A DNA stretch of 64,000 nt. It comes from Marinobacter sp. C7. GTDB taxonomy: Bacteria; Pseudomonadota; Gammaproteobacteria; Pseudomonadales; Oleiphilaceae. The notes under the pieces are model-generated. The model saw nothing but the letters and a program-made list of their open reading frames with translations. It made no database searches and was not told the DNA's origin. Below are positions 1 through 64,000 of this stretch, one piece after another. The translations under genes were made by a program, and so were the position numbers. The stretch is from assembly GCF_022343555.1 (NCBI RefSeq), contig NZ_JAKQZH010000001.1:1240001-1304000 (forward strand). The letters are read 5' to 3'. Position 1 is the stretch's first letter. The number at the start of each line of letters is the position of its first letter.

Positions 1-2
1 TG

Positions 3-830
3 GAGCGCCTGAACCAGTCTACCGGTGCGGATGCGGCATCGATCGCCCTGGCATGGATCATCGCCCGGGATGTGTTCCGAATCGACAACTGGTGGGACAG
101 GATCGAGGCGCTGGACTTCCACATTCCGGCCCGCCTGCAAATGGAGCTGATGCAGGACCTGATGCGCCTGATGCGCCGGTCGGTGCGGTGGCTGCTGCGC
201 AACCGCCGGGCGGAGCTTAGCATCCAGAGTCACATGGAGCGCTTTGCCGACAGCGTCTGGGCCATTACCGCCGGCCTGCCGGACTATCTTGGCGAGCAGG
301 CGCGCCAGTCCTGGGAGAAACGCCACTCGGAGCTGGTCGATGCTGGTTTGCCCAAGGAGCTGGCATCTGTGGTTTCCGGGACCGGTTATCTGTACTCTTC
401 GCTGGGCATTATTGAGGCCAAGGAAGCGACGGGCATGCCCCTGAAGACTGTGGCCAACCTCTATTTCGAGCTTGGTGACCGGCTCGATCTCACCTGGTTT
501 GCCACGGCGATTGCCCGGCTTCAGCCCGTGTCCCACTGGGAAGCCTTGGCCCGTGAAAGCTTCCGGGAAGATCTGGACTGGCAGCAGCGGGCCCTGACGA
601 CCGGGGTGCTGAAACTGGCGGAGAACCCTGCACATGTCCCCGAATGTGTGGAAAACTGGCTGGCGCAGCATTCGCACCTGATCACACGGTGGAAATCCAT
701 GCTGTCCGAGCTCAAGAATGCCCGGGAGCCCGAGTACGCCATGTTCTCCGTTGCGTTGCGGGAATTGCTGGACCTTGCCCAGAGTACGATCCACCAGCCC
801 CAGGGTGAAGTGGGTGTTGAGACCAACTGA
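3..830 (+). CDS. NAD-specific glutamate dehydrogenase, C-terminal part (5' end outside window)
   Basis: The frame is open from the first bases of the window and ends with TGA at 828-830, leaving about 275 residues of the C-terminal end. The segment (DVFRIDNWWDRIEALD, then a run of Leu/Met/Arg-rich helices and YFELGDRLDLTWFATAI) matches my recollection of the end of the roughly 1600-residue bacterial NAD-glutamate dehydrogenase, which deaminates glutamate to 2-oxoglutarate in the cytoplasm. The catalytic dehydrogenase core lies upstream and cannot be checked. Family call from remembered similarity. Confidence 0.85.
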   Translation, partial: ERLNQSTGADAASIALAWIIARDVFRIDNWWDRIEALDFHIPARLQMELMQDLMRLMRRSVRWLLRNRRAELSIQSHMERFADSVWAITAGLPDYLGEQARQSWEKRHSELVDAGLPKELASVVSGTGYLYSSLGIIEAKEATGMPLKTVANLYFELGDRLDLTWFATAIARLQPVSHWEALARESFREDLDWQQRALTTGVLKLAENPAHVPECVENWLAQHSHLITRWKSMLSELKNAREPEYAMFSVALRELLDLAQSTIHQPQGEVGVETN

Positions 831-896
831 GTATTGCGTTTTGACAGTGATTCGCTTTCAATTCCGGCACTTTTGGAACACACGGGAGTTGTTTGA

Positions 897-1577
897 ATGG
901 GGCAGCTAGACCATCTGCTGGACAAGAACCGGGCCTGGGCAAACGGCATCAAGGCTGTCGATCCCAAGTTCTTCGACCGCCTGTCGAATCAGCAGGCGCC
1001 GGAATACCTGTGGATCGGCTGTGCCGACAGCCGGGTGCCGGCAAACCAGATCGTGGATCTGCTGCCCGGTGAGCTCTTCGTTCACCGGAATGTGGCCAAC
1101 GTGGTGGTGCACACCGACTTCAACTGCCTGTCGGTCCTGCAGTTTGCCATCGAGGTGCTCAAGGTGAAGCACGTTCTCGTGGTCGGCCATTACGGCTGCG
1201 GTGGTGTGCGTGCGGCCTTGTTGAATGAGGGCTTTGGCCTGATCAGTAACTGGCTGCGCCATGTCCAGGACGTGCGCGACCGTCATCAGGCCATCCTGGA
1301 TGCCATCCCGAGCGAGCAGGACCGGGTTGATCGTCTGTGTGAGCTGAATGTGGTGGAACAGGTCGGCCACGTCTGCCAGAACAACATCGTCCAGGAAGCC
1401 TGGCGACGAGGCCAGCCTCTGACCGTTCACGGCTTTGTCTACGACGTGGCTGATGGTCTGCTCCGGGACATGGGCCTGTCCATTTCCAATGACGAGGAGC
1501 GGGAGCGAGTCCGGCAGAATGCGGTCGAGGAGCTGGTGCAGCGCCCGGTCCGCGCCGGTCGCGAAAAGCTGGCCTGA
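897..1577 (+). CDS. can: beta-class carbonic anhydrase
   Basis: A 226-residue cytoplasmic beta-carbonic anhydrase that interconverts CO2 and bicarbonate. The zinc ligands and catalytic dyad are visible: Cys42 and Asp44 in GCADSR, His98 and Cys101 in GHYGCGG. Length and the early VDPKFFDRL segment are typical of the E. coli Can type. The ATG at 897 has a GGGAG element about 9 bases upstream. It sits 7 bases before rsmC, so the two may be co-transcribed. Confidence 0.95.
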
Positions 1578-1584
1578 TCGCTTC

Positions 1585-2631
1585 ATGTCTGCTCTTCCCA
1601 ATTCCCACGAGGCACTGCTTCGTAATCGAGACCTGCTGGACGGCGCCGTTGGCCTGATCGGGGTAACCGATCCCGGTCTTCTTCCCATGCTGGGAGAAGG
1701 TGGTCTTGCTATGAGCGAGCATGCCGGCGTTTACGCCGCTTTGAGTCGAATGCCTGGCTGGCAGGCTTGCTTCGGATATGACGATCCGGGGCTTCACGCC
1801 AAAAGCTGTGACACTCTGGTGGTTTTCCTGCCCAAGGCGCGGGCTGAACTGGACCTGCGCCTGGCGCTGGCGTTGTGGCTCGCCAGGGCCGGAGCGAGGC
1901 TGGTACTGGTTGGCGAGAAAAAGGAAGGCATCGCCGGCGCCGTCAAGCAGCTCAGGGCCAGATTGCCGGATGCGGGCAAGGTGGACAGCGCACGCCATTG
2001 CCAGGTGTGGAGTGCAGACGTTGCAGAGCCGGCCACGGAATTCCGCCTGGCGGACTGGCTGGACTGGACGTCCGTGGTCCATGCCGGTGTGAGTATCGAT
2101 GTGGCCGGCTTGCCGGGAATTTTCAGTCTCGGTGAACTGGATGAGGGGACGGCCCTGTTGCTGGACAGTTTGGCGCGGGTCCCCGTCAACGCTGAGCGGG
2201 TGCTGGATTTTGCCTGCGGTGCCGGGGTGATCGGCAGCTGGCTTCAGCGCTGGCAGCAACAATCCGGTCAGGTGCCTGCCCGGGTCGATGGCGTGGATGT
2301 GCAGTCCCAGGCGGTGATCTGTGCCAGGGCAACCTACGAGCGCAACGGCTGTGCGGGAGGCATCCAGGCATCCGATGGTCTGTCGGGTGTACAGGGAAAA
2401 TGGCCCGCCATCATCACCAATCCGCCCTTTCATACCGGTGTCCGAACCGACACCTCCATGACCGAGCGCTTTCTCAGAGAGGTGGCAGCCCATCTGGAAC
2501 CGGGCGGAGAGTTGCGGCTGGTTGCCAACACCTTCCTGCCCTATGAAGAGCTGATTCGCCGCCATGTCGGCAGTGTCGAGCGGCTGGAGCAAACCCGCCG
2601 GTTTACCGTCTATCGGGCATTACGCCGCTGA
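1585..2631 (+). CDS. rsmC: 16S rRNA guanine-1207 N2-methyltransferase
   Basis: A 348-residue two-domain methyltransferase for G1207 of 16S rRNA. The degenerate N-terminal domain contains KVDSARHC (about residues 132-139), and the catalytic C-terminal domain carries SAM motif [12 protein letters not shown] at 207-217 and the NPPFH motif at 279-283. The open frame extends upstream into can, but the ATG at 1585 gives the expected [13 protein letters not shown] start and the usual family length. The next gene, rlmG, has the same architecture. Confidence 0.92.
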
Positions 2632-2635
2632 AGGC

Positions 2636-2661
2636 AAAAAAAAGCCCCTGGGGTGAGGGGC
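2636..2661 (-). terminator. intrinsic terminator oriented for minus-strand transcripts
   Basis: On the minus strand the sequence reads GCCCCT, a 6-base loop, AGGGGC, then eight T. The plus-strand hairpin has no T tract. No minus-strand gene ends here. The nearest minus-strand gene is ribE, which points this way across rlmG, so the site could stop antisense read-through. Confidence 0.55.
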
Positions 2662-2762
2662 AAAGGTGAATTGCATGTACTCCCCGAACTTTAGGGTTAA
2701 TTTCTAGAATAAACAGCCTAGAATGTGCGCCCTGATGAAACGCCTCCCCCGGAAAGCCTGAA

Positions 2763-3902
2763 ATGACAAGCTCAATGCTTCAAACACCCGACGGCCCGCT
2801 CTCGCTGGTTCGCCCAGGCGGCGGAGACAAGTCACTGAGGGCCTGGGATGCGGCCGACGAGCTGTTGCTGGAGACGGCCGACACGGTGCTGCAGGAAGAA
2901 CCACAGGGTAGAGTGCTGGTGGTGGATGATCAGTTCGGCGCCCTGTCCCTGGGGCTCGCCAGATACGGCCCGGAGCTCGTGGCAGACAATGCCGGTCTGA
3001 ACGGCGCCCTGTCCCTGAATGCCCGGGGGAATTCCCGGATTACCAGTATCCCCCGGCCTGCCAGTTGGCAGCGCCCGCCGGAAGGGCCGTTTGACCTGGT
3101 GGTTCTGCGGATTCCCCGCCAGGCGGATTATCTGGCGTGGCTACTGCGCTGGGTGAACGGGGTGCTGTCCGAAAAAGGCAGGATTCTGGCTGGTGGCATG
3201 ATCAAACACCTCCCGGATCGCAGCGTCGATGTCTTTGCGGAGGCAGTGGTGACCGAGCAGGTCCTGCCCGCCCGCAAGAAGGCGCGGGTCGTGATCTGTC
3301 GCCGGGGCGAGGCTGGTATTGAGGACTGGTCCGGGCTATGGCGAGGCTACACGCTGGACAACGGTATCCGGGTGGAGGCCCTGCCAGCCGTGTTCGCGCG
3401 GGAGAAGCTGGATATCGGCACCCGTCTGCTGCTGCCGTACATCGCCGAGGCGGTGGCGTCGCTCGAGACCGGCGCCCGGGTACTGGACCTCGCCTGCGGC
3501 AATGGTGTGCTCGGACTTCAGGCTCTGTCTGCGCAACCGGAGGTGACCCTGACCTTCACAGATGTCTCCAGCCAGGCAGTGCTGAGCGCCGAACACAATG
3601 TCAGTCGCGCATTCCCGGGGGCGAAAGCGGCCTTCCGTCATGCAGATGGTATTCCTGAGGCCGCCGCGCAGTTTGACCTGATCCTGCTCAATCCGCCGTT
3701 TCATGAGGGCGGCGTCGTAGGGGATCATATCGCCCTGAGACTTTTCCGAGAGACTGCTCGCCACCTTGCCCCCGGCGGTCGCCTGCTGATGGTGGGCAAC
3801 CGCCATCTGGGCTATCACCGCTCTCTTCGCCGGGATTTCTCAACGGTGCATCAGCTCGCTGCCGACCCGAAATTCGTGGTGTTTCAGGCCGGGCGGTCGT
3901 AA
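2763..3902 (+). CDS. rlmG: 23S rRNA guanine-1835 N2-methyltransferase
   Basis: A 379-residue protein, about the length of E. coli RlmG (378), which methylates G1835 of 23S rRNA. As in RsmC there is a SAM-less N-terminal methyltransferase-like domain and a catalytic C-terminal domain with LDLACGNGVLG at 241-251 and NPPFHEGG starting at 310; the later LMVGNRHLGYH is typical of RlmG rather than RsmC. The gene lies 131 bases after rsmC and its last 19 bases overlap the convergent ribE gene. Confidence 0.9.
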   Translation: MTSSMLQTPDGPLSLVRPGGGDKSLRAWDAADELLLETADTVLQEEPQGRVLVVDDQFGALSLGLARYGPELVADNAGLNGALSLNARGNSRITSIPRPASWQRPPEGPFDLVVLRIPRQADYLAWLLRWVNGVLSEKGRILAGGMIKHLPDRSVDVFAEAVVTEQVLPARKKARVVICRRGEAGIEDWSGLWRGYTLDNGIRVEALPAVFAREKLDIGTRLLLPYIAEAVASLETGARVLDLACGNGVLGLQALSAQPEVTLTFTDVSSQAVLSAEHNVSRAFPGAKAAFRHADGIPEAAAQFDLILLNPPFHEGGVVGDHIALRLFRETARHLAPGGRLLMVGNRHLGYHRSLRRDFSTVHQLAADPKFVVFQAGRS

Positions 3903-4495
3903 CCCAGACGTGCCAGGGTGTCGACAATGGTCTGGGTCTGGCTGTCGATCTCGATATTGACCCGGTCCCCGGTCTCCGCCGTGCCGAACGTGGTGGCCCT
4001 GAGGGTTTCCGGAATAAGGTGCACGTTGAACCGGTTATCCCGGACCTCGCCGATGGTCAGGCTGGCGCCATTGATGGCAATGTAGCCCTTGGGAAAGATG
4101 TAACGGATCCATTCGTCCGGCACCTCAAACCAGATCGTGACGTTGTTCTCCGGGCGCTCGATTTCCACGATCCGGGCAGTGGTATGTACATGCCCGGAGA
4201 GGAGATGGCCACCGATCTCGTCGCCGATGCGGGCGGCCCGTTCGAAGTTCACCGTGTCGCCGGATTCCAGGTCCCCCAGGGTGGTCAGTCGGAGGGTTTC
4301 CTGCATTGCGTCGAAGTACAGGGTGCTGCCCTCCTGGCGGGTTACCGTCAGGCAGGTGCCATTGATGGCCACGGAGGCACCTATTGTCACACCGTCGACT
4401 TTCTCCTCGGGAAACCGAACAGCCAGTGTGCTCAGGCCCGGAAGGGACGTGATCTCATCAATGGTGGCGATGCCCTGGACAATACCTGTGAACAT
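3884..4495 (-). CDS. ribE: riboflavin synthase alpha chain
   Basis: A 203-residue riboflavin synthase that dismutates two molecules of 6,7-dimethyl-8-ribityllumazine into riboflavin plus a pyrimidine. Two tandem lumazine-binding barrels are evident: MFTGIVQG at the start with INGTCLTV, and a second barrel with INGASLTIGEV. The shared DEIGGHLLSGHV segment and the closing IDSQTQTIVDTL are canonical. It stands alone rather than in a rib cluster, and its 5' end faces psrA across 120 bases, too little room for an FMN riboswitch. Confidence 0.93.
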   Translation of the reverse strand: MFTGIVQGIATIDEITSLPGLSTLAVRFPEEKVDGVTIGASVAINGTCLTVTRQEGSTLYFDAMQETLRLTTLGDLESGDTVNFERAARIGDEIGGHLLSGHVHTTARIVEIERPENNVTIWFEVPDEWIRYIFPKGYIAINGASLTIGEVRDNRFNVHLIPETLRATTFGTAETGDRVNIEIDSQTQTIVDTLARLGYDRPA

Positions 4496-4551
4496 AAACT
4501 ACCTCGTGGCTTGGATTGTGCCGTCCGGCGGGAGGTCGAAGGATAGCAAAC

Positions 4552-4582
4552 TTGACATAAATTCGCTTCAAACGTATGTTTA
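4552..4582 (+). promoter_or_regulatory. psrA promoter with overlapping PsrA-type operator
   Basis: A -35 TTGACA (4552-4557), a 17-base spacer and a -10-like TATGTT (4575-4580) precede psrA. The palindrome CAAAC-N4-GTTTA at 4569-4582 fits the known PsrA consensus (G/C)AAAC(N2-4)GTTT(G/C) apart from its last base. It covers the -10, as expected for autorepression relieved by long-chain fatty acids. The same 120-base divergent region serves ribE. Confidence 0.7.
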
Positions 4583-4615
4583 AAACAGACGTACGCTAGA
4601 GGCACCGATAACAAG

Positions 4616-5293
4616 ATGGCGCAATCTGATACCGTAGACCGGATTCTCGATGCAGCCGAGGAGCTGTTTGCCGAGCGCGGGTTCTCCGAAACGTCCCTTC
4701 GGATGATCACCAGCAAGGCTAAAGTAAACCTCGCGGCTGTCAATTACCACTTTGGTTCAAAGAACGCGCTTATCCATGCGGTCTTTGCCCGCTTTCTCAC
4801 GCCGTTTTCCGCCACCCTGGAAAAAGCCTTCGACGAGCTGGAGGAGAGCTGCGGTGACCAGCCGCCGACGCTGAATCAGACTCTCTGGGCCCTGACCGAG
4901 AGTGCCATACGGATGCCTCAGCGCAACGAGAAGGGTATTTCCATTTTCATGCGGCTGCTCGGGCTGGCCTATACCCAGTCCCAGGGCCACCTCAGAAAGT
5001 TCCTTGAGCAGGAATACGGTGATCCGTTCAGCCGTTTCATGCGCTTGCTCAAGGCAGCAACTCCCCAACTGTCAGCCGTGGACCGATACTGGCGTATCCA
5101 GTTCATGCTTGGCGCCACGGCCTTCACCATGTCCAGCTCCGATGCCCTGCGTGACATCCTGCAGAACAAGACCGGTGTCGAGACTTCGGTTCAGGAGATC
5201 GCCATGCGCCTGGTGCCGTTCCTTGCCGCCGGCATGCAGGCCGAAGACACGATGCTGGTTCCACCCAGGGGCAGCAAGATCTCGGTTGCCTGA
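4616..5293 (+). CDS. psrA: TetR-family regulator PsrA
   Basis: A 225-residue TetR-family repressor. The N-terminal helix-turn-helix (VDRILDAAEELFAERGFSET through VNYHFGSKNALI) is nearly identical to my recollection of Pseudomonas PsrA, and the ligand domain keeps IFMRLLGLAYTQSQGHLRK. PsrA senses long-chain fatty acids, represses beta-oxidation genes and can activate rpoS. The operator over its own -10 supports the assignment. Related TetR proteins share the HTH, so the exact regulon is inferred. Confidence 0.85.
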   Translation: MAQSDTVDRILDAAEELFAERGFSETSLRMITSKAKVNLAAVNYHFGSKNALIHAVFARFLTPFSATLEKAFDELEESCGDQPPTLNQTLWALTESAIRMPQRNEKGISIFMRLLGLAYTQSQGHLRKFLEQEYGDPFSRFMRLLKAATPQLSAVDRYWRIQFMLGATAFTMSSSDALRDILQNKTGVETSVQEIAMRLVPFLAAGMQAEDTMLVPPRGSKISVA

Positions 5294-5354
5294 GTTCAGT
5301 TCCCTCGGTTAGGCTTCGTCTCTGGCATAGTCCGGATACGGAGCCCGACCGGTT

Positions 5355-5855
5355 TTGAACCAATCCCCGAAGCAAATCGATCATCTGGCAGTGTCCATCG
5401 CTGCCCAGACACTGTCCCTGATTGACGGTCAGGGAGATACCATTGCCAGCTATCCGGTGTCCACCGCCCTGAATGGGCCAGGTGAGCGGGATGGTAGTGG
5501 CTGCACCCCCCGCGGCGAACACTACATCCGCGCGATGGTGGGCGAGGGTCTGCCTGAAAATACGGTTTTCAGGGCCCGTCGTCCCACCGGTGAAACCTAC
5601 AGTCCGGATCTGGCCCGGAAGCACCCCGAACGGGACTGGATCCTGAGCCGCATCATCTGGTTGTGCGGGCTGGAGCCGGGTAAAAACCGCGGGCACGGGG
5701 TCGATACTTTCCGCCGCTTCATATACATTCACGGCACACCGGATACCGAGCCCATGGGGGTCCCCAGGTCACACGGCTGCATCCGCATGCGCAATCAGGA
5801 TGTGATAGCCCTGTTTGGCCGTGTCGAACCCGGGCTCCGGGTTGTAATCCGCTAA
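5355..5855 (+). CDS. L,D-transpeptidase (YkuD) family protein without signal peptide
   Basis: A 166-residue protein that is almost entirely a YkuD domain. The conserved triad region is present: His126 in YIHGT and SHGCIRM with His140, Gly141, Cys142 and Arg144; Cys142 would be the acyl-enzyme nucleophile for peptidoglycan 3-3 crosslinking. The start is TTG with GGAG 11 bases before it, and no in-frame ATG exists before residue 61. There is no signal peptide or lipobox, which is unusual for an enzyme acting on the wall. Confidence 0.85.
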   Translation: MNQSPKQIDHLAVSIAAQTLSLIDGQGDTIASYPVSTALNGPGERDGSGCTPRGEHYIRAMVGEGLPENTVFRARRPTGETYSPDLARKHPERDWILSRIIWLCGLEPGKNRGHGVDTFRRFIYIHGTPDTEPMGVPRSHGCIRMRNQDVIALFGRVEPGLRVVIR

Positions 5856-5878
5856 CCATTTTTCATCCGAGGGAGCCG

Positions 5879-8620
<2,742 letters not shown>

Positions 8621-8627
8621 GCGAGCG

Positions 8628-11600
8628 TCAGTGCCTGGATTTGCCATCAGCCGGTGCCAGCTCATCCAGCATTTGCGAAATGCCATCGAGTTTACCACCG
8701 GTGGAGGCGTCCTTCAGCCTGAACCGGAAGCTGTTCGCCCCCTCAAGCCGATACTGGTCCGGTGCGGATTGCACTTTTTTAACCAGAACCAGCGGGTCGA
8801 CCGGGGTTGAACCGCCGAACTCAAGGCGTGTCCATTCCTTTCCGGCGTCGATTTTTACTATGCCCAGGGCTTCGGCCTTCAGCCTCAGTTCACTCTGACG
8901 AATCAGATTCTTCGCCGGTTCCGGCAATAATCCGAACCGGTCAATCATTTCAACCTGAAGTTCTTTTAATGCTTCCTGGGTGGTCACGCTGGCCAGGCGC
9001 TTATAGAGCATCAGTCGGTTATGGACATCCGGCAGATAGTCCTCGGGAATCAGGGCCGGGATCCGCAGGTTCATCTCGGTACCGTGGCTCAGCGGCAGGT
9101 CGGCGTTCGGCGTCCGGCCTTCCTTGATGGCCTTCACCGCCTCGTCCAGCAGTTGCATGTACAGGGTGAAGCCGATGGACTCGATCTGCCCGCTCTGTTC
9201 CTCGCCAAGCAATTCGCCGGCGCCCCGGATTTCCAGATCGTGGGTGGCCAGCATGAAGCCGGCGCCCAGGTCCTGGGATTCGGAGATGGCGTCCAGCCGT
9301 TTCCGGGCATCCGCCGTCATGGCCCGTGGTGGCGGAGTCAGAAGGTAGGCGTAGGCCTGGTGGTGAGAGCGGCCGACGCGGCCACGCAGCTGATGCAGCT
9401 GGGCGAGGCCGAATTTGTCCGCGCGCTCGATGATAATGGTGTTGGCGCTGGGGATGTCGATACCGGTCTCGATGATGGTGGTACACACCAGCACGTTGAA
9501 GCGTTTGTGGTAGAAATCGGACATGATCTGCTCGAGCTCCCGCTCGCGCATCTGGCCGTGGGCCACGCCGACCCGGGCCTCGGGAATCATGCGGCGCAGA
9601 TCTTCCGCGGTTTTCTCGATGGTGGCCACATCATTGTGCAGGTAGTACACCTGACCCCCCCGGAGAATCTCCCGCAGGATCGCCTCCTTGGTCATGGCGT
9701 CATCCCGCTGCCGGACAAAGGTTTTTACTGACAGCCGTCGGGCAGGCGGAGTGGCGATGATGGACAGGTCCCGCAGGTGGCCCATGGCCATGTTCAGCGT
9801 GCGCGGAATGGGCGTGGCGGTCAGTGTCAGCATATCCACCTCGGCCCTCAGGGCCTTGAGCTTTTCCTTCTGCTGAACCCCGAAGCGATGTTCCTCGTCT
9901 ATAATGACCAGGCCGAGGTTCTTGAACCGGATGTCACCCTGCAGCAGCTTGTGGGTGCCAATGACGATGTCGGCCTTGCCGTTCTCGATCGCGTCGAGCG
10001 CCTTGCCGGTCTGGCTGCCGGTCCGGAACCGGCTCAACAGCTCCACCTGGACCGGCGTGTCAGAGAAGCGGTCCCGGAAGGATTCGTAGTGCTGCTGGGC
10101 CAGCAGCGTGGTGGGTACCAGTACCGCCACCTGTTTGCCGGACCAGGTTGCCAGGAAGGCTGCCCGCATGGCTACTTCTGTCTTGCCAAAACCGACGTCC
10201 CCGCAAACCAGTCGGTCCATGGGGCGCTCACCGGTCATGTCTTCGAATACGGCCTGGATAGCGACTTCCTGATCCGGGGTTTCCTCGAACGGAAAGCCGG
10301 CGGCAAAGGCGCGATACGCCTCCTTCGGGTCCTCGAACTGGAAGCCTTTGCGGGCCTCACGGCGGGCATAGACATCCAGCAACTCGGCGGCGGTGTCCCG
10401 GATTTTTTCGAGCGCTTTCTGTTTGGCGTGGCTCCAGCGCTCGGTGCCCAGCTTGTGCAGTGGCGCGCTGTCGACATCGGTGCCGGCGTAGCGGGAAATC
10501 AGGTGCAGGCTGGAAACCGGCACATACAGTTTCGAGCCGCCGGCGTATTCGAGCATCAGAAATTCATTGGACTCGTCGCCCACGGTGATCGTTTCCAGGC
10601 CAAGGTAGCGGCCGACACCGTGGTCGATATGGACGACCGGGGCCCCGATGCGCAGCTCGGAAAGATCGCGGTAGCCGCCGTCGTCCACCTCGGTGGGTTT
10701 TTCCCGGCGCCGCCGCTGGAGGACGCGCTCGCCAAACAGCGCGGTCTCGGTGACCAGGGCAAGATGTTGTTCGGGCAACACCAATCCCTGTTCCATCGGG
10801 GCAATGGTGATGGCCAGCGGGTGCTGCCCGGAAACAAACGATTGCCAGTCATCCAGGTGGCGGGGGCTCAGGCCATGACTGGAGAGATTCTCGATCAGGG
10901 CCTCGCGACGACCGGATGATTCCGCACCGATCAGAACCCGGCCACCGAATTCCGTGAGGAACCGCTTGAGTCGGGCTGCGGGGTCCGCTGCCCGACCGTC
11001 CATGGCCACGTCGGGCAGTGGCTGGCTTGGGCAATTAATCGCACCGCTGCCCTCCACGGCCTCTTCCGATGTTGTTACCCGGGGGAAAGCCTTGAGGTGG
11101 CCAAAGAGTTCGTCCTGCTGCAGAAACAGGGTGGCAGGCGGCATGATCGGCCGCAGGCGGTCGTGGCGGCGATCCTCGTAACGGTTCCGGGTTTCCGCCT
11201 CAAACTGGCTGACCGCCTCGTTCAGGCCCTGGGCGGTAAAGACCAGGGTTTCCCCGGGCAGGTAGTCGAACAGCGTTGCCGTTTCGTCGAAAAACAGCGG
11301 CAGGTAGTACTCAATGCCCGGTGGGGTGATGCCGTGGCTCACGTCCTGATAGATGGGCGCATCCCGGTCTGCATTCGGAAACTGCTCGAACCAGCGGTTG
11401 CGGAATCCGGACCGCGCTTCCTTGTGCCAGGGGAATTCATAGGCCGGCAGCAGTTCAATGCGGTCTATGCGGTCAATCGAGCGCTGGGTCTCGGGGTCGA
11501 AGGTGCGCAGGGTTTCGATTTCGTCATCAAACAGGTCGATGCGGTAGGGCTGGCTGGCACCCATCGGGAAGATGTCCAGGATGGCGCCCCGGACGGCGTA

Positions 11601-12149
11601 TTCGCCATGCTCGTAGACATTTTCCGAATACCGGTAGCCGGCGGCTTCCAGCTGCAGGCGCCATTTGTCTATATCCAGGGACTGGCCGACCTCGAGAATC
11701 AGGGTGTTCCCCTGCAGGTAATTGACCGGAGGCAGCCGATGCATCAGGGTCCTGGCGGGCACCACCAGCAGGCCGTGTCGGGTCGCGGGCAGGCGGTGTA
11801 ATGTCCGGATCCGGCGGGAGGTAATATCCTGGTGCGGCGAAAACAGGTCGTAGGGGAGCGTCTCCCAGTCCGGCAGAGACAGCAGTTCCATGCCTTCCGC
11901 GGTGATCGCCGGGGCATCTTCTTCGGCGGGAAGGCCGAGGAAGAATCGCAGAGCCTGCTCCAGTTCAATGGCCTCGCTGGTGCTTCGGGTGATGACCAGC
12001 GTCAGCCCGGAATGGCTACGGGCGCTCTCGCAGATGGCCAGCGCGTTACTGCTGCCGTGCAGGTCGCCCCAGGTTCGGTGGTCCGCCGGGCGAGTCGGAA
12101 ACTTCGGTGCAATCAGCCGGTTATCTGAACTGGAGGGGCCTTGGCTCAT
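8628..12149 (-). CDS. mfd: transcription-repair coupling factor
   Basis: A full-length 1173-residue Mfd, which removes stalled RNA polymerase from lesions and recruits UvrA. The order is a UvrB-like N-terminal module with the UvrA-binding face, the RNA polymerase interaction domain (GAPVVHIDHGVGRYLGLE, about 502-519), RecG-like translocase lobes with Walker A GDVGFGKT at 650-657 and DEEH at 751-754, then LHQLRGRVGRS and the C-terminal TRCF domain. The ATG at 12149 gives MSQGPSSSDN. csiV follows on the same strand. Confidence 0.97.
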   Translation of the reverse strand: MSQGPSSSDNRLIAPKFPTRPADHRTWGDLHGSSNALAICESARSHSGLTLVITRSTSEAIELEQALRFFLGLPAEEDAPAITAEGMELLSLPDWETLPYDLFSPHQDITSRRIRTLHRLPATRHGLLVVPARTLMHRLPPVNYLQGNTLILEVGQSLDIDKWRLQLEAAGYRYSENVYEHGEYAVRGAILDIFPMGASQPYRIDLFDDEIETLRTFDPETQRSIDRIDRIELLPAYEFPWHKEARSGFRNRWFEQFPNADRDAPIYQDVSHGITPPGIEYYLPLFFDETATLFDYLPGETLVFTAQGLNEAVSQFEAETRNRYEDRRHDRLRPIMPPATLFLQQDELFGHLKAFPRVTTSEEAVEGSGAINCPSQPLPDVAMDGRAADPAARLKRFLTEFGGRVLIGAESSGRREALIENLSSHGLSPRHLDDWQSFVSGQHPLAITIAPMEQGLVLPEQHLALVTETALFGERVLQRRRREKPTEVDDGGYRDLSELRIGAPVVHIDHGVGRYLGLETITVGDESNEFLMLEYAGGSKLYVPVSSLHLISRYAGTDVDSAPLHKLGTERWSHAKQKALEKIRDTAAELLDVYARREARKGFQFEDPKEAYRAFAAGFPFEETPDQEVAIQAVFEDMTGERPMDRLVCGDVGFGKTEVAMRAAFLATWSGKQVAVLVPTTLLAQQHYESFRDRFSDTPVQVELLSRFRTGSQTGKALDAIENGKADIVIGTHKLLQGDIRFKNLGLVIIDEEHRFGVQQKEKLKALRAEVDMLTLTATPIPRTLNMAMGHLRDLSIIATPPARRLSVKTFVRQRDDAMTKEAILREILRGGQVYYLHNDVATIEKTAEDLRRMIPEARVGVAHGQMRERELEQIMSDFYHKRFNVLVCTTIIETGIDIPSANTIIIERADKFGLAQLHQLRGRVGRSHHQAYAYLLTPPPRAMTADARKRLDAISESQDLGAGFMLATHDLEIRGAGELLGEEQSGQIESIGFTLYMQLLDEAVKAIKEGRTPNADLPLSHGTEMNLRIPALIPEDYLPDVHNRLMLYKRLASVTTQEALKELQVEMIDRFGLLPEPAKNLIRQSELRLKAEALGIVKIDAGKEWTRLEFGGSTPVDPLVLVKKVQSAPDQYRLEGANSFRFRLKDASTGGKLDGISQMLDELAPADGKSRH

Positions 12150-12290
12150 GGTCGGTTGGATTCTCCTGAGGTCGGTATCCGGGGCATGGCGAGCGGCGTA
12201 TTCTACCGCCCGGGAATGACACTGTCATGGCGGCCAGGGCACCGTATCCGGGTATGACCGGAACCTTACGAATTGATGAGCCGATCGTAT

Positions 12291-12319
12291 TTGCCGTTAG
12301 CTCGCTTAAGTTGGATAAT
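12291..12319 (+). promoter_or_regulatory. sigma-70-type promoter of gap
   Basis: TTGCCG (12291-12296), a 17-base spacer and GATAAT (12314-12319) lie about 45 bases before the gap start. The -10 matches consensus at five of six positions, the -35 at four. The rest of the 214-base mfd-gap divergent region shows no clear structure to me. Confidence 0.55.
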
Positions 12320-12363
12320 GTGCGCCCCTGAAATTATTACCAGTGCTAACAGAGGTCCCAACC

Positions 12364-13833
12364 GTGAGTCACGAACAGATCAACCAGCACCTGTCTAACT
12401 GGACGGAAAGAGAATCCACTGCGGAAGCCATGATTCCGCTGATTGGCCGTCTGTACCGCAAGAACAACGTGGTTACGTCCGTTTATGGCCGCGCCATCAT
12501 CAACCAGTCGGTGATCGACATCATCCGCGCTCACCGGTTTGTGCGCCAGGTGGAAGACAGCGAGCTGTCCGTTCATGACACCCTGCCGATCCTCGAGGCG
12601 ATGGACAAGCTGGACCTTGGCCGCGCTCACATCGACATCGGCAAGCTGGCTGTGAAATTCAAGGAAGAGGGCGGTGATCTGACCGAGTTCCTGAAGCGGG
12701 AGATCGGCCCGGTGGTTGGCCAGTACGCGGCCCAGTCCGAGGAAGATGCCCACAACGACACCAAGGACGTCGTGCTCTACGGTTTCGGCCGTATCGGTCG
12801 ACTGCTGGCCCGGATCCTGATTGAAAAGGCCGGTGGCGGCAACAACCTGCGTCTGCGTGCCATCGTGGTTCGCCAGGGCGGCGCCGAGAACGACCTCGAG
12901 AAGCGCGCCAGCCTGCTGCGTCGTGATTCTGTCCACGGTCCGTTTGACGGCACCATTACCGTGGATGAGAAAGAGTCTGCCCTGATTGCCAATGGCAACT
13001 ACATCAAGGTGATCTACTCCGACGGTCCGGACAAGGTGGATTACACCCAGTACGACATCCACAATGCCATCGTGATCGACAACACCGGTAAGTGGCGTGA
13101 CGAAGAAGGCCTGGGTCTGCACCTGAAGTCCAAGGGCGTCAGTCGCGTTATCCTGACCGCTCCGGGCAAGGGCGACATCAAGAACATCGTTTATGGCATC
13201 AACAACGACTGGATCACCGAGGAAGACAGGATTCTGTCTGCGGCGTCCTGCACGACCAATGCCATCACACCGGTGCTGAAGGCCATCCACGACGAGTATG
13301 GTATCGAGGACGGTCACGTTGAAACGGTTCACTCCTACACCAATGACCAGAACCTGATCGACAACTACCACAAGGGCAGCCGTCGTGGTCGCAGCGCTCC
13401 GCTGAACATGGTCATCACCGAGACCGGTGCGGCCAAGGCCGTTGCCAAGGCTCTGCCGGAGCTGAAGGGCAAGCTGACCGGCAACGCGATCCGCGTGCCG
13501 ACTCCGAACGTGTCCATGGCCATCCTGAACCTGAACCTGGACCAGGAAGTGAGCGCGGAAGCCGTGAACGAGTATCTGCGTGACATGGCGCTGCACTCTG
13601 AGCTGCAGAAGCAGATCGACTTCGTGAACTCTCCAGAGGTTGTGTCCACTGACTTTGTCGGCTCCCGTCATGCCGGCATCGTTGATGCCCAGGCAACCAT
13701 TGCCGGCGGCAAGCGCCTGATCCTGTACGTGTGGTACGACAACGAGTTCGGTTACAGCGCCCAGGTGGTTCGTTGTGTGAACCAGATGGCGGGTGTGACT
13801 TACCCGATCTTCCCGAAGCGCGCACGCGACTAA
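12364..13833 (+). CDS. glyceraldehyde-3-phosphate dehydrogenase, long form
   Basis: A 489-residue NAD(P)-dependent GAPDH with an extra N-terminal segment of about 130 residues before the Rossmann motif GFGRIGR at 140-146. The active-site Cys296 lies in SAASCTTNAITP, and the C-terminal VWYDNEFGYSAQV is canonical. The same long enzyme lies beside mfd in Pseudomonas (PA3001). GTG at 12364, with AGAGG 8 bases upstream, is preferred over the in-frame GTG at 12343. The extension has no recognised function; a gluconeogenic role has been proposed for such paralogs but is not shown here. Confidence 0.9.
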   Translation: MSHEQINQHLSNWTERESTAEAMIPLIGRLYRKNNVVTSVYGRAIINQSVIDIIRAHRFVRQVEDSELSVHDTLPILEAMDKLDLGRAHIDIGKLAVKFKEEGGDLTEFLKREIGPVVGQYAAQSEEDAHNDTKDVVLYGFGRIGRLLARILIEKAGGGNNLRLRAIVVRQGGAENDLEKRASLLRRDSVHGPFDGTITVDEKESALIANGNYIKVIYSDGPDKVDYTQYDIHNAIVIDNTGKWRDEEGLGLHLKSKGVSRVILTAPGKGDIKNIVYGINNDWITEEDRILSAASCTTNAITPVLKAIHDEYGIEDGHVETVHSYTNDQNLIDNYHKGSRRGRSAPLNMVITETGAAKAVAKALPELKGKLTGNAIRVPTPNVSMAILNLNLDQEVSAEAVNEYLRDMALHSELQKQIDFVNSPEVVSTDFVGSRHAGIVDAQATIAGGKRLILYVWYDNEFGYSAQVVRCVNQMAGVTYPIFPKRARD

Positions 13834-13871
13834 AGTCTTAGCGCCGGTTCGGCGCGATGTGCTTTGAAGAA

Positions 13872-13902
13872 CCCCGGCAGCCTCGGCTACCGGGGTTTTT
13901 TA
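13872..13902 (+). terminator. Rho-independent terminator after gap
   Basis: A GC-rich hairpin (CCCCGG with an inner AGC, loop, GCT and CCGGGG) is followed directly by TTTTTT. It lies 38 bases after the gap stop and before the nqr promoter. Confidence 0.9.
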
Positions 13903-13937
13903 CTGCTTTCGGACTACAAAACCATTCCGGTTTCTGG

Positions 13938-15502
<1,565 letters not shown>

Positions 15503-15506
15503 TACG

Positions 15507-16715
15507 ATGGCAATCCGACAGTTTCTCGATGGAATCGAGCATCACTTTGAAAAGGGCGGCAAGTATGAGCGCTGGTATGCGCTGTATGAAGCCGTCGATA
15601 CCATTTTCTACTCGCCTTCGAGCGTAACCTCCACCACCTCCCATGTGCGTGACGGCGTTGACCTCAAGCGCATCATGATCACGGTGTGGTTGTGTACTTT
15701 CCCGGCCATGTTCTTCGGCATGTGGAACATCGGTTACCAGGCCAACAGCTTCCTGGCGGCCAATCCGGATGCCATGGTGGCTGACGGCGGCCTGCGGACT
15801 GCCTTCATCCAGGCCCTGGCGGTAACCGGTGCCGGTGCCGGCATGTGGGATAACTTCGTATACGGTCTGGCGTACTTCGTGCCCATTTACTTCGTCACCT
15901 TCGTGGTGGGTGGTTTCTGGGAAGTGTTGTTCGCCACTGTGCGTCGCCACGAAGTGAACGAAGGGTTCTTCGTGACCTCCGTCCTCTTTGCCCTGATCTG
16001 CCCACCCACCATCCCGCTGTGGCAGGTGGCCCTGGGTATCACCTTCGGTGTGGTGATCGGCAAGGAAGTGTTTGGCGGTACCGGCAAGAACTTCCTGAAC
16101 CCGGCGCTGACCGGTCGTGCGTTCCTGTACTTTGCCTATCCGGCCCAGATCTCCGGCGACACCGTCTGGACTGCGGTTGACGGTTTCAGCGGCGCGACTG
16201 CCCTGAGCTGGGCGGCTTCCGGCGGCCTTGATGCGCTCAAGGAACAGATCGGCTGGATGAACGCCTTCATGGGCACCATTCAGGGTTCCATGGGTGAGAC
16301 CTCCACCCTGGCCATCCTCATCGGCGGGCTCATTTTGCTGGTGATGAAGATCGCCTCTTACCGCATCGTCGGTGGTGTGCTGATCGGCATGATCGGCATG
16401 TCCCTGCTGCTGAACCTGGTCGGTTCCGATACCAACCCGATGTTCGGTGTGCCGGCTCACTGGCACCTGGTCATGGGTGGTTTCGCCTTCGGCATGATGT
16501 TCATGGCCACCGATCCGGTATCCGCCGCCATGACCAACACCGGTCGCTGGTGCTTCGGTATTCTGGTGGGCGTCATGACTGTGCTGATCCGCGTGGTCAA
16601 CCCGGCGTTCCCCGAAGGCATCATGCTGGCGATCCTGTTCGCCAACCTGTTCGCACCGCTGATGGACCACTACGTGGTTCAGGCCAACATCAAACGGAGG
16701 CTTGCTCGTGGCTAA
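15507..16715 (+). CDS. nqrB: Na+-translocating NADH:quinone reductase subunit B
   Basis: A 402-residue polytopic membrane subunit that carries covalent FMN and riboflavin and forms much of the sodium path. The flavinylation motif SGAT is at 228-231, so Thr231 is the expected FMN attachment site for the ApbE encoded downstream. About ten hydrophobic helices are visible, starting near residue 55. The end overlaps nqrC by 8 bases. Confidence 0.97.
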
Positions 16716-17511
16716 AGCTAAAGATACTGTCTCCAGAACCCTGATGGTTGCGCTGGTGCTGAGTATTGTATTCTCGGTTGTGGTTTCCACCGCAGCCGTC
16801 ATGCTCCGGCCGGCGCAGATCCAGAACCAGAACCTGGATATCAAGACCAACATCCTCTCGGCCGCGGGCATGCTGGAGCCCGGCACCAGTGCCCAGGAGA
16901 TCGAAGAAAAGTTCGAGCGTTTCGACGTGCGACTGGTTGACCTGGATAGCGGCGAATTCGTGGAGCCTTCCGCCGTTGGCGTGCAGGACCCCATGAAGTA
17001 CGACATGTACAAGGCGGCCTCTGATCCCCAGATGTCCACCAACATCCCGTCGTCCGAAGACAAGGCCGGTATCAAGCGCCGTCCGAACGTCGCCAAGGTC
17101 TATACCCTGAGCGAGAACGGTGAGCTGGTTCGTGTGGTTCTACCGATTCATGGCTATGGCCTGTGGTCCACCCTTTATGGTTTCATCTCCCTGGAGGGAG
17201 ACTTGAACACCATCGAAGGTCTCGGCTTTTACTCCCACGCGGAGACACCGGGTCTGGGTGGTGAAGTGGACAACCCGCGCTGGAAACAGCAGTGGGTCGG
17301 CAAGGAAGTGTATGCCGACAGCCCCAGCGAGCCCCAGATCCAGCTGGTCAAGGGTGGTGTGAATGCTGATGCCCGTGACAAGGAGCATAAGGTTGACGCA
17401 CTGTCGGGCGCAACGCTCACCAGTCGCGGTGTTCAGCAGCTGGTCAACTACTGGATGGGTGAGCGCGGGTTCGCTCCGTTCCTGAAAAAACTTCGTGAAG
17501 GGGAGGTCTGA
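16708..17511 (+). CDS. nqrC: Na+-translocating NADH:quinone reductase subunit C
   Basis: A 267-residue subunit with one N-terminal membrane helix (about 10-33) and a periplasmic FMN-binding domain. The flavinylation motif is ALSGAT with Thr236. GTG at 16708 is chosen because GGAGG at 16696-16700 is 7 bases upstream; the in-frame TTG at 16702 is too close to it. It overlaps nqrB and is 2 bases from nqrD. Confidence 0.96.
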
Positions 17512-17513
17512 TC

Positions 17514-18179
17514 ATGGCCGGTTCATCAGCCAAACAGGTTCTCTTCGAACCGATCTTCAGTAATAACCCCATCGCCCTGCAGATCCTCGGTATTTGTTCG
17601 GCGCTGGCGGTAACCACCAGCATGAGCGTGACTATCGTCATGTGTCTGGCGGTTATCGCGGTTACCGCTTTCTCCAACCTGGCGGTTTCCCTGGTCCGTA
17701 CCCAGATTCCCGGCAGCATCCGGATCATCGTACAGATGACCATCATTGCCTCCCTGGTAATCGTGGTGGACCAGATTCTGAAGGCCTACGCCTACGAGAT
17801 TTCCAAGCAGCTGTCGGTATTCGTTGGCCTGATCATCACCAACTGTATCGTTATGGGCCGCGCGGAAGGCTTTGCCATGAACAACCCGCCGCTGCTGAGC
17901 TTCCTGGACGGTATCGGTAATGGCCTGGGTTACTCGGTGATGCTGCTGTTCGTGGCTTTCTTCCGGGAACTGCTGGGCGCCGGTTCGCTGTTCGGTGTTG
18001 GCCTGCTGCCGGTCGTGAACGAAGGTGGCTGGTACGTGCCGAACGGCCTTCTGCTGCTGCCGCCGAGCGCGTTCTTCATCATCGGTCTGGCGATCTGGGG
18101 TCTGCGGGCCTGGAAGCCGGAGCAGGTTGAAGAGCCTGACTACAAGATGTCTCGTCACAAAGCCAAGGAGGCCTTCTGA
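17514..18179 (+). CDS. nqrD: Na+-translocating NADH:quinone reductase subunit D
   Basis: A 221-residue membrane subunit with about six helices, paired with NqrE as inverted homologs around a buried iron site in known structures. Recognisable segments are [23 protein letters not shown] and [12 protein letters not shown]. Its stop shares a base with the nqrE start (18179), a very tight junction. Confidence 0.96.
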
Positions 18180-18787
18180 TGGAACACTATATCAGCCTTC
18201 TGGTTAAGGCCATTTTCGTTGAGAACATGGCGCTGGCCTTCTTCCTGGGGATGTGCACCTTCCTGGCGATCTCCAAGAAGATCGAGGCAGCGACCGGTCT
18301 GGGTATCGCCGTTGTTGTGGTACTGACCGTCACCGTGCCGGTTAACAACCTGCTCTATAACACCATCCTGCGTGAAGGCGCCCTGGACTGGGCCGGTCTG
18401 CCCAACGTGGACCTGAGCTTCCTGGGCCTGCTGACATACATCGGTGTTATCGCGGCGATCGTACAGATCATGGAGATGGTACTGGACAAGTACATCCCGG
18501 CTCTTTACGCCGCACTGGGTGTGTTCCTGCCGTTGATCACGGTTAACTGCGCCATCCTGGGTGCGTCACTGTTCATGGTTGAGCGTGACTACACCTTCGG
18601 TGAGAGTCTGGTGTACGGCTTCGGCGCTGGCCTCGGCTGGGCCCTGGCCATCATCGCACTGGCGGGTATCCGTGAGAAACTCAAGTACAGCGACGTACCG
18701 GAAGGCCTGCGTGGCCTGGGCATCACCTTCATTACCGTTGGTCTGATGTCCCTGGGCTTCATGTCCTTCTCCGGCATCTCCCTGTAA
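18179..18787 (+). CDS. nqrE: Na+-translocating NADH:quinone reductase subunit E
   Basis: A 202-residue polytopic subunit starting [20 protein letters not shown]. Family Cys residues expected for the intramembrane iron centre with NqrD are present (MCTF at about 23-26 and NCAILG near residue 120). Six membrane helices fit the length. Its cofactor depends on NqrM, encoded downstream. Confidence 0.96.
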
Positions 18788-18824
18788 CTCACCCGGTGAT
18801 TCGGTTTAACGAAAAGGCGAGACC

Positions 18825-20051
18825 ATGAATACAGAAATTCTTCTTGGCGTGGTCATGTTCACCGTTATCGTTCTGGCGCTGGTCGCGGTTATCCTCGCGG
18901 CCCGCTCCAAGCTGGTAAGCACCGGTGACGTGACCATCGAAATCAACGACGATCCTGAGCATACGCTCAAGACCAGTGCCGGCGGCAAGCTGCTGGGTAC
19001 ACTGGCGAACAGCGGCATTTACCTGTCGTCCGCCTGCGGTGGCGGCGGTACCTGCGCCCAGTGCAAGTGCAAGGTTCTGGACGGCGGCGGCGCCATGCTG
19101 CCCACGGAAAAGACCCACTTCACCAACCGGGAAGAGAAGGAAGGCTGGCGCCTGTCCTGTCAGGTTCCGGTGAAGCAGGACATGAAGATCGAGGTTCCCG
19201 AAGAGTTCTTCGGCGTGAAGAAGTGGGAGTGTGAGGTTGTCTCCAACCACAACGTTGCCACCTTCATCAAGGAACTGGTCCTGAAGCTGCCGGAAGGCGA
19301 GGAAGTGGACTTCCGGGCCGGCGGTTACGTGCAGCTCGAGTGTCCTCCGTACGAAATCGACTTCAAGGATTTCGATATTGAGGAAGAGTTCCACGAGGAC
19401 TGGGACAAGCACGACATCTGGCGTTACAAGGCCGTGAACAAGGAAGACACCATCCGGGCCTACTCCATGGCCAACTATCCGGAAGAGAAGGGTGTCCTCA
19501 AGTTCAACATCCGTATCGCCACCCCGCCTCCGGGTACCGATCATCCGCCGGGCATCATGTCCAGCTACGTGTTCAACCTGAAGCCGGGTGACAAGGTCAC
19601 CGTTATGGGACCGTTCGGTGAGTTCTTCGCCAAGAAGACCGACGCCGAGATGGTGTTCATCGGCGGGGGTGCCGGCATGGCGCCGATGCGTTCTCACATC
19701 TTCGACCAGCTCAAACGCCTGAACTCCAAGCGCAAGATCAGCTTCTGGTACGGTGCCCGGAGTGTCCGCGAGATGTTCTACGTGGAAGACTTCGACATGC
19801 TGCAGGAAGAGAACGACAACTTCGAGTGGCACGTGGCGTTGTCCGATGCACTTCCGGAAGATAACTGGGAAGGCCCGACGGGCTTCATCCACAACGTGTT
19901 GTACGAAAACTACCTGAAGGACCACCCGGCTCCGGAGGATTGTGAGTACTACATGTGTGGACCCCCCATCATGAATGCCTCGGTCATCAAGATGCTGAAA
20001 GATCTTGGTGTTGAGGACGAAAACATCATGCTGGATGACTTCGGGGGTTAA
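18825..20051 (+). CDS. nqrF: Na+-translocating NADH:quinone reductase subunit F
   Basis: The 408-residue NADH-oxidising subunit. Order: one N-terminal membrane helix, a 2Fe-2S ferredoxin domain with ligands in [12 protein letters not shown] plus a later Cys in RLSCQV, an FAD domain with RAYSMANYP, and an NADH domain with [12 protein letters not shown] and YYMCGPP. Electrons enter the complex here. A 37-base gap with no clear terminator separates it from nqrE. Confidence 0.97.
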
Positions 20052-20060
20052 TCAACTCAG

Positions 20061-21110
20061 ATGACATCCTGCATGTTACGACCCGTCAGGGTGGCCGTGG
20101 TCAGCGCCTTTTTGGCGCTGGCCCTGGCCGCTCTGGCGGGTTGTTCGTTTGAGGCCGAGGAAAAAGTCTGGGAAATCTCCGGTGGCGTGTTTGGGACCAG
20201 CTACCACATCAATGTCGTATTGACCGATGACCAGCAACGTCTGGAGAATCTGGCCAAGGGCATTGAGGCGGAGCTGGAAAAGGTCGATGCCGCGATGTCG
20301 ACCTGGCGGGAGGATTCGGAGCTGTCGCAGCTGAACCGCATGCCGGACCAGAGTGAGTGGACCGGAATATCCGGGCCCCTCCACGAGGTTCTAGCCAAGG
20401 CTATAGAGGTATCCGAACTCACGGGTGGCGCCTTTGATGTTACCGTGGGCCCAGTGGTCAATCTCTGGGGATTCGGACCCCGGGCCCGACCGGAGAAGGC
20501 TCCGGAAGAGCAAGAGCTGGCGCGGGTCTTGTCCGAGACAGGATATGAAAAGCTTGAGCTTCGCAACCAGCCGCCGTCCCTGCGGGCGGCACAGCCGCAA
20601 TACATTGATCTGTCGGCCATTGCGAAAGGCTACGGAGTCGATGTGGTCGCCCGCTACCTCGACAGTGAGGGGGTGAACGCTTACCTTGTAGAAATCGGCG
20701 GCGAAGTCCGCGTGCAGGGGCGCAAACCCGGCGGCGATGCCTGGCGTCTGGCTATCGAGCAGCCGGTATCGGAAGGACGGCAGGTCAACCGCGTGGTGGC
20801 GCTTGAGAACAGGGCGATGGCGACTTCCGGAGATTATCGTAACTATTACGAATCGGAAGGACGGCGCTATTCCCATACAATTGATCCTGAAACCGGAAAA
20901 CCCATCACCCACAATCTGGCCTCGGTAACGGTATTGGCCGAGGACTGTATGACCGCCGATGCACTGGCGACCGGATTCAACGTGATGGGCTTTGAGCGCG
21001 CTCACGCGCTGGCAACGCGGGAAAATATCCCCGCCTATTTCATTATCAGGACGGAAAACGGCTTTGAAACGCATCAGACGCCGGCCTTTTCCTCCTACGT
21101 GATCCAGTAA
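20061..21110 (+). CDS. apbE: FAD:protein FMN transferase
   Basis: A 349-residue lipoprotein that attaches FMN from FAD to Thr in the SGAT motifs of NqrB and NqrC. A signal sequence ends in lipobox LAGC with Cys28. The ApbE domain shows FGTSYHI, AKGYGVDVVA, EIGGEVRVQG and SHTIDPETGKPI. Position 9 bases after nqrF places the maturation enzyme in the operon of its substrates. Confidence 0.95.
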   Translation: MTSCMLRPVRVAVVSAFLALALAALAGCSFEAEEKVWEISGGVFGTSYHINVVLTDDQQRLENLAKGIEAELEKVDAAMSTWREDSELSQLNRMPDQSEWTGISGPLHEVLAKAIEVSELTGGAFDVTVGPVVNLWGFGPRARPEKAPEEQELARVLSETGYEKLELRNQPPSLRAAQPQYIDLSAIAKGYGVDVVARYLDSEGVNAYLVEIGGEVRVQGRKPGGDAWRLAIEQPVSEGRQVNRVVALENRAMATSGDYRNYYESEGRRYSHTIDPETGKPITHNLASVTVLAEDCMTADALATGFNVMGFERAHALATRENIPAYFIIRTENGFETHQTPAFSSYVIQ

Positions 21111-21122
21111 AGGGAGGGCAAC

Positions 21123-21371
21123 ATGGGTACCTTTCTTCTAGTTTTGTTCATCGTGATCCTGCTGGTGGCGGCAATGTCCATCGGCGTCATGTTCGGCCGT
21201 AAGCCGATCAGCGGTACCTGCGGCGGCATCGGCGCTCTGGGTATCAGCTCTTCCTGCGATATCTGTGGCGGCAATACCCAGAAGTGCAAGGAAGAGAACG
21301 AGCGGCTGGAGAGCGAAGCCAAGGGCGCTGAAGATCTGGCCTACGACGCCAGCAGCGCTGATCGTCACTAA
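21123..21371 (+). CDS. nqrM: Na+-NQR maturation factor NqrM
   Basis: An 82-residue protein with one N-terminal membrane helix and a Cys-rich segment (CGGIG, then SSCDICGG and KC). NqrM is needed to insert the iron centre held by NqrD/NqrE. Twelve bases after apbE and same strand, with a GGAGG upstream; likely the last gene of the nqr operon. Confidence 0.93.
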   Translation: MGTFLLVLFIVILLVAAMSIGVMFGRKPISGTCGGIGALGISSSCDICGGNTQKCKEENERLESEAKGAEDLAYDASSADRH

Positions 21372-21411
21372 ATAAAAATTTTCACGACGTAGATAAGGAG
21401 TCACTGCGCGC

Positions 21412-22803
21412 ATGGCAGAACATCATTACGACGTCGTCGTTATCGGCGCTGGTCCGTCCGGCGAAGGCGCGGCGATGAATGCGACCAAACACGGCAAGCG
21501 TGTCGCGATCATCGAAGACAAGCCGACGGTCGGCGGGAACTGCACCCACTGGGGCACCATCCCGTCCAAGGCGCTGCGTCACTCGGTCAAGCAGATCATC
21601 ACGTTCAACACCAACCAGATGTTCCGTGATATCGGTGAACCGCGCTGGTTCTCCTTCCCGAGGGTTCTGCAGAATGCGCAGAAGGTGATTGGCAAACAGG
21701 TCAAACTGCGGACCCAGTTCTATTCCCGCAACCGGGTGGACCTGATCAACGGCCGGGCAGCATTTCTGGACCGGAACCGCATCGAGGTCCGTGGCAACAA
21801 ATCGGTCGAGACCCTGCATTTCAAGCAGGCCATCATTGCCACCGGGTCACGCCCGTACCTGCCGCCCGATGTGGATTTTCGCCACCACCGGGTCTATAAC
21901 TCCGACACCATCCTGAATCTCTCCCATACGCCGCGCACCCTGATCATCTATGGTGCGGGCGTCATCGGCTCCGAGTATGCTTCCATCTTCGCCGGTCTGG
22001 GCGTGAAGGTTGACCTGATCAACCCGGGCAGCCGGTTGTTGTCGTTCCTGGATGACGAGATCTCCGATGCTCTGAGCTACCACCTGCGCAACAATGGTGT
22101 TCTGGTGCGTCACAACGAGCAATACGAGTCCGTGGTGGGCGACGATCACGGTGTGGTGCTGTCACTGCAGTCCGGCAAGAAGATTCGCGCCGATGCCTTC
22201 CTGTGGTGTAACGGCCGTACCGGCAACACGGATAGCCTGAGCCTCGAGAACATCGATCTGGTACCGAATGGCCGTGGTCAGCTCGCGGTAGACGAGCATT
22301 ACCGGACCGAAGTGGAAAACATCTACGCAGTGGGTGACGTGATCGGCTGGCCCAGCCTGGCCAGCGCAGCCTACGACCAGGGCCGTTCCGCGTCCTCGGA
22401 TATCGTCAAGGATGAGTATTTCCGGTTTGTGTCGGACGTGCCGACCGGCATCTATACCATTCCGGAGATCAGTTCTGTCGGCAAGACCGAGCGGGAACTG
22501 ACCGAAGCCAAGGTGCCGTATGAAGTGGGGCAGGCTTTCTTCAAGGACCTTGCCCGCGCCCAGATCACCGGCGAAGCGGTGGGTATGCTGAAGATCCTGT
22601 TCCACCGGGAGACCCGCCAGATCCTGGGTATCCACTGCTTTGGGGACCAGGCCGCCGAGATCGTCCACATCGGCCAGGCGATCATGAATCAGGAAGGGGA
22701 GGCCAACTCCCTGAACTACTTCATCAACACCACCTTCAACTACCCGACCATGGCCGAGGCCTACCGGGTGGCGGCGTTGAATGGGTTGAACCGGATTTTC
22801 TGA
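21412..22803 (+). CDS. sthA: soluble pyridine nucleotide transhydrogenase
   Basis: A 463-residue FAD flavoprotein that moves hydride between NADPH and NAD+. N-terminal FAD motif [12 protein letters not shown]; the redox-disulfide region reads [16 protein letters not shown], with Thr where related disulfide reductases have the second Cys, which identifies SthA. NAD motif [12 protein letters not shown] and C-terminal dimer domain follow. AAGGAG lies just upstream. It is 40 bases behind nqrM and may share its transcript. Confidence 0.95.
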
Positions 22804-22818
22804 GATTGGCGTGAACAT

Positions 22819-22848
22819 GGGGTCAGATGAAGGCTTTCATCTGACCCC
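22819..22848. repeat. GGGGTCAGATGAA palindrome, copy 1
   Basis: Perfect 13-base inverted arms (22819-22831 and 22836-22848) around loop GGCT, 15 bases after the sthA stop. No T tract follows, so it is not a standard terminator. Member of the seven-copy family in this window. Confidence 0.9.
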
Positions 22849-22852
22849 AGCT

Positions 22853-23683
22853 TCAGGCCGGACCTTCCCCGGGGCTCAGATGAAAGCCTTGATCTGACCC
22901 CATTTTCATCTCCGCTTCCCCGCGCACGGCCTCCCGCGCCGGCAATTGCAACAACGCCCGAGCCCGATTATCGAAAAACATCCGGGTACTCGTCGGGTAA
23001 TCGGTGATAATGCTGTCCACGCCCAATTCCTCAAGCTGCAACATGTCGTGGATACGGTTCACGGTCCAGGTGGATACATGCATACCCCGACGGTGGGCCA
23101 GGTCGACCATGTCCCTGCTCAGGATTTTCCAGTTCGCACAGAAATACTCGCAACCCAGTCGGGTGGCAATGTTCAGCGGCCGGGGAAATTTCCGCTCTGC
23201 CACCAGCCCGGTGCGGATGTTCTTGTCACGACGGCGGATTTCCCGCAGGAACCAGGGATCGCTGGAGGTAACGGCGGCTCTCTGGTAAAGGTCCCGCCGT
23301 TGGATGACTTCGGTGAGCCGGTTGCACAGGATGTTCAGACGCTGGCGGGCGTCCTTCTTGACCTCAAGCTGAAGGTGCTCGAGGTCGTCGAATTCGTCCA
23401 GCAGTTGTTCCAGAGTGGGAATACCCACCTTCCTCGGCCAGGAGCTGGTGTTGCGGCGGGCATCCATATCAGCCAGTTCGGCAGCTGTGTAGTTACAGAC
23501 TCCGCCCTTGGCGCCGGTCGTGCGGTCCACTGTCAGGTCATGGACGAGCACCGGGATGCCGTCCTTTGACAGAACCACATCCAGCTCGAAATGCCGTATG
23601 CCATGGCGATAGGCGTGAATGAACCCGGGCAGGGTATTCTCCGGGGCCTCGCCCTTGGCTCCCCGATGTCCGTAGACGATCAT
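22853..23683 (-). CDS. glycerophosphodiester phosphodiesterase
   Basis: A 276-residue cytoplasmic GDPD that hydrolyses glycerophosphodiesters to glycerol-3-phosphate and an alcohol. Motifs: HRGAKGEAPENTL near residue 6, FELDVVLSKDGIPVLVHD, and the C-terminal STWTVN. The start overlaps the DAHP synthase stop (ATGA). The last 18 residues, from MKMGSDQ on, are encoded by the degenerate palindromic repeat at 22871-22901 and its flank, so the tail is probably an acquired extension. Confidence 0.9.
   Translation of the reverse strand: MIVYGHRGAKGEAPENTLPGFIHAYRHGIRHFELDVVLSKDGIPVLVHDLTVDRTTGAKGGVCNYTAAELADMDARRNTSSWPRKVGIPTLEQLLDEFDDLEHLQLEVKKDARQRLNILCNRLTEVIQRRDLYQRAAVTSSDPWFLREIRRRDKNIRTGLVAERKFPRPLNIATRLGCEYFCANWKILSRDMVDLAHRRGMHVSTWTVNRIHDMLQLEELGVDSIITDYPTSTRMFFDNRARALLQLPAREAVRGEAEMKMGSDQGFHLSPGEGPA
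22871..22901. repeat. GGGGTCAGATGAA palindrome, copy 2 (degenerate, inverted)
   Basis: TCAGATGAA and TTGATCTGACCCC surround loop-region AGCC. The left arm has an extra C and one mismatch. Read on the minus strand it matches copy 1 at all but one core base, so copies 1 and 2 form an inverted pair. It lies inside the GDPD coding region. Confidence 0.75.
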
Positions 23684-24807
23684 TCTGCTGCTGAATCCCT
23701 CAGACGCTGGTAAATGTCCTGCCGCTTCTTCCAGGTTTCGTGGCAGAGGCGGATATCTTCAAGATAGGCCGGAAGTTCGTTCATCAGCAAGGCCTGAGGC
23801 CCATCCACCAGTGCTTTTTCCGGTTTCGGGTGGAAGTCCACCAGCACCATGTTGGCGCCGGCAATGACGCCCTGGGCAGTAGCATGCATGACATCCAGAA
23901 TGCCATCGGGTGACGCATCGCGGCTGCCAACCGAGTGGGAAGGGTCGACACACACTGGCATGCGGGTCAGACGCTTGACGGCCGGAACGTGGGCAAAATC
24001 CACCATGTTACGGTGTGGATTGCCCGCTTCGGTTTTCATGCCGCGAAGGCAGAAAATCACGTTGGAGTTCCCTTCGCTCGCCAGGTATTCGGCGGCGTTC
24101 AGCGATTCGTTCAGGGTGATACCAAAACCGCGTTTGAGCAGTACAGGATAGGTACTCTGCCGGCCAATCGCTTTGAGCAGCTCGAAGTTCTGGGTATTCC
24201 GGGTGCCCACCTGAAGCATCACGCCGGTGGGGCGCCCCAGTTTCTCAAGGCAGGTATCGATTTCCTCGATGTGGCTCTCGTGGGTAATCTCCATGGCGAT
24301 CACCTTGATGCCATGCTTGCCCGCCTTCTCGAACACCCAGGGCAGACAGCCCTTGCCATGGCCCTGGAAGGAATAGGGGTTGGTCCGCGGCTTGTAGGCG
24401 CCCATGCGGGTGCAGACCTCGCCATGCTCCTCGAGCGCCTGCATCATCATCTCGACATGCTCAGGCACATCCACGGCACACAGGCCGGCGAAGATGTTGA
24501 GGTTTTCCTGGTTGAAGTCCACACCGTTGTAGTTGAAGCCGCTCTGGCGCAGGTCATCCCGGTGTCGCCCCAGAATCCGGTAATCCTCGGAAATGCGAAT
24601 GGCCCGCTCCACGGCGGGCAGGGCTTCAATTTCTTCCTTGTCCAGGGATTTGGTATCGCCCAGCAGGTAGATCTCCGTCAGACGCTGACTGGCGCCCTGA
24701 ACCTCGTGCACACGCAGCGACACGTTCGGCAGGTTCTCCAGGTAGTGCATGGTCTGCCGGTAGGCATCGCTGTCCAGCGCCGTATTGGGGTGAAGAATCG
24801 CTAGCAT
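23680..24807 (-). CDS. 3-deoxy-7-phosphoheptulonate synthase, type I-beta
   Basis: A 375-residue DAHP synthase, first step of the shikimate pathway (phosphoenolpyruvate plus erythrose-4-phosphate). The core keeps GAYKPRTNPYSFQG, QVGTRNTQNFELLK, PVLLKRGFG, CLRGMKTE, VDPSHSVGSRD and VDFHPKPEKALVDGPQ. An N-terminal region of about 100 residues resembles the ferredoxin-like regulatory domain of the Thermotoga-type enzyme. ATGA overlap with the GDPD gene suggests coupling although the products share no pathway. Confidence 0.9.
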   Translation of the reverse strand: MLAILHPNTALDSDAYRQTMHYLENLPNVSLRVHEVQGASQRLTEIYLLGDTKSLDKEEIEALPAVERAIRISEDYRILGRHRDDLRQSGFNYNGVDFNQENLNIFAGLCAVDVPEHVEMMMQALEEHGEVCTRMGAYKPRTNPYSFQGHGKGCLPWVFEKAGKHGIKVIAMEITHESHIEEIDTCLEKLGRPTGVMLQVGTRNTQNFELLKAIGRQSTYPVLLKRGFGITLNESLNAAEYLASEGNSNVIFCLRGMKTEAGNPHRNMVDFAHVPAVKRLTRMPVCVDPSHSVGSRDASPDGILDVMHATAQGVIAGANMVLVDFHPKPEKALVDGPQALLMNELPAYLEDIRLCHETWKKRQDIYQRLRDSAAE

Positions 24808-24821
24808 GGTATCTCCTTGTA

Positions 24822-25268
24822 TTAACCGGCCCCTTCGGCCCGGTGCCGCGCCTGCATGTATTCCCTGTGGTTAAGATGAAGCAGGTCTGCCATACGGCGA
24901 ATAAGGTGTTCTTCGTACTTGTCGATGCGCCCGTCGGCCAGGGCCACGTGCCAGATGCTCTCCAGCAGGACCTGTTTCTGCTCCTGGTCCAGGTGATCGT
25001 TGATCTGGCCGGTAAACTCATACAGGGAGGTGGCATCTTCGGCATGGGCGAGGGCATCCTGGAGGATTTCCTCCGCCTCTTCCCGTGTCACCTGATGGGC
25101 CTTGACGGCACAGTCGACAATGGTTTTCAGCTCCCGCTCGTCCTCATCGTTATCCACCCTGGATAACTGCACCATCAACGCCGTGGCGGCGACCGCGAGC
25201 TGGTGGGCGTCCGGTTTGACCGGCTCGGATTCGGGAACAGCAAACAGTTTCTTCAGGCGCTCGATCAT
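24822..25268 (-). CDS. TerB-family protein
   Basis: A 148-residue acidic helical protein with the TerB layout: LAVAATALMVQLSRVDNDEDE early and the pseudo-repeat WHVALADGRIDKYEEHLIRRMADLL late, each with acidic residues of the metal-binding type. It lacks a signal peptide. Proteins of this class occur as free-standing genes of unknown role, and nothing here links it to tellurite. It lies between transaldolase and DAHP synthase, 14 bases from the latter. Confidence 0.8.
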   Translation of the reverse strand: MIERLKKLFAVPESEPVKPDAHQLAVAATALMVQLSRVDNDEDERELKTIVDCAVKAHQVTREEAEEILQDALAHAEDATSLYEFTGQINDHLDQEQKQVLLESIWHVALADGRIDKYEEHLIRRMADLLHLNHREYMQARHRAEGAG

Positions 25269-25295
25269 CGTTGGTTACTTCTTTTCTTGAGTGAC

Positions 25296-26261
25296 TCAGG
25301 CGGCCCTGGCCAGTTGGCGCACCCTGTTTTCCAGTTCGATCTGATCGGCCGTGAACCGGCGAATGCCATCAGCGAGTTTCTCGGTGGCCATCGCATCCTC
25401 GTTGGACTCCCAACGGAAAAGTTTTTCGTCGATGGAACCGAACCGGTCGTTGGAGTTTGCGTTGTCCGGGTGTAACTGGCGGTTGAGAGCACCGGAGTCA
25501 TCCTGAAGATTCTGCAGCAGGGCCGGGCTGATGGTCAGTTTGTCACAACCGGCCAGCATCTCGATCTCACCGGTGTTACGGAAACTGGCTCCCATAACCA
25601 CGGTGTTGAAGCCGTTGGCCTTGTAGTAATTATAGATGCGGGTTACTGAAAGCACGCCGGGATCTTCCTCGGCCGGATAGCTGTCGCGCCCGCTGTTGGC
25701 CAGGTGCCAGTCCAGAATGCGGCCGACGAACGGCGAAATCAGGTGTGCACCGGCCTGGGCGCAGGCGGCGGCTTGGATGAAAGAGAACAGCAGGGTCAGG
25801 TTGCAGCGGATCCCTTCCTTCTCCAACTGCTCGGCGGCGCGGATGCCCTCCCAGGTAGAGGCGATCTTGATCAGCACCCGGCTGGTATCCACACCCTGGC
25901 GGTCATAGAGCTCCACGAGACGACGGGCCCGCTCCAGGGTGCCGGCAGTGTCGAACGACAAACGGGCGTCCACTTCCGTGGATACCAGGCCCGGAATCAG
26001 GCCCAGAATCTCCTTGCCCGCCAGAACAGCCAGCATGTCGGTGGCTACCGTAAGCTGTTCCGCATCGGAACCACCGTGCCGCCGGGCTTCAGCCACGGCT
26101 TTGTCCAGCATCGGGCGATAGGCCTCGGAAGCTGCTGCCTTCAGAAGCAGTGACGGATTGGTGGTGGCATCTTCGGGGCGCCAACGGGCGATGGCATCGA
26201 TATCGCCCGTGTCGGCGACCACGGTGGTCATGGTCTTCAGTTGGTCAAGCTTGCTGGTCAT
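25296..26261 (-). CDS. tal: transaldolase
   Basis: A 321-residue classical transaldolase (TalB type) of the pentose phosphate pathway. The Schiff-base Lys132 lies in [10 protein letters not shown], and [13 protein letters not shown] and [10 protein letters not shown] are typical. With the adjacent DAHP synthase it touches the same metabolite, erythrose-4-phosphate, a plausible reason for the proximity. Confidence 0.95.
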
Positions 26262-26378
26262 TCGTCCTGTCGTCCCGGTTGTACGTTGTATCAGGCATCC
26301 ATCTCCGGGGTGCCGGTGTTTTCCCTACAATAACGGGGTGTTCTGACAGGAACAAGACAACAAAAGGTTAGGATTGGG

Positions 26379-27413
26379 TCAGCTTTCGGCAACAGTCTCC
26401 GGCTCAGGCAACCGGACCTTGGCCAGGGCCGCCTGGATGACCTCGAGGCCACTGCCGGGCTTGTGGGCATTTTCACTGATATGGCGCCGGAACTGGCGGC
26501 CACCGGGCATGCCATGGAACAGCCCCATGATATGCCGGGAAATATGGGTGAGATAGACGCCCCGGTCCAGCTCCTGCTGGATGAACGGGAACATCGCTCT
26601 CAGTGCCTCATGTCGGTTTGCCACAGGGCAGGGTTCACCAAAGAACTCCGTGTCCACGCCGGCGAGCAGCCAGGGGTTGTGGTAGGCCTCGCGACCCAGC
26701 ATTACACCATCGGTGTGGCGCATATGCTCGTGGCATTCCTCGAAACTCTTGATACCGCCGTTGATGATGATCTCCAGGTGCGGGTAACGCTCTTTCAACC
26801 GGTAGACCCAGTCGTACTTCAGCGGCGGGATGTCGCGGTTCTCCTTGGGGCTCAGGCCTTCGAGGATCGCGATACGGGCATGTACGATAAAGGTCTGGCA
26901 GCCTGCGGCGGAGACTTTCTCGATGAACTCGCACAGTTCGTCCCAGGACTCCCGGCCGTTGATGCCGATGCGGTGCTTGACGGTGACCGGCAGGTCGGTG
27001 GCGTCAATCATCGCCGCCACACCTTCGGCGACCTTGTCCGGATGGCCCATCAGGCAGGCGCCGATCATGTTGTTCTGTACCCGGTCACTGGGGCAGCCAA
27101 CATTCAGGTTCACCTCGTCGAAACCGAACTGCTCAGCGAGCTTTGCGCAATGGGCCAGCTCGCCCGGATCGCTGCCGCCAAGCTGCAGCGCCAGCGGATA
27201 CTCGGAAGGATCATGGCGCAGGAAGCGTTCGGTATCGCCGTGGATCAAGGCACCGGTGGTCACCATCTCCGTATACAGCAGGGCACGCCGGCTCAGGATC
27301 CGCGCCAGGTAGCGGAAGTGCGGCGTGGTCCAGTCCATCATTGGTGCCACGCAGAAACGGCGGGACAGGCCGGAGTTTTGGCGAACGGCATCCAATGTGG
27401 GAGTTGCGGACAT
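26379..27413 (-). CDS. dusA: tRNA-dihydrouridine(20/20a) synthase
   Basis: A 344-residue FMN enzyme reducing uridines in the tRNA D-loop. FMN-binding start FCVAPMMDWTTPHFRYL, catalytic Cys107 in NVGCPSDRVQ, and SNGGI-like IINGGIKS are present; the CVAPMMDWT version and length favour DusA over DusB or DusC. The 117-base gap to talB holds only a weak TTGTTC/TATTGT promoter-like pair on the minus strand. Confidence 0.93.
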   Translation of the reverse strand: MSATPTLDAVRQNSGLSRRFCVAPMMDWTTPHFRYLARILSRRALLYTEMVTTGALIHGDTERFLRHDPSEYPLALQLGGSDPGELAHCAKLAEQFGFDEVNLNVGCPSDRVQNNMIGACLMGHPDKVAEGVAAMIDATDLPVTVKHRIGINGRESWDELCEFIEKVSAAGCQTFIVHARIAILEGLSPKENRDIPPLKYDWVYRLKERYPHLEIIINGGIKSFEECHEHMRHTDGVMLGREAYHNPWLLAGVDTEFFGEPCPVANRHEALRAMFPFIQQELDRGVYLTHISRHIMGLFHGMPGGRQFRRHISENAHKPGSGLEVIQAALAKVRLPEPETVAES

Positions 27414-27514
27414 TTCGGTAACCTATCTACGGAAAACAGTTGTCAGTACGAGAATCTGAGCGCCATAGTTTAACAGGGTTGGCAGGCTGTTTGCCGTAAG
27501 GCTTTGGCGAAGTC

Positions 27515-28540
27515 TCAGCGCACAAGTCCTTCCAGAACCTCGGCTGCCGGCTTCTCCCGGCATCCCGAGGCGTTCTGCCCACACCACAAGGGTGAAAAGT
27601 CTCCGGAGCCGGTTGCCTCAGCGGCAGCCCGAAGTGGCGCAATGGCACTGGTTGCGAGAGGAAAGGCAGGAGCCTCCGGGGAAACAGGGCCCAGCTCCCT
27701 TATGACACGGTTCACGATGCCCCGGGCTGGCCCGCCGGAGAACAGATTGGTGATTGCGGTATGCCGGGCTTGAGAGCTTTTTAGCGCGTCACGGTGAACC
27801 GGTTTGGTGGTGGCCTCCGGGCAAAGCAGGAATGCCGTGCCGACCTGGGCTGCGATTGCTCCGAGATCGAGTGCAGCTTTCACACACTGCGCATCGGCAA
27901 TGCCACCGGCGGCAATGACCGGCACCTTCACAGCGGCTACGATCTGGGGCAACAGGGCAAAGGTGCCCATCTGCGTGGTCATGTCCCTGGTCAGGAAAAT
28001 ACCGCGGTGGCCACCGGCTTCAAGGCCCTGGGCAATAATGGCGTCAGCACCATGCTGCTCCAGCCAGAGTGCTTCCTCCACCGTGGTCGCAGTCGACAGG
28101 ATCCTGGCGCCCGCTTTGTGCACCCGTTCAACCAGGGCAGGTTCCGGCAACCCGAAATGGAAACTCACCACTGCCGGACGGAACTCCTCCACCAAGGCGG
28201 CGGCTTCTTCATTGAACGGCATCCGGCCCGGCCCTGACGTTATGGAATCAGGATCGATGCCGAATTCCTGATAATAGGGCGCCAGTGACTGGCGCCATCT
28301 CCGCTCGCCGTCCGCATCCGCTTTTGGCGGCGTGTGGGCAAAGAAGTTGAGGTTGAAAGGTCGGTCGGTGGCAGCTTTCAGGGCTTCAAGTTCCGATCGC
28401 AGCGCCTCCGCGCCCAACATGGCGCAGGGAAGAGAGCCCAGGCCACCGGAATTCGAGACGGCGGCGGCCAGCCTGTGATCCTGAACGCCGGCCATGGGTG
28501 CCTGGATGATGGGAAATTCGGTTCCGAAAAAGTTCAGCAT
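27515..28540 (-). CDS. nitronate monooxygenase family protein
   Basis: A 341-residue FMN-dependent TIM-barrel oxidoreductase. IIQAPMAGVQ at the start, a His-containing EQHGADAIIAQGLEAGGHRG and PVIAAGGIAD mark the NMO/2-nitropropane dioxygenase family, which oxidises alkyl nitronates. Start at 28540 is preferred (GGGA 8 bases upstream, homology begins at once); an in-frame start at 28573 exists. Substrate unproven. Confidence 0.88.
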   Translation of the reverse strand: MLNFFGTEFPIIQAPMAGVQDHRLAAAVSNSGGLGSLPCAMLGAEALRSELEALKAATDRPFNLNFFAHTPPKADADGERRWRQSLAPYYQEFGIDPDSITSGPGRMPFNEEAAALVEEFRPAVVSFHFGLPEPALVERVHKAGARILSTATTVEEALWLEQHGADAIIAQGLEAGGHRGIFLTRDMTTQMGTFALLPQIVAAVKVPVIAAGGIADAQCVKAALDLGAIAAQVGTAFLLCPEATTKPVHRDALKSSQARHTAITNLFSGGPARGIVNRVIRELGPVSPEAPAFPLATSAIAPLRAAAEATGSGDFSPLWCGQNASGCREKPAAEVLEGLVR

Positions 28541-28577
28541 AATCTGTTCCCGTTCTTTGGCCCCGATCCTCAAGGCC

Positions 28578-29201
28578 TCACTGCAATGACATTCTCGTTG
28601 CCTGTGCTGCGGTACTGGTCGACCATACCGGATAAGGAATGCCGGCGAGGCGGTTCATCATAAAGGCATGAACGAGTAGCAGGGCGACGCCGGCCATAAG
28701 TATAGGCAGTTGGGCAGGATCCGGCATCAGTCCCAGGGACACAATCAGAGCCGTTGCACCGGCGGGCGGGTGCGCCACCCGCAGCAGCACCATCAGGCAC
28801 CCCGTCAGGCCCAGCGAGAGCGACGCAGCTCCCACCCGGGCCAGATCGACGCCGGTCGTGAAGGCGGAAGCGTGTCCCTGCAGGCCGAAGAGGTACAGGC
28901 TGAGCAGTCCGGCCAGTGCTCCGATCAGATGCCCGCAAAGCGTGTTCCTCGGGGAAGCGGGCTGGGCAAGCGGGACATAGAACAGGATGAAGGCGGTGGC
29001 ACCAAGGGAGGGGAAGATGAAGGCTTCCTGCGTCACCAGGGCCACGAACGACACCAACGCGATGCTGAGACCGCCATTGATCAGGTTGAACACTGCCATC
29101 ACGGTGGTTCGACTGTAACGGCTTGCGAGTCGTTCCAGGTGTAAGGCCTGAACCAGCCCCTTAGCCAGTTGCCAGCGCAGCTGCTCGTTCCTGAGTCCCA
29201 T
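28578..29201 (-). CDS. HPP family integral membrane protein
   Basis: About 207 residues with four or five hydrophobic helices and the family motif AHPPAGATAL, plus FPSLGATAFILFYVPLAQPASPRN. Cyanobacterial HPP proteins transport nitrite; no substrate is known for this one, although it lies next to a nitronate monooxygenase, an enzyme that releases nitrite. The start is uncertain: 29201 has GGA 9 bases upstream, but in-frame starts at 29231 and 29255 exist. Confidence 0.82.
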   Translation of the reverse strand: MGLRNEQLRWQLAKGLVQALHLERLASRYSRTTVMAVFNLINGGLSIALVSFVALVTQEAFIFPSLGATAFILFYVPLAQPASPRNTLCGHLIGALAGLLSLYLFGLQGHASAFTTGVDLARVGAASLSLGLTGCLMVLLRVAHPPAGATALIVSLGLMPDPAQLPILMAGVALLLVHAFMMNRLAGIPYPVWSTSTAAQATRMSLQ

Positions 29202-29310
29202 AGACCTTCCGGTTGCCCTGAATTGGTGCATTGAAAGGCGCGAGATCCTAAACAATGAGGAATATCAAGGCAAACAGGTATTATCGATAATGCTTAACGA
29301 CTCGGGAAAC

Positions 29311-29766
29311 TTATTCTTCCCCTGCGTGGCTGATCAGCACCCCCGGTGCGCCTTGCTCCAACTGTGCCCGGATATGATCCGGAATGGCCACCTTGGACAT
29401 GCTCGATGAGCGGATCATCACATCGGTAATGTCAGCATCAGCAATAAACTGGCCATCCCCGTAGCGATAGAACTCCAGATGCAGGGTGAACGACGTGTTG
29501 CCGATGCGCCCGGTGCGAATCCTTGCCTCCAGCACATCATCAAACCGCGCAGGCGCTTTCCAGTTCACTGTGAGGCTCACTACCTGGACGTCCAGATCCT
29601 GGTCCAGCAGGCGCTGGTAATCACCGAACACGGCCCTGATGTATTCGTTGACGGAAATATCCACGAAATCCGCATAGCGGGCGTTGAAGACGACGCCCTG
29701 GGCGTCGCATTCGCCGTAGCGGACTCGGAAGCGGAATTTGAAAGGGGAGTTGTTGTTTTCAGTCAT
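29311..29766 (-). CDS. acyl-CoA thioesterase, 4HBT hotdog family
   Basis: A 151-residue hotdog-fold protein. The catalytic region YGECDAQGVVFNARYADFVD carries the Asp typical of 4-hydroxybenzoyl-CoA thioesterase relatives. It probably hydrolyses an acyl-CoA in the cytoplasm; chain length is not deducible. It is the last ordinary gene before the accessory module on the other strand. Confidence 0.85.
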   Translation of the reverse strand: MTENNNSPFKFRFRVRYGECDAQGVVFNARYADFVDISVNEYIRAVFGDYQRLLDQDLDVQVVSLTVNWKAPARFDDVLEARIRTGRIGNTSFTLHLEFYRYGDGQFIADADITDVMIRSSSMSKVAIPDHIRAQLEQGAPGVLISHAGEE

Positions 29767-29898
29767 GGTTCACTAGTGCGGTTGAATGAGGTTCAAGGCT
29801 AACCGATTCCCGAGTTGATGCAACTTGGCCATCTCAGGACCTACTGGTAACCTGGTTCGTAATAATGCGGAACGAATTAGTAGTAAGGAAACTGTCCC

Positions 29899-30009
29899 AT
29901 GTCCGATACGCGAGGCTATTACGAAAACAACGCCAAAGCGTTTGTTGAAGCCGTTCTTGATATCGCCATCGATGAGGTCTGTGGTGAGTTGCATCAGCAT
30001 GGAGCATAA
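29899..30009 (+). CDS. 36-residue reading frame upstream of the helicase; possible methyltransferase N-terminal remnant
   Basis: ATG at 29899 has AAGGAA 9 bases upstream and the frame ends with TAA 3 bases before the helicase start, in the same frame. The helicase ribosome binding site GGAG (30001-30004) lies inside it, so translation would be coupled. The peptide (YYENNAKAFVEAVLDI) resembles the N-terminal cap of class I SAM methyltransferases, including YHKNAQKFFNQ of the gene at 33141. It is either a decayed methyltransferase or a leader peptide. I cannot tell which. Confidence 0.5.
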   Translation: MSDTRGYYENNAKAFVEAVLDIAIDEVCGELHQHGA

Positions 30010-30012
30010 CTG

Positions 30013-33000
30013 ATGCAGCAAACCGGAATTTACGAACAGCTAATCACAAAGCTCGTCGAGAGCCGCCTGGATCGGGAAAGGTTCTACGTTGGCGAACGCC
30101 GCCTCAGCAGCGCGGAAGCGTCGATTTGGTTGTCTCGTTTCCTGTCAAATATTCTTGAGTTCGCCATTGAGTCAGTGCCCTCGGGCGACGACCGGCTGCA
30201 AAAGCAGATCAAGTTCTCCAACCAACTGCTAATCTGGTTGAAAGGGCAGATCCAGGACGACGGATTTCTGGAAGAGAATCTTCTTGATAGCCAGGGAAAG
30301 ATTCTGACCGCTCTGTATGAGCTGGATAACCCTGTTGCAGCTAACCTCAAGCAATACGTAGAAGATATTTACCCTCTCACGGGACTTACCCAGAGTGAGT
30401 TGTTCTCGGGAAGTAATGCCGGCCTGTCACTTGAGTCCGAATTGAAAAGAGAAATCCTTTCAGCGGACACGATTTACTGGCTGGTGTCGTTCATCAAGTG
30501 GGCCGGGATTCGTATTTTCAGGAAAGAGCTGGAAGCCTTTACCGCCAGTGGTCGCGAGCTGAAAATCATCACCACATCCTACATGGGCGCGACCGATGCG
30601 AGGGCGGTTGAGTATTTGGCCAGCTTGCCGAACACCGAAGTGAGGCTGAGCTACAACACCGAGCGCGAGAGGCTGCACGCCAAGAGCTATTTGTTCCTCA
30701 GAAATTCGGGCTTTCACACCGGCTATATCGGATCATCAAACCTCTCCCGCTCGGCGTTGACCAATGGCCTTGAGTGGAATCTGAAGATCACGTCTCAGGA
30801 AATTCCGCACATTATCAACAAGTCCCTCAGCACCTTTGAAACCTATTGGGCTTCAGACGAATTTGAGCAGTTTGATGGCCAGGCGGAAAGCGCTGAGAAA
30901 CTCAAGCGTGCACTGAAGCAGCAGAAAGGATGGGATGATGCTGGCGCGGTGCATTTTTTTGATATTACGCCGTTTCCACATCAGAAGGACATTCTGGAGC
31001 AGCTTTCCGTAGAACGGGACGTGCACCGGCGTTATCAGAACCTCATCGTAGCAGCCACAGGTACCGGCAAGACGCTGATTTCGGCCTTCGATTTCCACCG
31101 ATTTCTGAAAGCGAAACCCAACGCCAATTTCCTCTTCGTTGCCCATCGGGAGGAAATCTTGCGACAGGCCCGTGAAGCATACAGGGGCGTACTCAGAAAC
31201 AGCGCTTTTGGCGAGCTATGGGTCGGAGGACAACTGCCTGATCACTACCGCCAGTTGTTCGTATCCATCCAGACGTTAAACAACCAGCTGGATCAGCTCA
31301 AACTGACGCCGGACTACTACGACTACATTGTGATCGATGAGGTGCACCATATCGCCGCATCAAGTTATCGATCAGTCCTCGAGCATTTCTCGCCTTCAAT
31401 CCTGCTGGGGCTGACGGCAACACCGGAGCGGCACGATGGTGGCGATATTCTCGGCGACTTTGGTGGCGTCATTGCGGCAGAGCTTCGCTTGCCAGAAGCA
31501 ATCAACCGTCGCCACCTTTGCCCATTCCAATACTTTGGAGTCGATGACGACACTGATCTTCGCACCATTCCGTGGAATCGTGGTCGTTACGATCCCGTTC
31601 AGCTAACCAACTTGTACACGCACAACCATGACCGAGTAAAAAAGATACTGCGCAGTTTGCGGGAAATCGTCACCGATATAGGCGCCATGAAGGCGCTGGC
31701 ATTCTGTGTGAGCCGCGATCACGCGAATTTTATGGTTCAGCAGCTCCTGCTTCATGGTATCAAGGCTGATGTGCTGACCAGTGACAACAGCCATGAACGT
31801 CAGCAAAAGCAGCAAGCCATTCGGTCCGGGAAGATCAACGTGTTGTGTGTGGTCGATATCTTCAACGAAGGCATCGACATTCCGGAAGTGGATACTCTGC
31901 TGTTTCTCCGTCCCACGGAGAGCTTGACCATTTTCTTGCAGCAGCTTGGCCGCGGTCTTCGGTTGGCCGACGGCAAAGATTGTTGCACGGTACTGGATTT
32001 CGTCGGTAATTCCCGGCCAGAGTATGATTTTGCGAATAAATTCAGAGCGCTAGTGGGTAAGTCTGAACGTTCGATAAGCGACGAACTGAAACAAGGTTTC
32101 CCTCATGCGCCACTGGGTTGCCGGATTGAACTGACCAAGAAAACCCAGGAGATGGTGCTCACTAACATCCGGCAGGCCACTCTGACGCTGAAGCGTCTGG
32201 TTTCGCTGGTTCGCCAGTTTCCTCAGCATTCAACACAGCCGCTGACACTGAAGAACTTTCTAACTCAGCATCCACACATTGATCTCAATGAGCTGTATAA
32301 GCGAGGCAGTTGGTCTGAGCTGGTTAGTAGAGCCAAAGATGAAGAAGTTGATGATGAGTCGCGGTTCAAACTAGCGAAAAAGGGGATCTTCAATCGGATT
32401 TTGATTTGTGACGATCACAAATACCTACTTTTCCTTAAAAGGTTGTGCCAGGCGGGCTTTGTTTGGGATCAGGAAGATAGTCGTCGGGCGCTGATGTGTC
32501 ATTACGATTTCTGGCAAAAAGCTGGATTTGAATTGGGGTTTCAGTCACTTTCCCAGAGCTTGGCCAAACTCAAGAAATTAGGGCTCGAGCAAGAGTTGTC
32601 TGATGTCCTCGATTGGAAGCTGGCGCAGACCAAGCACGAGCAGCCAGTTATGCCGGATTTGCAGCAAGTCCCGTTGCGCCTGCATGCGCGTTATTCTCGA
32701 GAGCAAATTCTGGTTGGATTTGGTGCAATGACATTCGATCACCAGCCCCCGTCAAGAGAGGGCGTTTTTGTGATTCAAGATCAGAATGTCGAGCTATTGT
32801 TTGTCACGTTAGACAAAAACGAAAAGCAGTTTTCACCGACCACCATGTATCACGACTACGCCATAAACGAGCAATTGTTTCATTGGCAGTCGCAAAACAG
32901 CTCCCGGCCCGACCGCGGGAAAGGAAAGGACTATCTTGAGCACGGCTTCAATAACAAGCGACTGTTCCTGTTTGTGAGGGAGCAAACCAAAGATGAATAC

Positions 33001-33144
33001 GGCCGCACGATGGGCTTTGTGAATTACGGCGAGGTCGACTATGTGTCCCACACTGGTTCACAGCCTATGAGCATTACGTGGAAACTCCGTACACCTATGC
33101 CAAACTTTATGTGGCAACAGGCTGCAAAGTTAGCGGTAGCATGA
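30013..33144 (+). CDS. PLD-like / DEVH-box superfamily 2 helicase / DUF3427 protein
   Basis: A 1043-residue cytoplasmic protein. Residues about 140-280 form a phospholipase-D-like domain (H222, K224, then YIGSSN 238-243); position 229, where the classical HKD motif has Asp, is Leu. The helicase core follows: Walker A ATGTGKT 348-354, DEVHH 442-446, LTAT 467-470, and QLGRGLR 644-650. From about 690 to the end is a DUF3427-type C-terminal region. Such proteins resemble restriction or defence helicases. The gene is AT-richer than its neighbours and ends in an ATGA overlap with the methyltransferase-HNH gene. Confidence 0.88.
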   Translation: MQQTGIYEQLITKLVESRLDRERFYVGERRLSSAEASIWLSRFLSNILEFAIESVPSGDDRLQKQIKFSNQLLIWLKGQIQDDGFLEENLLDSQGKILTALYELDNPVAANLKQYVEDIYPLTGLTQSELFSGSNAGLSLESELKREILSADTIYWLVSFIKWAGIRIFRKELEAFTASGRELKIITTSYMGATDARAVEYLASLPNTEVRLSYNTERERLHAKSYLFLRNSGFHTGYIGSSNLSRSALTNGLEWNLKITSQEIPHIINKSLSTFETYWASDEFEQFDGQAESAEKLKRALKQQKGWDDAGAVHFFDITPFPHQKDILEQLSVERDVHRRYQNLIVAATGTGKTLISAFDFHRFLKAKPNANFLFVAHREEILRQAREAYRGVLRNSAFGELWVGGQLPDHYRQLFVSIQTLNNQLDQLKLTPDYYDYIVIDEVHHIAASSYRSVLEHFSPSILLGLTATPERHDGGDILGDFGGVIAAELRLPEAINRRHLCPFQYFGVDDDTDLRTIPWNRGRYDPVQLTNLYTHNHDRVKKILRSLREIVTDIGAMKALAFCVSRDHANFMVQQLLLHGIKADVLTSDNSHERQQKQQAIRSGKINVLCVVDIFNEGIDIPEVDTLLFLRPTESLTIFLQQLGRGLRLADGKDCCTVLDFVGNSRPEYDFANKFRALVGKSERSISDELKQGFPHAPLGCRIELTKKTQEMVLTNIRQATLTLKRLVSLVRQFPQHSTQPLTLKNFLTQHPHIDLNELYKRGSWSELVSRAKDEEVDDESRFKLAKKGIFNRILICDDHKYLLFLKRLCQAGFVWDQEDSRRALMCHYDFWQKAGFELGFQSLSQSLAKLKKLGLEQELSDVLDWKLAQTKHEQPVMPDLQQVPLRLHARYSREQILVGFGAMTFDHQPPSREGVFVIQDQNVELLFVTLDKNEKQFSPTTMYHDYAINEQLFHWQSQNSSRPDRGKGKDYLEHGFNNKRLFLFVREQTKDEYGRTMGFVNYGEVDYVSHTGSQPMSITWKLRTPMPNFMWQQAAKLAVA

Positions 33145-34823
33145 CTTACGCCCCATACCACAAAAACGCCCAAAAATTCTTCAACCAATACCAGTCCCTG
33201 ACCTTCGAGCAGGTCCACGGTGACTGGTTTCCCCTGCTGGACAAGAAATCCGGTCTTGCTCTGGACGTAGGTGCCGGCAGCGGCCGCGATGCACTGGCCC
33301 TGGCGGAGCGAGGTTGGGATGTTGTGGCGGTGGAGCCGGCTTGCGAGTTGCGACGCCTGGGCGAGGCGGCAACAGCACACCGGAGTATCCAGTGGGTGGA
33401 TGATTCCCTGCCGGACCTGAGTGAAATCCGCAAGCTCAGCTACCGGTTTGATCTCATTCTGGTGTCTGCCGTCTGGATGCACCTTCCGCCCAGTTCCCGC
33501 GAGCGGGCGTTCCGAATTCTGACGGAGCTGTTGGCGCCCTCCGGCATGTTGGTGATCACTCTGCGCCACGGGCCGGGGGATGGTGAGCGGAAGTTCTACG
33601 AAGTCACCAAAGCGGAGCTGGACAGTTTTGCCCGCCATCGTGCGGTTATGCCGGTACCGTTACCGGATATACACCGTGCCGATGAACTCAAACGGGCGGA
33701 TGTGTGGTGGGAAACCGCCGTATATCGTCTGCCGGATGACGGCACCGGGGCGTTGCCCACGTTGCGACATATCATCATCAACGACAACAAATTCTCCACC
33801 TACAAGCTCGGGCTGCTGCGAACGCTGGTGCGTATGGCCGACAGTGCGCCGGGGCTGGTGCTGAACCGGTCGGATGACTGGGTGGAACTGCCGCTGGGGG
33901 CAGTGGGTCTGTTCTGGATCATGCTGTATCACCCGTTGGTCTTGAAGCATCACTTGCGGCAGGCGCCGGGTTCCCGTGGGCTGGGCTTTGCGGGGGATGA
34001 TTTTTACGAGCTGGCCAAGTTGTCGCCGCTGGATTTCCGTGTGGGGCTTTCGCTGTCGGCGGAGGTTGCGCCGGTGGTTATGCGGGCTATCAAGCAGGCA
34101 GTGTCTAACATCCTAGATAATCCTGCAAAATACACTACTTGGCCAGGGACCAATCGGCAGATTTTCGAGGGCAGCAAAAGCCGACTGACCATTCGCAGCG
34201 AGACGGTACGGCTGGATAAAGAAACCCTGGCCCGTTTCGGGCGGTTCCGCGTACCGGCCATGCTCTGGGATACCTTCAGCCGTTATGCCTGCTGGGTAGA
34301 GCCGGCGATCGTGAATGAGTGGATCAACCTGATGGGCAGCTGGGAGGCCCGCTACTCGTCGGAGACTTATCACAAGGCGCTGCAGTGGGTAGAAGGGCGG
34401 CGCGATACCTCGGTGGTGCGTAAACTGGTGGAGCAACAGCTGTCGACCGGGCCAGTGGAGTGTGTGTGGACCGCCAGAGATCTTTCCCGGAGCCGCTACG
34501 ACATTGACCACTGCTTTCCCTGGTCCCGCTGGAACAATAACGACCTGTGGAATCTGCTACCTGCTTCCCACACGGCCAATGCTGCGAAGTCCGAGAGGCT
34601 CCCGGCGGATTCCCTGTTGAAACAGGCACGGCCCAGGGTTATCGAGTGGTGGGAGCATGCCATTGTCGGAACAGAACGGGAGCAGCAATTTTACTCGGAG
34701 GCGGAAGCGGCGCTTCCGTTGCTGGGTGAGAGTCGTAGCCTCGACGGCGTATTCGAAGGTATGTTGCAGCAGCGTCTGCGGTTAAAAACCAACCTTCAGC
34801 TGGCTGAGTGGCTTGGTCTTTGA
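33141..34823 (+). CDS. class I SAM methyltransferase fused to a C-terminal HNH endonuclease
   Basis: A 560-residue fusion. Residues 1-190 are a Rossmann methyltransferase with motif I LDVGAGSGRD at 41-50 and a VSAVWMHLPP segment; there is no NPPY or PC motif of DNA base methylases, so it resembles the small-molecule/RNA type. Residues about 205-440 are an unassigned middle region beginning IIINDNKFSTYKLGLLR. The HNH core is DIDHCFPWS (Asp456, His457), Asn471 and NAAKSERLP (Asn480, Lys483). The ATG at 33141 overlaps the helicase stop; the open frame upstream is inside the helicase. GC-rich, unlike the helicase gene. Confidence 0.85.
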   Translation: MTYAPYHKNAQKFFNQYQSLTFEQVHGDWFPLLDKKSGLALDVGAGSGRDALALAERGWDVVAVEPACELRRLGEAATAHRSIQWVDDSLPDLSEIRKLSYRFDLILVSAVWMHLPPSSRERAFRILTELLAPSGMLVITLRHGPGDGERKFYEVTKAELDSFARHRAVMPVPLPDIHRADELKRADVWWETAVYRLPDDGTGALPTLRHIIINDNKFSTYKLGLLRTLVRMADSAPGLVLNRSDDWVELPLGAVGLFWIMLYHPLVLKHHLRQAPGSRGLGFAGDDFYELAKLSPLDFRVGLSLSAEVAPVVMRAIKQAVSNILDNPAKYTTWPGTNRQIFEGSKSRLTIRSETVRLDKETLARFGRFRVPAMLWDTFSRYACWVEPAIVNEWINLMGSWEARYSSETYHKALQWVEGRRDTSVVRKLVEQQLSTGPVECVWTARDLSRSRYDIDHCFPWSRWNNNDLWNLLPASHTANAAKSERLPADSLLKQARPRVIEWWEHAIVGTEREQQFYSEAEAALPLLGESRSLDGVFEGMLQQRLRLKTNLQLAEWLGL

Positions 34824-34935
34824 GCGCTGATTGGCTGCTCGGCCACTTCGCGCTCCGTCAATGAAGGCATAGGCTCTTCCGGGATGGCTGGCTAAGCTAA
34901 AGGGAACAATAACCAGAACGGAGATCGTCCCCCGC

Positions 34936-35745
34936 ATGAGCCAGTCCCGCAAAATCGAATCATCCAGCTCTCCCAGACAGGTTTACATCACTGGCGGCGC
35001 CAGCGGCATCGGCCTCCAGCTTGCGCGGGATTATGCCCGATCCGGCTGCGCGGTTACTCTGTTTGATATTCAGCCAACTGACACTGCCGTTACCGAGCTT
35101 TCCGCCATCCCCGGCGCTGGCCCGGTCCGCGCCTTTGCCCTGGACGTCAGTGATCCCGCCTCGGTCCGGGAGGTGTTCTCCGGGGCTGCGGCGGAGCAGG
35201 GGCCGGACGTGGTTATCCATTGCGCCGGTATCTGCATTGCAGCGCCGTTTGATGAGATCGACGATGATGCCTACACCCGACTGATCAACATCAACCTGCT
35301 TGGGTCGCGGCATGTGGCAGTCGGGGTGTTGCCCCATCTGAACTCCGGTTCCCAGCTGGTGTTTGTGGCTTCCATGGCCGGACTCGTTGGCTGTTACGGG
35401 TATTCAGCGTACTGTGCTTCGAAGTATGCCGTGGTTGGTCTGGCGGAGGTATTGCGTATTGAGCTTGCGCCCCGGGGTATCGATGTGTCTCTGGTCTGTC
35501 CACCCGAGGTGGAAACGCCGATGGTGGTGGAGGAGCGCAAAAGCCGGCCAAAACAGACCGAATCGCTCAAGCTGATGGCGGGCACTTTGCCGGTGGAGCA
35601 CGCGGTTGCGCAGATCCGCCGGGGGATTGATCAGCGCCGGTTCCTGATCATTCCCGGCAAGCGGGCCCGCAGCCTGTGGTTCACCAACAAGCTGCTGCCG
35701 GGCTTCCTGACCCGCCGCCTGGCGGATTTTCTGGTCAGTCAGTGA
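34936..35745 (+). CDS. short-chain dehydrogenase/reductase
   Basis: A 269-residue SDR. NAD(P)-binding TGGASGIGLQLA is near residues 15-26, a Ser (VASMAG) and the YxxxK pair in YSAYCASKYAV form the catalytic set. The C-terminal segment RRFLIIPGKRARSLWFTNKLLPGF is hydrophobic and basic, like membrane-associated SDRs acting on lipids or sterols. Substrate unknown. It begins 112 bases after the nuclease module with ordinary base composition. Confidence 0.88.
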   Translation: MSQSRKIESSSSPRQVYITGGASGIGLQLARDYARSGCAVTLFDIQPTDTAVTELSAIPGAGPVRAFALDVSDPASVREVFSGAAAEQGPDVVIHCAGICIAAPFDEIDDDAYTRLININLLGSRHVAVGVLPHLNSGSQLVFVASMAGLVGCYGYSAYCASKYAVVGLAEVLRIELAPRGIDVSLVCPPEVETPMVVEERKSRPKQTESLKLMAGTLPVEHAVAQIRRGIDQRRFLIIPGKRARSLWFTNKLLPGFLTRRLADFLVSQ

Positions 35746-35832
35746 AGAGATGGATGCAAACCCGGCCGACGGGTAGACTTGCGCGTATTTCCTGAAGACT
35801 TTTATTTTCGTGCAAAAGAATAGGAAACTACC

Positions 35833-36870
35833 TTGGCTATCCGACTGACCGAATTCAGCCACGGCGCGGGCTGTGGCTGCAAGATTGCTCCCGATGTACT
35901 GGATCGCATCCTTCACACCGATGTTCCCGAGTTCAAGGACCCGCGCCTGCTGGTAGGTAACAGTAGCCGGGATGACGCCGCCGTGGCGGACGTGGGCCAT
36001 GGGCTTGGCGTGATCAGCACCACCGATTTCTTCATGCCGGTGGTGGATGATCCGTTCGATTTCGGGCGGATTGCCGCCGCCAATGCCATCAGCGATGTCT
36101 ACGCCATGGGCGGTAGGCCGGTGATGGCTATTGCCATTCTGGGTTGGCCGGTGAACGAACTGGCGCCGGAGATCGCCGCCCAGGTGATCGAGGGTGGCCG
36201 GGCGGTGTGTGCCGAGGCGGGCATTGCCCTGGCCGGTGGTCACAGCATCGATTCGCCCGAGCCGATCTTCGGGCTGGCGGTGACGGGCCAGGTGGCGGTG
36301 GATCGTATTATTCGTAATGACACGGCAAAAGCTGGCGACCTGCTGTATCTGACCAAGCCGCTGGGCGTCGGGATCCTCACCAGTGCATCCAAGAAAGGAA
36401 AGGTCAGTGCGGAGGATCTTGCGGTTGCGGTCAAGAACATGGCGACCCTGAACCGGGTCGGCGAAGCCTTCGCGCAAGTCGAGGGCGTCCATGCCATGAC
36501 CGATGTAACCGGCTTCGGCCTGGCCGGACATCTGCTGGAAATCTGCCGGGGCAGTGGCCTTCGGGCTACCGTAAACCGCGGGGCAATTCCGGTATTGCCC
36601 AACCTGCAGCCCTATATCGACGCAGACTGCATTCCCGGTGGTACCCACCGCAACGCTGCCGCATTTGGCAAGGCTATCGATGGCATGACGGACGCCGACA
36701 AACTGGTGTTCTGCGACCCCCAAACCAGCGGTGGCCTGATGGTCTGTGTGGCCGAGAATAGCCGTGCGGCTTTCGAGGCTGCAGCTCGTGAGCAGGGGCT
36801 GGAGCTGGCCCCATTGGGCCGGCTGGACGCGGCCGGTTCGGCGGAGAGCCTGGTGGTGGTTGAGGACTGA
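35833..36870 (+). CDS. selD: selenide, water dikinase (selenophosphate synthase)
   Basis: A 345-residue SelD producing selenophosphate for selenocysteine or selenouridine. Catalytic Cys14 and Lys17 (HGAGCGCK) align with E. coli Cys17 and Lys20; the residue is Cys, not selenocysteine. ATP-binding [20 protein letters not shown] is intact. The start is TTG with AGGAAA 6 bases upstream; no better in-frame start fits. No selA, selB or mnmH is seen in the window. Confidence 0.95.
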
Positions 36871-36900
36871 TGGCCGGATGCACGCAGTGGAGCGGTTGAT

Positions 36901-37815
36901 ATGCCAGTGATGGTGCAGGCCCTGGTGCCGGTGTTTGTGCTGATCATGCTCGGCCATCTTTTCCGGCGTTGGGATTTCCCCGGTGGCGAGTTCTGGCCCC
37001 AGGCGGAACGGTTTACCTACTACGTGCTGTTTCCGGCCATGCTGGTGTTCAAGCTGGGCCAGGCGAGGTTGCCCCCATCCGCCTACGGTGAGATTGCCCT
37101 GCTGATTTCCTGCATGTTACTGGCGATGACGCTGGCGCTGGTCTTGGCTCAGCTGATCTGGCGTTGGAGCGGCCCGGTTTTTTCCTCGGTGTACCAGGGG
37201 GCTATCCGGTTCAATTCCTACGTCGGCCTTGCGGCCGGTGGCATGCTGTTGGGCGATGACGGCCTCTCCCTGACCGCCATCGCGGTTGCGGTCATGGTGC
37301 CGCTGCTGAATCTGCTCTGCATTCTGATGTTTACCCTGGTGGCGGATCAGGACAAGGTTCGGTTCAGTCAGGTCCTGAAGGCCATCGTCACCAACCCGCT
37401 GATTGTCGGCTCGGTGATCGGGGTGGTGTGGAGTTATTTCCAGATCGGTTTTCACCCGCTGCTGGCGGGGATCCTGCAGCCATTAAGCAATCTCGCGTTG
37501 CCCATGGGCCTGATGACCGTCGGCGCCGGGCTGCAGCTGACTGCCTTGCGTGGGGCATCGATGCCGTTCCTGGTGTCCTCGGCGCTGAAGCTGCTGGCGT
37601 TTCCGCTGATGGCGGCAGGGCTCGCCTGGATGCTGGGCCTCGACGGCCTGATGGTTCAGGTGGCGGTGCTGCTGGCAACATTGCCCACTGCCACCTCTGC
37701 CTACATCCTGGCCCGGCAGCTGGGCGGGGACGCGCCACTGATGGCGGGCATCATCAGCGGCCAGACCCTGCTGGCCATGGCCTCCATTCCGTTAATGCTG
37801 AGTATCCTCTGGTAG
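36901..37815 (+). CDS. AEC family transporter
   Basis: A 304-residue membrane protein with about ten hydrophobic helices in two halves, including FPAMLVFKLGQA, an Asn-containing FNSYVGLAAG and the late PTATSAYILARQLGGD, typical of the auxin efflux carrier family that moves small organic acids. Substrate not deducible. The 3' end overlaps the convergent znuA gene by 24 bases. Confidence 0.88.
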   Translation: MPVMVQALVPVFVLIMLGHLFRRWDFPGGEFWPQAERFTYYVLFPAMLVFKLGQARLPPSAYGEIALLISCMLLAMTLALVLAQLIWRWSGPVFSSVYQGAIRFNSYVGLAAGGMLLGDDGLSLTAIAVAVMVPLLNLLCILMFTLVADQDKVRFSQVLKAIVTNPLIVGSVIGVVWSYFQIGFHPLLAGILQPLSNLALPMGLMTVGAGLQLTALRGASMPFLVSSALKLLAFPLMAAGLAWMLGLDGLMVQVAVLLATLPTATSAYILARQLGGDAPLMAGIISGQTLLAMASIPLMLSILW

Positions 37816-38718
37816 GCATTTGAGTACGGCATCGGCAACGGATTGCTGGAAGTCGAGATAGCCGGTCCTGTTGGCGTCGATGTCCATTGCCAGAGGATCC
37901 CAGGTGCTGAAGGTCACGTTCAGGCCCTCGGTGATGGACCGCCACCACTGTCGGTTGAACTGGGGTTCGGTCAGCAGGCACGGGTGGCTGGCCTCGCGCA
38001 GCTTATTCTGTACCTCTGCGACATGCCGGGCTCCCGGGGAAAGCTCCGGATTGAGAGTCAGCACGCCAGCCAGATCCAGCTCATAATGCTCCGCGAAGCG
38101 GGTGAGGGCGTTGTGATAGGCAAAGACGTCGATCTCTCGAGCCGGCGCCAGCTGCTCGCGAATCGACGCTTCCCGCTCAGTCAGTGCGGCTTCAAACGCA
38201 GCCATATTCTGGTTGATCGCCTGCTGGTTAACGCCTCCCTGTATTACCAGTGCCTGTGCAATATCCCGGGCCATCTCCAGACCCCGCATCGGATCTACCC
38301 AGAGATGCGGGTCCTCGCCTTCGCCATGGTCATGGCCGTGATCGTGCTCCTGTTCTTCGTGATGTTCATCCCCGTCAATTTCCTCTCCGGAGAGCGCGAT
38401 GGTGCGCCCCCGGAAATCGTCTGCCGATAGCAGACGGATCAGGAAGGATTCCATCTCCGGGCCCACCCAGAAGATCAGGTCCGCATTCTCCAGCGCGCGC
38501 CGCTGGGATGGACGCATGGTGTAGTTGTGAGGACTGGATCCCGGCGGTACCAGGGTCGTGACCTGGACGTCCTCGGTGGCTACGGCTCGAACCAGCAGTT
38601 CCACCGGTTTGATGGAGGTGACCACCTTCACCTCGGCGTTTGCGGGCGTGGCTGTGATAACAGTGGCGGTGAAGAGAGCAGGTGCGAGGGATCGACCCAC
38701 ACGGGACAAGAGTGACAT
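37792..38718 (-). CDS. znuA: zinc ABC transporter periplasmic binding protein
   Basis: A 308-residue cluster A-I binding protein. Signal peptide ends at PANA, then EVKVVTSIKPVELL. Zinc ligands His64 (SSPHNY) and His138 (DPHLWVDP) and a His/Asp/Glu-rich loop at about 119-138 characterise ZnuA. ATG at 38718 has AGGAAG 7 bases upstream. The permease and ATPase (znuB, znuC) and zur are not adjacent. A Zur-type palindrome precedes it. Confidence 0.94.
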   Translation of the reverse strand: MSLLSRVGRSLAPALFTATVITATPANAEVKVVTSIKPVELLVRAVATEDVQVTTLVPPGSSPHNYTMRPSQRRALENADLIFWVGPEMESFLIRLLSADDFRGRTIALSGEEIDGDEHHEEQEHDHGHDHGEGEDPHLWVDPMRGLEMARDIAQALVIQGGVNQQAINQNMAAFEAALTEREASIREQLAPAREIDVFAYHNALTRFAEHYELDLAGVLTLNPELSPGARHVAEVQNKLREASHPCLLTEPQFNRQWWRSITEGLNVTFSTWDPLAMDIDANRTGYLDFQQSVADAVLKCLPEDTQH

Positions 38719-38750
38719 TGTCGGGCTTCCTGAAGCTGTGCTGATTGAAA

Positions 38751-38765
38751 TGTTATAATATAACA
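38751..38765. promoter_or_regulatory. Zur-type operator upstream of znuA
   Basis: TGTTATA-A-TATAACA is a perfect 15-base palindrome, flanked by GAAA and AATAG. It fits the gammaproteobacterial Zur consensus GAAATGTTATA-TATAACATTTC. It lies 32 bases before the znuA start and so probably over the promoter; it is also about 50 bases from the gltX -10. Confidence 0.8.
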
Positions 38766-38817
38766 AATAGGCCCGGGCCGCCAATGGGATGATCATGCGA
38801 AATCGGTGGCGTGCCGG

Positions 38818-38823
38818 TATAAT
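38818..38823 (+). promoter_or_regulatory. -10 element of gltX
   Basis: A perfect TATAAT 42 bases before the gltX start; no good -35 is at the usual distance. Predicted leader is about 35 bases. Confidence 0.45.
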
Positions 38824-38864
38824 GCCGGCTTTATCAAATGGCCACCGACATTTCAGGAAGGTTT

Positions 38865-40346
38865 ATGACTGTACGTACCCGAATTGCTCCATCCCCTACC
38901 GGAGATCCACACGTTGGTACCGCCTACGTGGCCCTGTTCAATCTGTGCTTTGCCCGTCAGCACGGTGGGCAGTTCATTCTGCGCATCGAAGACACGGACC
39001 AGGCGCGCAGTACTGCAGAATCCGAACGGGATATCCTGCAGGCACTGCGCTGGTTGGGGCTGAACTGGGATGAAGGCCCCGATGTGGGTGGTCCCCACGG
39101 CCCCTACCGCCAGTCCGAGCGCAAGCACATGTATGCCCAGTATGCCGAGGATCTGGTAACGGCCGGGCACGCCTTCTACTGCTTCCGCACACCGGAGGAG
39201 CTGGATGCGATCCGGGAGGAGCGCAAAGCGAAGGGGATGAACCCGGGCATCAAGGGTGACCTGGAGTTGTCTCAGGAGGAGGTGCAGCGCCGTCTCGACG
39301 CCGGGGAAAAATACGTTATCCGAATGAAAGTGCCGGATGAGGGTGTCTGTGAGATCGATGACATGCTGCGCGGCACCATCGAGATCGACTGGAGCCAGGT
39401 CGACTGCCAGATCCTGCTCAAGTCCGACGGCATGCCCACTTACCATCTCGCCAATGTGGTGGATGATTACCTGATGGGTATTACCCATGTACTTCGTGGT
39501 GAGGAATGGATCAACTCTGCACCCAAGCACAAGCTCCTTTACCAATACTTTGGCTGGGACATGCCGGTGCTGTGCCACCTGCCACTGCTGCGTAACCCGG
39601 ACAAGAGCAAGCTGTCGAAGCGCAAGAACCCCACCAGCATCAATTTCTATGAGCGCATGGGTTTCCTGCCGGAGGCGGTGACCAACTACCTGGGCCGCAT
39701 GGGCTGGTCCATGCCCGATGAGCGGGAAAAGTTCACCCTGGACGAGATGATCGAAAACTTCGATATCCAGCGGGTGTCCCTCGGTGGTCCGGTCTTTGAC
39801 GTCGAGAAGCTGCGCTGGCTCAACGGTCACTGGCTCCGTGAAGAGCTGAACGAAGAACAGTTCATGGAACGCATGCGCCAGTGGTGGTTCAACGAGGATG
39901 CCCTAAAGGCTCTGGTGCCGCATGTGCAGGGCAGGGCGGAAGTATTCTCCGACGTGGTACCCATGTCCCAGTTCATGTTCTCGGGCATGCTCAACCTGAC
40001 CCCGGAGGACTTCGCCCACAACAAACTGGAGGAGGCCCAGATCAAGCGAGTGCTCCAGTTCGCACTCTGGAAGCTGGAGGCCGAGCGGCACTGGAGCAAG
40101 GAAAACATCTTTGCCGACATCAAGGGCCTGGCCAAGGCAATGGAGCTGAAGATGGGCGATTTCATGTTCCCGATCTTTGTGGCGATTGCCGGTACCCCGA
40201 ACTCCTGGTCTGTTATGGATTCCATGGCCCTGCTTGGACCGGACATGACCCGTTCACGGTTGCGCCATGCCCTCGAGGTTCTGGGCGGTTTCTCCAAGAA
40301 AGAAACCAAGAAAGTGGAGAAGGAATACGCCGCGCTGGGTGCGTAA
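38865..40346 (+). CDS. gltX: glutamyl-tRNA synthetase
   Basis: A 493-residue class I synthetase charging tRNA-Glu. The HIGH region reads [15 protein letters not shown] at residues 9-23 and the KMSKS loop [13 protein letters not shown] at 38865 gives [13 protein letters not shown], the standard N-terminus, with AGGAAGG just upstream; an in-frame ATG at 38838 is less likely. Its cognate tRNA-Glu is encoded 200 bases downstream, though behind a separate promoter. Confidence 0.96.
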
Positions 40347-40420
40347 TAACCGGTTTGGCGAAGAAGTAATCGATCTGGACAGGGATGTTCAGAAAACTGA
40401 AAAAAAAGTGTTTTTAAGTG

Positions 40421-40449
40421 TTGACGCCCCCAGGGTGGATCCTTAATAT
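40421..40449 (+). promoter_or_regulatory. promoter of the tRNA-Ala/tRNA-Glu pair
   Basis: TTGACG (40421-40426), a 17-base spacer and TAATAT (40444-40449), 13 bases before the mature tRNA-Ala. A GC-rich stretch follows the -10. A T-run at 40410-40415 precedes the -35. Confidence 0.8.
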
Positions 40450-40462
40450 ACGCAGCCGTTGA

Positions 40463-40538
40463 GGGGCCATAGCTCAGCTGGGAGAGCGCAACACTGGCAG
40501 TGTTGAGGTCGGCGGTTCGATCCCGCCTGGCTCCACCA
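40463..40538 (+). tRNA. tRNA-Ala (GGC)
   Basis: A 76-base cloverleaf: acceptor GGGGCCA pairs with TGGCTCC, anticodon stem CAACA/TGTTG around loop CTGGCAG (anticodon GGC), T arm GGCGG-TTCGATC-CCGCC, and encoded CCA. Confidence 0.97.
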
Positions 40539-40545
40539 ATTTCTA

Positions 40546-40621
40546 GTCCCCTTCGTCTAGTGGCCTAGGACTCCGCCCTTTCACGGCGGCAACAGGGGTT
40601 CGAACCCCCTAGGGGACGCCA
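40546..40621 (+). tRNA. tRNA-Glu (TTC)
   Basis: A 76-base cloverleaf: acceptor GTCCCCT/AGGGGAC, anticodon stem CCGCC/GGCGG around CTTTCAC (anticodon TTC), T loop TTCGAAC, then GCCA. It follows tRNA-Ala by 7 bases, so one transcript is likely. Confidence 0.97.
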
Positions 40622-40660
40622 ATTTGGTTTCACGGTTTAGTCCACCGGGAAGCCAGCAAA

Positions 40661-40685
40661 AAAACCGCCTTCGGGCGGTTTTTTT
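40661..40685 (+). terminator. Rho-independent terminator after the tRNAs
   Basis: AACCGCC-TTCG-GGCGGTT with a UUCG tetraloop, followed by TTTTT and preceded by an A run, 42 bases after tRNA-Glu. It could act in both directions. Confidence 0.92.
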
Positions 40686-40707
40686 GTGTCTGTGAGAAAG
40701 TGAAGAT

Positions 40708-40737
40708 GGGGTCAGAAGAAAGCGTTCTTCTGACCCC
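40708..40737. repeat. GGGGTCAGAAGAA palindrome, copy 3
   Basis: Perfect 13-base arms (40708-40720 and 40725-40737) around AGCG. The variable arm base is A paired with T on the other arm, unlike copies 1, 4, 6 and 7: a compensated change. Confidence 0.9.
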
Positions 40738-40767
40738 TGAGTCTGATTCGGGCTCTGTTGTGAGAAT

Positions 40768-40827
40768 GGGGTCAGATGAAAAAAGAGGGCCGGCGATTTC
40801 GACGGCCCTCTTTTTTCATCTGACCCC
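40768..40827. repeat. GGGGTCAGATGAA palindrome, copy 4, enclosing a terminator-like stem
   Basis: Arms extend to 25 bases without mismatch (40768-40792 and 40803-40827). The outer 13 bases are the family arm; the inner part, AAAAAGAGGGCC with GGCCCTCTTTTTT, is a bidirectional terminator-like hairpin serving the end of the QueD-like gene. Confidence 0.88.
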
Positions 40828-40838
40828 GACTTCGCCAT

Positions 40839-41690
40839 TCAGCGCTCGGCAATGGCCCCTTTTCCGACCCCCTCATAGGCCTTCACCCGAATCGCATCCG
40901 TCGGAAACTCCACTTTCAGCTTGTCCGCCATATGCGCGGCGATCAGTTCGACGGTGGTATCGGTATCCAGCATGTACACCCGCTCCTCGGGCAGGGTGAG
41001 GGCGAATTCGCCCTGGTTGGCTTCGTACTCGAAGGTCACGTAGCGAACGCCGTCCTGGCCAACGTACCGGCGCACCACGTCTTCTTCGGAACCCACGTAA
41101 ATATCGCGCCAAAGAGTTGCCCAGCGCCGCTCCAGGTCGTAGTCCCGGTGGCCGTTGCGGTCAATCCGGATCGGGGAGCGGTGGCCGTGGGCGATGCGCT
41201 GGCAGTTGCCCAGGTGTTTTTTCAGGCCATGGACGTAGTGGTAGTAGGCGCCCTCGATCACTTCTTCACGCAGGTTGATGGTCACCGAGGTGACGTTGGC
41301 GGGTAACACTTCCATCAGTTCGTGTTCCAGCAGACGGGCCACCGCGGAGGGCACTACGTGTTCGGCGGACAGCCACACCACGGCCTCATCGGGGGATCGA
41401 TGGACAATCTGGCTGCCATCGGTGAGCTTCCAGGTGAACGTATCCGGCTCGTCCTCGTCCCATATCAGGCCCTGGTAACCTCGGGGGATGACCAGGCGAT
41501 GGTCAACGCGCTCATCAATCACACGTTTGATGGTGCGTTTGACGTTGCTGAAGTCGAATACCATGCCCTGTTCGTCCAGCTCCCCGCCGAGCACGACGTC
41601 GGCAATCCAGCTCTCGCCCACCAGCCCGCGCGTGGCGTCCAGATAGGCGAAATCGATGACGGTAAGGTTGTCGACAAACAGGTGATTCAT
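40839..41690 (-). CDS. two-domain 6-pyruvoyl-tetrahydropterin synthase / QueD-like protein
   Basis: A 283-residue protein of two PTPS-like halves. The first (1-130) keeps GMVFDFSNVKR and VDHRL but has no His at the usual zinc positions (YLDATRG, VGESW). The second holds HYVHGLKKHLGNCQRIAHGH, which supplies Cys and His ligands, and LDTDTTVELIA. QueD makes 6-carboxytetrahydropterin for queuosine; the tandem form may differ. Start ATG 41690; an upstream in-frame start at 41735 is less likely. No queuosine genes are adjacent. Confidence 0.8.
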   Translation of the reverse strand: MNHLFVDNLTVIDFAYLDATRGLVGESWIADVVLGGELDEQGMVFDFSNVKRTIKRVIDERVDHRLVIPRGYQGLIWDEDEPDTFTWKLTDGSQIVHRSPDEAVVWLSAEHVVPSAVARLLEHELMEVLPANVTSVTINLREEVIEGAYYHYVHGLKKHLGNCQRIAHGHRSPIRIDRNGHRDYDLERRWATLWRDIYVGSEEDVVRRYVGQDGVRYVTFEYEANQGEFALTLPEERVYMLDTDTTVELIAAHMADKLKVEFPTDAIRVKAYEGVGKGAIAER

Positions 41691-41775
41691 CGGGAGTCCG
41701 GAGGGTATGATTGAGTGATGGGCGGATTCTAGCAAAAATCGGCAGTTCCGGCAGTGTGCCGGTGCCTTCCTGCCA

Positions 41776-42441
41776 TTGGATATCGCTATCGGGGTGCTTA
41801 TCAGAACATTCAGCTGTCACCCGGAAGACCCGGGGTTCGCCGTTATTGTACTTGCTGCCGGGGCGTCAACCCGTCTCGGTCGCTCCAAAGCCTTGCTCAC
41901 AATGCCATGCGGCAGAACTCTGCTGGATCAGGCGCTACAGCAGGCCAGGATGCTTGGCCGGGATATCCGCGTGGTCACCGGCGCGTGGTACCCCCTGATC
42001 CGTTTCCGGTGCCGTACCCAGCCCTCGGTCTGGCTCTCCTGTGAGGCGTGGGACCAGGGGTTGTCCGCATCGCTTGCAACGGGCGTTGAGAGTCTGGGAC
42101 CGCAGGTGAAAGGAGCCTTTGTGCTGCTGGCAGATCAGCCATTGCTGGATGCAGAGGCGTTGCGGGCAATGGGGCAGGCGGCACGGCAGGTCCCCGACCA
42201 GCCGATAGCGGCAGATTACGGCGGCAGGGCCGGTGTCCCGGCTTATCTTCCGCGTTGGCTTTGGCCGGAAGTGCTGGCCCTGGAAGGAGATCGGGGCGCG
42301 GGCAGGCTGCTCACAGAGGTTGGTGCGACGCAGGTGCCGGTGGAAGGGGTCCATGACGATGTCGACACGCTCGCGGACTGGCGGCGTGTCCGCGCCAGGA
42401 TCAGCCAAACAGCCCCGACAACCAGGCGATACCGACGCTAA
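41776..42441 (+). CDS. MobA/MocA-like nucleotidyltransferase
   Basis: A 221-residue nucleotidyltransferase. [16 protein letters not shown] at about 26-41 is the NTP-binding loop, and [14 protein letters not shown] carries the metal-binding Asp. The family includes molybdenum cofactor cytidylyl- and guanylyltransferases; with no xdhC or molybdoenzyme nearby the substrate is open. The start is unclear: TTG 41776 or GTG 41794, both with weak ribosome binding sites. The 3' end overlaps the convergent receiver gene by 41 bases. Confidence 0.78.
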
Positions 42442-43495
42442 AGATGCCCAGACTGACAGCCAGCCCAAGGGTATAAACCCGGGAATTGGCAGCGCGCTGC
42501 TGGGCAACGTAAAGATCAATGGTCCGTTGAGCGATGTCTTCCGAGGTTTCACGGGAGATTTCGTGGGCCTGCTGGATCGCCTCGGACTGCAGGGTTTGCC
42601 AGAACTCGGTATCGATGGTCTGCACGCTGGTGATGTGGTCCTTGAGCTCATCCATGTGCGCGCTGGTAAACCCGGAATTCCGCTTGAGTTCCCTTTTCAG
42701 GTCGGCCATCTCGCGAGCCATGTTCAGGTTGACCTCGGCGGCCACGTCATCCCGCAGGTGCCGGGTCCGCTGCTCGATCAGGTCCGAAAGATCGCCCAGT
42801 TTTTCATCGATGGCAGCTTCCTGTTTGCTTCGGGCTTCATCCAGCGCACGCTTCAGATGATCAAACTGTTCGTCAAAGAGGTCGCTGAGCAGCTCGTGAA
42901 GGCGGTTATTGATGTGGGTCTTTACCGCCGAACGTGCGATCTGTTCGATCAGTTCGCTGGTGAGGGGGACAACATTGGCTGAACCATGGCCGTTTACACC
43001 CGGTTCAGGCTCGGATTTGGGAGATAGCCGGACAGCCGCCTCTTCAGGAATTTCCAGAATTTCATCGTCCCTCTGCCGGGGTGGTTCCCTGAATACCGGC
43101 TCCGGCAGGTTGCCGTTGCTGACATCGCTGGCCAGCTGGTCCAGAACCTCGCCCAGCCCGTCGGTCTGGGGAGGTTTGGTGAGGATGTTGTAGACCCCGA
43201 AGTTTTTCGCTTCCTCGGTAAAGGAGGGTGATTTTCTCGAGGTGCACATGATGATCGGAATATCGGCGGTGTCCGGGTTACCCTTGATGGCGCGGGTCGC
43301 CTCCACGCCGTTCATGCCGGGCATCAGGTGATCCATGAAAATCACATCCGGACGCTCACGGCTGTTCAGGAATTCCAGAGCTTCCTCGGCCGAACTGGCC
43401 ATATTGACCTGCATATCCCGGCTTTCCAGGAGTTTGCTCAGGGCAAACCGGGCTACCTTGGAATCATCTACCAGCAGAGCGTTCTTGATTGACAT
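42401..43495 (-). CDS. receiver-domain protein with coiled coil and C-terminal membrane anchor
   Basis: A 364-residue protein. Residues 1-120 form a response-regulator receiver with acidic pair Asp10/Asp11, phospho-acceptor Asp55 (VIFMD), Thr85 and Lys107. A Pro/Glu-rich linker (about 125-180) leads to a helical region of about 185-335, rich in Glu, Lys and Gln and probably coiled coil, then one hydrophobic helix at 340-363 ending the chain. There is no DNA-binding or enzymatic output domain and no histidine kinase gene nearby. Function unknown. Confidence 0.85.
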
Positions 43496-43546
43496 GGTCC
43501 TTACCTCAACCTGTTACTGCGAGTGCGTGGGTTTTCGGGCCGGAGC

Positions 43547-44863
43547 TCACCAGCCTTCCAGTTGGGGGCATTGGGTGGCCCGATAACTCTTCTCCCGATA
43601 GCACACGCCGGGTTCCGTGGTGCGGGCGGTGAATACCTCGCCGGCCGCCGTGGTCAGACGAACCTGTCCATAGGGTTCGCCATGCCGGAAGGTGGCCTCG
43701 ATCGAGCTGCCGTTGGGGTTACGCAGCAGTCCCTTACCGTGGAACGTTCCTTCCATGTATTGCCCTTCGTATTTCTTGCCGTCGGCAAAGATCTCGGCGC
43801 CCGATCCGTGGAATGCACCGTTGGAAAACTCACCCTCGTAGGCCCGGCCGTCCGGATAGGTGAGGGCGCCGGTGCCATGGAACTCGTTGTCCCGGAAACC
43901 ACCGACATACAGCATACCGTCGGCGGTGGTCAGGGAACCATGACCGTTCAGCCGTCCCCCGGCCCAGACGCCGGTGAGGATGTCTCCATTCGCTCGGGTC
44001 AAGGTTCCCTTGCCTTCGAATCGGTCAGCGACGAACTGGCCGGTGTATTCGGCGCCCGCCGGGTCCCGCCAGAGGCCTTCGCCCTGACGTTGTCCCTCAA
44101 TCCAGTCGCCTTCGTACCGGCTGCCGTCTGGGTACCAGGCCGTCCCCTTGCCGTGGAACTTGCCGTTGACGAAGTGTCCCTCGTAGCGCATGCCGTCTTT
44201 GTCCTGATAGGTGCCATCGCCGGTCTTGACGCCGCCAATCCAGGTGCCGTTGCGGTAGTTGACGGTGGTGTAGGCCTCCAGCTTGCCGACCAGGGTTCGC
44301 TCCTCGCCGGCGCCGAGGGCAATGCTGCTTTCCCATGGCTGATAGCCGGGTTTACTGATGGTGACAGCATATTTGCCGGGCTCGAGCTCCAGATCGAGTC
44401 GGGTAGCCCCGTACTCCTTGCCGTTTATGGTAACCCGGTCATCTACGACGTTGGAGCGGAGCACCAGCAATCCGGTGGTAGGCTCGGATTGTGGTTCAGG
44501 TTCAGGCTTGGAAGCATTAGCTGGAGCCGTCCCGCTACCCCGGGCCGGCTGGAGAGCCCCGGCCGGCTCGGCCATGGCGGTTACCGTGGCATCTTCAGGC
44601 ATGGGAGGTATGGTAAAGGGTTCTGCCACGGCGGCACGTGTCGGTGCTTCCTCCGGAGGTGCCGGCTGTGGTCGTTGTTCCGGCTCCGGGGGCGCCGCTG
44701 GGGCCGGGGTTGCGGTGACCGCGGTGTTGTCAGTTTCGGAAGGCGAGGATGAGTGTGGCAGGTCCGGCAGGTCGTGAGTGCTTCGAACAGAGGCAAAGCC
44801 TGCGGTCACCAGGAGCATGAGCGCCAGTGCATTAATGAACAGCAGTGGTCTGAAATCGACCAT
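43547..44863 (-). CDS. PEGA-domain and MORN-repeat protein
   Basis: A 438-residue protein with an N-terminal membrane helix (LLFINALALMLLVTAGFA), a Pro/Ala/Glu-rich linker of about 100 residues, a PEGA-like beta domain (about 125-195: GLLVLRSNVVDDRVTINGKEYG, PGKYAVTISKPGYQ), then roughly eight MORN repeats such as YEGHFVNGKFHGKGT. Probably anchored in the inner membrane facing the periplasm. It is 51 bases upstream of the receiver gene on the same strand, so the pair may be an operon. Confidence 0.85.
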   Translation of the reverse strand: MVDFRPLLFINALALMLLVTAGFASVRSTHDLPDLPHSSSPSETDNTAVTATPAPAAPPEPEQRPQPAPPEEAPTRAAVAEPFTIPPMPEDATVTAMAEPAGALQPARGSGTAPANASKPEPEPQSEPTTGLLVLRSNVVDDRVTINGKEYGATRLDLELEPGKYAVTISKPGYQPWESSIALGAGEERTLVGKLEAYTTVNYRNGTWIGGVKTGDGTYQDKDGMRYEGHFVNGKFHGKGTAWYPDGSRYEGDWIEGQRQGEGLWRDPAGAEYTGQFVADRFEGKGTLTRANGDILTGVWAGGRLNGHGSLTTADGMLYVGGFRDNEFHGTGALTYPDGRAYEGEFSNGAFHGSGAEIFADGKKYEGQYMEGTFHGKGLLRNPNGSSIEATFRHGEPYGQVRLTTAAGEVFTARTTEPGVCYREKSYRATQCPQLEGW

Positions 44864-44976
44864 GGAGGAACCTCTTGATCCTGTCTTACCGAATCCTGAT
44901 TACCTCCTGATCTTAACCACTGACTGCAACCTTATGTAACAGAAAGTGTCTGAACTTATCCAGAATGCCGGTCAAA

Positions 44977-45438
44977 TCACACTTTGTCCGGAAGCTGGTC
45001 ATGGTTGAGCTGCTCCCATGATCTCATGTAGACATCGGCTTCGTATTCGTAGGGCGATCTGAATGGAGTCAGGACAAAGTCGAAGACCAGGAAAAAGAAG
45101 CCGATTGAGGCCCAGGCGATCAGCACTGAACTGACGGTGGTCGCCTGTACTTCCGGATTGGAATTGACAAAATCCTGTAGCAGGGGAATCAGGTCGGCGG
45201 CCATGGCCACCGGGTTGAAGCTGGACAATACAAAGGGAACCCAGAAGGCAATCATGATGGGGAAGAAGCCGAAGGACCAGAGCAGGCGCCGCAGCAGATA
45301 GATGCCGACCTCCCGCCAGAACTTCTGACGGATCTCGGGCACCTTGCGGATGCGCTTGATGTAGCGGCGCCGTTCCGCCCAGTAGGCGGCTACTTCCGGG
45401 GCCTCGAGGTTTGCGGTTTCTTCGGCAGGCTTGGTCAT
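44977..45438 (-). CDS. small two-helix membrane protein of unknown function
   Basis: A 153-residue protein; I do not recognise the family. A basic N-terminal region (YIKRIRKVPEIRQKFWREV) precedes two hydrophobic segments, about 55-80 (LLRRLLWSFGFFPIMIAFWVPF) and 105-125 (VSSVLIAWASIGFFFLVFDFVL). The start at 45438 gives MTKPAEETANLE; the frame is open to 45567 but would run into the divergent peptidase gene. A 113-base gap with no visible signal separates it from the PEGA-MORN gene. Confidence 0.65.
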   Translation of the reverse strand: MTKPAEETANLEAPEVAAYWAERRRYIKRIRKVPEIRQKFWREVGIYLLRRLLWSFGFFPIMIAFWVPFVLSSFNPVAMAADLIPLLQDFVNSNPEVQATTVSSVLIAWASIGFFFLVFDFVLTPFRSPYEYEADVYMRSWEQLNHDQLPDKV

Positions 45439-45537
45439 GGCTTGCGGGACTACCTTATCGCTTCTGGACTGTGCATGATAATCGATACTACGTGTTACCC
45501 TACAAGTCTCCATTTGTTTAAAGACAGGATAGATTGA

Positions 45538-48462
45538 ATGGCTGCAGTGATCGAGAACGCAACCCATCCGGCCTTTGAGAAGCTACGCAGTCACCGGATC
45601 GATACCCTCAACCTGGAAGTTGAAGAGTATCGTCACAAGAAGACCGGTGCCCGCCACCTCCATTTGGCGGCAGATAATGACGAGAACGTGTTCTTCGTTG
45701 CCTTGCGGACCTTCCCGATGGATTCCACCGGCGTGGCCCATATCCTGGAACATACTGCCTTGTGCGGCAGCGAGAAGTACCCGGTCCGGGATCCGTTTTT
45801 CATGATGATCCGCCGGTCACTCAACACTTTCATGAACGCATTTACCAGCAGTGACTGGACCGCGTATCCGTTTGCCAGCATGAACCGCAAGGACTTCGAC
45901 AACCTCCTGTCGGTGTACCTGGATTCGGTGTTCTTCTCCAAGCTGGACCCGCTGGATTTCGCCCAGGAAGGGCACCGGCTGGAATTCGACAAGCCGGACG
46001 ACCCCGGCACCGATCTGGTCTATCGCGGAGTGGTCTATAACGAAATGAAGGGCGCCATGAGCGCGCCGACGTCACAGCTGTGGCAGAACCTCAGCAGCCA
46101 CCTGTTCCCGACCACCACGTACCATTACAACAGTGGCGGTGAGCCGGATCACATCGTTGATCTGGGCTACGACGACCTGGTGAACTTCTATCGTCATCAC
46201 TATCACCCCAGTAACGCGATTTTCGCCACCTACGGCAATATTCCGGCCCATGAGCATCACGAGCGTTTCGAGGAGCTGGCGCTCAAGCGGTTCGACAAGC
46301 TCGAGATCGAGCTTCCGGTACGTGACGAGAAGCGGATGTTCAGTCCGGTCCGGGTGGAGCAGGCCTATGCCGTCAACGAGGGCGAGGGTACCGGGAACAA
46401 GACCCATATCGTGATGGGCTGGCTGCTCGGTCACAGTTTTGACCTGTTGGAGAACATGGAAGGGCAGCTGCTGTCTGCCGTGCTTCTGGAGAACAGTGCC
46501 TCCCCGCTGATGCGGGCGCTGGAAACCACGGATCTCGGCCATGCACCGTCGCCCATGTGCGGCCTGGAGGATTCCAACCGGGAGATGACCTTCGTCTGTG
46601 GTATCGAGGGCAGTGAGCCGGACAAGCACAAGGAACTTGAGGCGCTGATCGAGAACACCCTGCAGAAAGTGGTTGAAGAGGGGGTCAGCGAGGAGCGCCT
46701 GGGAGCCATCCTGCACCAGCTTGAATTGCACCAGCGCGAGATCGCGGGTGACCAGTTTCCCTATGGCCTGCAACTGATCATGAGTGCCATTGCTCCCATG
46801 GTCCACGGCGGCGATCCGGTAGAACTGCTGGATCTGGAGCCGGTGCTGGCAACCCTGCGGGAGAAGATCAAGGATCCGGAATACGTACCGGGACTGATCC
46901 GCCGGAAATTACTGGAGAATCCGCACCGGGTCACGCTGACACTGCGTCCGGACGAGAAACTGGAGTCCCGGCGTCAACAGTCGATTCGCGAGGCACTGGC
47001 CCGGCGTAAGGCCAGTCTGACGGAGGAAGAGAAGCAGCAGATTGTGGATCGCGCCCGGGCGCTGGAAGAGCGCCAGATGCGTAAGGACGACGATTCCATT
47101 CTGCCCAAGGTCGACCTGTCAGACGTGCCCCTGCAGATGCCCGAGCCGGAGAGCCGCTATGACGGGGATATTTCCGCTACGGTCTATGCCCGGGGCACCA
47201 ACGGTCTGGTTTATGAACAGGTGGTGGTGCCGGTTCCCACCCTGACCGAGGAAGATCTCCTGTTCCTGCCTTACTACACCACACTGATCTCGGAAGTCGG
47301 GTGTGGCGAACTGGATTACCTGCAGATGCAGGACCGGATCTCCGCTGAATCCGGTGGCATCGGCGCGTCGTTTACTGCCAAGGGCAAGATTGATGACGTA
47401 CAGGATGTCTCCGGCTACCTGATTTTCAGTGGCAAGGCGTTGGCTCGTAATCGCGGCAATCTCACGCAGTTGCTACACGACGTGTACACCGGGGCCCGGT
47501 TTGACGAGAAAGACCGTATCCGGGAAATCATTGCCCAGATCCGGGCCCGTAGGGTTCAGGCTGTAACCGGCAGTGGCCACGCCCTGGCCATGGGTGCCGC
47601 GTCCCAGGGGTTGAGTGCGGGCGCCTGGCTGGCTTACCGGCTTGGTGGCCTGGCGGGCATCCGGGGGACCAAGCAACTGGATGAGGCACTGAACGATCCG
47701 GCGGAACTGGATGCTTTCTGTGGGCGACTGGCCGCCTTGCATGAAAAAATCCGCAATCAGCAGCGTCAGTTCCTGGTCATCGGGGAAGGCGACCAGTTGC
47801 CCGCGATGGTGGATGACCTCAAATCCTGCTGGCAAGGCGAGCCTGCTGGCAGCGCCGAGACCTGGCGTATGGAGCCGGTGGAGTACACCACCCGCGAAGC
47901 GTGGCTGACCTCCACACAGGTCAACTTCTGTGCCAAGGCCTATCGGACCGTACCCGTGGACCATCCCGATGCCGCGGCGCTGACCGTACTGGGCGGGTTC
48001 CTGCGTAATGGCTACCTGCACCGTGCCATCCGGGAAAAGGGCGGCGCCTACGGTGGTGGCGCCGGTCAGGACAGCGTCAATGGCGTGTTCCGGTTCTTCT
48101 CCTACCGGGATCCCCGTCTGGGCGATACCCTGAATGACTTCGACAAGGCGCTGGACTGGTTGCAGGAAACCGATCACGAGTATCAGGAGCTGGAGGAGTC
48201 CATCCTCGGCGTTATCGGCCAGCTCGACCGCCCGCGGTCGCCGGCGGGTGCCGCGCGGCATGCGTTCCACAACAAGCTGTTCGGACGGTCCTCAGAGCAA
48301 CGCGCCCGGTTCCGCGAGCGGGTTCTGGCTGTGACCATGGATGATCTCAAGCGGGTGGCAAGCACCTGGCTGGTGCCGGAGAAGGCCAGCACGGCGGTGG
48401 TGACCAGCTCTGATAACCGGGAGATGGTGACTGAGCTGGGGCTGGACATTCAGGAGTTGTAA
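45538..48462 (+). CDS. M16C-family zinc metallopeptidase (presequence protease-like)
   Basis: A 974-residue insulinase-fold protease. The inverted zinc motif HxxEH is His68-Glu71-His72 in HILEHTALCGS, and VVYNEMKGAM supplies the third ligand region. Length and motifs fit the clamshell PreP/Cym1 type that degrades free peptides such as presequences. There is no signal peptide, so it is probably cytoplasmic. GATAGA before the start gives only a weak ribosome binding site. Copy 5 of the palindrome starts 4 bases after its stop. Confidence 0.93.
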   Translation: MAAVIENATHPAFEKLRSHRIDTLNLEVEEYRHKKTGARHLHLAADNDENVFFVALRTFPMDSTGVAHILEHTALCGSEKYPVRDPFFMMIRRSLNTFMNAFTSSDWTAYPFASMNRKDFDNLLSVYLDSVFFSKLDPLDFAQEGHRLEFDKPDDPGTDLVYRGVVYNEMKGAMSAPTSQLWQNLSSHLFPTTTYHYNSGGEPDHIVDLGYDDLVNFYRHHYHPSNAIFATYGNIPAHEHHERFEELALKRFDKLEIELPVRDEKRMFSPVRVEQAYAVNEGEGTGNKTHIVMGWLLGHSFDLLENMEGQLLSAVLLENSASPLMRALETTDLGHAPSPMCGLEDSNREMTFVCGIEGSEPDKHKELEALIENTLQKVVEEGVSEERLGAILHQLELHQREIAGDQFPYGLQLIMSAIAPMVHGGDPVELLDLEPVLATLREKIKDPEYVPGLIRRKLLENPHRVTLTLRPDEKLESRRQQSIREALARRKASLTEEEKQQIVDRARALEERQMRKDDDSILPKVDLSDVPLQMPEPESRYDGDISATVYARGTNGLVYEQVVVPVPTLTEEDLLFLPYYTTLISEVGCGELDYLQMQDRISAESGGIGASFTAKGKIDDVQDVSGYLIFSGKALARNRGNLTQLLHDVYTGARFDEKDRIREIIAQIRARRVQAVTGSGHALAMGAASQGLSAGAWLAYRLGGLAGIRGTKQLDEALNDPAELDAFCGRLAALHEKIRNQQRQFLVIGEGDQLPAMVDDLKSCWQGEPAGSAETWRMEPVEYTTREAWLTSTQVNFCAKAYRTVPVDHPDAAALTVLGGFLRNGYLHRAIREKGGAYGGGAGQDSVNGVFRFFSYRDPRLGDTLNDFDKALDWLQETDHEYQELEESILGVIGQLDRPRSPAGAARHAFHNKLFGRSSEQRARFRERVLAVTMDDLKRVASTWLVPEKASTAVVTSSDNREMVTELGLDIQEL

Positions 48463-48466
48463 AAAT

Positions 48467-48496
48467 GGGGTCAGAAGAAAGCCTTCTTCTGACCCC
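48467..48496. repeat. GGGGTCAGAAGAA palindrome, copy 5
   Basis: Perfect 13-base arms (48467-48479 and 48484-48496) around AGCC. It uses the A/T arm variant seen in copy 3. Four bases after the M16C stop codon. Confidence 0.9.
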
Positions 48497-48533
48497 GGCT
48501 TTGGACGCGATCTCGGAGTTGCGCCGCTAAAAC

Positions 48534-48563
48534 GGGGTCAGATGAAAGCTTTCATCTGACCCC
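48534..48563. repeat. GGGGTCAGATGAA palindrome, copy 6
   Basis: Perfect 13-base arms (48534-48546 and 48551-48563) around AGCT, making the whole 30 bases a perfect palindrome. Preceded by CTAAAAC, as is copy 7. Confidence 0.9.
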
Positions 48564-48605
48564 AACTTTACTTCGCGTCCGAACTCCGGATTGGCGGCCT
48601 AAAAC

Positions 48606-48635
48606 GGGGTCAGATGAAGGCTTTCATCTGACCCC
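48606..48635. repeat. GGGGTCAGATGAA palindrome, copy 7
   Basis: Perfect 13-base arms (48606-48618 and 48623-48635) around GGCT, identical to copy 1. It lies 24 bases from the ppsR stop. Confidence 0.9.
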
Positions 48636-48659
48636 GCCTTCACCTCAGCCCCTGTCTCA

Positions 48660-49475
48660 TCACCGATGGCGCTTCAGCCCGGTGGTCACCATGATTCTCG
48701 TCGAAATCTCTTCCACCGAATACGCCGTGGTATTCAGGTAGGGAATCCGCTCCCGCCGGTACATCAGTTCAATCTCTTCGATTTCGTGCATGCACTGCTG
48801 GATGGACGAGTAGCGTGAATTGGGCCGCCGTTCATTACGGATGGTGGCCAGGCGCTCCGGTTCAATGGTCAGGCCGAACAGTTTCTCCCGATGTGGGCGC
48901 AGGGCTTTGGGCATGCGCTGGTCTGCCAGGTCTTCCTCGGTAATCGGGTAGTTCGCCGCTTTCACGCCATACTGCAGTGCCAGATAGAGACAAGTGGGCG
49001 TTTTGCCACTGCGGGAGGCGCCGATGAGGATCAGGTCCGCTTCATCGTAATGGCGGGTCCGGGCGCCATCGTCGTTGTCCAGTGCAAAGTTGACCGCATT
49101 GATCCGGCGCTCGTAACTGCCTTCGTTGTTTATGGAGTGACTCTTGCCTACGGTGTAAGAGGAGGAGGCATTCAGTTCCTGTTCCAGTGGATTCAGGAAG
49201 GTGCCGAAGATGTCGATCATGAAGCCGTCGGCGCGGGAGATGATGTCCCGGATGTCGCTGTCGACAATGGTGTCGAACACCAATGGCCGCTCGCCATCGG
49301 TTTCGGAGGCCTTGTTTATACGGGTTACCATGGCCCGGGCTTTGTCCTCGTCATCGATGTAGGGAACGGTTACCCGTTCGAAGTCGATTTTCTCGAATTG
49401 GGCCAAAAGAGCGTGGCCGAGGGCTTCGGCGGTCAGGCCGGTGCCATCGGAAATAAAGAAGGCAGTACGTCTCAT
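48660..49475 (-). CDS. ppsR: PEP synthase regulatory kinase/pyrophosphorylase
   Basis: A 271-residue bifunctional enzyme that inactivates PEP synthase by ADP-dependent phosphorylation and restores it by phosphorolysis. The P-loop GASRSGKT is at 152-159 and the start [19 protein letters not shown] is diagnostic. It is divergent from its target ppsA across 172 bases, the usual arrangement. Confidence 0.95.
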
Positions 49476-49647
49476 GATGTAATGTCCGGTTCCAAATCTG
49501 GCTGGGAGTGCCCTAGGTAATTTCCGCAGGTTACAGTATCATACACGCCAAGTTCGAGACTCCGCAGTGGATATTGCCTGCATTTGCCGCTGAATATCGC
49601 TGGCCCGGTTTTGCTCTTTGCTTCACAGACTCTAAGGGAGACGCGCT

Positions 49648-52020
49648 TTGGAAGATTACATCATCTGGTTTGATCACCTCGGAATGTCTGATGTCGACCG
49701 GGTAGGCGGAAAGAACGCCTCCCTGGGCGAAATGATCAGTAATCTGGCCAACGCAGGTGTCACCGTTCCCGGCGGCTTTGCCACGACGGCTCACGCGTAC
49801 CGTGAGTTCCTGGCGACCGACGGTCTCAAGGACAAGATCGATGATGCCCTTGAGAAGCTGGACGTTAACGATGTAAACGAACTGGCTCGCGTCGGCGCCC
49901 AGATTCGCCAGTGGGTTATCGATACCGACTTGCCTGACGTCCTTGAGAAGCCTCTGGAGGAGGCCTATGCCAAGCTTCAGGATGGCAACGAGCACATGGC
50001 GGTTGCCGTGCGGTCCTCGGCCACTGCAGAAGATTTGCCGGACGCCTCGTTCGCCGGCCAGCAGGAAACCTTCCTGAACGTGGTTGGCCTGGAGCAGGTG
50101 CGCCGCGCGGTCAAGGAGGTATTTGCCTCCCTGTTCAATGACCGGGCCATTTCCTACCGCGTACACCACGGTTTTGATCACAAGTTGGTGGCCCTGTCCG
50201 CCGGTATCCAGAAAATGGTGCGCAGTGAGACGGCTGCCAGTGGGGTCATGTTCACCCTGGATACCGAGTCCGGTTTCCGAGACGTCGTCTTTATTACTTC
50301 CTCCTATGGCCTGGGTGAAACCGTGGTCCAGGGAGCGGTGAACCCGGACGAATTCTACGTTCATAAGCCGACGCTGGAAGCCGGCCGTCCATCGGTACTG
50401 CGTCGCAACCTCGGCAGCAAGGCCATCAAGATGGTCTACCATTCCAGCCCGGGTGAAGGTGAGTATGTTGAAACCGTCAAGGTGGATCATGAGGATCGTA
50501 ACCGGTTCTCCATCTCCGATGCCGAGGTGGAAGAACTGGCCAAGCAGGCCATGATCATCGAGAAGCACTACGACCGTCCGATGGACATCGAGTGGGCGAA
50601 AGATGGCGATGACGGCCGGATCTACATCGTCCAGGCGCGCCCGGAGACCGTGAAGAGTCGCGCGGCCGCCAACGTGATGGAGCGGTACCTGCTGAAAGAA
50701 ACCGGCAAGGTGCTGGTGGAAGGTCGCAGTATCGGTCACAAGATCGGTAGTGGTCCGGTGAAAATTATCACCAGCATCAACGAGATGGATCGTGTGCAGG
50801 CGGGTGACGTTCTGGTAACCGACATGACCGACCCGGACTGGGAGCCGGTCATGAAGCGTGCCTCCGCCATCGTCACAGATCGTGGTGGCCGGACCTGTCA
50901 CGCAGCGATCATCGCCCGGGAACTGGGTATTCCGGCCGTGGTGGGCTGCGGTGATGCCACCGAGGTCCTCAGAGACGGCCAGGAAGTGACGGTCTCCTGC
51001 GCCGAGGGTGACACCGGCATGATTTACGAGGGCGCACTGGATTTCGAGCTGCGCGAGAATACCGTGGATTCCATGCCCAACATCCCGTTCAAGATCATGA
51101 TGAACGTGGGCAACCCGGACCGGGCCTTCGATTTCCAGGCCCTGCCCAACGAAGGCGTTGGCCTGGCCCGCCTGGAGTTCATCATCAACCGGATGATCGG
51201 CGTCCACCCGAAGGCACTGCTGAACTTTGAGGGTCTGCCCCGGGATATCAAGCAGACCGTAGAGAAGCGCATTTCCGGCTACTCGTCACCGGTCGATTTC
51301 TACGTGGACAAGCTGGTTGAGGGCATCTCCACCCTGGCGGCGGCGTTTGCGCCGAAGAAAGTGATCGTTCGGCTGTCTGACTTCAAGTCCAACGAGTATG
51401 CCAACCTGATCGGCGGTACCCTGTACGAGCCGGACGAAGAAAACCCGATGCTGGGTTTCCGGGGTGCTTCCCGCTACATCTCCGATACCTTCCGGGACTG
51501 CTTCGAGCTCGAGTGTCGCGCCCTGAAGAAAGTACGCAATGAGATGGGCCTGACCAACGTCGAAGTGATGGTGCCGTTTGTGCGGACCGTCGGCGAAGCG
51601 GAGCAGGTGGTCAATCTGTTGGCAGAAAATGGCCTGAAGCGTGGCGACAATGGCCTGCGGGTGATCATGATGTGCGAGCTCCCGGCCAACGCCCTGCTGG
51701 CGGACCAGTTCCTTGAGCACTTTGACGGCTTCTCCATTGGTTCCAACGATCTCACCCAGCTGACCCTGGGCCTGGACCGCGACTCTGGCATCATTGCCCA
51801 CCTGTTTGATGAGCGGAACGACGCGGTCAAGGCGTTGTTGTCCAACGCCATCCAGGCCTGCAAGAAGGCCGGCAAGTACATCGGTATCTGCGGCCAGGGG
51901 CCGTCGGACCACCCGGATCTGGCCAAATGGCTGATGGACCAGGGCATTGATTCCGTGTCCCTCAACCCGGATTCGGTTCTGGATACCTGGTTCTTCCTGG
52001 CCGACGAAAAGATCGACTGA
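49648..52020 (+). CDS. ppsA: phosphoenolpyruvate synthase
   Basis: A 790-residue PEP synthase converting pyruvate and ATP to phosphoenolpyruvate, AMP and phosphate. The ATP-grasp domain has [19 protein letters not shown], the phosphohistidine domain holds His418 in GGRTCHAAI, and the C-terminal barrel ends with [11 protein letters not shown]. The start is TTG at 49648 with GGGAG 7 bases upstream, and gives the family N-terminus ([20 protein letters not shown]). rraA follows after 31 bases. Confidence 0.96.
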
Positions 52021-52051
52021 TTTCATTATCCGGATAAAGGAGAGTGACAAC

Positions 52052-52531
52052 ATGGCAGAGATCATTACCCCGGATCTGTGTGACGAGTTCCCGGAAGTCC
52101 AGGTGGTCGAGCCCGGCTTCAACAACTACGGCGGCGTGAAGAACTTTGGCGGTGAGATTGTTACCGTCAAGTGCTTCGAGGACAACTCCGTGGTCAAGGA
52201 GCAGGTGGGGCAGCCGGGACATGGCCGCGTCATGGTGGTTGATGGCGGTGCCTCAAAGCGTAACGCGCTGCTGGGCGATATGCTGGCAGAGAAGGCTGCC
52301 AGTAATGGCTGGGCCGGCCTGATCATCTATGGCTGCATCCGTGATGTGGACGAGATCGGTCAGACCAACCTGGGTGTTCAGGCGCTGGGAACCGTGCCCC
52401 GGAAAACCGAGAAGCGCGGTATCGGTGACCTGAACATTCCTGTCACCTTCCACGGCGTGACGTTCCACCCGGGGCATTACGTGTATGCCGACAACAACGG
52501 CATCATCGTCTCCGAGAAGCCGCTGGTCTGA
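52052..52531 (+). CDS. rraA: RraA, regulator of RNase E activity
   Basis: A 159-residue protein that binds RNase E and lowers its activity. [22 protein letters not shown] at the N-terminus and GCIRDVDEI are typical; many homologs also score as aldolases. ATG at 52052 follows AAAGGAGAG; the open frame extends upstream within ppsA. Its partner rne lies 5.8 kb away on the other strand. Confidence 0.93.
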
Positions 52532-52553
52532 TCCGGCGGTGAGGAACGAAGAA

Positions 52554-52580
52554 GGGCGGCCCGCGGGCCGCCCTTTTTTT
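52554..52580 (+). terminator. Rho-independent terminator after rraA
   Basis: GGGCGGCCC-GC-GGGCCGCCC, nine perfect pairs, followed by seven T. It ends the ppsA-rraA unit 22 bases after the rraA stop. Confidence 0.95.
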
Positions 52581-52609
52581 GTCCGGAGGTATTGGCCTGA
52601 GAGAAAAGG

Positions 52610-53287
52610 TCAGGCCCAGTTGTCGGTCTTGCGGGTCGGCTTGAGCATGGGAATGATCAGTGCCAGCAGGACACCCCCGAAGACAAGTCCGGCTCCAAGC
52701 AGCATGAAATCGGACTCTTTGCTTGCCTCCAGCCGCTCATTTTCGGCGGTCAGAACTTCCAGGTCGTTACGGAGCTTCTGGTTTTCTGCGTTCAATTCCC
52801 GATTGCGGCGCTCCAGGTTGATGGAGTCGGCGGCAATGCTCTTGATTCGCTGCAGCTCTTCCTGCAACTCCTGCGAACGGCTGGACAGGTTGGATTCGGC
52901 ACTTTCCAGGGCATTGCGTTGCTCTGTGACCCGGGAGAGCTGCTCCTTGGTCTTGGCGAGTTCGGTTTTGGTCTGCTCAAGTTCCCGGTTGGCGGCCTGC
53001 AGGCGGTCTGCCGCGATGGGGGCATTGCTCAGGTACTGGCTCGCCACCCACCCCTCGGTTCCCTTGGGAGTGCGGACCCGGGTGTAATTGTCGCCGGCTT
53101 CCAGTACTTCCAGGGGGGTGCCGCTGGGCAGGGCATTTTCAATGATTCTGTACTGGGTCCCCGCGCCTGAGCGGACCGGCAGGTAAAGTTTGTCATCAAC
53201 CCAGACGGTTCTGGCCTGGGCCGCTGCGATAGATGATACGATGAACAACAGACTGATGATCAGGCGAAAAGGCGTCACGGAATACAT
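52610..53287 (-). CDS. TIGR04211-type SH3 and coiled-coil membrane protein
   Basis: A 225-residue protein like E. coli YgiM. Signal peptide to about residue 25 (SSIAAAQA), an SH3b domain (VWVDDKLYLPVRSGAGTQYR to GTEGWVASQYL), a long coiled coil of about 90-185 (LEQTKTELAKTKEQL and so on), then a membrane helix (FMLLGAGLVFGGVLLALIIPML) and short basic tail. Probably periplasmic and anchored at its C-terminus. Function unknown. Confidence 0.88.
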   Translation of the reverse strand: MYSVTPFRLIISLLFIVSSIAAAQARTVWVDDKLYLPVRSGAGTQYRIIENALPSGTPLEVLEAGDNYTRVRTPKGTEGWVASQYLSNAPIAADRLQAANRELEQTKTELAKTKEQLSRVTEQRNALESAESNLSSRSQELQEELQRIKSIAADSINLERRNRELNAENQKLRNDLEVLTAENERLEASKESDFMLLGAGLVFGGVLLALIIPMLKPTRKTDNWA

Positions 53288-53399
53288 TCCCAGAATTGAA
53301 TAGTGAAAAACACCAGAGATTAAAGACGCAATTTTGTCACAGATGACCTGCTGTTCAAGCAGGCCACCATTACAATAAACTCATGCGCAGCCTGGCGAC

Positions 53400-53699
53400 T
53401 CAGGGCAGCACGGCCTTGAAGGGCTTGACCGTCACTTTCTGGTACACGCCGGCCTCGATGTAGGGGTCGGTATCCGCCCAGGCCTGAGCCGCCTCAAGTG
53501 AGTCAAATTCGGCAACGACAAGACTCCCCGTAAACCCCGCTTCTCCGGGCTCGGGCGTGTCAATGGCCGGGTTTGGCCCGGCAACAAGCAAACGCCCCTC
53601 CGCTTTCAACGCCTGCAGGCGCTCAAGGTGGGCCGGGCGCGCAGACTGTCGAAGGGCGAGGCTGTTTTCGATATCTTCACTGATAATGGCGTAATACAT
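53400..53699 (-). CDS. YciI family protein
   Basis: A 99-residue ferredoxin-like protein with [28 protein letters not shown] and the closing [18 protein letters not shown]. The conserved His and Asp match the YciI family, for which no firm activity is established. Divergent from the PHP gene by 30 bases. Confidence 0.88.
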
Positions 53700-53729
53700 G
53701 AAGCTCTCTCAACCGGTTAAGGATTTTTT

Positions 53730-54620
53730 GTGACTATACCCCAACCCCTGCATTTGTGCATTGATCTGCATTGCCACAGCACGGCTTCTGATGGTGCCCT
53801 GGCGCCTTCCGATGTTGTTGCTCGTGCTGCAGAAAAGGGGGTGACGCACCTGGCCCTGACCGATCACGACACCCTGAATGGTCTGGCCGAAGCGGCACGG
53901 GCAGCGGAACACGCGGGGATTACGCTGGTCTCCGGCATTGAACTGTCCTGCCTTTGGAAAGGCCGGACGATTCATGTCGTCGGTCTGGACTTTGACCGGG
54001 AAGACCCTCTGTTCACCGACCGGGTCCGGCAGCAAACGGACAACCGGCGGGCGAGGGCGGCCATGATTGCCGAGCGGCTGGATCGTTTACGGGTGCCGGA
54101 CCTGCTGGAACGGGCGACAGGGAAGGCCGGTGGGGATGTGCCGGGGCGGCCGCACTTTGCCGAAGTGCTGATGGAGGCAGGGGTTGTCCGTAATGTTGCC
54201 CAGGCATTCAAGCGGCATCTGGGGGCCGGAAAGGCCGGCGACGTGCGCGCCTACTGGCCGGAGCTGCCGGAGGTGGTGCGATGGATCACCGAAGCCGGTG
54301 GCATTGCGGTGCTGGCGCATCCGCGCAAATACAGGTTGACCGCTACCAAGCTGCGGGAGCTGACAGCCGAGTTTCGAAAAGCCGGGGGGAAGGGTATAGA
54401 GGTATCCACATCCGGTCAGTCCAGTGGCGATCTCGGTTTTCTGGCCGAGCTGTGCCGGCGAAACGGAATGTGGGCCTCCCAGGGCAGCGATTTCCACTTT
54501 CCCGGCGCCCCGTGGTGTGAGTTGGGGAATATCATGAAAATGCCAGACGGGCTGGAGCCGGTCTGGCATCATTTCAGTGAACCTGCAGGTGTTGCAGCCC
54601 CGGGTCAGTCCGGGGCGTGA
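53730..54620 (+). CDS. rnm: PHP-domain phosphoesterase, RNase AM (YciV/TrpH) type
   Basis: A 296-residue PHP protein. Metal-binding motifs: DLHCHSTASDG (12-22), LTDHDTL, SGIELSC, LAHPRKY and SQGSDFH. Length and order match E. coli YciV (RNase AM), a 5'-3' exonuclease that trims rRNA 5' ends and acts on 3'-phosphoadenosine nucleotides. GTG start at 53730 with AAGGA upstream. Overlaps the convergent YecA-like gene by 16 bases. Confidence 0.85.
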   Translation: MTIPQPLHLCIDLHCHSTASDGALAPSDVVARAAEKGVTHLALTDHDTLNGLAEAARAAEHAGITLVSGIELSCLWKGRTIHVVGLDFDREDPLFTDRVRQQTDNRRARAAMIAERLDRLRVPDLLERATGKAGGDVPGRPHFAEVLMEAGVVRNVAQAFKRHLGAGKAGDVRAYWPELPEVVRWITEAGGIAVLAHPRKYRLTATKLRELTAEFRKAGGKGIEVSTSGQSSGDLGFLAELCRRNGMWASQGSDFHFPGAPWCELGNIMKMPDGLEPVWHHFSEPAGVAAPGQSGA

Positions 54621-55147
54621 AACAGCAGGTAAAGATCGGTCAGCGAGTCGGGGATGGCGTCGGCCATCTGACGCGACAGCTTGTCACTGTTGCGGACCTT
54701 CTGGAAGTCTTCGTCGTCAAACAGACCGGATAACGTCAGCATGGGAACCATGAGATCTGCGGTTTCCTCCTCGCTGGCGGCCTCCAGCCACTCTTCCTCG
54801 TGTTCCAGGAACGTGTCCACGAATCCCGCGCACCAGTTCTCCAGGGCGTTCATCGGGTCGCCATCTTCCGGCTCTGGCAGTTCCAGGGCCTGGCCCATAT
54901 CAAGAGCGTGGGCCATGTCCTTTGCCAGCTGCGCAACGCTGCGGCGGAAAACCTCAGGGATCTCTCCGCCGGGCACCTGATCGGTGCCGGTTGCGAGGCG
55001 GAAGATTTCTTCCGCACTCAGCTCCACCGGGCCGACGACGCTGGCGCAAACCACGCCGTGGAGGCCGAAAAAATCCAGGGCCTCATCGCCCCAGGGCTCC
55101 GCAAACAGGATGTCTTCCAGCGCTTCTATGTCGGAATTGGATAGCAT
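54605..55147 (-). CDS. YecA/UPF0149 family protein
   Basis: A 180-residue acidic all-helical protein with DFFGLHGVVCASVVGP near residue 25 and ALENWCAGFVDTFLEHE, the YgfB/YecA (UPF0149) pattern. Unlike many YecA proteins it has no C-terminal SEC-C zinc motif. Role unknown. It starts 3 bases after the rne stop on the same strand and is probably co-transcribed with rne. Confidence 0.8.
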   Translation of the reverse strand: MLSNSDIEALEDILFAEPWGDEALDFFGLHGVVCASVVGPVELSAEEIFRLATGTDQVPGGEIPEVFRRSVAQLAKDMAHALDMGQALELPEPEDGDPMNALENWCAGFVDTFLEHEEEWLEAASEEETADLMVPMLTLSGLFDDEDFQKVRNSDKLSRQMADAIPDSLTDLYLLFHAPD

Positions 55148-55150
55148 TTA

Positions 55151-58100
55151 TCAGTTACTCCCGGCTTTCTGGGCTTCTTCAGCGGCGCGCTGACGGCGTC
55201 GAACCTCACGAGGATCATTATAGGCCCGGCCCGGCGTTACCGGGAGGTCCAGTTCCGGCTTTCCGCTTTCGCCCTGGAAAATGCGAGGCGCTTCGGAGGC
55301 CTTGGGTTCCGGGGCGCTCTGCGCCGCGGCCTGGTCTTCCGTGGGCTTTTCCGCTTCAGGCTTGCTGGCGGACTTTGGCTCGGGCTCTCTAGCTTCAGGT
55401 GCTGTTTTCGGAGTCTCGGCCTTTTCCGGTTGCGGGGTCTCTTTCTTCGGGGCGGTGGTTTGCCCTTCCGACTTGGGACCTTCTGCCTGTGTTTGCTTTT
55501 CCGCCTCAGGTTGCGAAGGCTTTGCCGGTTCCGCCTTGGTTTCCTCGGTTTTGGCCGGCTCTACCTTGGCAGGTTCCGGCTTGGGCGCCTCGTCTTTCGC
55601 TGTTTTGGCTTTGGAGGCCTCCGGCTTGGACTCCCCGGCCTTGGGCGACTCCTGCTTTGGAGCCTCGGCTTCGGCCTTGGCAGACTTCTCGGCCTCTTTC
55701 TCGGCCGGTTTGTTCTCCGGCTGTTGAGCCTTTTCAGTCGGCTCTGCTTTTGCGGGCTGCTCGGTCTTGGCGACTTTCTCTCCCTGATCTGCCTTTTCTG
55801 CCTTCTGGGCTTTTTCGGCCTTCCGGGGCGCGGCTTCGGGCTTGGGTTTCTTGCCTTCCTCCGCCTTGGCGGGCGCTTGCTGAGCCTCGGCTTTTTCAGT
55901 AGCTACGTCTGCGGCCGGACGGGGTTCCTGCTTGCTCTCCGGAGTTTTTTCCGGGGCAGAGGGCTTTGTCTCGGCCTTGCGCTCAGCGCCCTTGTCTGCA
56001 GTGCTTGCTGCCTTCTTTTCCGGCTCAGCGGTTTTCTCGGGCTGAGTATCCTTCTGGTGCTTGTCACTGCGAGCAGCTTTGCGGTCCGCCGGCGTGCTTG
56101 ACGGTGCCTCGGCCGGAGAACCATCGCGGTTGCGCTGACGGCGCGGCTTGCGCGGCTTATCACCGCCGGAGCCCTTCTGGCCAGTGTCTTTCTGCTCTTT
56201 GGGCTGTTGTTGATCCTTCTGCTCTTTGCCCTGTTGTTGCTCCTTCTGGCCGCGATTATCCTTCTGCTCGCGGCTGTCTTTCTGGTCCCGCTGCGGACGG
56301 TTGCGACCCTGGCCGCGACCCTTGCGCCCCTCGGCACCCTTGTCCTGACCCTTGTCGCTGCCCTGGCGGCCTCCTCGGCTCTGGTCATCACTGCGGCCGC
56401 GACCACGGTTACGGGAATCATCGCCACGGGCCTGTTGTTGTCCGCCCTGGCGTCGATCACCACTGCGGTTTCCACCGGAGCGCTGGTCATCCCGGGCTAC
56501 CCGGGACTTGCGACGATCCTGGGTTCTGCGATCCTGGCGCTGGGGGCGTTTGTTCTGCTCACGGTCTTCGCCCTGTTCACTCTTGCCGCCAAAGAAGCAG
56601 GCAATCTTGCGACCCAGCTTACGGAACAGGCCCTCTTCCTGGGCGGCAGCCTCGGCCACTGTGGGCGTCGGTGCCGGAGCCGGCGCCGACGGACGGATCG
56701 CCTTGACGGCAGCCTGTTCGCGTACCGGTTTTTCCGCGGTGGGCGCTTCAAAGATTTCCTCTTCGCGCTCGCTGTATTCCTGGGCTACCTGATGGCTGGA
56801 GATATGCTCGGGTGTGGTTTCGTCCTGACGGATGCGCAGGATCTCGAAGTGGGGGGTTTCCATGTGCGGCACGGGAACCACCACGACCTGGACGTTCTGG
56901 CGCGACTCGATGTCGGCCAGCTGTTTGCGCTTCTCGTTCAGCAGGAAGGTGGCTACGGATACCGGGACAATGGCCCGGACTTCGCCGGTCTTCTCTTTGG
57001 ACGACTCCTCGTAGATCAGGCGCATGATGCTCAGCGCCAGCGATTCAATGCCACGGATGGTACCCTGGCCTTCGCAGCGCGGGCAGACCTCGCTGCGGGT
57101 TTCGCCGAGGGACGGGCGCAGGCGCTGCCGCGACATTTCCAGCAGGCCAAAGCGGGAGATCTTGCCGACCTGGACACGAGCCCGGTCGATCTCCAGAGCT
57201 TCGCGCATCTTCTGTTCCACTTCGCGCTGATGCTTGGCCGGGGTCATGTCGATGAAATCGATCACGATCAGACCGCCCATATCCCGCAATCGAAGTTGAC
57301 GTGCGATCTCCTCTGCTGCTTCCAGGTTGGTCTGCAGCGCGGTCTCCTCGATGTCCTGGCCTTTGGTGGCGCGTGAGGAGTTGATGTCGATCGATACCAG
57401 TGCCTCAGTTGGGTCGATCACGATGGAGCCACCGGAAGGCAGCTTCACCTCCCGCTGGAAGGCGGTTTCGATCTGACCTTCGATCTGGTAACGGCTGAAC
57501 AGCGGAATCTCGTCCTTGTACAGCTTGATCTTGTTCTCGAAAGTCGGCATTACGGCGCGGACGAAGTTCAGTACGTCCTCGTACACGTTGCTGGCGTCGA
57601 TCAGCACTTCGCCGATGTCCTGGCGGAGATAATCGCGTACCGCGCGGATAATGACGTTGCTTTCCTGGTGAATCAGGAAGGGGGCCTTCCGTTCACCGGC
57701 GGCCTGGGTAATCGCTTCCCAGAATTGCACCAGGTAGTCGAGGTCCCACTGGAGCTCTTCGGTGGTGCGGCCGATGCCGGCAGTACGGACAATGATACCC
57801 ATGGTCTTGGGGACCTGGACATCGCTCATGGCTTCCTTGAGCTGGGCCCGCTCCTCACCTTCGATGCGACGTGAAATGCCACCGGCGCGGGGGTTGTTGG
57901 GCATCAGCACAAGGTACCGGCCAGCCAGGGAGATAAACGTAGTCAGGGCGGCGCCCTTGTTGCCACGCTCTTCCTTGTCGACCTGGACAATGACCTCCTG
58001 GCCTTCGGAGACCACATCCTTGATGTTGATCTTGCCCTCGATCTGTCCCGGGGATTTCTTGAAGTATTCCTTGGAGATTTCCTTCAGGGGCAGGAAGCCG

Positions 58101-58294
58101 TGGCGCTCGGCGCCGAAGTCGACGAAGGCGGCTTCCAGGCTGGGCTCCACACGGGTGATCCGGCCTTTGTAGATGTTGGCTTTCTTCTGCTCGCGGGAGC
58201 TGGATTCGATATCAAGGTCGAACAGACGCTGGCCATCGACCAGAGCTACGCGCAACTCTTCAGGATGAGTTGCATTAATGAGCATTCTTTTCAT
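55151..58294 (-). CDS. rne: ribonuclease E
   Basis: A 1047-residue endoribonuclease and degradosome scaffold. The N-terminal half has an S1 domain (about 35-125), the RNase-H and 5'-sensor regions, catalytic Asp residues in [12 protein letters not shown] and [11 protein letters not shown], and the zinc link CPRC near 404. The C-terminal half is low-complexity: an Arg/Gln/Gly/Asp tract around 590-720, then a long Lys/Glu/Pro/Ala tract to about 1000, and a conserved basic tail. It is preceded by a long leader. Confidence 0.96.
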
Positions 58295-58859
58295 GGAAAG
58301 AAAGGGTTCCTGTCGTTTGGTTTTGACAGAAAACCGGGGGGATTCGCATCAGCGAAGCGAAACGTGCGTGCCGCGGGCCTGTTACAACTGAGGCAGCCGG
58401 CGGCCAGACCGAATCAGACCCTTATGGGGCGCGATTCTGTTGGTTCAATACCACCGCCGACGGTCATGCTGCCTGTTGGCAGGGAGAGGTCGTTTAGGGT
58501 GAATGTCTGTTGACGCATGTTATCCGTTTTCAGGTTCACACAGGTGCCTGGGTCTCACGTCGTATTGGTAAGCTGGACGGCCCGGCCTTGCGTGGCAATG
58601 ATTCTTCGCGATGTCGCCCGTCGGTTTTCCGCACGGTTCCTGTTCTTTCGGGACATCCTGGCAGCCTTTCATCGGTCTGCGGACGCGTAATCCGAAAGCA
58701 TTTCCTGCGCCGTTCCCGCTATCTGTTCGGGCGCCGGCGTTCAAACTCTCTGATAGTGTCGGTATACTTCTGCCGCTCCGGCTTCTGGCTGGAGTAAGCC
58801 AGGCCGTAGACAAACGGCAGAGCACGCCGGAATATAACAGTATTGCGGTGGCTGTTCAA
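58295..58859 (-). promoter_or_regulatory. rne promoter and ~530-base leader
   Basis: On the minus strand TTGAAC (58859-58854), 17 bases and TATATT (58836-58831) predict a start near 58824. No gene is supported in the roughly 530 bases before rne; short frames on both strands have no family likeness or ribosome binding site. E. coli rne also has a long leader (about 360 bases) used for autoregulation. Confidence 0.6.
58740..58768 (+). promoter_or_regulatory. rluC promoter
   Basis: TTCAAA (58740-58745), a 17-base spacer and TATACT (58763-58768) predict a start near 58775 and a leader of about 115 bases. This start lies inside the predicted rne leader. Confidence 0.55.
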
Positions 58860-58890
58860 TCCTCCAAACGCGTTGTCCGCAAGGAATTCC

Positions 58891-59958
58891 ATGTCACGCA
58901 AGCCTGATGCGAAAAAATACGCCAGACGCAGCAAGCGCCCGCCCGGGCCGCCGGCCAGGAGAGAGGGGGCGGTCTCGCAGTCTTCGGGACCCACGCAGGA
59001 GGTGCGTCAGGGTGTCCAGTGGGTCACCGTGGATGAGGATAACGACGACCAGCGAGTGGATAATTTCCTGCTCTCGCGATTGCGAGGTGTGCCGAAAAGC
59101 ATTATTTACCGGATTGTTCGCAAGGGCGAAGTGCGGGTCAACAAGGGCAGGGTGAAGCCGGATACCCGGTTGCGCGCTGGCGATACTGTCCGCATCCCGC
59201 CGATTGTGCGCAAGGAGAAGCCGGAGCAGGTGAAGCCCGGAAGCCGGGTGCAGGGCGTGATGGAAGCGGCGGTCATTTTTGAGAACGACCAGATGCTGGT
59301 GGTGAACAAACCCTCGGGTATTGCGGTTCATGGCGGTAGCGGATTGAGTTTTGGTCTTATCGAAGTGCTCCGGTCGGCCAGGCCTGGCAGTCGTTTTCTT
59401 GAGCTGGTGCACCGGCTGGACAGGGACACTTCCGGGCTGGTGATGATTGCCAAAAAACGCTCCGCCCTGCGCTATCTGCAGGATGAGTTACGGCAGAAGC
59501 GCGTGCGCAAGTTCTATCACGCGCTCGTCGCCGGAAGTTGGCCGGATGATGTGGGTCGGGTCGATGAGCCTCTGTTGCGCTACGAGATGCCCAATGGAGA
59601 ACGTCGGGTTCGGGTCGACAGCGCGGGCAAGGCATCGCTGACCACTTTCCGGAGCCTGGAGCGGTTCCAGGGGTATACCCTGGTTGAGGCCTCGCCGGTG
59701 ACCGGTCGGACCCATCAGATCCGGGTGCACAGTGCCTGGGTGGGTCATCCGATCGCGGGCGATGACAAGTATATGGATGAGGTGAGCATGAAGGCCTTTC
59801 GTTCCATAGGGGGGCAGCGACTGATGCTGCATGCCAGGGCCCTGGAATTCCGTCTTCCGGGTACCGATGAGCCAATGAGGCTCGAGGCCCCATACGACGA
59901 AGCTTTTGACCGCGTGCTCCGGATTCTCGGGGCGCGCAAATCAGGATCAGAGAAATGA
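58891..59958 (+). CDS. rluC: 23S rRNA pseudouridine(955/2504/2580) synthase
   Basis: A 355-residue RluA-family enzyme. A basic N-terminal extension precedes the S4 domain (DNFLLSRLRGVPKSIIYRIVRKGEVRVN), and the catalytic Asp is in HRLDRDTSGLVM. ATG at 58891 with AAGGA 6 bases upstream; the frame is open to 58843. The stop overlaps the next gene (ATGA). Confidence 0.93.
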   Translation: MSRKPDAKKYARRSKRPPGPPARREGAVSQSSGPTQEVRQGVQWVTVDEDNDDQRVDNFLLSRLRGVPKSIIYRIVRKGEVRVNKGRVKPDTRLRAGDTVRIPPIVRKEKPEQVKPGSRVQGVMEAAVIFENDQMLVVNKPSGIAVHGGSGLSFGLIEVLRSARPGSRFLELVHRLDRDTSGLVMIAKKRSALRYLQDELRQKRVRKFYHALVAGSWPDDVGRVDEPLLRYEMPNGERRVRVDSAGKASLTTFRSLERFQGYTLVEASPVTGRTHQIRVHSAWVGHPIAGDDKYMDEVSMKAFRSIGGQRLMLHARALEFRLPGTDEPMRLEAPYDEAFDRVLRILGARKSGSEK

Positions 59959-60602
59959 AAGTAAAAGTAGTGATATTTGACTGGGACGGCACCCTGGTGG
60001 ATTCGGTTGACCACATTGCTGACAGTCTGCATCAGGCGGCTACCGAGCTGGGCTATCCCGAGCTGGAGCGTGAGGCATATCGGGACATCATCGGCCTGGG
60101 CATGGTTGAGGCTCTCGAAAAACTGTATCCGGGCATCTCCCGGGACGAGATGAACAGCATTCGGGAAGGTTACGCCCGTTACTTCTTCAGCAAAGTGACC
60201 ACGCCCCAGAATGTCTTTGAAGGCATGGCCGAGCTGGTTGCTGATCTGCGGGAATTCGGGCGCAGCTGTTCAGTGGCTACCGGCAAGAGTCGCCGGGGCC
60301 TTGAGAGCGCGCTGGTCACCAGTGGTCTGGGTGAGCACTTTGAAATCACCCGTTGCGCCGATGAGACCCGATCCAAGCCGGACCCGGCCATGTTGAAGGA
60401 AATACTGGAATTTTACCGCATCGAGCCGACCGAGGCGGTGATGATCGGCGATACCCGCTATGATCTTGAGATGGCTCGACGTATTGGCATGCCCTCGATT
60501 GGTGTCGAGTGGGGGGTGCACAAGCGGGACGTGTTGGGGGGCTACGATCCCCATGCCATAGTTGAATCGGTGCCGGATCTTCGTCGCGTGCTGGGGCTCT
60601 GA
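59955..60602 (+). CDS. HAD-superfamily hydrolase, phosphoglycolate phosphatase-like
   Basis: A 215-residue HAD phosphatase. Motif I DWDGTLVDS (8-16), motif II ATGKSR, motif III Lys in RSKPDP, motif IV MIGDTRYDLEMA. An alpha-helical cap of the Gph type lies between motifs I and II. Substrate is not deducible. Translationally coupled to rluC, as in Pseudomonas. Confidence 0.88.
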   Translation: MKVKVVIFDWDGTLVDSVDHIADSLHQAATELGYPELEREAYRDIIGLGMVEALEKLYPGISRDEMNSIREGYARYFFSKVTTPQNVFEGMAELVADLREFGRSCSVATGKSRRGLESALVTSGLGEHFEITRCADETRSKPDPAMLKEILEFYRIEPTEAVMIGDTRYDLEMARRIGMPSIGVEWGVHKRDVLGGYDPHAIVESVPDLRRVLGL

Positions 60603-60641
60603 GCCCGGTGTCGCCAATGCAGTTGCTGACAGGATGTATGC

Positions 60642-61682
60642 ATGAGTGAGTGGGATTCTGACAAATCGCCGGAATGGGGTGATGAGCCAGCCGAGAAACC
60701 CTCTGGTCGTTCGTGGTTGGGCAGGAAGGGGCCGTCCATGCCGCCGGAGAGTAATCGCGACTGGAGGCTCATCGAGAAGCTGGTCATGTCGCTCCAGGCG
60801 GAGCAGCGTCGCAGTCGTCGTTGGGGAATCTTCTTCAAGTTCCTGACTTTTGGTTATCTGTTCCTGCTGCTGTTTCTGATCCGGTTTCCGCTCGGAGAGG
60901 GGCTGGACTCTGTGACTGGCGCCCATACTGCGGTGATCGAGATCAATGGCACCATCGCCTCTGACGAGCTGGCAAGTGCCGACAATATTGTGGGAGCGTT
61001 GCGTTCGGCATTCGAGGCCGAATCGTCGAAGGCTGTGGTGTTGCGAATCAACAGCGGCGGAGGAAGTCCGGTCCAGTCGGGTTATGTGTACGATGAAATC
61101 AAGCGGCTTCGGGAAGAATATCCGGACAAGAAAGTCTACGCGGTCATTTCAGACATTGGCGCCTCGGGTGCTTACTACATTGCGGCGGCAGCGGACGAAA
61201 TCTATGCCAACCGCGCCAGTCTGGTGGGCTCCATCGGCGTAATTGCCGGTGGTTTCGGTTTTACCGAGGTCATGGACAAGGTTGGCGTTGAGCGCCGGCT
61301 GTATACGGCCGGCGACAACAAGGCCTTCCTGGATCCCTTCTCGCCGGAGGATCAGGAGGAGGTGCAGTTCTGGAGTTCGGTGCTCGAGAATACCCACCGC
61401 CAGTTTATTGAGGCGGTGAAACGAGGTCGGGGTGATCGCCTTGCCGACGATGAGCGGCTGTTCAGCGGCCTGGTCTGGAGCGGTGAGCAGGCAATGGAGT
61501 TGGGGCTGATCGATGGCCTTGGCAGCGCCTCCTCTGTTGCCCGGGACGTTGTCGGTGCCGAAAAGCTGGTGGATTACAGTCATCGCAGGTCGCCGCTGCA
61601 GGGTCTGGTTGACCAGCTGGGTGTTGCTTTCGGCGAGGGCTTTGCCGCGCAGTTGCTCGAATCCCGTCTGGAATTGCGTTGA
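60642..61682 (+). CDS. sppA: signal peptide peptidase SppA, short type
   Basis: A 346-residue inner-membrane serine protease. A cytoplasmic N-terminal stretch of about 60 residues and one membrane helix (about 64-81) precede a ClpP-like S49 domain with NSGGGSPVQSG and nucleophile Ser175 in DIGASGAYYIA, followed by VGSIGVIAGGFGF. This is the half-length form, so an oligomer must build the active site. Ends 7 bases from the convergent maf gene. Confidence 0.92.
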   Translation: MSEWDSDKSPEWGDEPAEKPSGRSWLGRKGPSMPPESNRDWRLIEKLVMSLQAEQRRSRRWGIFFKFLTFGYLFLLLFLIRFPLGEGLDSVTGAHTAVIEINGTIASDELASADNIVGALRSAFEAESSKAVVLRINSGGGSPVQSGYVYDEIKRLREEYPDKKVYAVISDIGASGAYYIAAAADEIYANRASLVGSIGVIAGGFGFTEVMDKVGVERRLYTAGDNKAFLDPFSPEDQEEVQFWSSVLENTHRQFIEAVKRGRGDRLADDERLFSGLVWSGEQAMELGLIDGLGSASSVARDVVGAEKLVDYSHRRSPLQGLVDQLGVAFGEGFAAQLLESRLELR

Positions 61683-61689
61683 CGGCTGG

Positions 61690-62283
61690 TCAGCTCTCAA
61701 GCAGTGGATTGCATCCCCAGTTCCGGAGCATCCCGTTGAGGGCGATCAGAGGCAAGCCGACGAGGCTGTTGGGGTCTCTCCCCTCCAGCCGGTCGAACAG
61801 GGTGATGCCCAGGCCTTCCATCTTGAAACTCCCGGCGCAGTCATAGGGTTGCTCCCGCTCAAGGTAGCTCTCGATTTCCTCGGTGGATAGTGTCCGGAAA
61901 TGGGCTGTGAAGGGCTCGCAGATTCGTTGGCACTCGCCGCTATCGGTGTCCAGGAGGCACAGGCCGGTGAGAAACACTACTCTGTGCCCGCTGCTCTGCT
62001 GTAGCTGCTGAACCGCCTGGGCGTGATCGCCGGGTTTGTGCAGCAGCGTGCCGTCCGGCAGGCAGGCGACCTGGTCGGAGCCGATGATCCAGTGGTCGGG
62101 ATGTCTGGCTGCCAGTGCCCGGGCCTTGTTCTCGGCGAGTCGCAGGGCAAGGTCCTCCGCGGACTCCCCAGGCAGGGGCGTTTCGTCAATGTCCGGGCTG
62201 GCGGTCGTGAAAGGCAGGGTCAGCCGCTTCAGTAAGGCCTTGCGGTAGGGTGACGAGGAGGCCAGTAGCAGGCGTTTGGTCAT
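61690..62283 (-). CDS. maf: Maf-family nucleotide pyrophosphatase (YceF type)
   Basis: A 197-residue Maf protein with LLLASSSPYRKALLKRL at the start, DIDETPLPGE and GSDQVACLPDG. Neighbourhood with yceD, rpmF and plsX matches E. coli yceF, whose product hydrolyses m7GTP. ATG at 62283 has AAGGAA 8 bases upstream; the frame is open to 62361 but that would cross the yceD promoter. Confidence 0.92.
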   Translation of the reverse strand: MTKRLLLASSSPYRKALLKRLTLPFTTASPDIDETPLPGESAEDLALRLAENKARALAARHPDHWIIGSDQVACLPDGTLLHKPGDHAQAVQQLQQSSGHRVVFLTGLCLLDTDSGECQRICEPFTAHFRTLSTEEIESYLEREQPYDCAGSFKMEGLGITLFDRLEGRDPNSLVGLPLIALNGMLRNWGCNPLLES

Positions 62284-62354
62284 TGCCGAGTTCCTTTTGT
62301 GGTTAAATACCCGTATTTCCCATGGTAACCCGTCGGGAATTGGCAACGAAGTCT

Positions 62355-62383
62355 TTGACACGCGCGGGCCTCGCCCCTAAAAT
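62355..62383 (+). promoter_or_regulatory. strong sigma-70 promoter of yceD-rpmF-plsX
   Basis: A perfect TTGACA (62355-62360), 17 bases, then TAAAAT (62378-62383). Transcription would start about 62390, only a few bases before the yceD ATG at 62393. Confidence 0.85.
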
Positions 62384-62392
62384 TGCGCGCCT

Positions 62393-62944
62393 ATGTCGAA
62401 AGCGTCGAACGCCGAGTTGCCCAAATCCGTTGACCCTTACAAGTTGGCGGAACAGAACAGCGTGCTGGAGGGAGAAATTCCTCTCAGTGCTTTGGCTCGT
62501 TTCCGGGAATCGGTTCTGGGTCTTGGTGACGGTGCTGTGTGCTGCGTCAGGCTGTCTTTTTCCAGGGACAGAGAACGTCGTCGTATCGTCTCCGGTGAGC
62601 TGGAAGCGCCGGCGACCCTGGAGTGTCAGCGGTGTATGGGGCCAATGGCCACAACACTGACCTCCCGGTTTGTGCTGGGGCTCGTAACCAGCGACGAACA
62701 GGCGCAACAACTGCCGAAGGACCTTGAGCCGTTCCTGACCGATGAGTTCAGTGCGGATCTCTGGACCATGGTGGAGGACGAGCTTTTGCTGGTTCTGCCG
62801 CCGTTCCCGCTGCACGACCGGAATGAGTGTCCGGCCCGGGATGATCTGGAAGCTCTCGAGCCCGATGGCGCGCCGGCGGAGCCGGAAAAGTCAGGAAAAG
62901 AGAATCCGTTCAGTGTGCTGGCGGACCTCAAGACGAAGCATTAA
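62393..62944 (+). CDS. yceD: YceD/DUF177 family, 23S rRNA accumulation protein
   Basis: A 183-residue protein with the Cys pair in LECQRCMGPM and the acidic FVLGLVTSDEQA and DLWTMVEDELLLVLP segments of the YceD family, needed for normal 23S rRNA levels. It sits directly before rpmF as in most proteobacteria. There is no ribosome binding site before the ATG and almost no room for a leader. Confidence 0.9.
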   Translation: MSKASNAELPKSVDPYKLAEQNSVLEGEIPLSALARFRESVLGLGDGAVCCVRLSFSRDRERRRIVSGELEAPATLECQRCMGPMATTLTSRFVLGLVTSDEQAQQLPKDLEPFLTDEFSADLWTMVEDELLLVLPPFPLHDRNECPARDDLEALEPDGAPAEPEKSGKENPFSVLADLKTKH

Positions 62945-63025
62945 CCGGGCGCAGCCTCCGATCGGGAGTCGGCGCGTTACAATGAACACACGTTATTTTT
63001 ACGTTAACAGGTCAGGAGCATAATC

Positions 63026-63205
63026 ATGGCTGTACAGCAAAACCGTAAGACCCGTTCCAAGCGTGGCATGCGCCGTTCTCACGACGCTCTGAGCACTGCC
63101 GCTCTGTCCACAGACGCAACCACCGGTGAAGTTCATCGTCGTCACCACGTGTCGCCGGATGGCTTTTACCGCGGTAAGCAGGTAATCGAAGCCCGCGACG
63201 AGTAA
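63026..63205 (+). CDS. rpmF: 50S ribosomal protein L32
   Basis: A 59-residue basic protein: [20 protein letters not shown] at the start and [15 protein letters not shown] near the end, unmistakably L32 of the large ribosomal subunit. CAGGAG lies 8 bases before the ATG. It lacks the Cys residues of zinc-binding L32 forms. Between yceD and plsX in the conserved operon. Confidence 0.97.
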
Positions 63206-63249
63206 GCTCGTTGCATTCAGTCACCGCCCAAGTGTCAGGTGAAAGTGCC

Positions 63250-64000
63250 GTGAACCCGGTTACCATTGCCATTGACGCTATGAGCGGTGACCGTGGGCCG
63301 GCTGTCGTCGCGTCTGCGGCACTGGAAGCGGTGCGAGAAAACGAAGCCTTGAGCATCATTCTGGTGGGAATCCGGAGTGAGCTCGAGGCTTTTTTGCGTG
63401 AGGGGCATGCCCGCATCCGGGTGGTTGAGGCGGCCGATGTTGTCCGCATGAACGAGCGCCCCTCCCATGCCTTGCGCCACAAGAAGAACTCTTCCATGGC
63501 GGTGGCCCTCGGACTGGTTCGGGATGGCGAGGCCCAGGGGTGTGTCAGTGCCGGTAATACCGGAGCGCTGATGGCGTTCGGCCGTTCTATCATACGAATG
63601 TACCCGGGGATTGAGCGCCCGGCCATTGCCAAACTGATCCCTTCCCTGCGCGGCAAGTGCCATGTTCTGGATCTGGGCGCCAATGTCGACTCCACGGCTG
63701 AAAACCTCTATCAGTACGCCCTCATGGGCTCGCTCATGGCCTCGGCGATATGTAACCAGACCGAACCAAGGGTTGCCCTGCTCAATGTCGGCGAGGAGGA
63801 GATCAAGGGCAACGAGCAGGTTCGCCTTGCATCCCACATGCTGGCCCAGTGCGACACCATCAATTACATCGGCTATGTTGAAGGCAGCGATCTGTTCCGG
63901 GATGTAGCGGATGTCGTGGTCTGTGATGGTTTCGTCGGCAATATTGCGTTGAAAACCGGCGAGGGCGTAGCCGGTCTGTTGATCGAGTTGATGGAGCAGG
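63250..64000 (+). CDS. plsX: phosphate acyltransferase PlsX (3' end outside window)
   Basis: The first 250 residues of PlsX, which makes acyl-phosphate from acyl-ACP for phospholipid synthesis. Motifs: IAIDAMSGDRGP, KKNSSMAVALGLVRDG, SAGNTGALMA, LDLGANVDS and LLNVGEEEIKGN. Start GTG at 63250, with AGG about 10 bases upstream and agreement with the family N-terminus. It runs off the window. Confidence 0.95.
   Translation, partial: MNPVTIAIDAMSGDRGPAVVASAALEAVRENEALSIILVGIRSELEAFLREGHARIRVVEAADVVRMNERPSHALRHKKNSSMAVALGLVRDGEAQGCVSAGNTGALMAFGRSIIRMYPGIERPAIAKLIPSLRGKCHVLDLGANVDSTAENLYQYALMGSLMASAICNQTEPRVALLNVGEEEIKGNEQVRLASHMLAQCDTINYIGYVEGSDLFRDVADVVVCDGFVGNIALKTGEGVAGLLIELMEQ

Follow-up and report, generated by a model that had tools for sequence, protein, structure and literature searches.

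The locus under study lies within the window, by which we mean the whole 64,000-nucleotide stretch of Marinobacter sp. C7 DNA that was analysed. It consists of two genes on the forward strand, here termed P1 and P2, set between a thioesterase-like and an SDR-like gene. The features are as follows, in window coordinates.

29311-29766, minus strand: thioesterase-like gene, left flank and site marker
29899-30009, plus strand: remnant ORF of 36 codons, left over from the beginning of another class I methyltransferase gene
30013-33144, plus strand: P1, SauUSI-like type IV restriction enzyme (by sequence), 1043 aa
30517-30822, plus strand: P1 PLD-like nuclease domain (Pfam PLDc_2, residues 169-270, 36.5 bits)
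30964-31431, plus strand: P1 SF2 helicase domain 1 (ResIII/DEAD, residues 318-473, ResIII 136.6 bits; Walker A GTGKT and DEVHH)
31660-31965, plus strand: P1 SF2 helicase domain 2 (Helicase_C, residues 550-651, 49.7 bits; QQLGRGLR)
32563-33120, plus strand: P1 DUF3427 (residues 851-1036, 106 bits), presumed reader of modified DNA
33141-33144, plus strand: P1/P2 overlap ATGA (P2 start codon and P1 stop codon)
33141-34823, plus strand: P2, class I methyltransferase-helical domain-HNH protein, 560 aa, start ATG at 33141
33141-33728, plus strand: P2 class I methyltransferase domain (residues 1-196; TehB/UbiG-like fold; Methyltransf_23/25 at 34-141)
33729-34460, plus strand: P2 middle domain (residues 197-440), mostly helical and well conserved
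34461-34655, plus strand: P2 HNH nuclease domain (residues 441-505; HNH_4 at 445-488)
34936-35745, plus strand: SDR-like gene, right flank and site marker

The ATGA overlap of P1 with P2 was kept in 15 of 15 related loci. For P2, the GTG form given by the ORF lister (581 aa) was set aside, as most homologues use another start (560 aa). Domain matches and conserved motifs bore out the original prediction that a PLD-SF2 helicase-DUF3427 protein overlaps a methyltransferase-HNH protein and that a nuclease-motor protein is thereby coupled to a methyltransferase-nuclease protein. The prediction had also described the flanks as ordinary, in agreement with which none of the ten flanking proteins (25299-40343) matched a PADLOC model at E 0.001; the putative names of these genes (thioesterase, NMO, SDR, selD etc.) were assigned by eye from their sequences. 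Position 29899, at which the predicted module started, is the first base of the 36-codon ORF, which was not described at that time. GC content was 0.511 for P1, 0.595 for P2 and 0.56-0.63 for the flanks.

P1 is, as judged from its sequence, a SauUSI-like type IV restriction enzyme over its whole length. The PADLOC model mREase_IV (PDLC03659) matched P1 at 757 bits over model positions 15-942 of 945, and the structure of SauUSI (7clg) matched P1 residues 142-672 (E 5e-81); thus, the view that P1 lies outside every named system was not supported. Both proteins have a PLD nuclease with HxK and GSxN motifs (HxK at residues 222-224 and GSSN at 240-243 of P1), an SF2 motor and a C-terminal DUF3427, the DUF3427 part of P1 falling outside the stretch aligned to 7clg. 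P1 differs from SauUSI by approximately 100 extra N-terminal residues and by the overlap of its gene with a methyltransferase-HNH gene, whereas SauUSI is a single protein. When P1 was aligned in 33 rows (the window, two copies of the window and 30 relatives), HAK and GS(S/A)N were found to be kept in all 33, and the helicase motifs were conserved as well. As described in PMC7913695, SauUSI ends in a domain with an SRA fold, and by analogy the DUF3427 of P1 is presumed to be an SRA-like reader of modified DNA that would recognise a modified cytosine. Small MutT-like genes beside SauUSI homologues are described in PMC7641849.

All three parts of P2 were found to be under purifying selection (dN/dS 0.02-0.15 in 12 comparisons, where dS was finite). 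Residues D456, H457, N471, N480 and K483 of the HNH domain were invariant in 61 homologues, with the HNH spacing pattern fitting 59 of the 61. Since the motifs of P1 and P2 are conserved across homologues, the locus reflects neither chance nor decay. Cas9 HNH domains were the nearest solved folds to the HNH domain, and the C-terminal model of P2 had no structure match below E 0.001. Methyltransferases were among the best 50 Foldseek matches listed for the whole P2 model, and the methyltransferase domain, with TehB, UbiG, CmoM, METTL6 and similar proteins as its fold neighbours, resembles small-molecule, tRNA or protein enzymes. The middle domain, which has no Pfam family and gave chance matches only in a PDB profile search (haemoglobin, E 0.09), is a possible DNA reader. 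A sulfur-binding domain (SBD) was considered at this position on a lead from one VIA row, which found no support in a profile comparison with SBD sequences; comparison with ScoMcrA-type SBD-HNH enzymes gave a probability of 1%, and the SBD-HNH model NF045808 (284 positions) comprises the SBD and HNH parts only, without a methyltransferase domain.

Among 124 Marinobacter genomes, close homologues of P1 were detected in 24 and P2 or parts of P2 in 47. This patchy distribution in the genus reveals that the two genes are not core, a concern raised when the module was first proposed. P1 and P2 (or P2 parts) shared 21 of the genomes compared to 9.1 expected with kinship ignored. Directly after P1, either P2 or its methyltransferase domain was present in 20 of the 22 assessable cases among the 24 P1 genes, and the other two (G116 and G077) had a broken P2 start in the same place. 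The 20 copies comprised 16 of full length, three of the methyltransferase domain alone and one broken after the methyltransferase; none had kept the HNH domain without the methyltransferase. P2 was broken or lost after P1 in three of the 22 cases (G104, G116 and G077).

The gene content of the site differed between sister genomes. The window's own site in G117 was occupied by McrB-McrC-P2, an arrangement also found in G021 at another site. McrBC is thus like P1 in being of type IV and preceding P2, but is built from an unrelated AAA GTPase and PD-(D/E)XK machinery. In G043, the same site encoded a single-chain methyltransferase-PLD-helicase-DUF3427 protein of 1280 aa, the start of which is related to the 36-codon ORF of the window. 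This type of fusion (methyltransferase-PLD-SF2-DUF3427) was found in eight of the ten genomes fetched from the 26 that carry a divergent PLD-helicase, and these 26 genomes overlapped with the 47 P2 genomes in no case compared to 9.9 expected. An empty site between the thioesterase and SDR genes was not seen in the 10 regions fetched.

Based on these findings, the reading that we favor, with a confidence slightly short of even, is that the two genes form a unit in which P1 shreds modified foreign DNA and P2 is a predicted helper. P1 would likely recognise modified foreign DNA, and may then translocate along the DNA using ATP and shred it. The methyltransferase of P2 would set or edit a mark that spares host DNA, and its HNH domain would contribute extra cuts. 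P1 and P2 would likely guard the cell against phages and other foreign DNA.

The methyltransferase domain was found to recur near restriction genes of several kinds. Of the 27 distinct loci of its methyltransferase-only relatives, nine had a SauUSI-like gene nearby and six a DUF3883/NOV_C gene (together 15 of 27); these neighbour counts were taken from ORF picking, with short pieces and remnants (L066, L082, L084, L093 and L094) left out and with three loci missed by this step (L164, L166 and L169) added to raise the denominator from 24 to 27. In a class sample for which P2 rather than P1 served as bait, three of six methyltransferase-only forms adjoined a SauUSI-like gene, and a fourth was located two genes away from a SauUSI-like fragment. 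When mapped onto the methyltransferase tree, the label 'SauUSI-like neighbour' needed at least seven changes on well supported branches. PDC-S36/DUF3883, a PADLOC candidate defence protein, was a recurrent neighbour of P2 and of the methyltransferase-only form as a separate and often divergent gene without PLD or helicase, and such DUF3883 genes were beside full-length P2 in 4 of 80 rows. A Pfam tally of 40 proteins upstream of P2 gave NOV_C seven times, C5 methylase four times, and McrC, AAA_5, Mrr, AIPR, Piwi, TIR and others once each. For this tally, 37 proteins were picked by script (P1 loci and duplicates excluded), L057 and L083 were dropped by hand, L027 was replaced by a neighbouring C5 methyltransferase (counted among the four), and L031, L033, L034, L035 and L047 were added by hand. 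The expectation of a defence-type neighbourhood was supported, as restriction genes frequently adjoin P2 in other loci. Recurrence of the pair, proposed earlier as a refuting test, gave a mixed outcome: the methyltransferase domain recurs beside SauUSI-like, McrBC and DUF3883 genes, but P1 with P2 as such (15 of 69 loci) was confined to Marinobacter and two cases in head-to-head orientation.

We read the methyltransferase as a modular arm that serves nucleases of the modified-DNA kind. Because one domain accompanies unrelated nucleases (PLD, McrBC, DUF3883 and HNH), its most likely methyl acceptor is DNA or a target that all partners have in common; this speaks against a specific partner protein being methylated. 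A broader reading, which we consider possible though doubtful, is that of an unnamed restriction class in which a non-canonical, TehB-like methyltransferase arm is plugged into SauUSI-like, McrBC, DUF3883 and HNH partners and makes or edits an undescribed DNA mark; jointly with this, the arm would come as a separate gene, an HNH fusion or a SauUSI fusion, and 'type IV' enzymes of this class would have a modification partner rather than be lone cutters. Type IV enzymes are by definition modification-reading nucleases without a methyltransferase of their own. P1 is of the known SauUSI-like kind and the new part is P2: no description of SauUSI/DUF3427 enzymes partnered with or fused to a methyltransferase, or of the P2 architecture, was found in the open-access literature. 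Recurrence of the methyltransferase beside or inside SauUSI-like proteins, and its persistence when the nuclease differs, make the modification control or pairing of type IV enzymes testable, and would alter the reading of many genes annotated as 'methyltransferase domain-containing' that adjoin DUF3427 or McrBC genes.

P2 may instead be a self-sufficient one-protein defence that shares sites where type IV genes come and go, with P1 sufficing alone, an explanation that we regard as somewhat unlikely. Consistent with it, of 80 distinct rows with full-length P2, 49 had no scored partner within two genes, P2 occurred under many phylum labels (mostly metagenome bins), and none of the five full-length copies in the class sample adjoined a SauUSI-like gene. 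Against the favored reading, five of the 80 rows had a C5 methyltransferase and no scored type IV gene beside P2, and three further full-length loci missed in the ORF picking (L046, L050 and L064) had no P1-like gene. When P1 was used as bait outside Marinobacter, no P2-like methyltransferase was near in seven of seven class-level loci (with flanks of about 1.5 kb) nor in four of four annotated plasmid records; this P1 subtype, alone in all 11 loci, does not need P2. The GC content of P1, which is below that of P2 and the flanks, suggests in addition that P1 and P2 may have arrived separately. By contrast, the four-base overlap in all 15 loci, the pairing in 20 of 22 cases plus two remnants, the HNH-less methyltransferase-only forms that still adjoin SauUSI-like genes, and the existence of the single-chain fusion all speak against this explanation.

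We find it improbable that the locus is a true restriction-modification system, in which P2 would methylate the host and P1 (with the HNH domain) would cut unmethylated DNA rather than depend on modification. Such systems commonly have a methyltransferase that adjoins or is fused to the nuclease, and PLD nucleases together with SF2 ATPases are likewise employed by the restriction-modification systems CglI and NgoAVII (PMC7913695). PbeA, CglI and NgoAVII are like P1 in having an HKD/PLD nuclease and SF2 helicase restriction part, and cytosine methylases occur in some related loci (PMC10853773 and PMC7913695); these are C5 or N4 DNA enzymes, whereas the P2 methyltransferase is of another class. 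In P2, neither the DNA-methyltransferase motif IV [SDN]PP[FYW] nor the C5 motif PC was present at residues 100-125, after strand 4, in any of the 61 homologues, and [SDN]PP[FYW] was absent from the full length of all 24 methyltransferase-only sequences. A methyltransferase of the usual restriction-modification type, as implied by the original prediction, was therefore not borne out, and assignment of P2 to type II/IIG was not supported despite its intact HNH active site. P1 relatives elsewhere lack an adjoining methyltransferase of the P2 type, which would be lethal for a restriction-modification enzyme unless the methyltransferase were encoded elsewhere in the genome.

The distribution of C5-cytosine methyltransferases also bears on the restriction-modification explanation. 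Avoidance of these enzymes, considered as a sign that P1 is 5mC dependent, was unseen in P1 genomes (7 of 24 compared to 8.9 expected, p 0.48), as would fit a P1 that cuts unmethylated DNA. It was detected in genomes with the divergent PLD-helicase (4 of 26 compared to 9.6 expected, p 0.012) and when the two groups were pooled (11 of 50, p 0.005). No C5 methyltransferase was found at E 1e-15 in G000, which is compatible with a 5mC/5hmC-dependent P1.

A role outside of defence, with a metabolite or RNA as the target of P2 and with repair or genome maintenance as the task of its HNH domain, is very improbable: it would suit the fold neighbours of the methyltransferase and three Azospirillum methyltransferase-only relatives that adjoin clpB outside any defence setting, but not the patchy presence of P2 (47 of 124 genomes), the restriction genes that recur as its neighbours or the invariant HNH residues.

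Two multigene systems were compared to the locus and rejected. DISARM is defined by DrmA and DrmB, and the DISARM-like comparison first drawn for the locus did not hold: DrmA and DrmB were absent among the P1 matches listed (25 of 33), the P2 matches (five of five) and the ten flanks, which lack any PADLOC match, and the sole DISARM match among those listed was that of DrmC to the PLD part of P1 (22 bits). MADS is a set of mad1-mad8 genes. Positions 270-431 of 492 of mad2 matched the P2 methyltransferase domain at 44 bits (36-53 bits for three methyltransferase-only forms); this match is to the C-terminal part of mad2 only and ends with the methyltransferase of P2, and no other mad gene was found in P1, P2 or the ten flanking proteins.

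No full-length P2 was confirmed in viral_contigs, where 45 stretches had matched a pattern, and one methyltransferase-only relative was found among 50,697 phage records. No fewer than 3310 proteins in the database matched P2 at E ≤ 0.001, and for many of them the match may be confined to the methyltransferase.

The first gene of the pair in the window was found to encode an enzyme of a known kind. The original prediction had fitted the pair to no named system; P1 itself proved to be SauUSI-like, as the PADLOC type IV methyl-directed enzyme model covers almost all of it (757 bits) and the solved SauUSI structure matches its PLD and helicase part (E 5e-81). In an alignment of 33 rows (the window, two copies of the window and 30 relatives), the HxK, GSxN, Walker A and B, SAT and VI motifs of P1 were conserved with few exceptions, e.g., DETHR in place of DEVHH in two rows and a single substitution in the SAT motif (locus L005). 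SauUSI is described as an ATP-driven dimer whose SRA-fold C-terminal domain reads a degenerate site containing 5mC or 5hmC, and which shreds the DNA between sites (PMC7913695). By analogy, P1 may likewise read 5mC or 5hmC and shred DNA.

Features at the site in the window
29899-30009: 36-codon ORF just before P1, by similarity a remnant of a methyltransferase start
30013-33144, + strand: P1, 1043 aa, with PLDc_2, ResIII/DEAD, Helicase_C and DUF3427 domains
33141-34823: P2, 560 aa, with a class I methyltransferase and an HNH_4 nuclease

In the 4.06-Mb host genome (G000), P1 and P2 overlap by ATGA, which contains the stop of the one and the start of the other; ten proteins flanking the pair gave no PADLOC match. 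The closest kin of P2 among named loci are from Marinobacter (92-95% identity). GC content is lower in P1 (0.511; 0.604 at third positions) than in P2 (0.595; 0.709) and the other measured genes (0.56-0.63); thus, P1 looks like a newcomer and P2 a resident.

P1 and P2 are predicted from their genes to form a two-gene restriction system, a reading that we hold at just short of an even chance. The genus was represented by 124 genomes, of which 24 had a close P1 homolog (84-99% identity) and 47 had P2, whole or partial; both were present in 21 compared to 9.1 expected (Fisher p 4e-8, kinship ignored). By coordinates, the next gene after P1 was P2 or a lone methyltransferase domain in 20 of the 24, and the ATGA overlap was present in all 15 loci checked. 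Of the other four P1 genes, two end at contig ends (G084 and G095) and two, seemingly without the pair, are directly followed by a broken P2 or methyltransferase start: in G077 at 37% identity over residues 1-125 with in-frame stops, and in G116 at 79% over residues 1-48.

Broken starts directly after P1 in these two genomes
L082:6970-7113
L084:7382-7735

Judged from these remnants, the pairing appears to be of long standing in Marinobacter and has decayed at least twice. Behind P1, 16 of the 20 P2 genes were full length, three were methyltransferase-only (G065, G081 and G096) and one was broken behind the methyltransferase (G104); none had the HNH without the methyltransferase. Co-occurrence of the two families held within Marinobacter. 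Outside the genus, with P1 as bait, no P2-like methyltransferase was found near P1 relatives in seven loci at class level (flanks of about 1.5 kb) or four annotated plasmid records, nor in a fifth record holding only the last third of P1. In L032 and L068, P1-like and P2 genes are divergent, head to head.

The strongest rival, that P2 is an independent defense protein in a shared hot spot, we consider rather unlikely. In keeping with the inserted module originally proposed, the content of the thioesterase-SDR interval differs between sister genomes: the same flanks enclose P1 and P2 in the window, McrB, McrC and P2 (93% identical, about nine bases after McrC) in G117, and a methyltransferase-SauUSI fusion in G043; therefore, this is one site with three contents. 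The ORF at 29899-30009, where the module was first thought to start, resembles the beginning of the G043 fusion (55% identity over 31 residues) and a 93-aa remnant before McrBC in G117 (65% identity).

In 26 further Marinobacter genomes, the PLD-helicase is divergent, with 36-43% identity to P1 in the part that matches, and the fusion belongs to this type. In eight of ten fetched it is a single chain of 1280-1291 aa, in which an N-terminal methyltransferase (26-29% identical to that of P2) precedes P1-matching PLD-helicase and DUF3427 stretches; in the other two, the methyltransferase is split off by a frame change or the protein is short near a contig end. Pfam analysis of one of the eight revealed methyltransferase, PLD, SF2 helicase, S24-like and DUF3427 domains. 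Fusion-type and P2 genomes did not overlap (0 vs 9.9 expected, p 6e-7, kinship ignored). C5 methyltransferases were avoided in fusion-type genomes (4/26, p 0.012) and not in P1 genomes (7/24, p 0.48); pooled, the figure was 11/50 (p 0.005).

Other partners of P2 include McrB-McrC in a row (G021), a preceding prokaryotic Argonaute (Nitrincola), PDC-S36 (a DUF3883/NOV_C protein) and PDC-S10, both PADLOC candidates, and a C5 methyltransferase. Within two genes and 1.5 kb, and labeled by similarity to a short reference set, neighbors of full-length P2 (80 rows, gathered with P2 as bait, weighted to Marinobacter and with plasmid matches examined in part) were SauUSI-like in 16, C5 in 5, DUF3883 in 4, McrBC in 4, PDC-S10 in 1 and pAgo in 1, with no scored neighbor in 49; many of the distant P2 loci come from metagenome bins, which may be mislabeled. 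Three further full-length loci outside these rows had no P1-like gene. Methyltransferase-only relatives (24 rows, gathered likewise) were near SauUSI-like genes in 9, DUF3883 in 6 and none of the scored kinds in 9, or near either in 15 of 27 once three more loci, all beside clpB, were counted. The scored list is short, and "none" takes in L025 (McrB four genes and McrC five genes off P2), L159 (a separate HNH gene adjoining the methyltransferase) and L167 and L168 (dnd genes). In the class sample, rated fairer (P2 as bait over 369 genomes, the window's own left out), none of five full-length P2 genes, one ending at a contig end, was beside a SauUSI-like gene, compared to three of six methyltransferase-only genes; a fourth was separated by two genes from a SauUSI-like fragment. 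The tree built from 104 distinct methyltransferase domains requires 13 gains or losses of a SauUSI-like neighbor, of which well supported branches force at least seven, and 11 changes between the full-length and methyltransferase-only forms (at least six forced).

Since the partners are nucleases of different folds, yet of the modified-DNA kind, these associations are best explained if the methyltransferase product matters to self recognition, be it a DNA mark or a substrate shared at the nucleotide level. Alongside a second nuclease, the HNH arm of P2 looks dispensable.

At a second Marinobacter site, marked by common genes right of P2 (L014, L018, L021, L083 and L117), the gene on the left varies between SauUSI, McrB-like and C5 methyltransferase. 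At L159:6848-8649 (G450), the gene for the methyltransferase adjoins one for an HNH protein that is akin to the P2 C-terminus, as if P2 were split. On Rhizobium plasmids (L167 and L168), a 334-340 aa methyltransferase relative with an N-terminal extension lies in or beside dnd phosphorothioation clusters, adjoining a DGQHR/DndB-like gene. Escherichia phage phi458 carries a methyltransferase-only relative (L102:2917-3516, 39% identity) near its integrase, a typical place of phage cargo genes. An uncharacterized protein of about 449 aa, with no Pfam or PADLOC match, adjoins P2 in one genome and is near P1-like enzymes in two others (L010:6374-7720, L104:112-1479 and L106:3-600).

An S24 (LexA-like) peptidase domain, absent from P1, sits behind the helicase in the G043 fusion (L170:10869-14711) and in all three SauUSI-like proteins scanned beside methyltransferase-only genes (L131, L134 and L135), the L134 protein having no DUF3427 match. 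Such a domain could make a SauUSI-like enzyme responsive to DNA damage.
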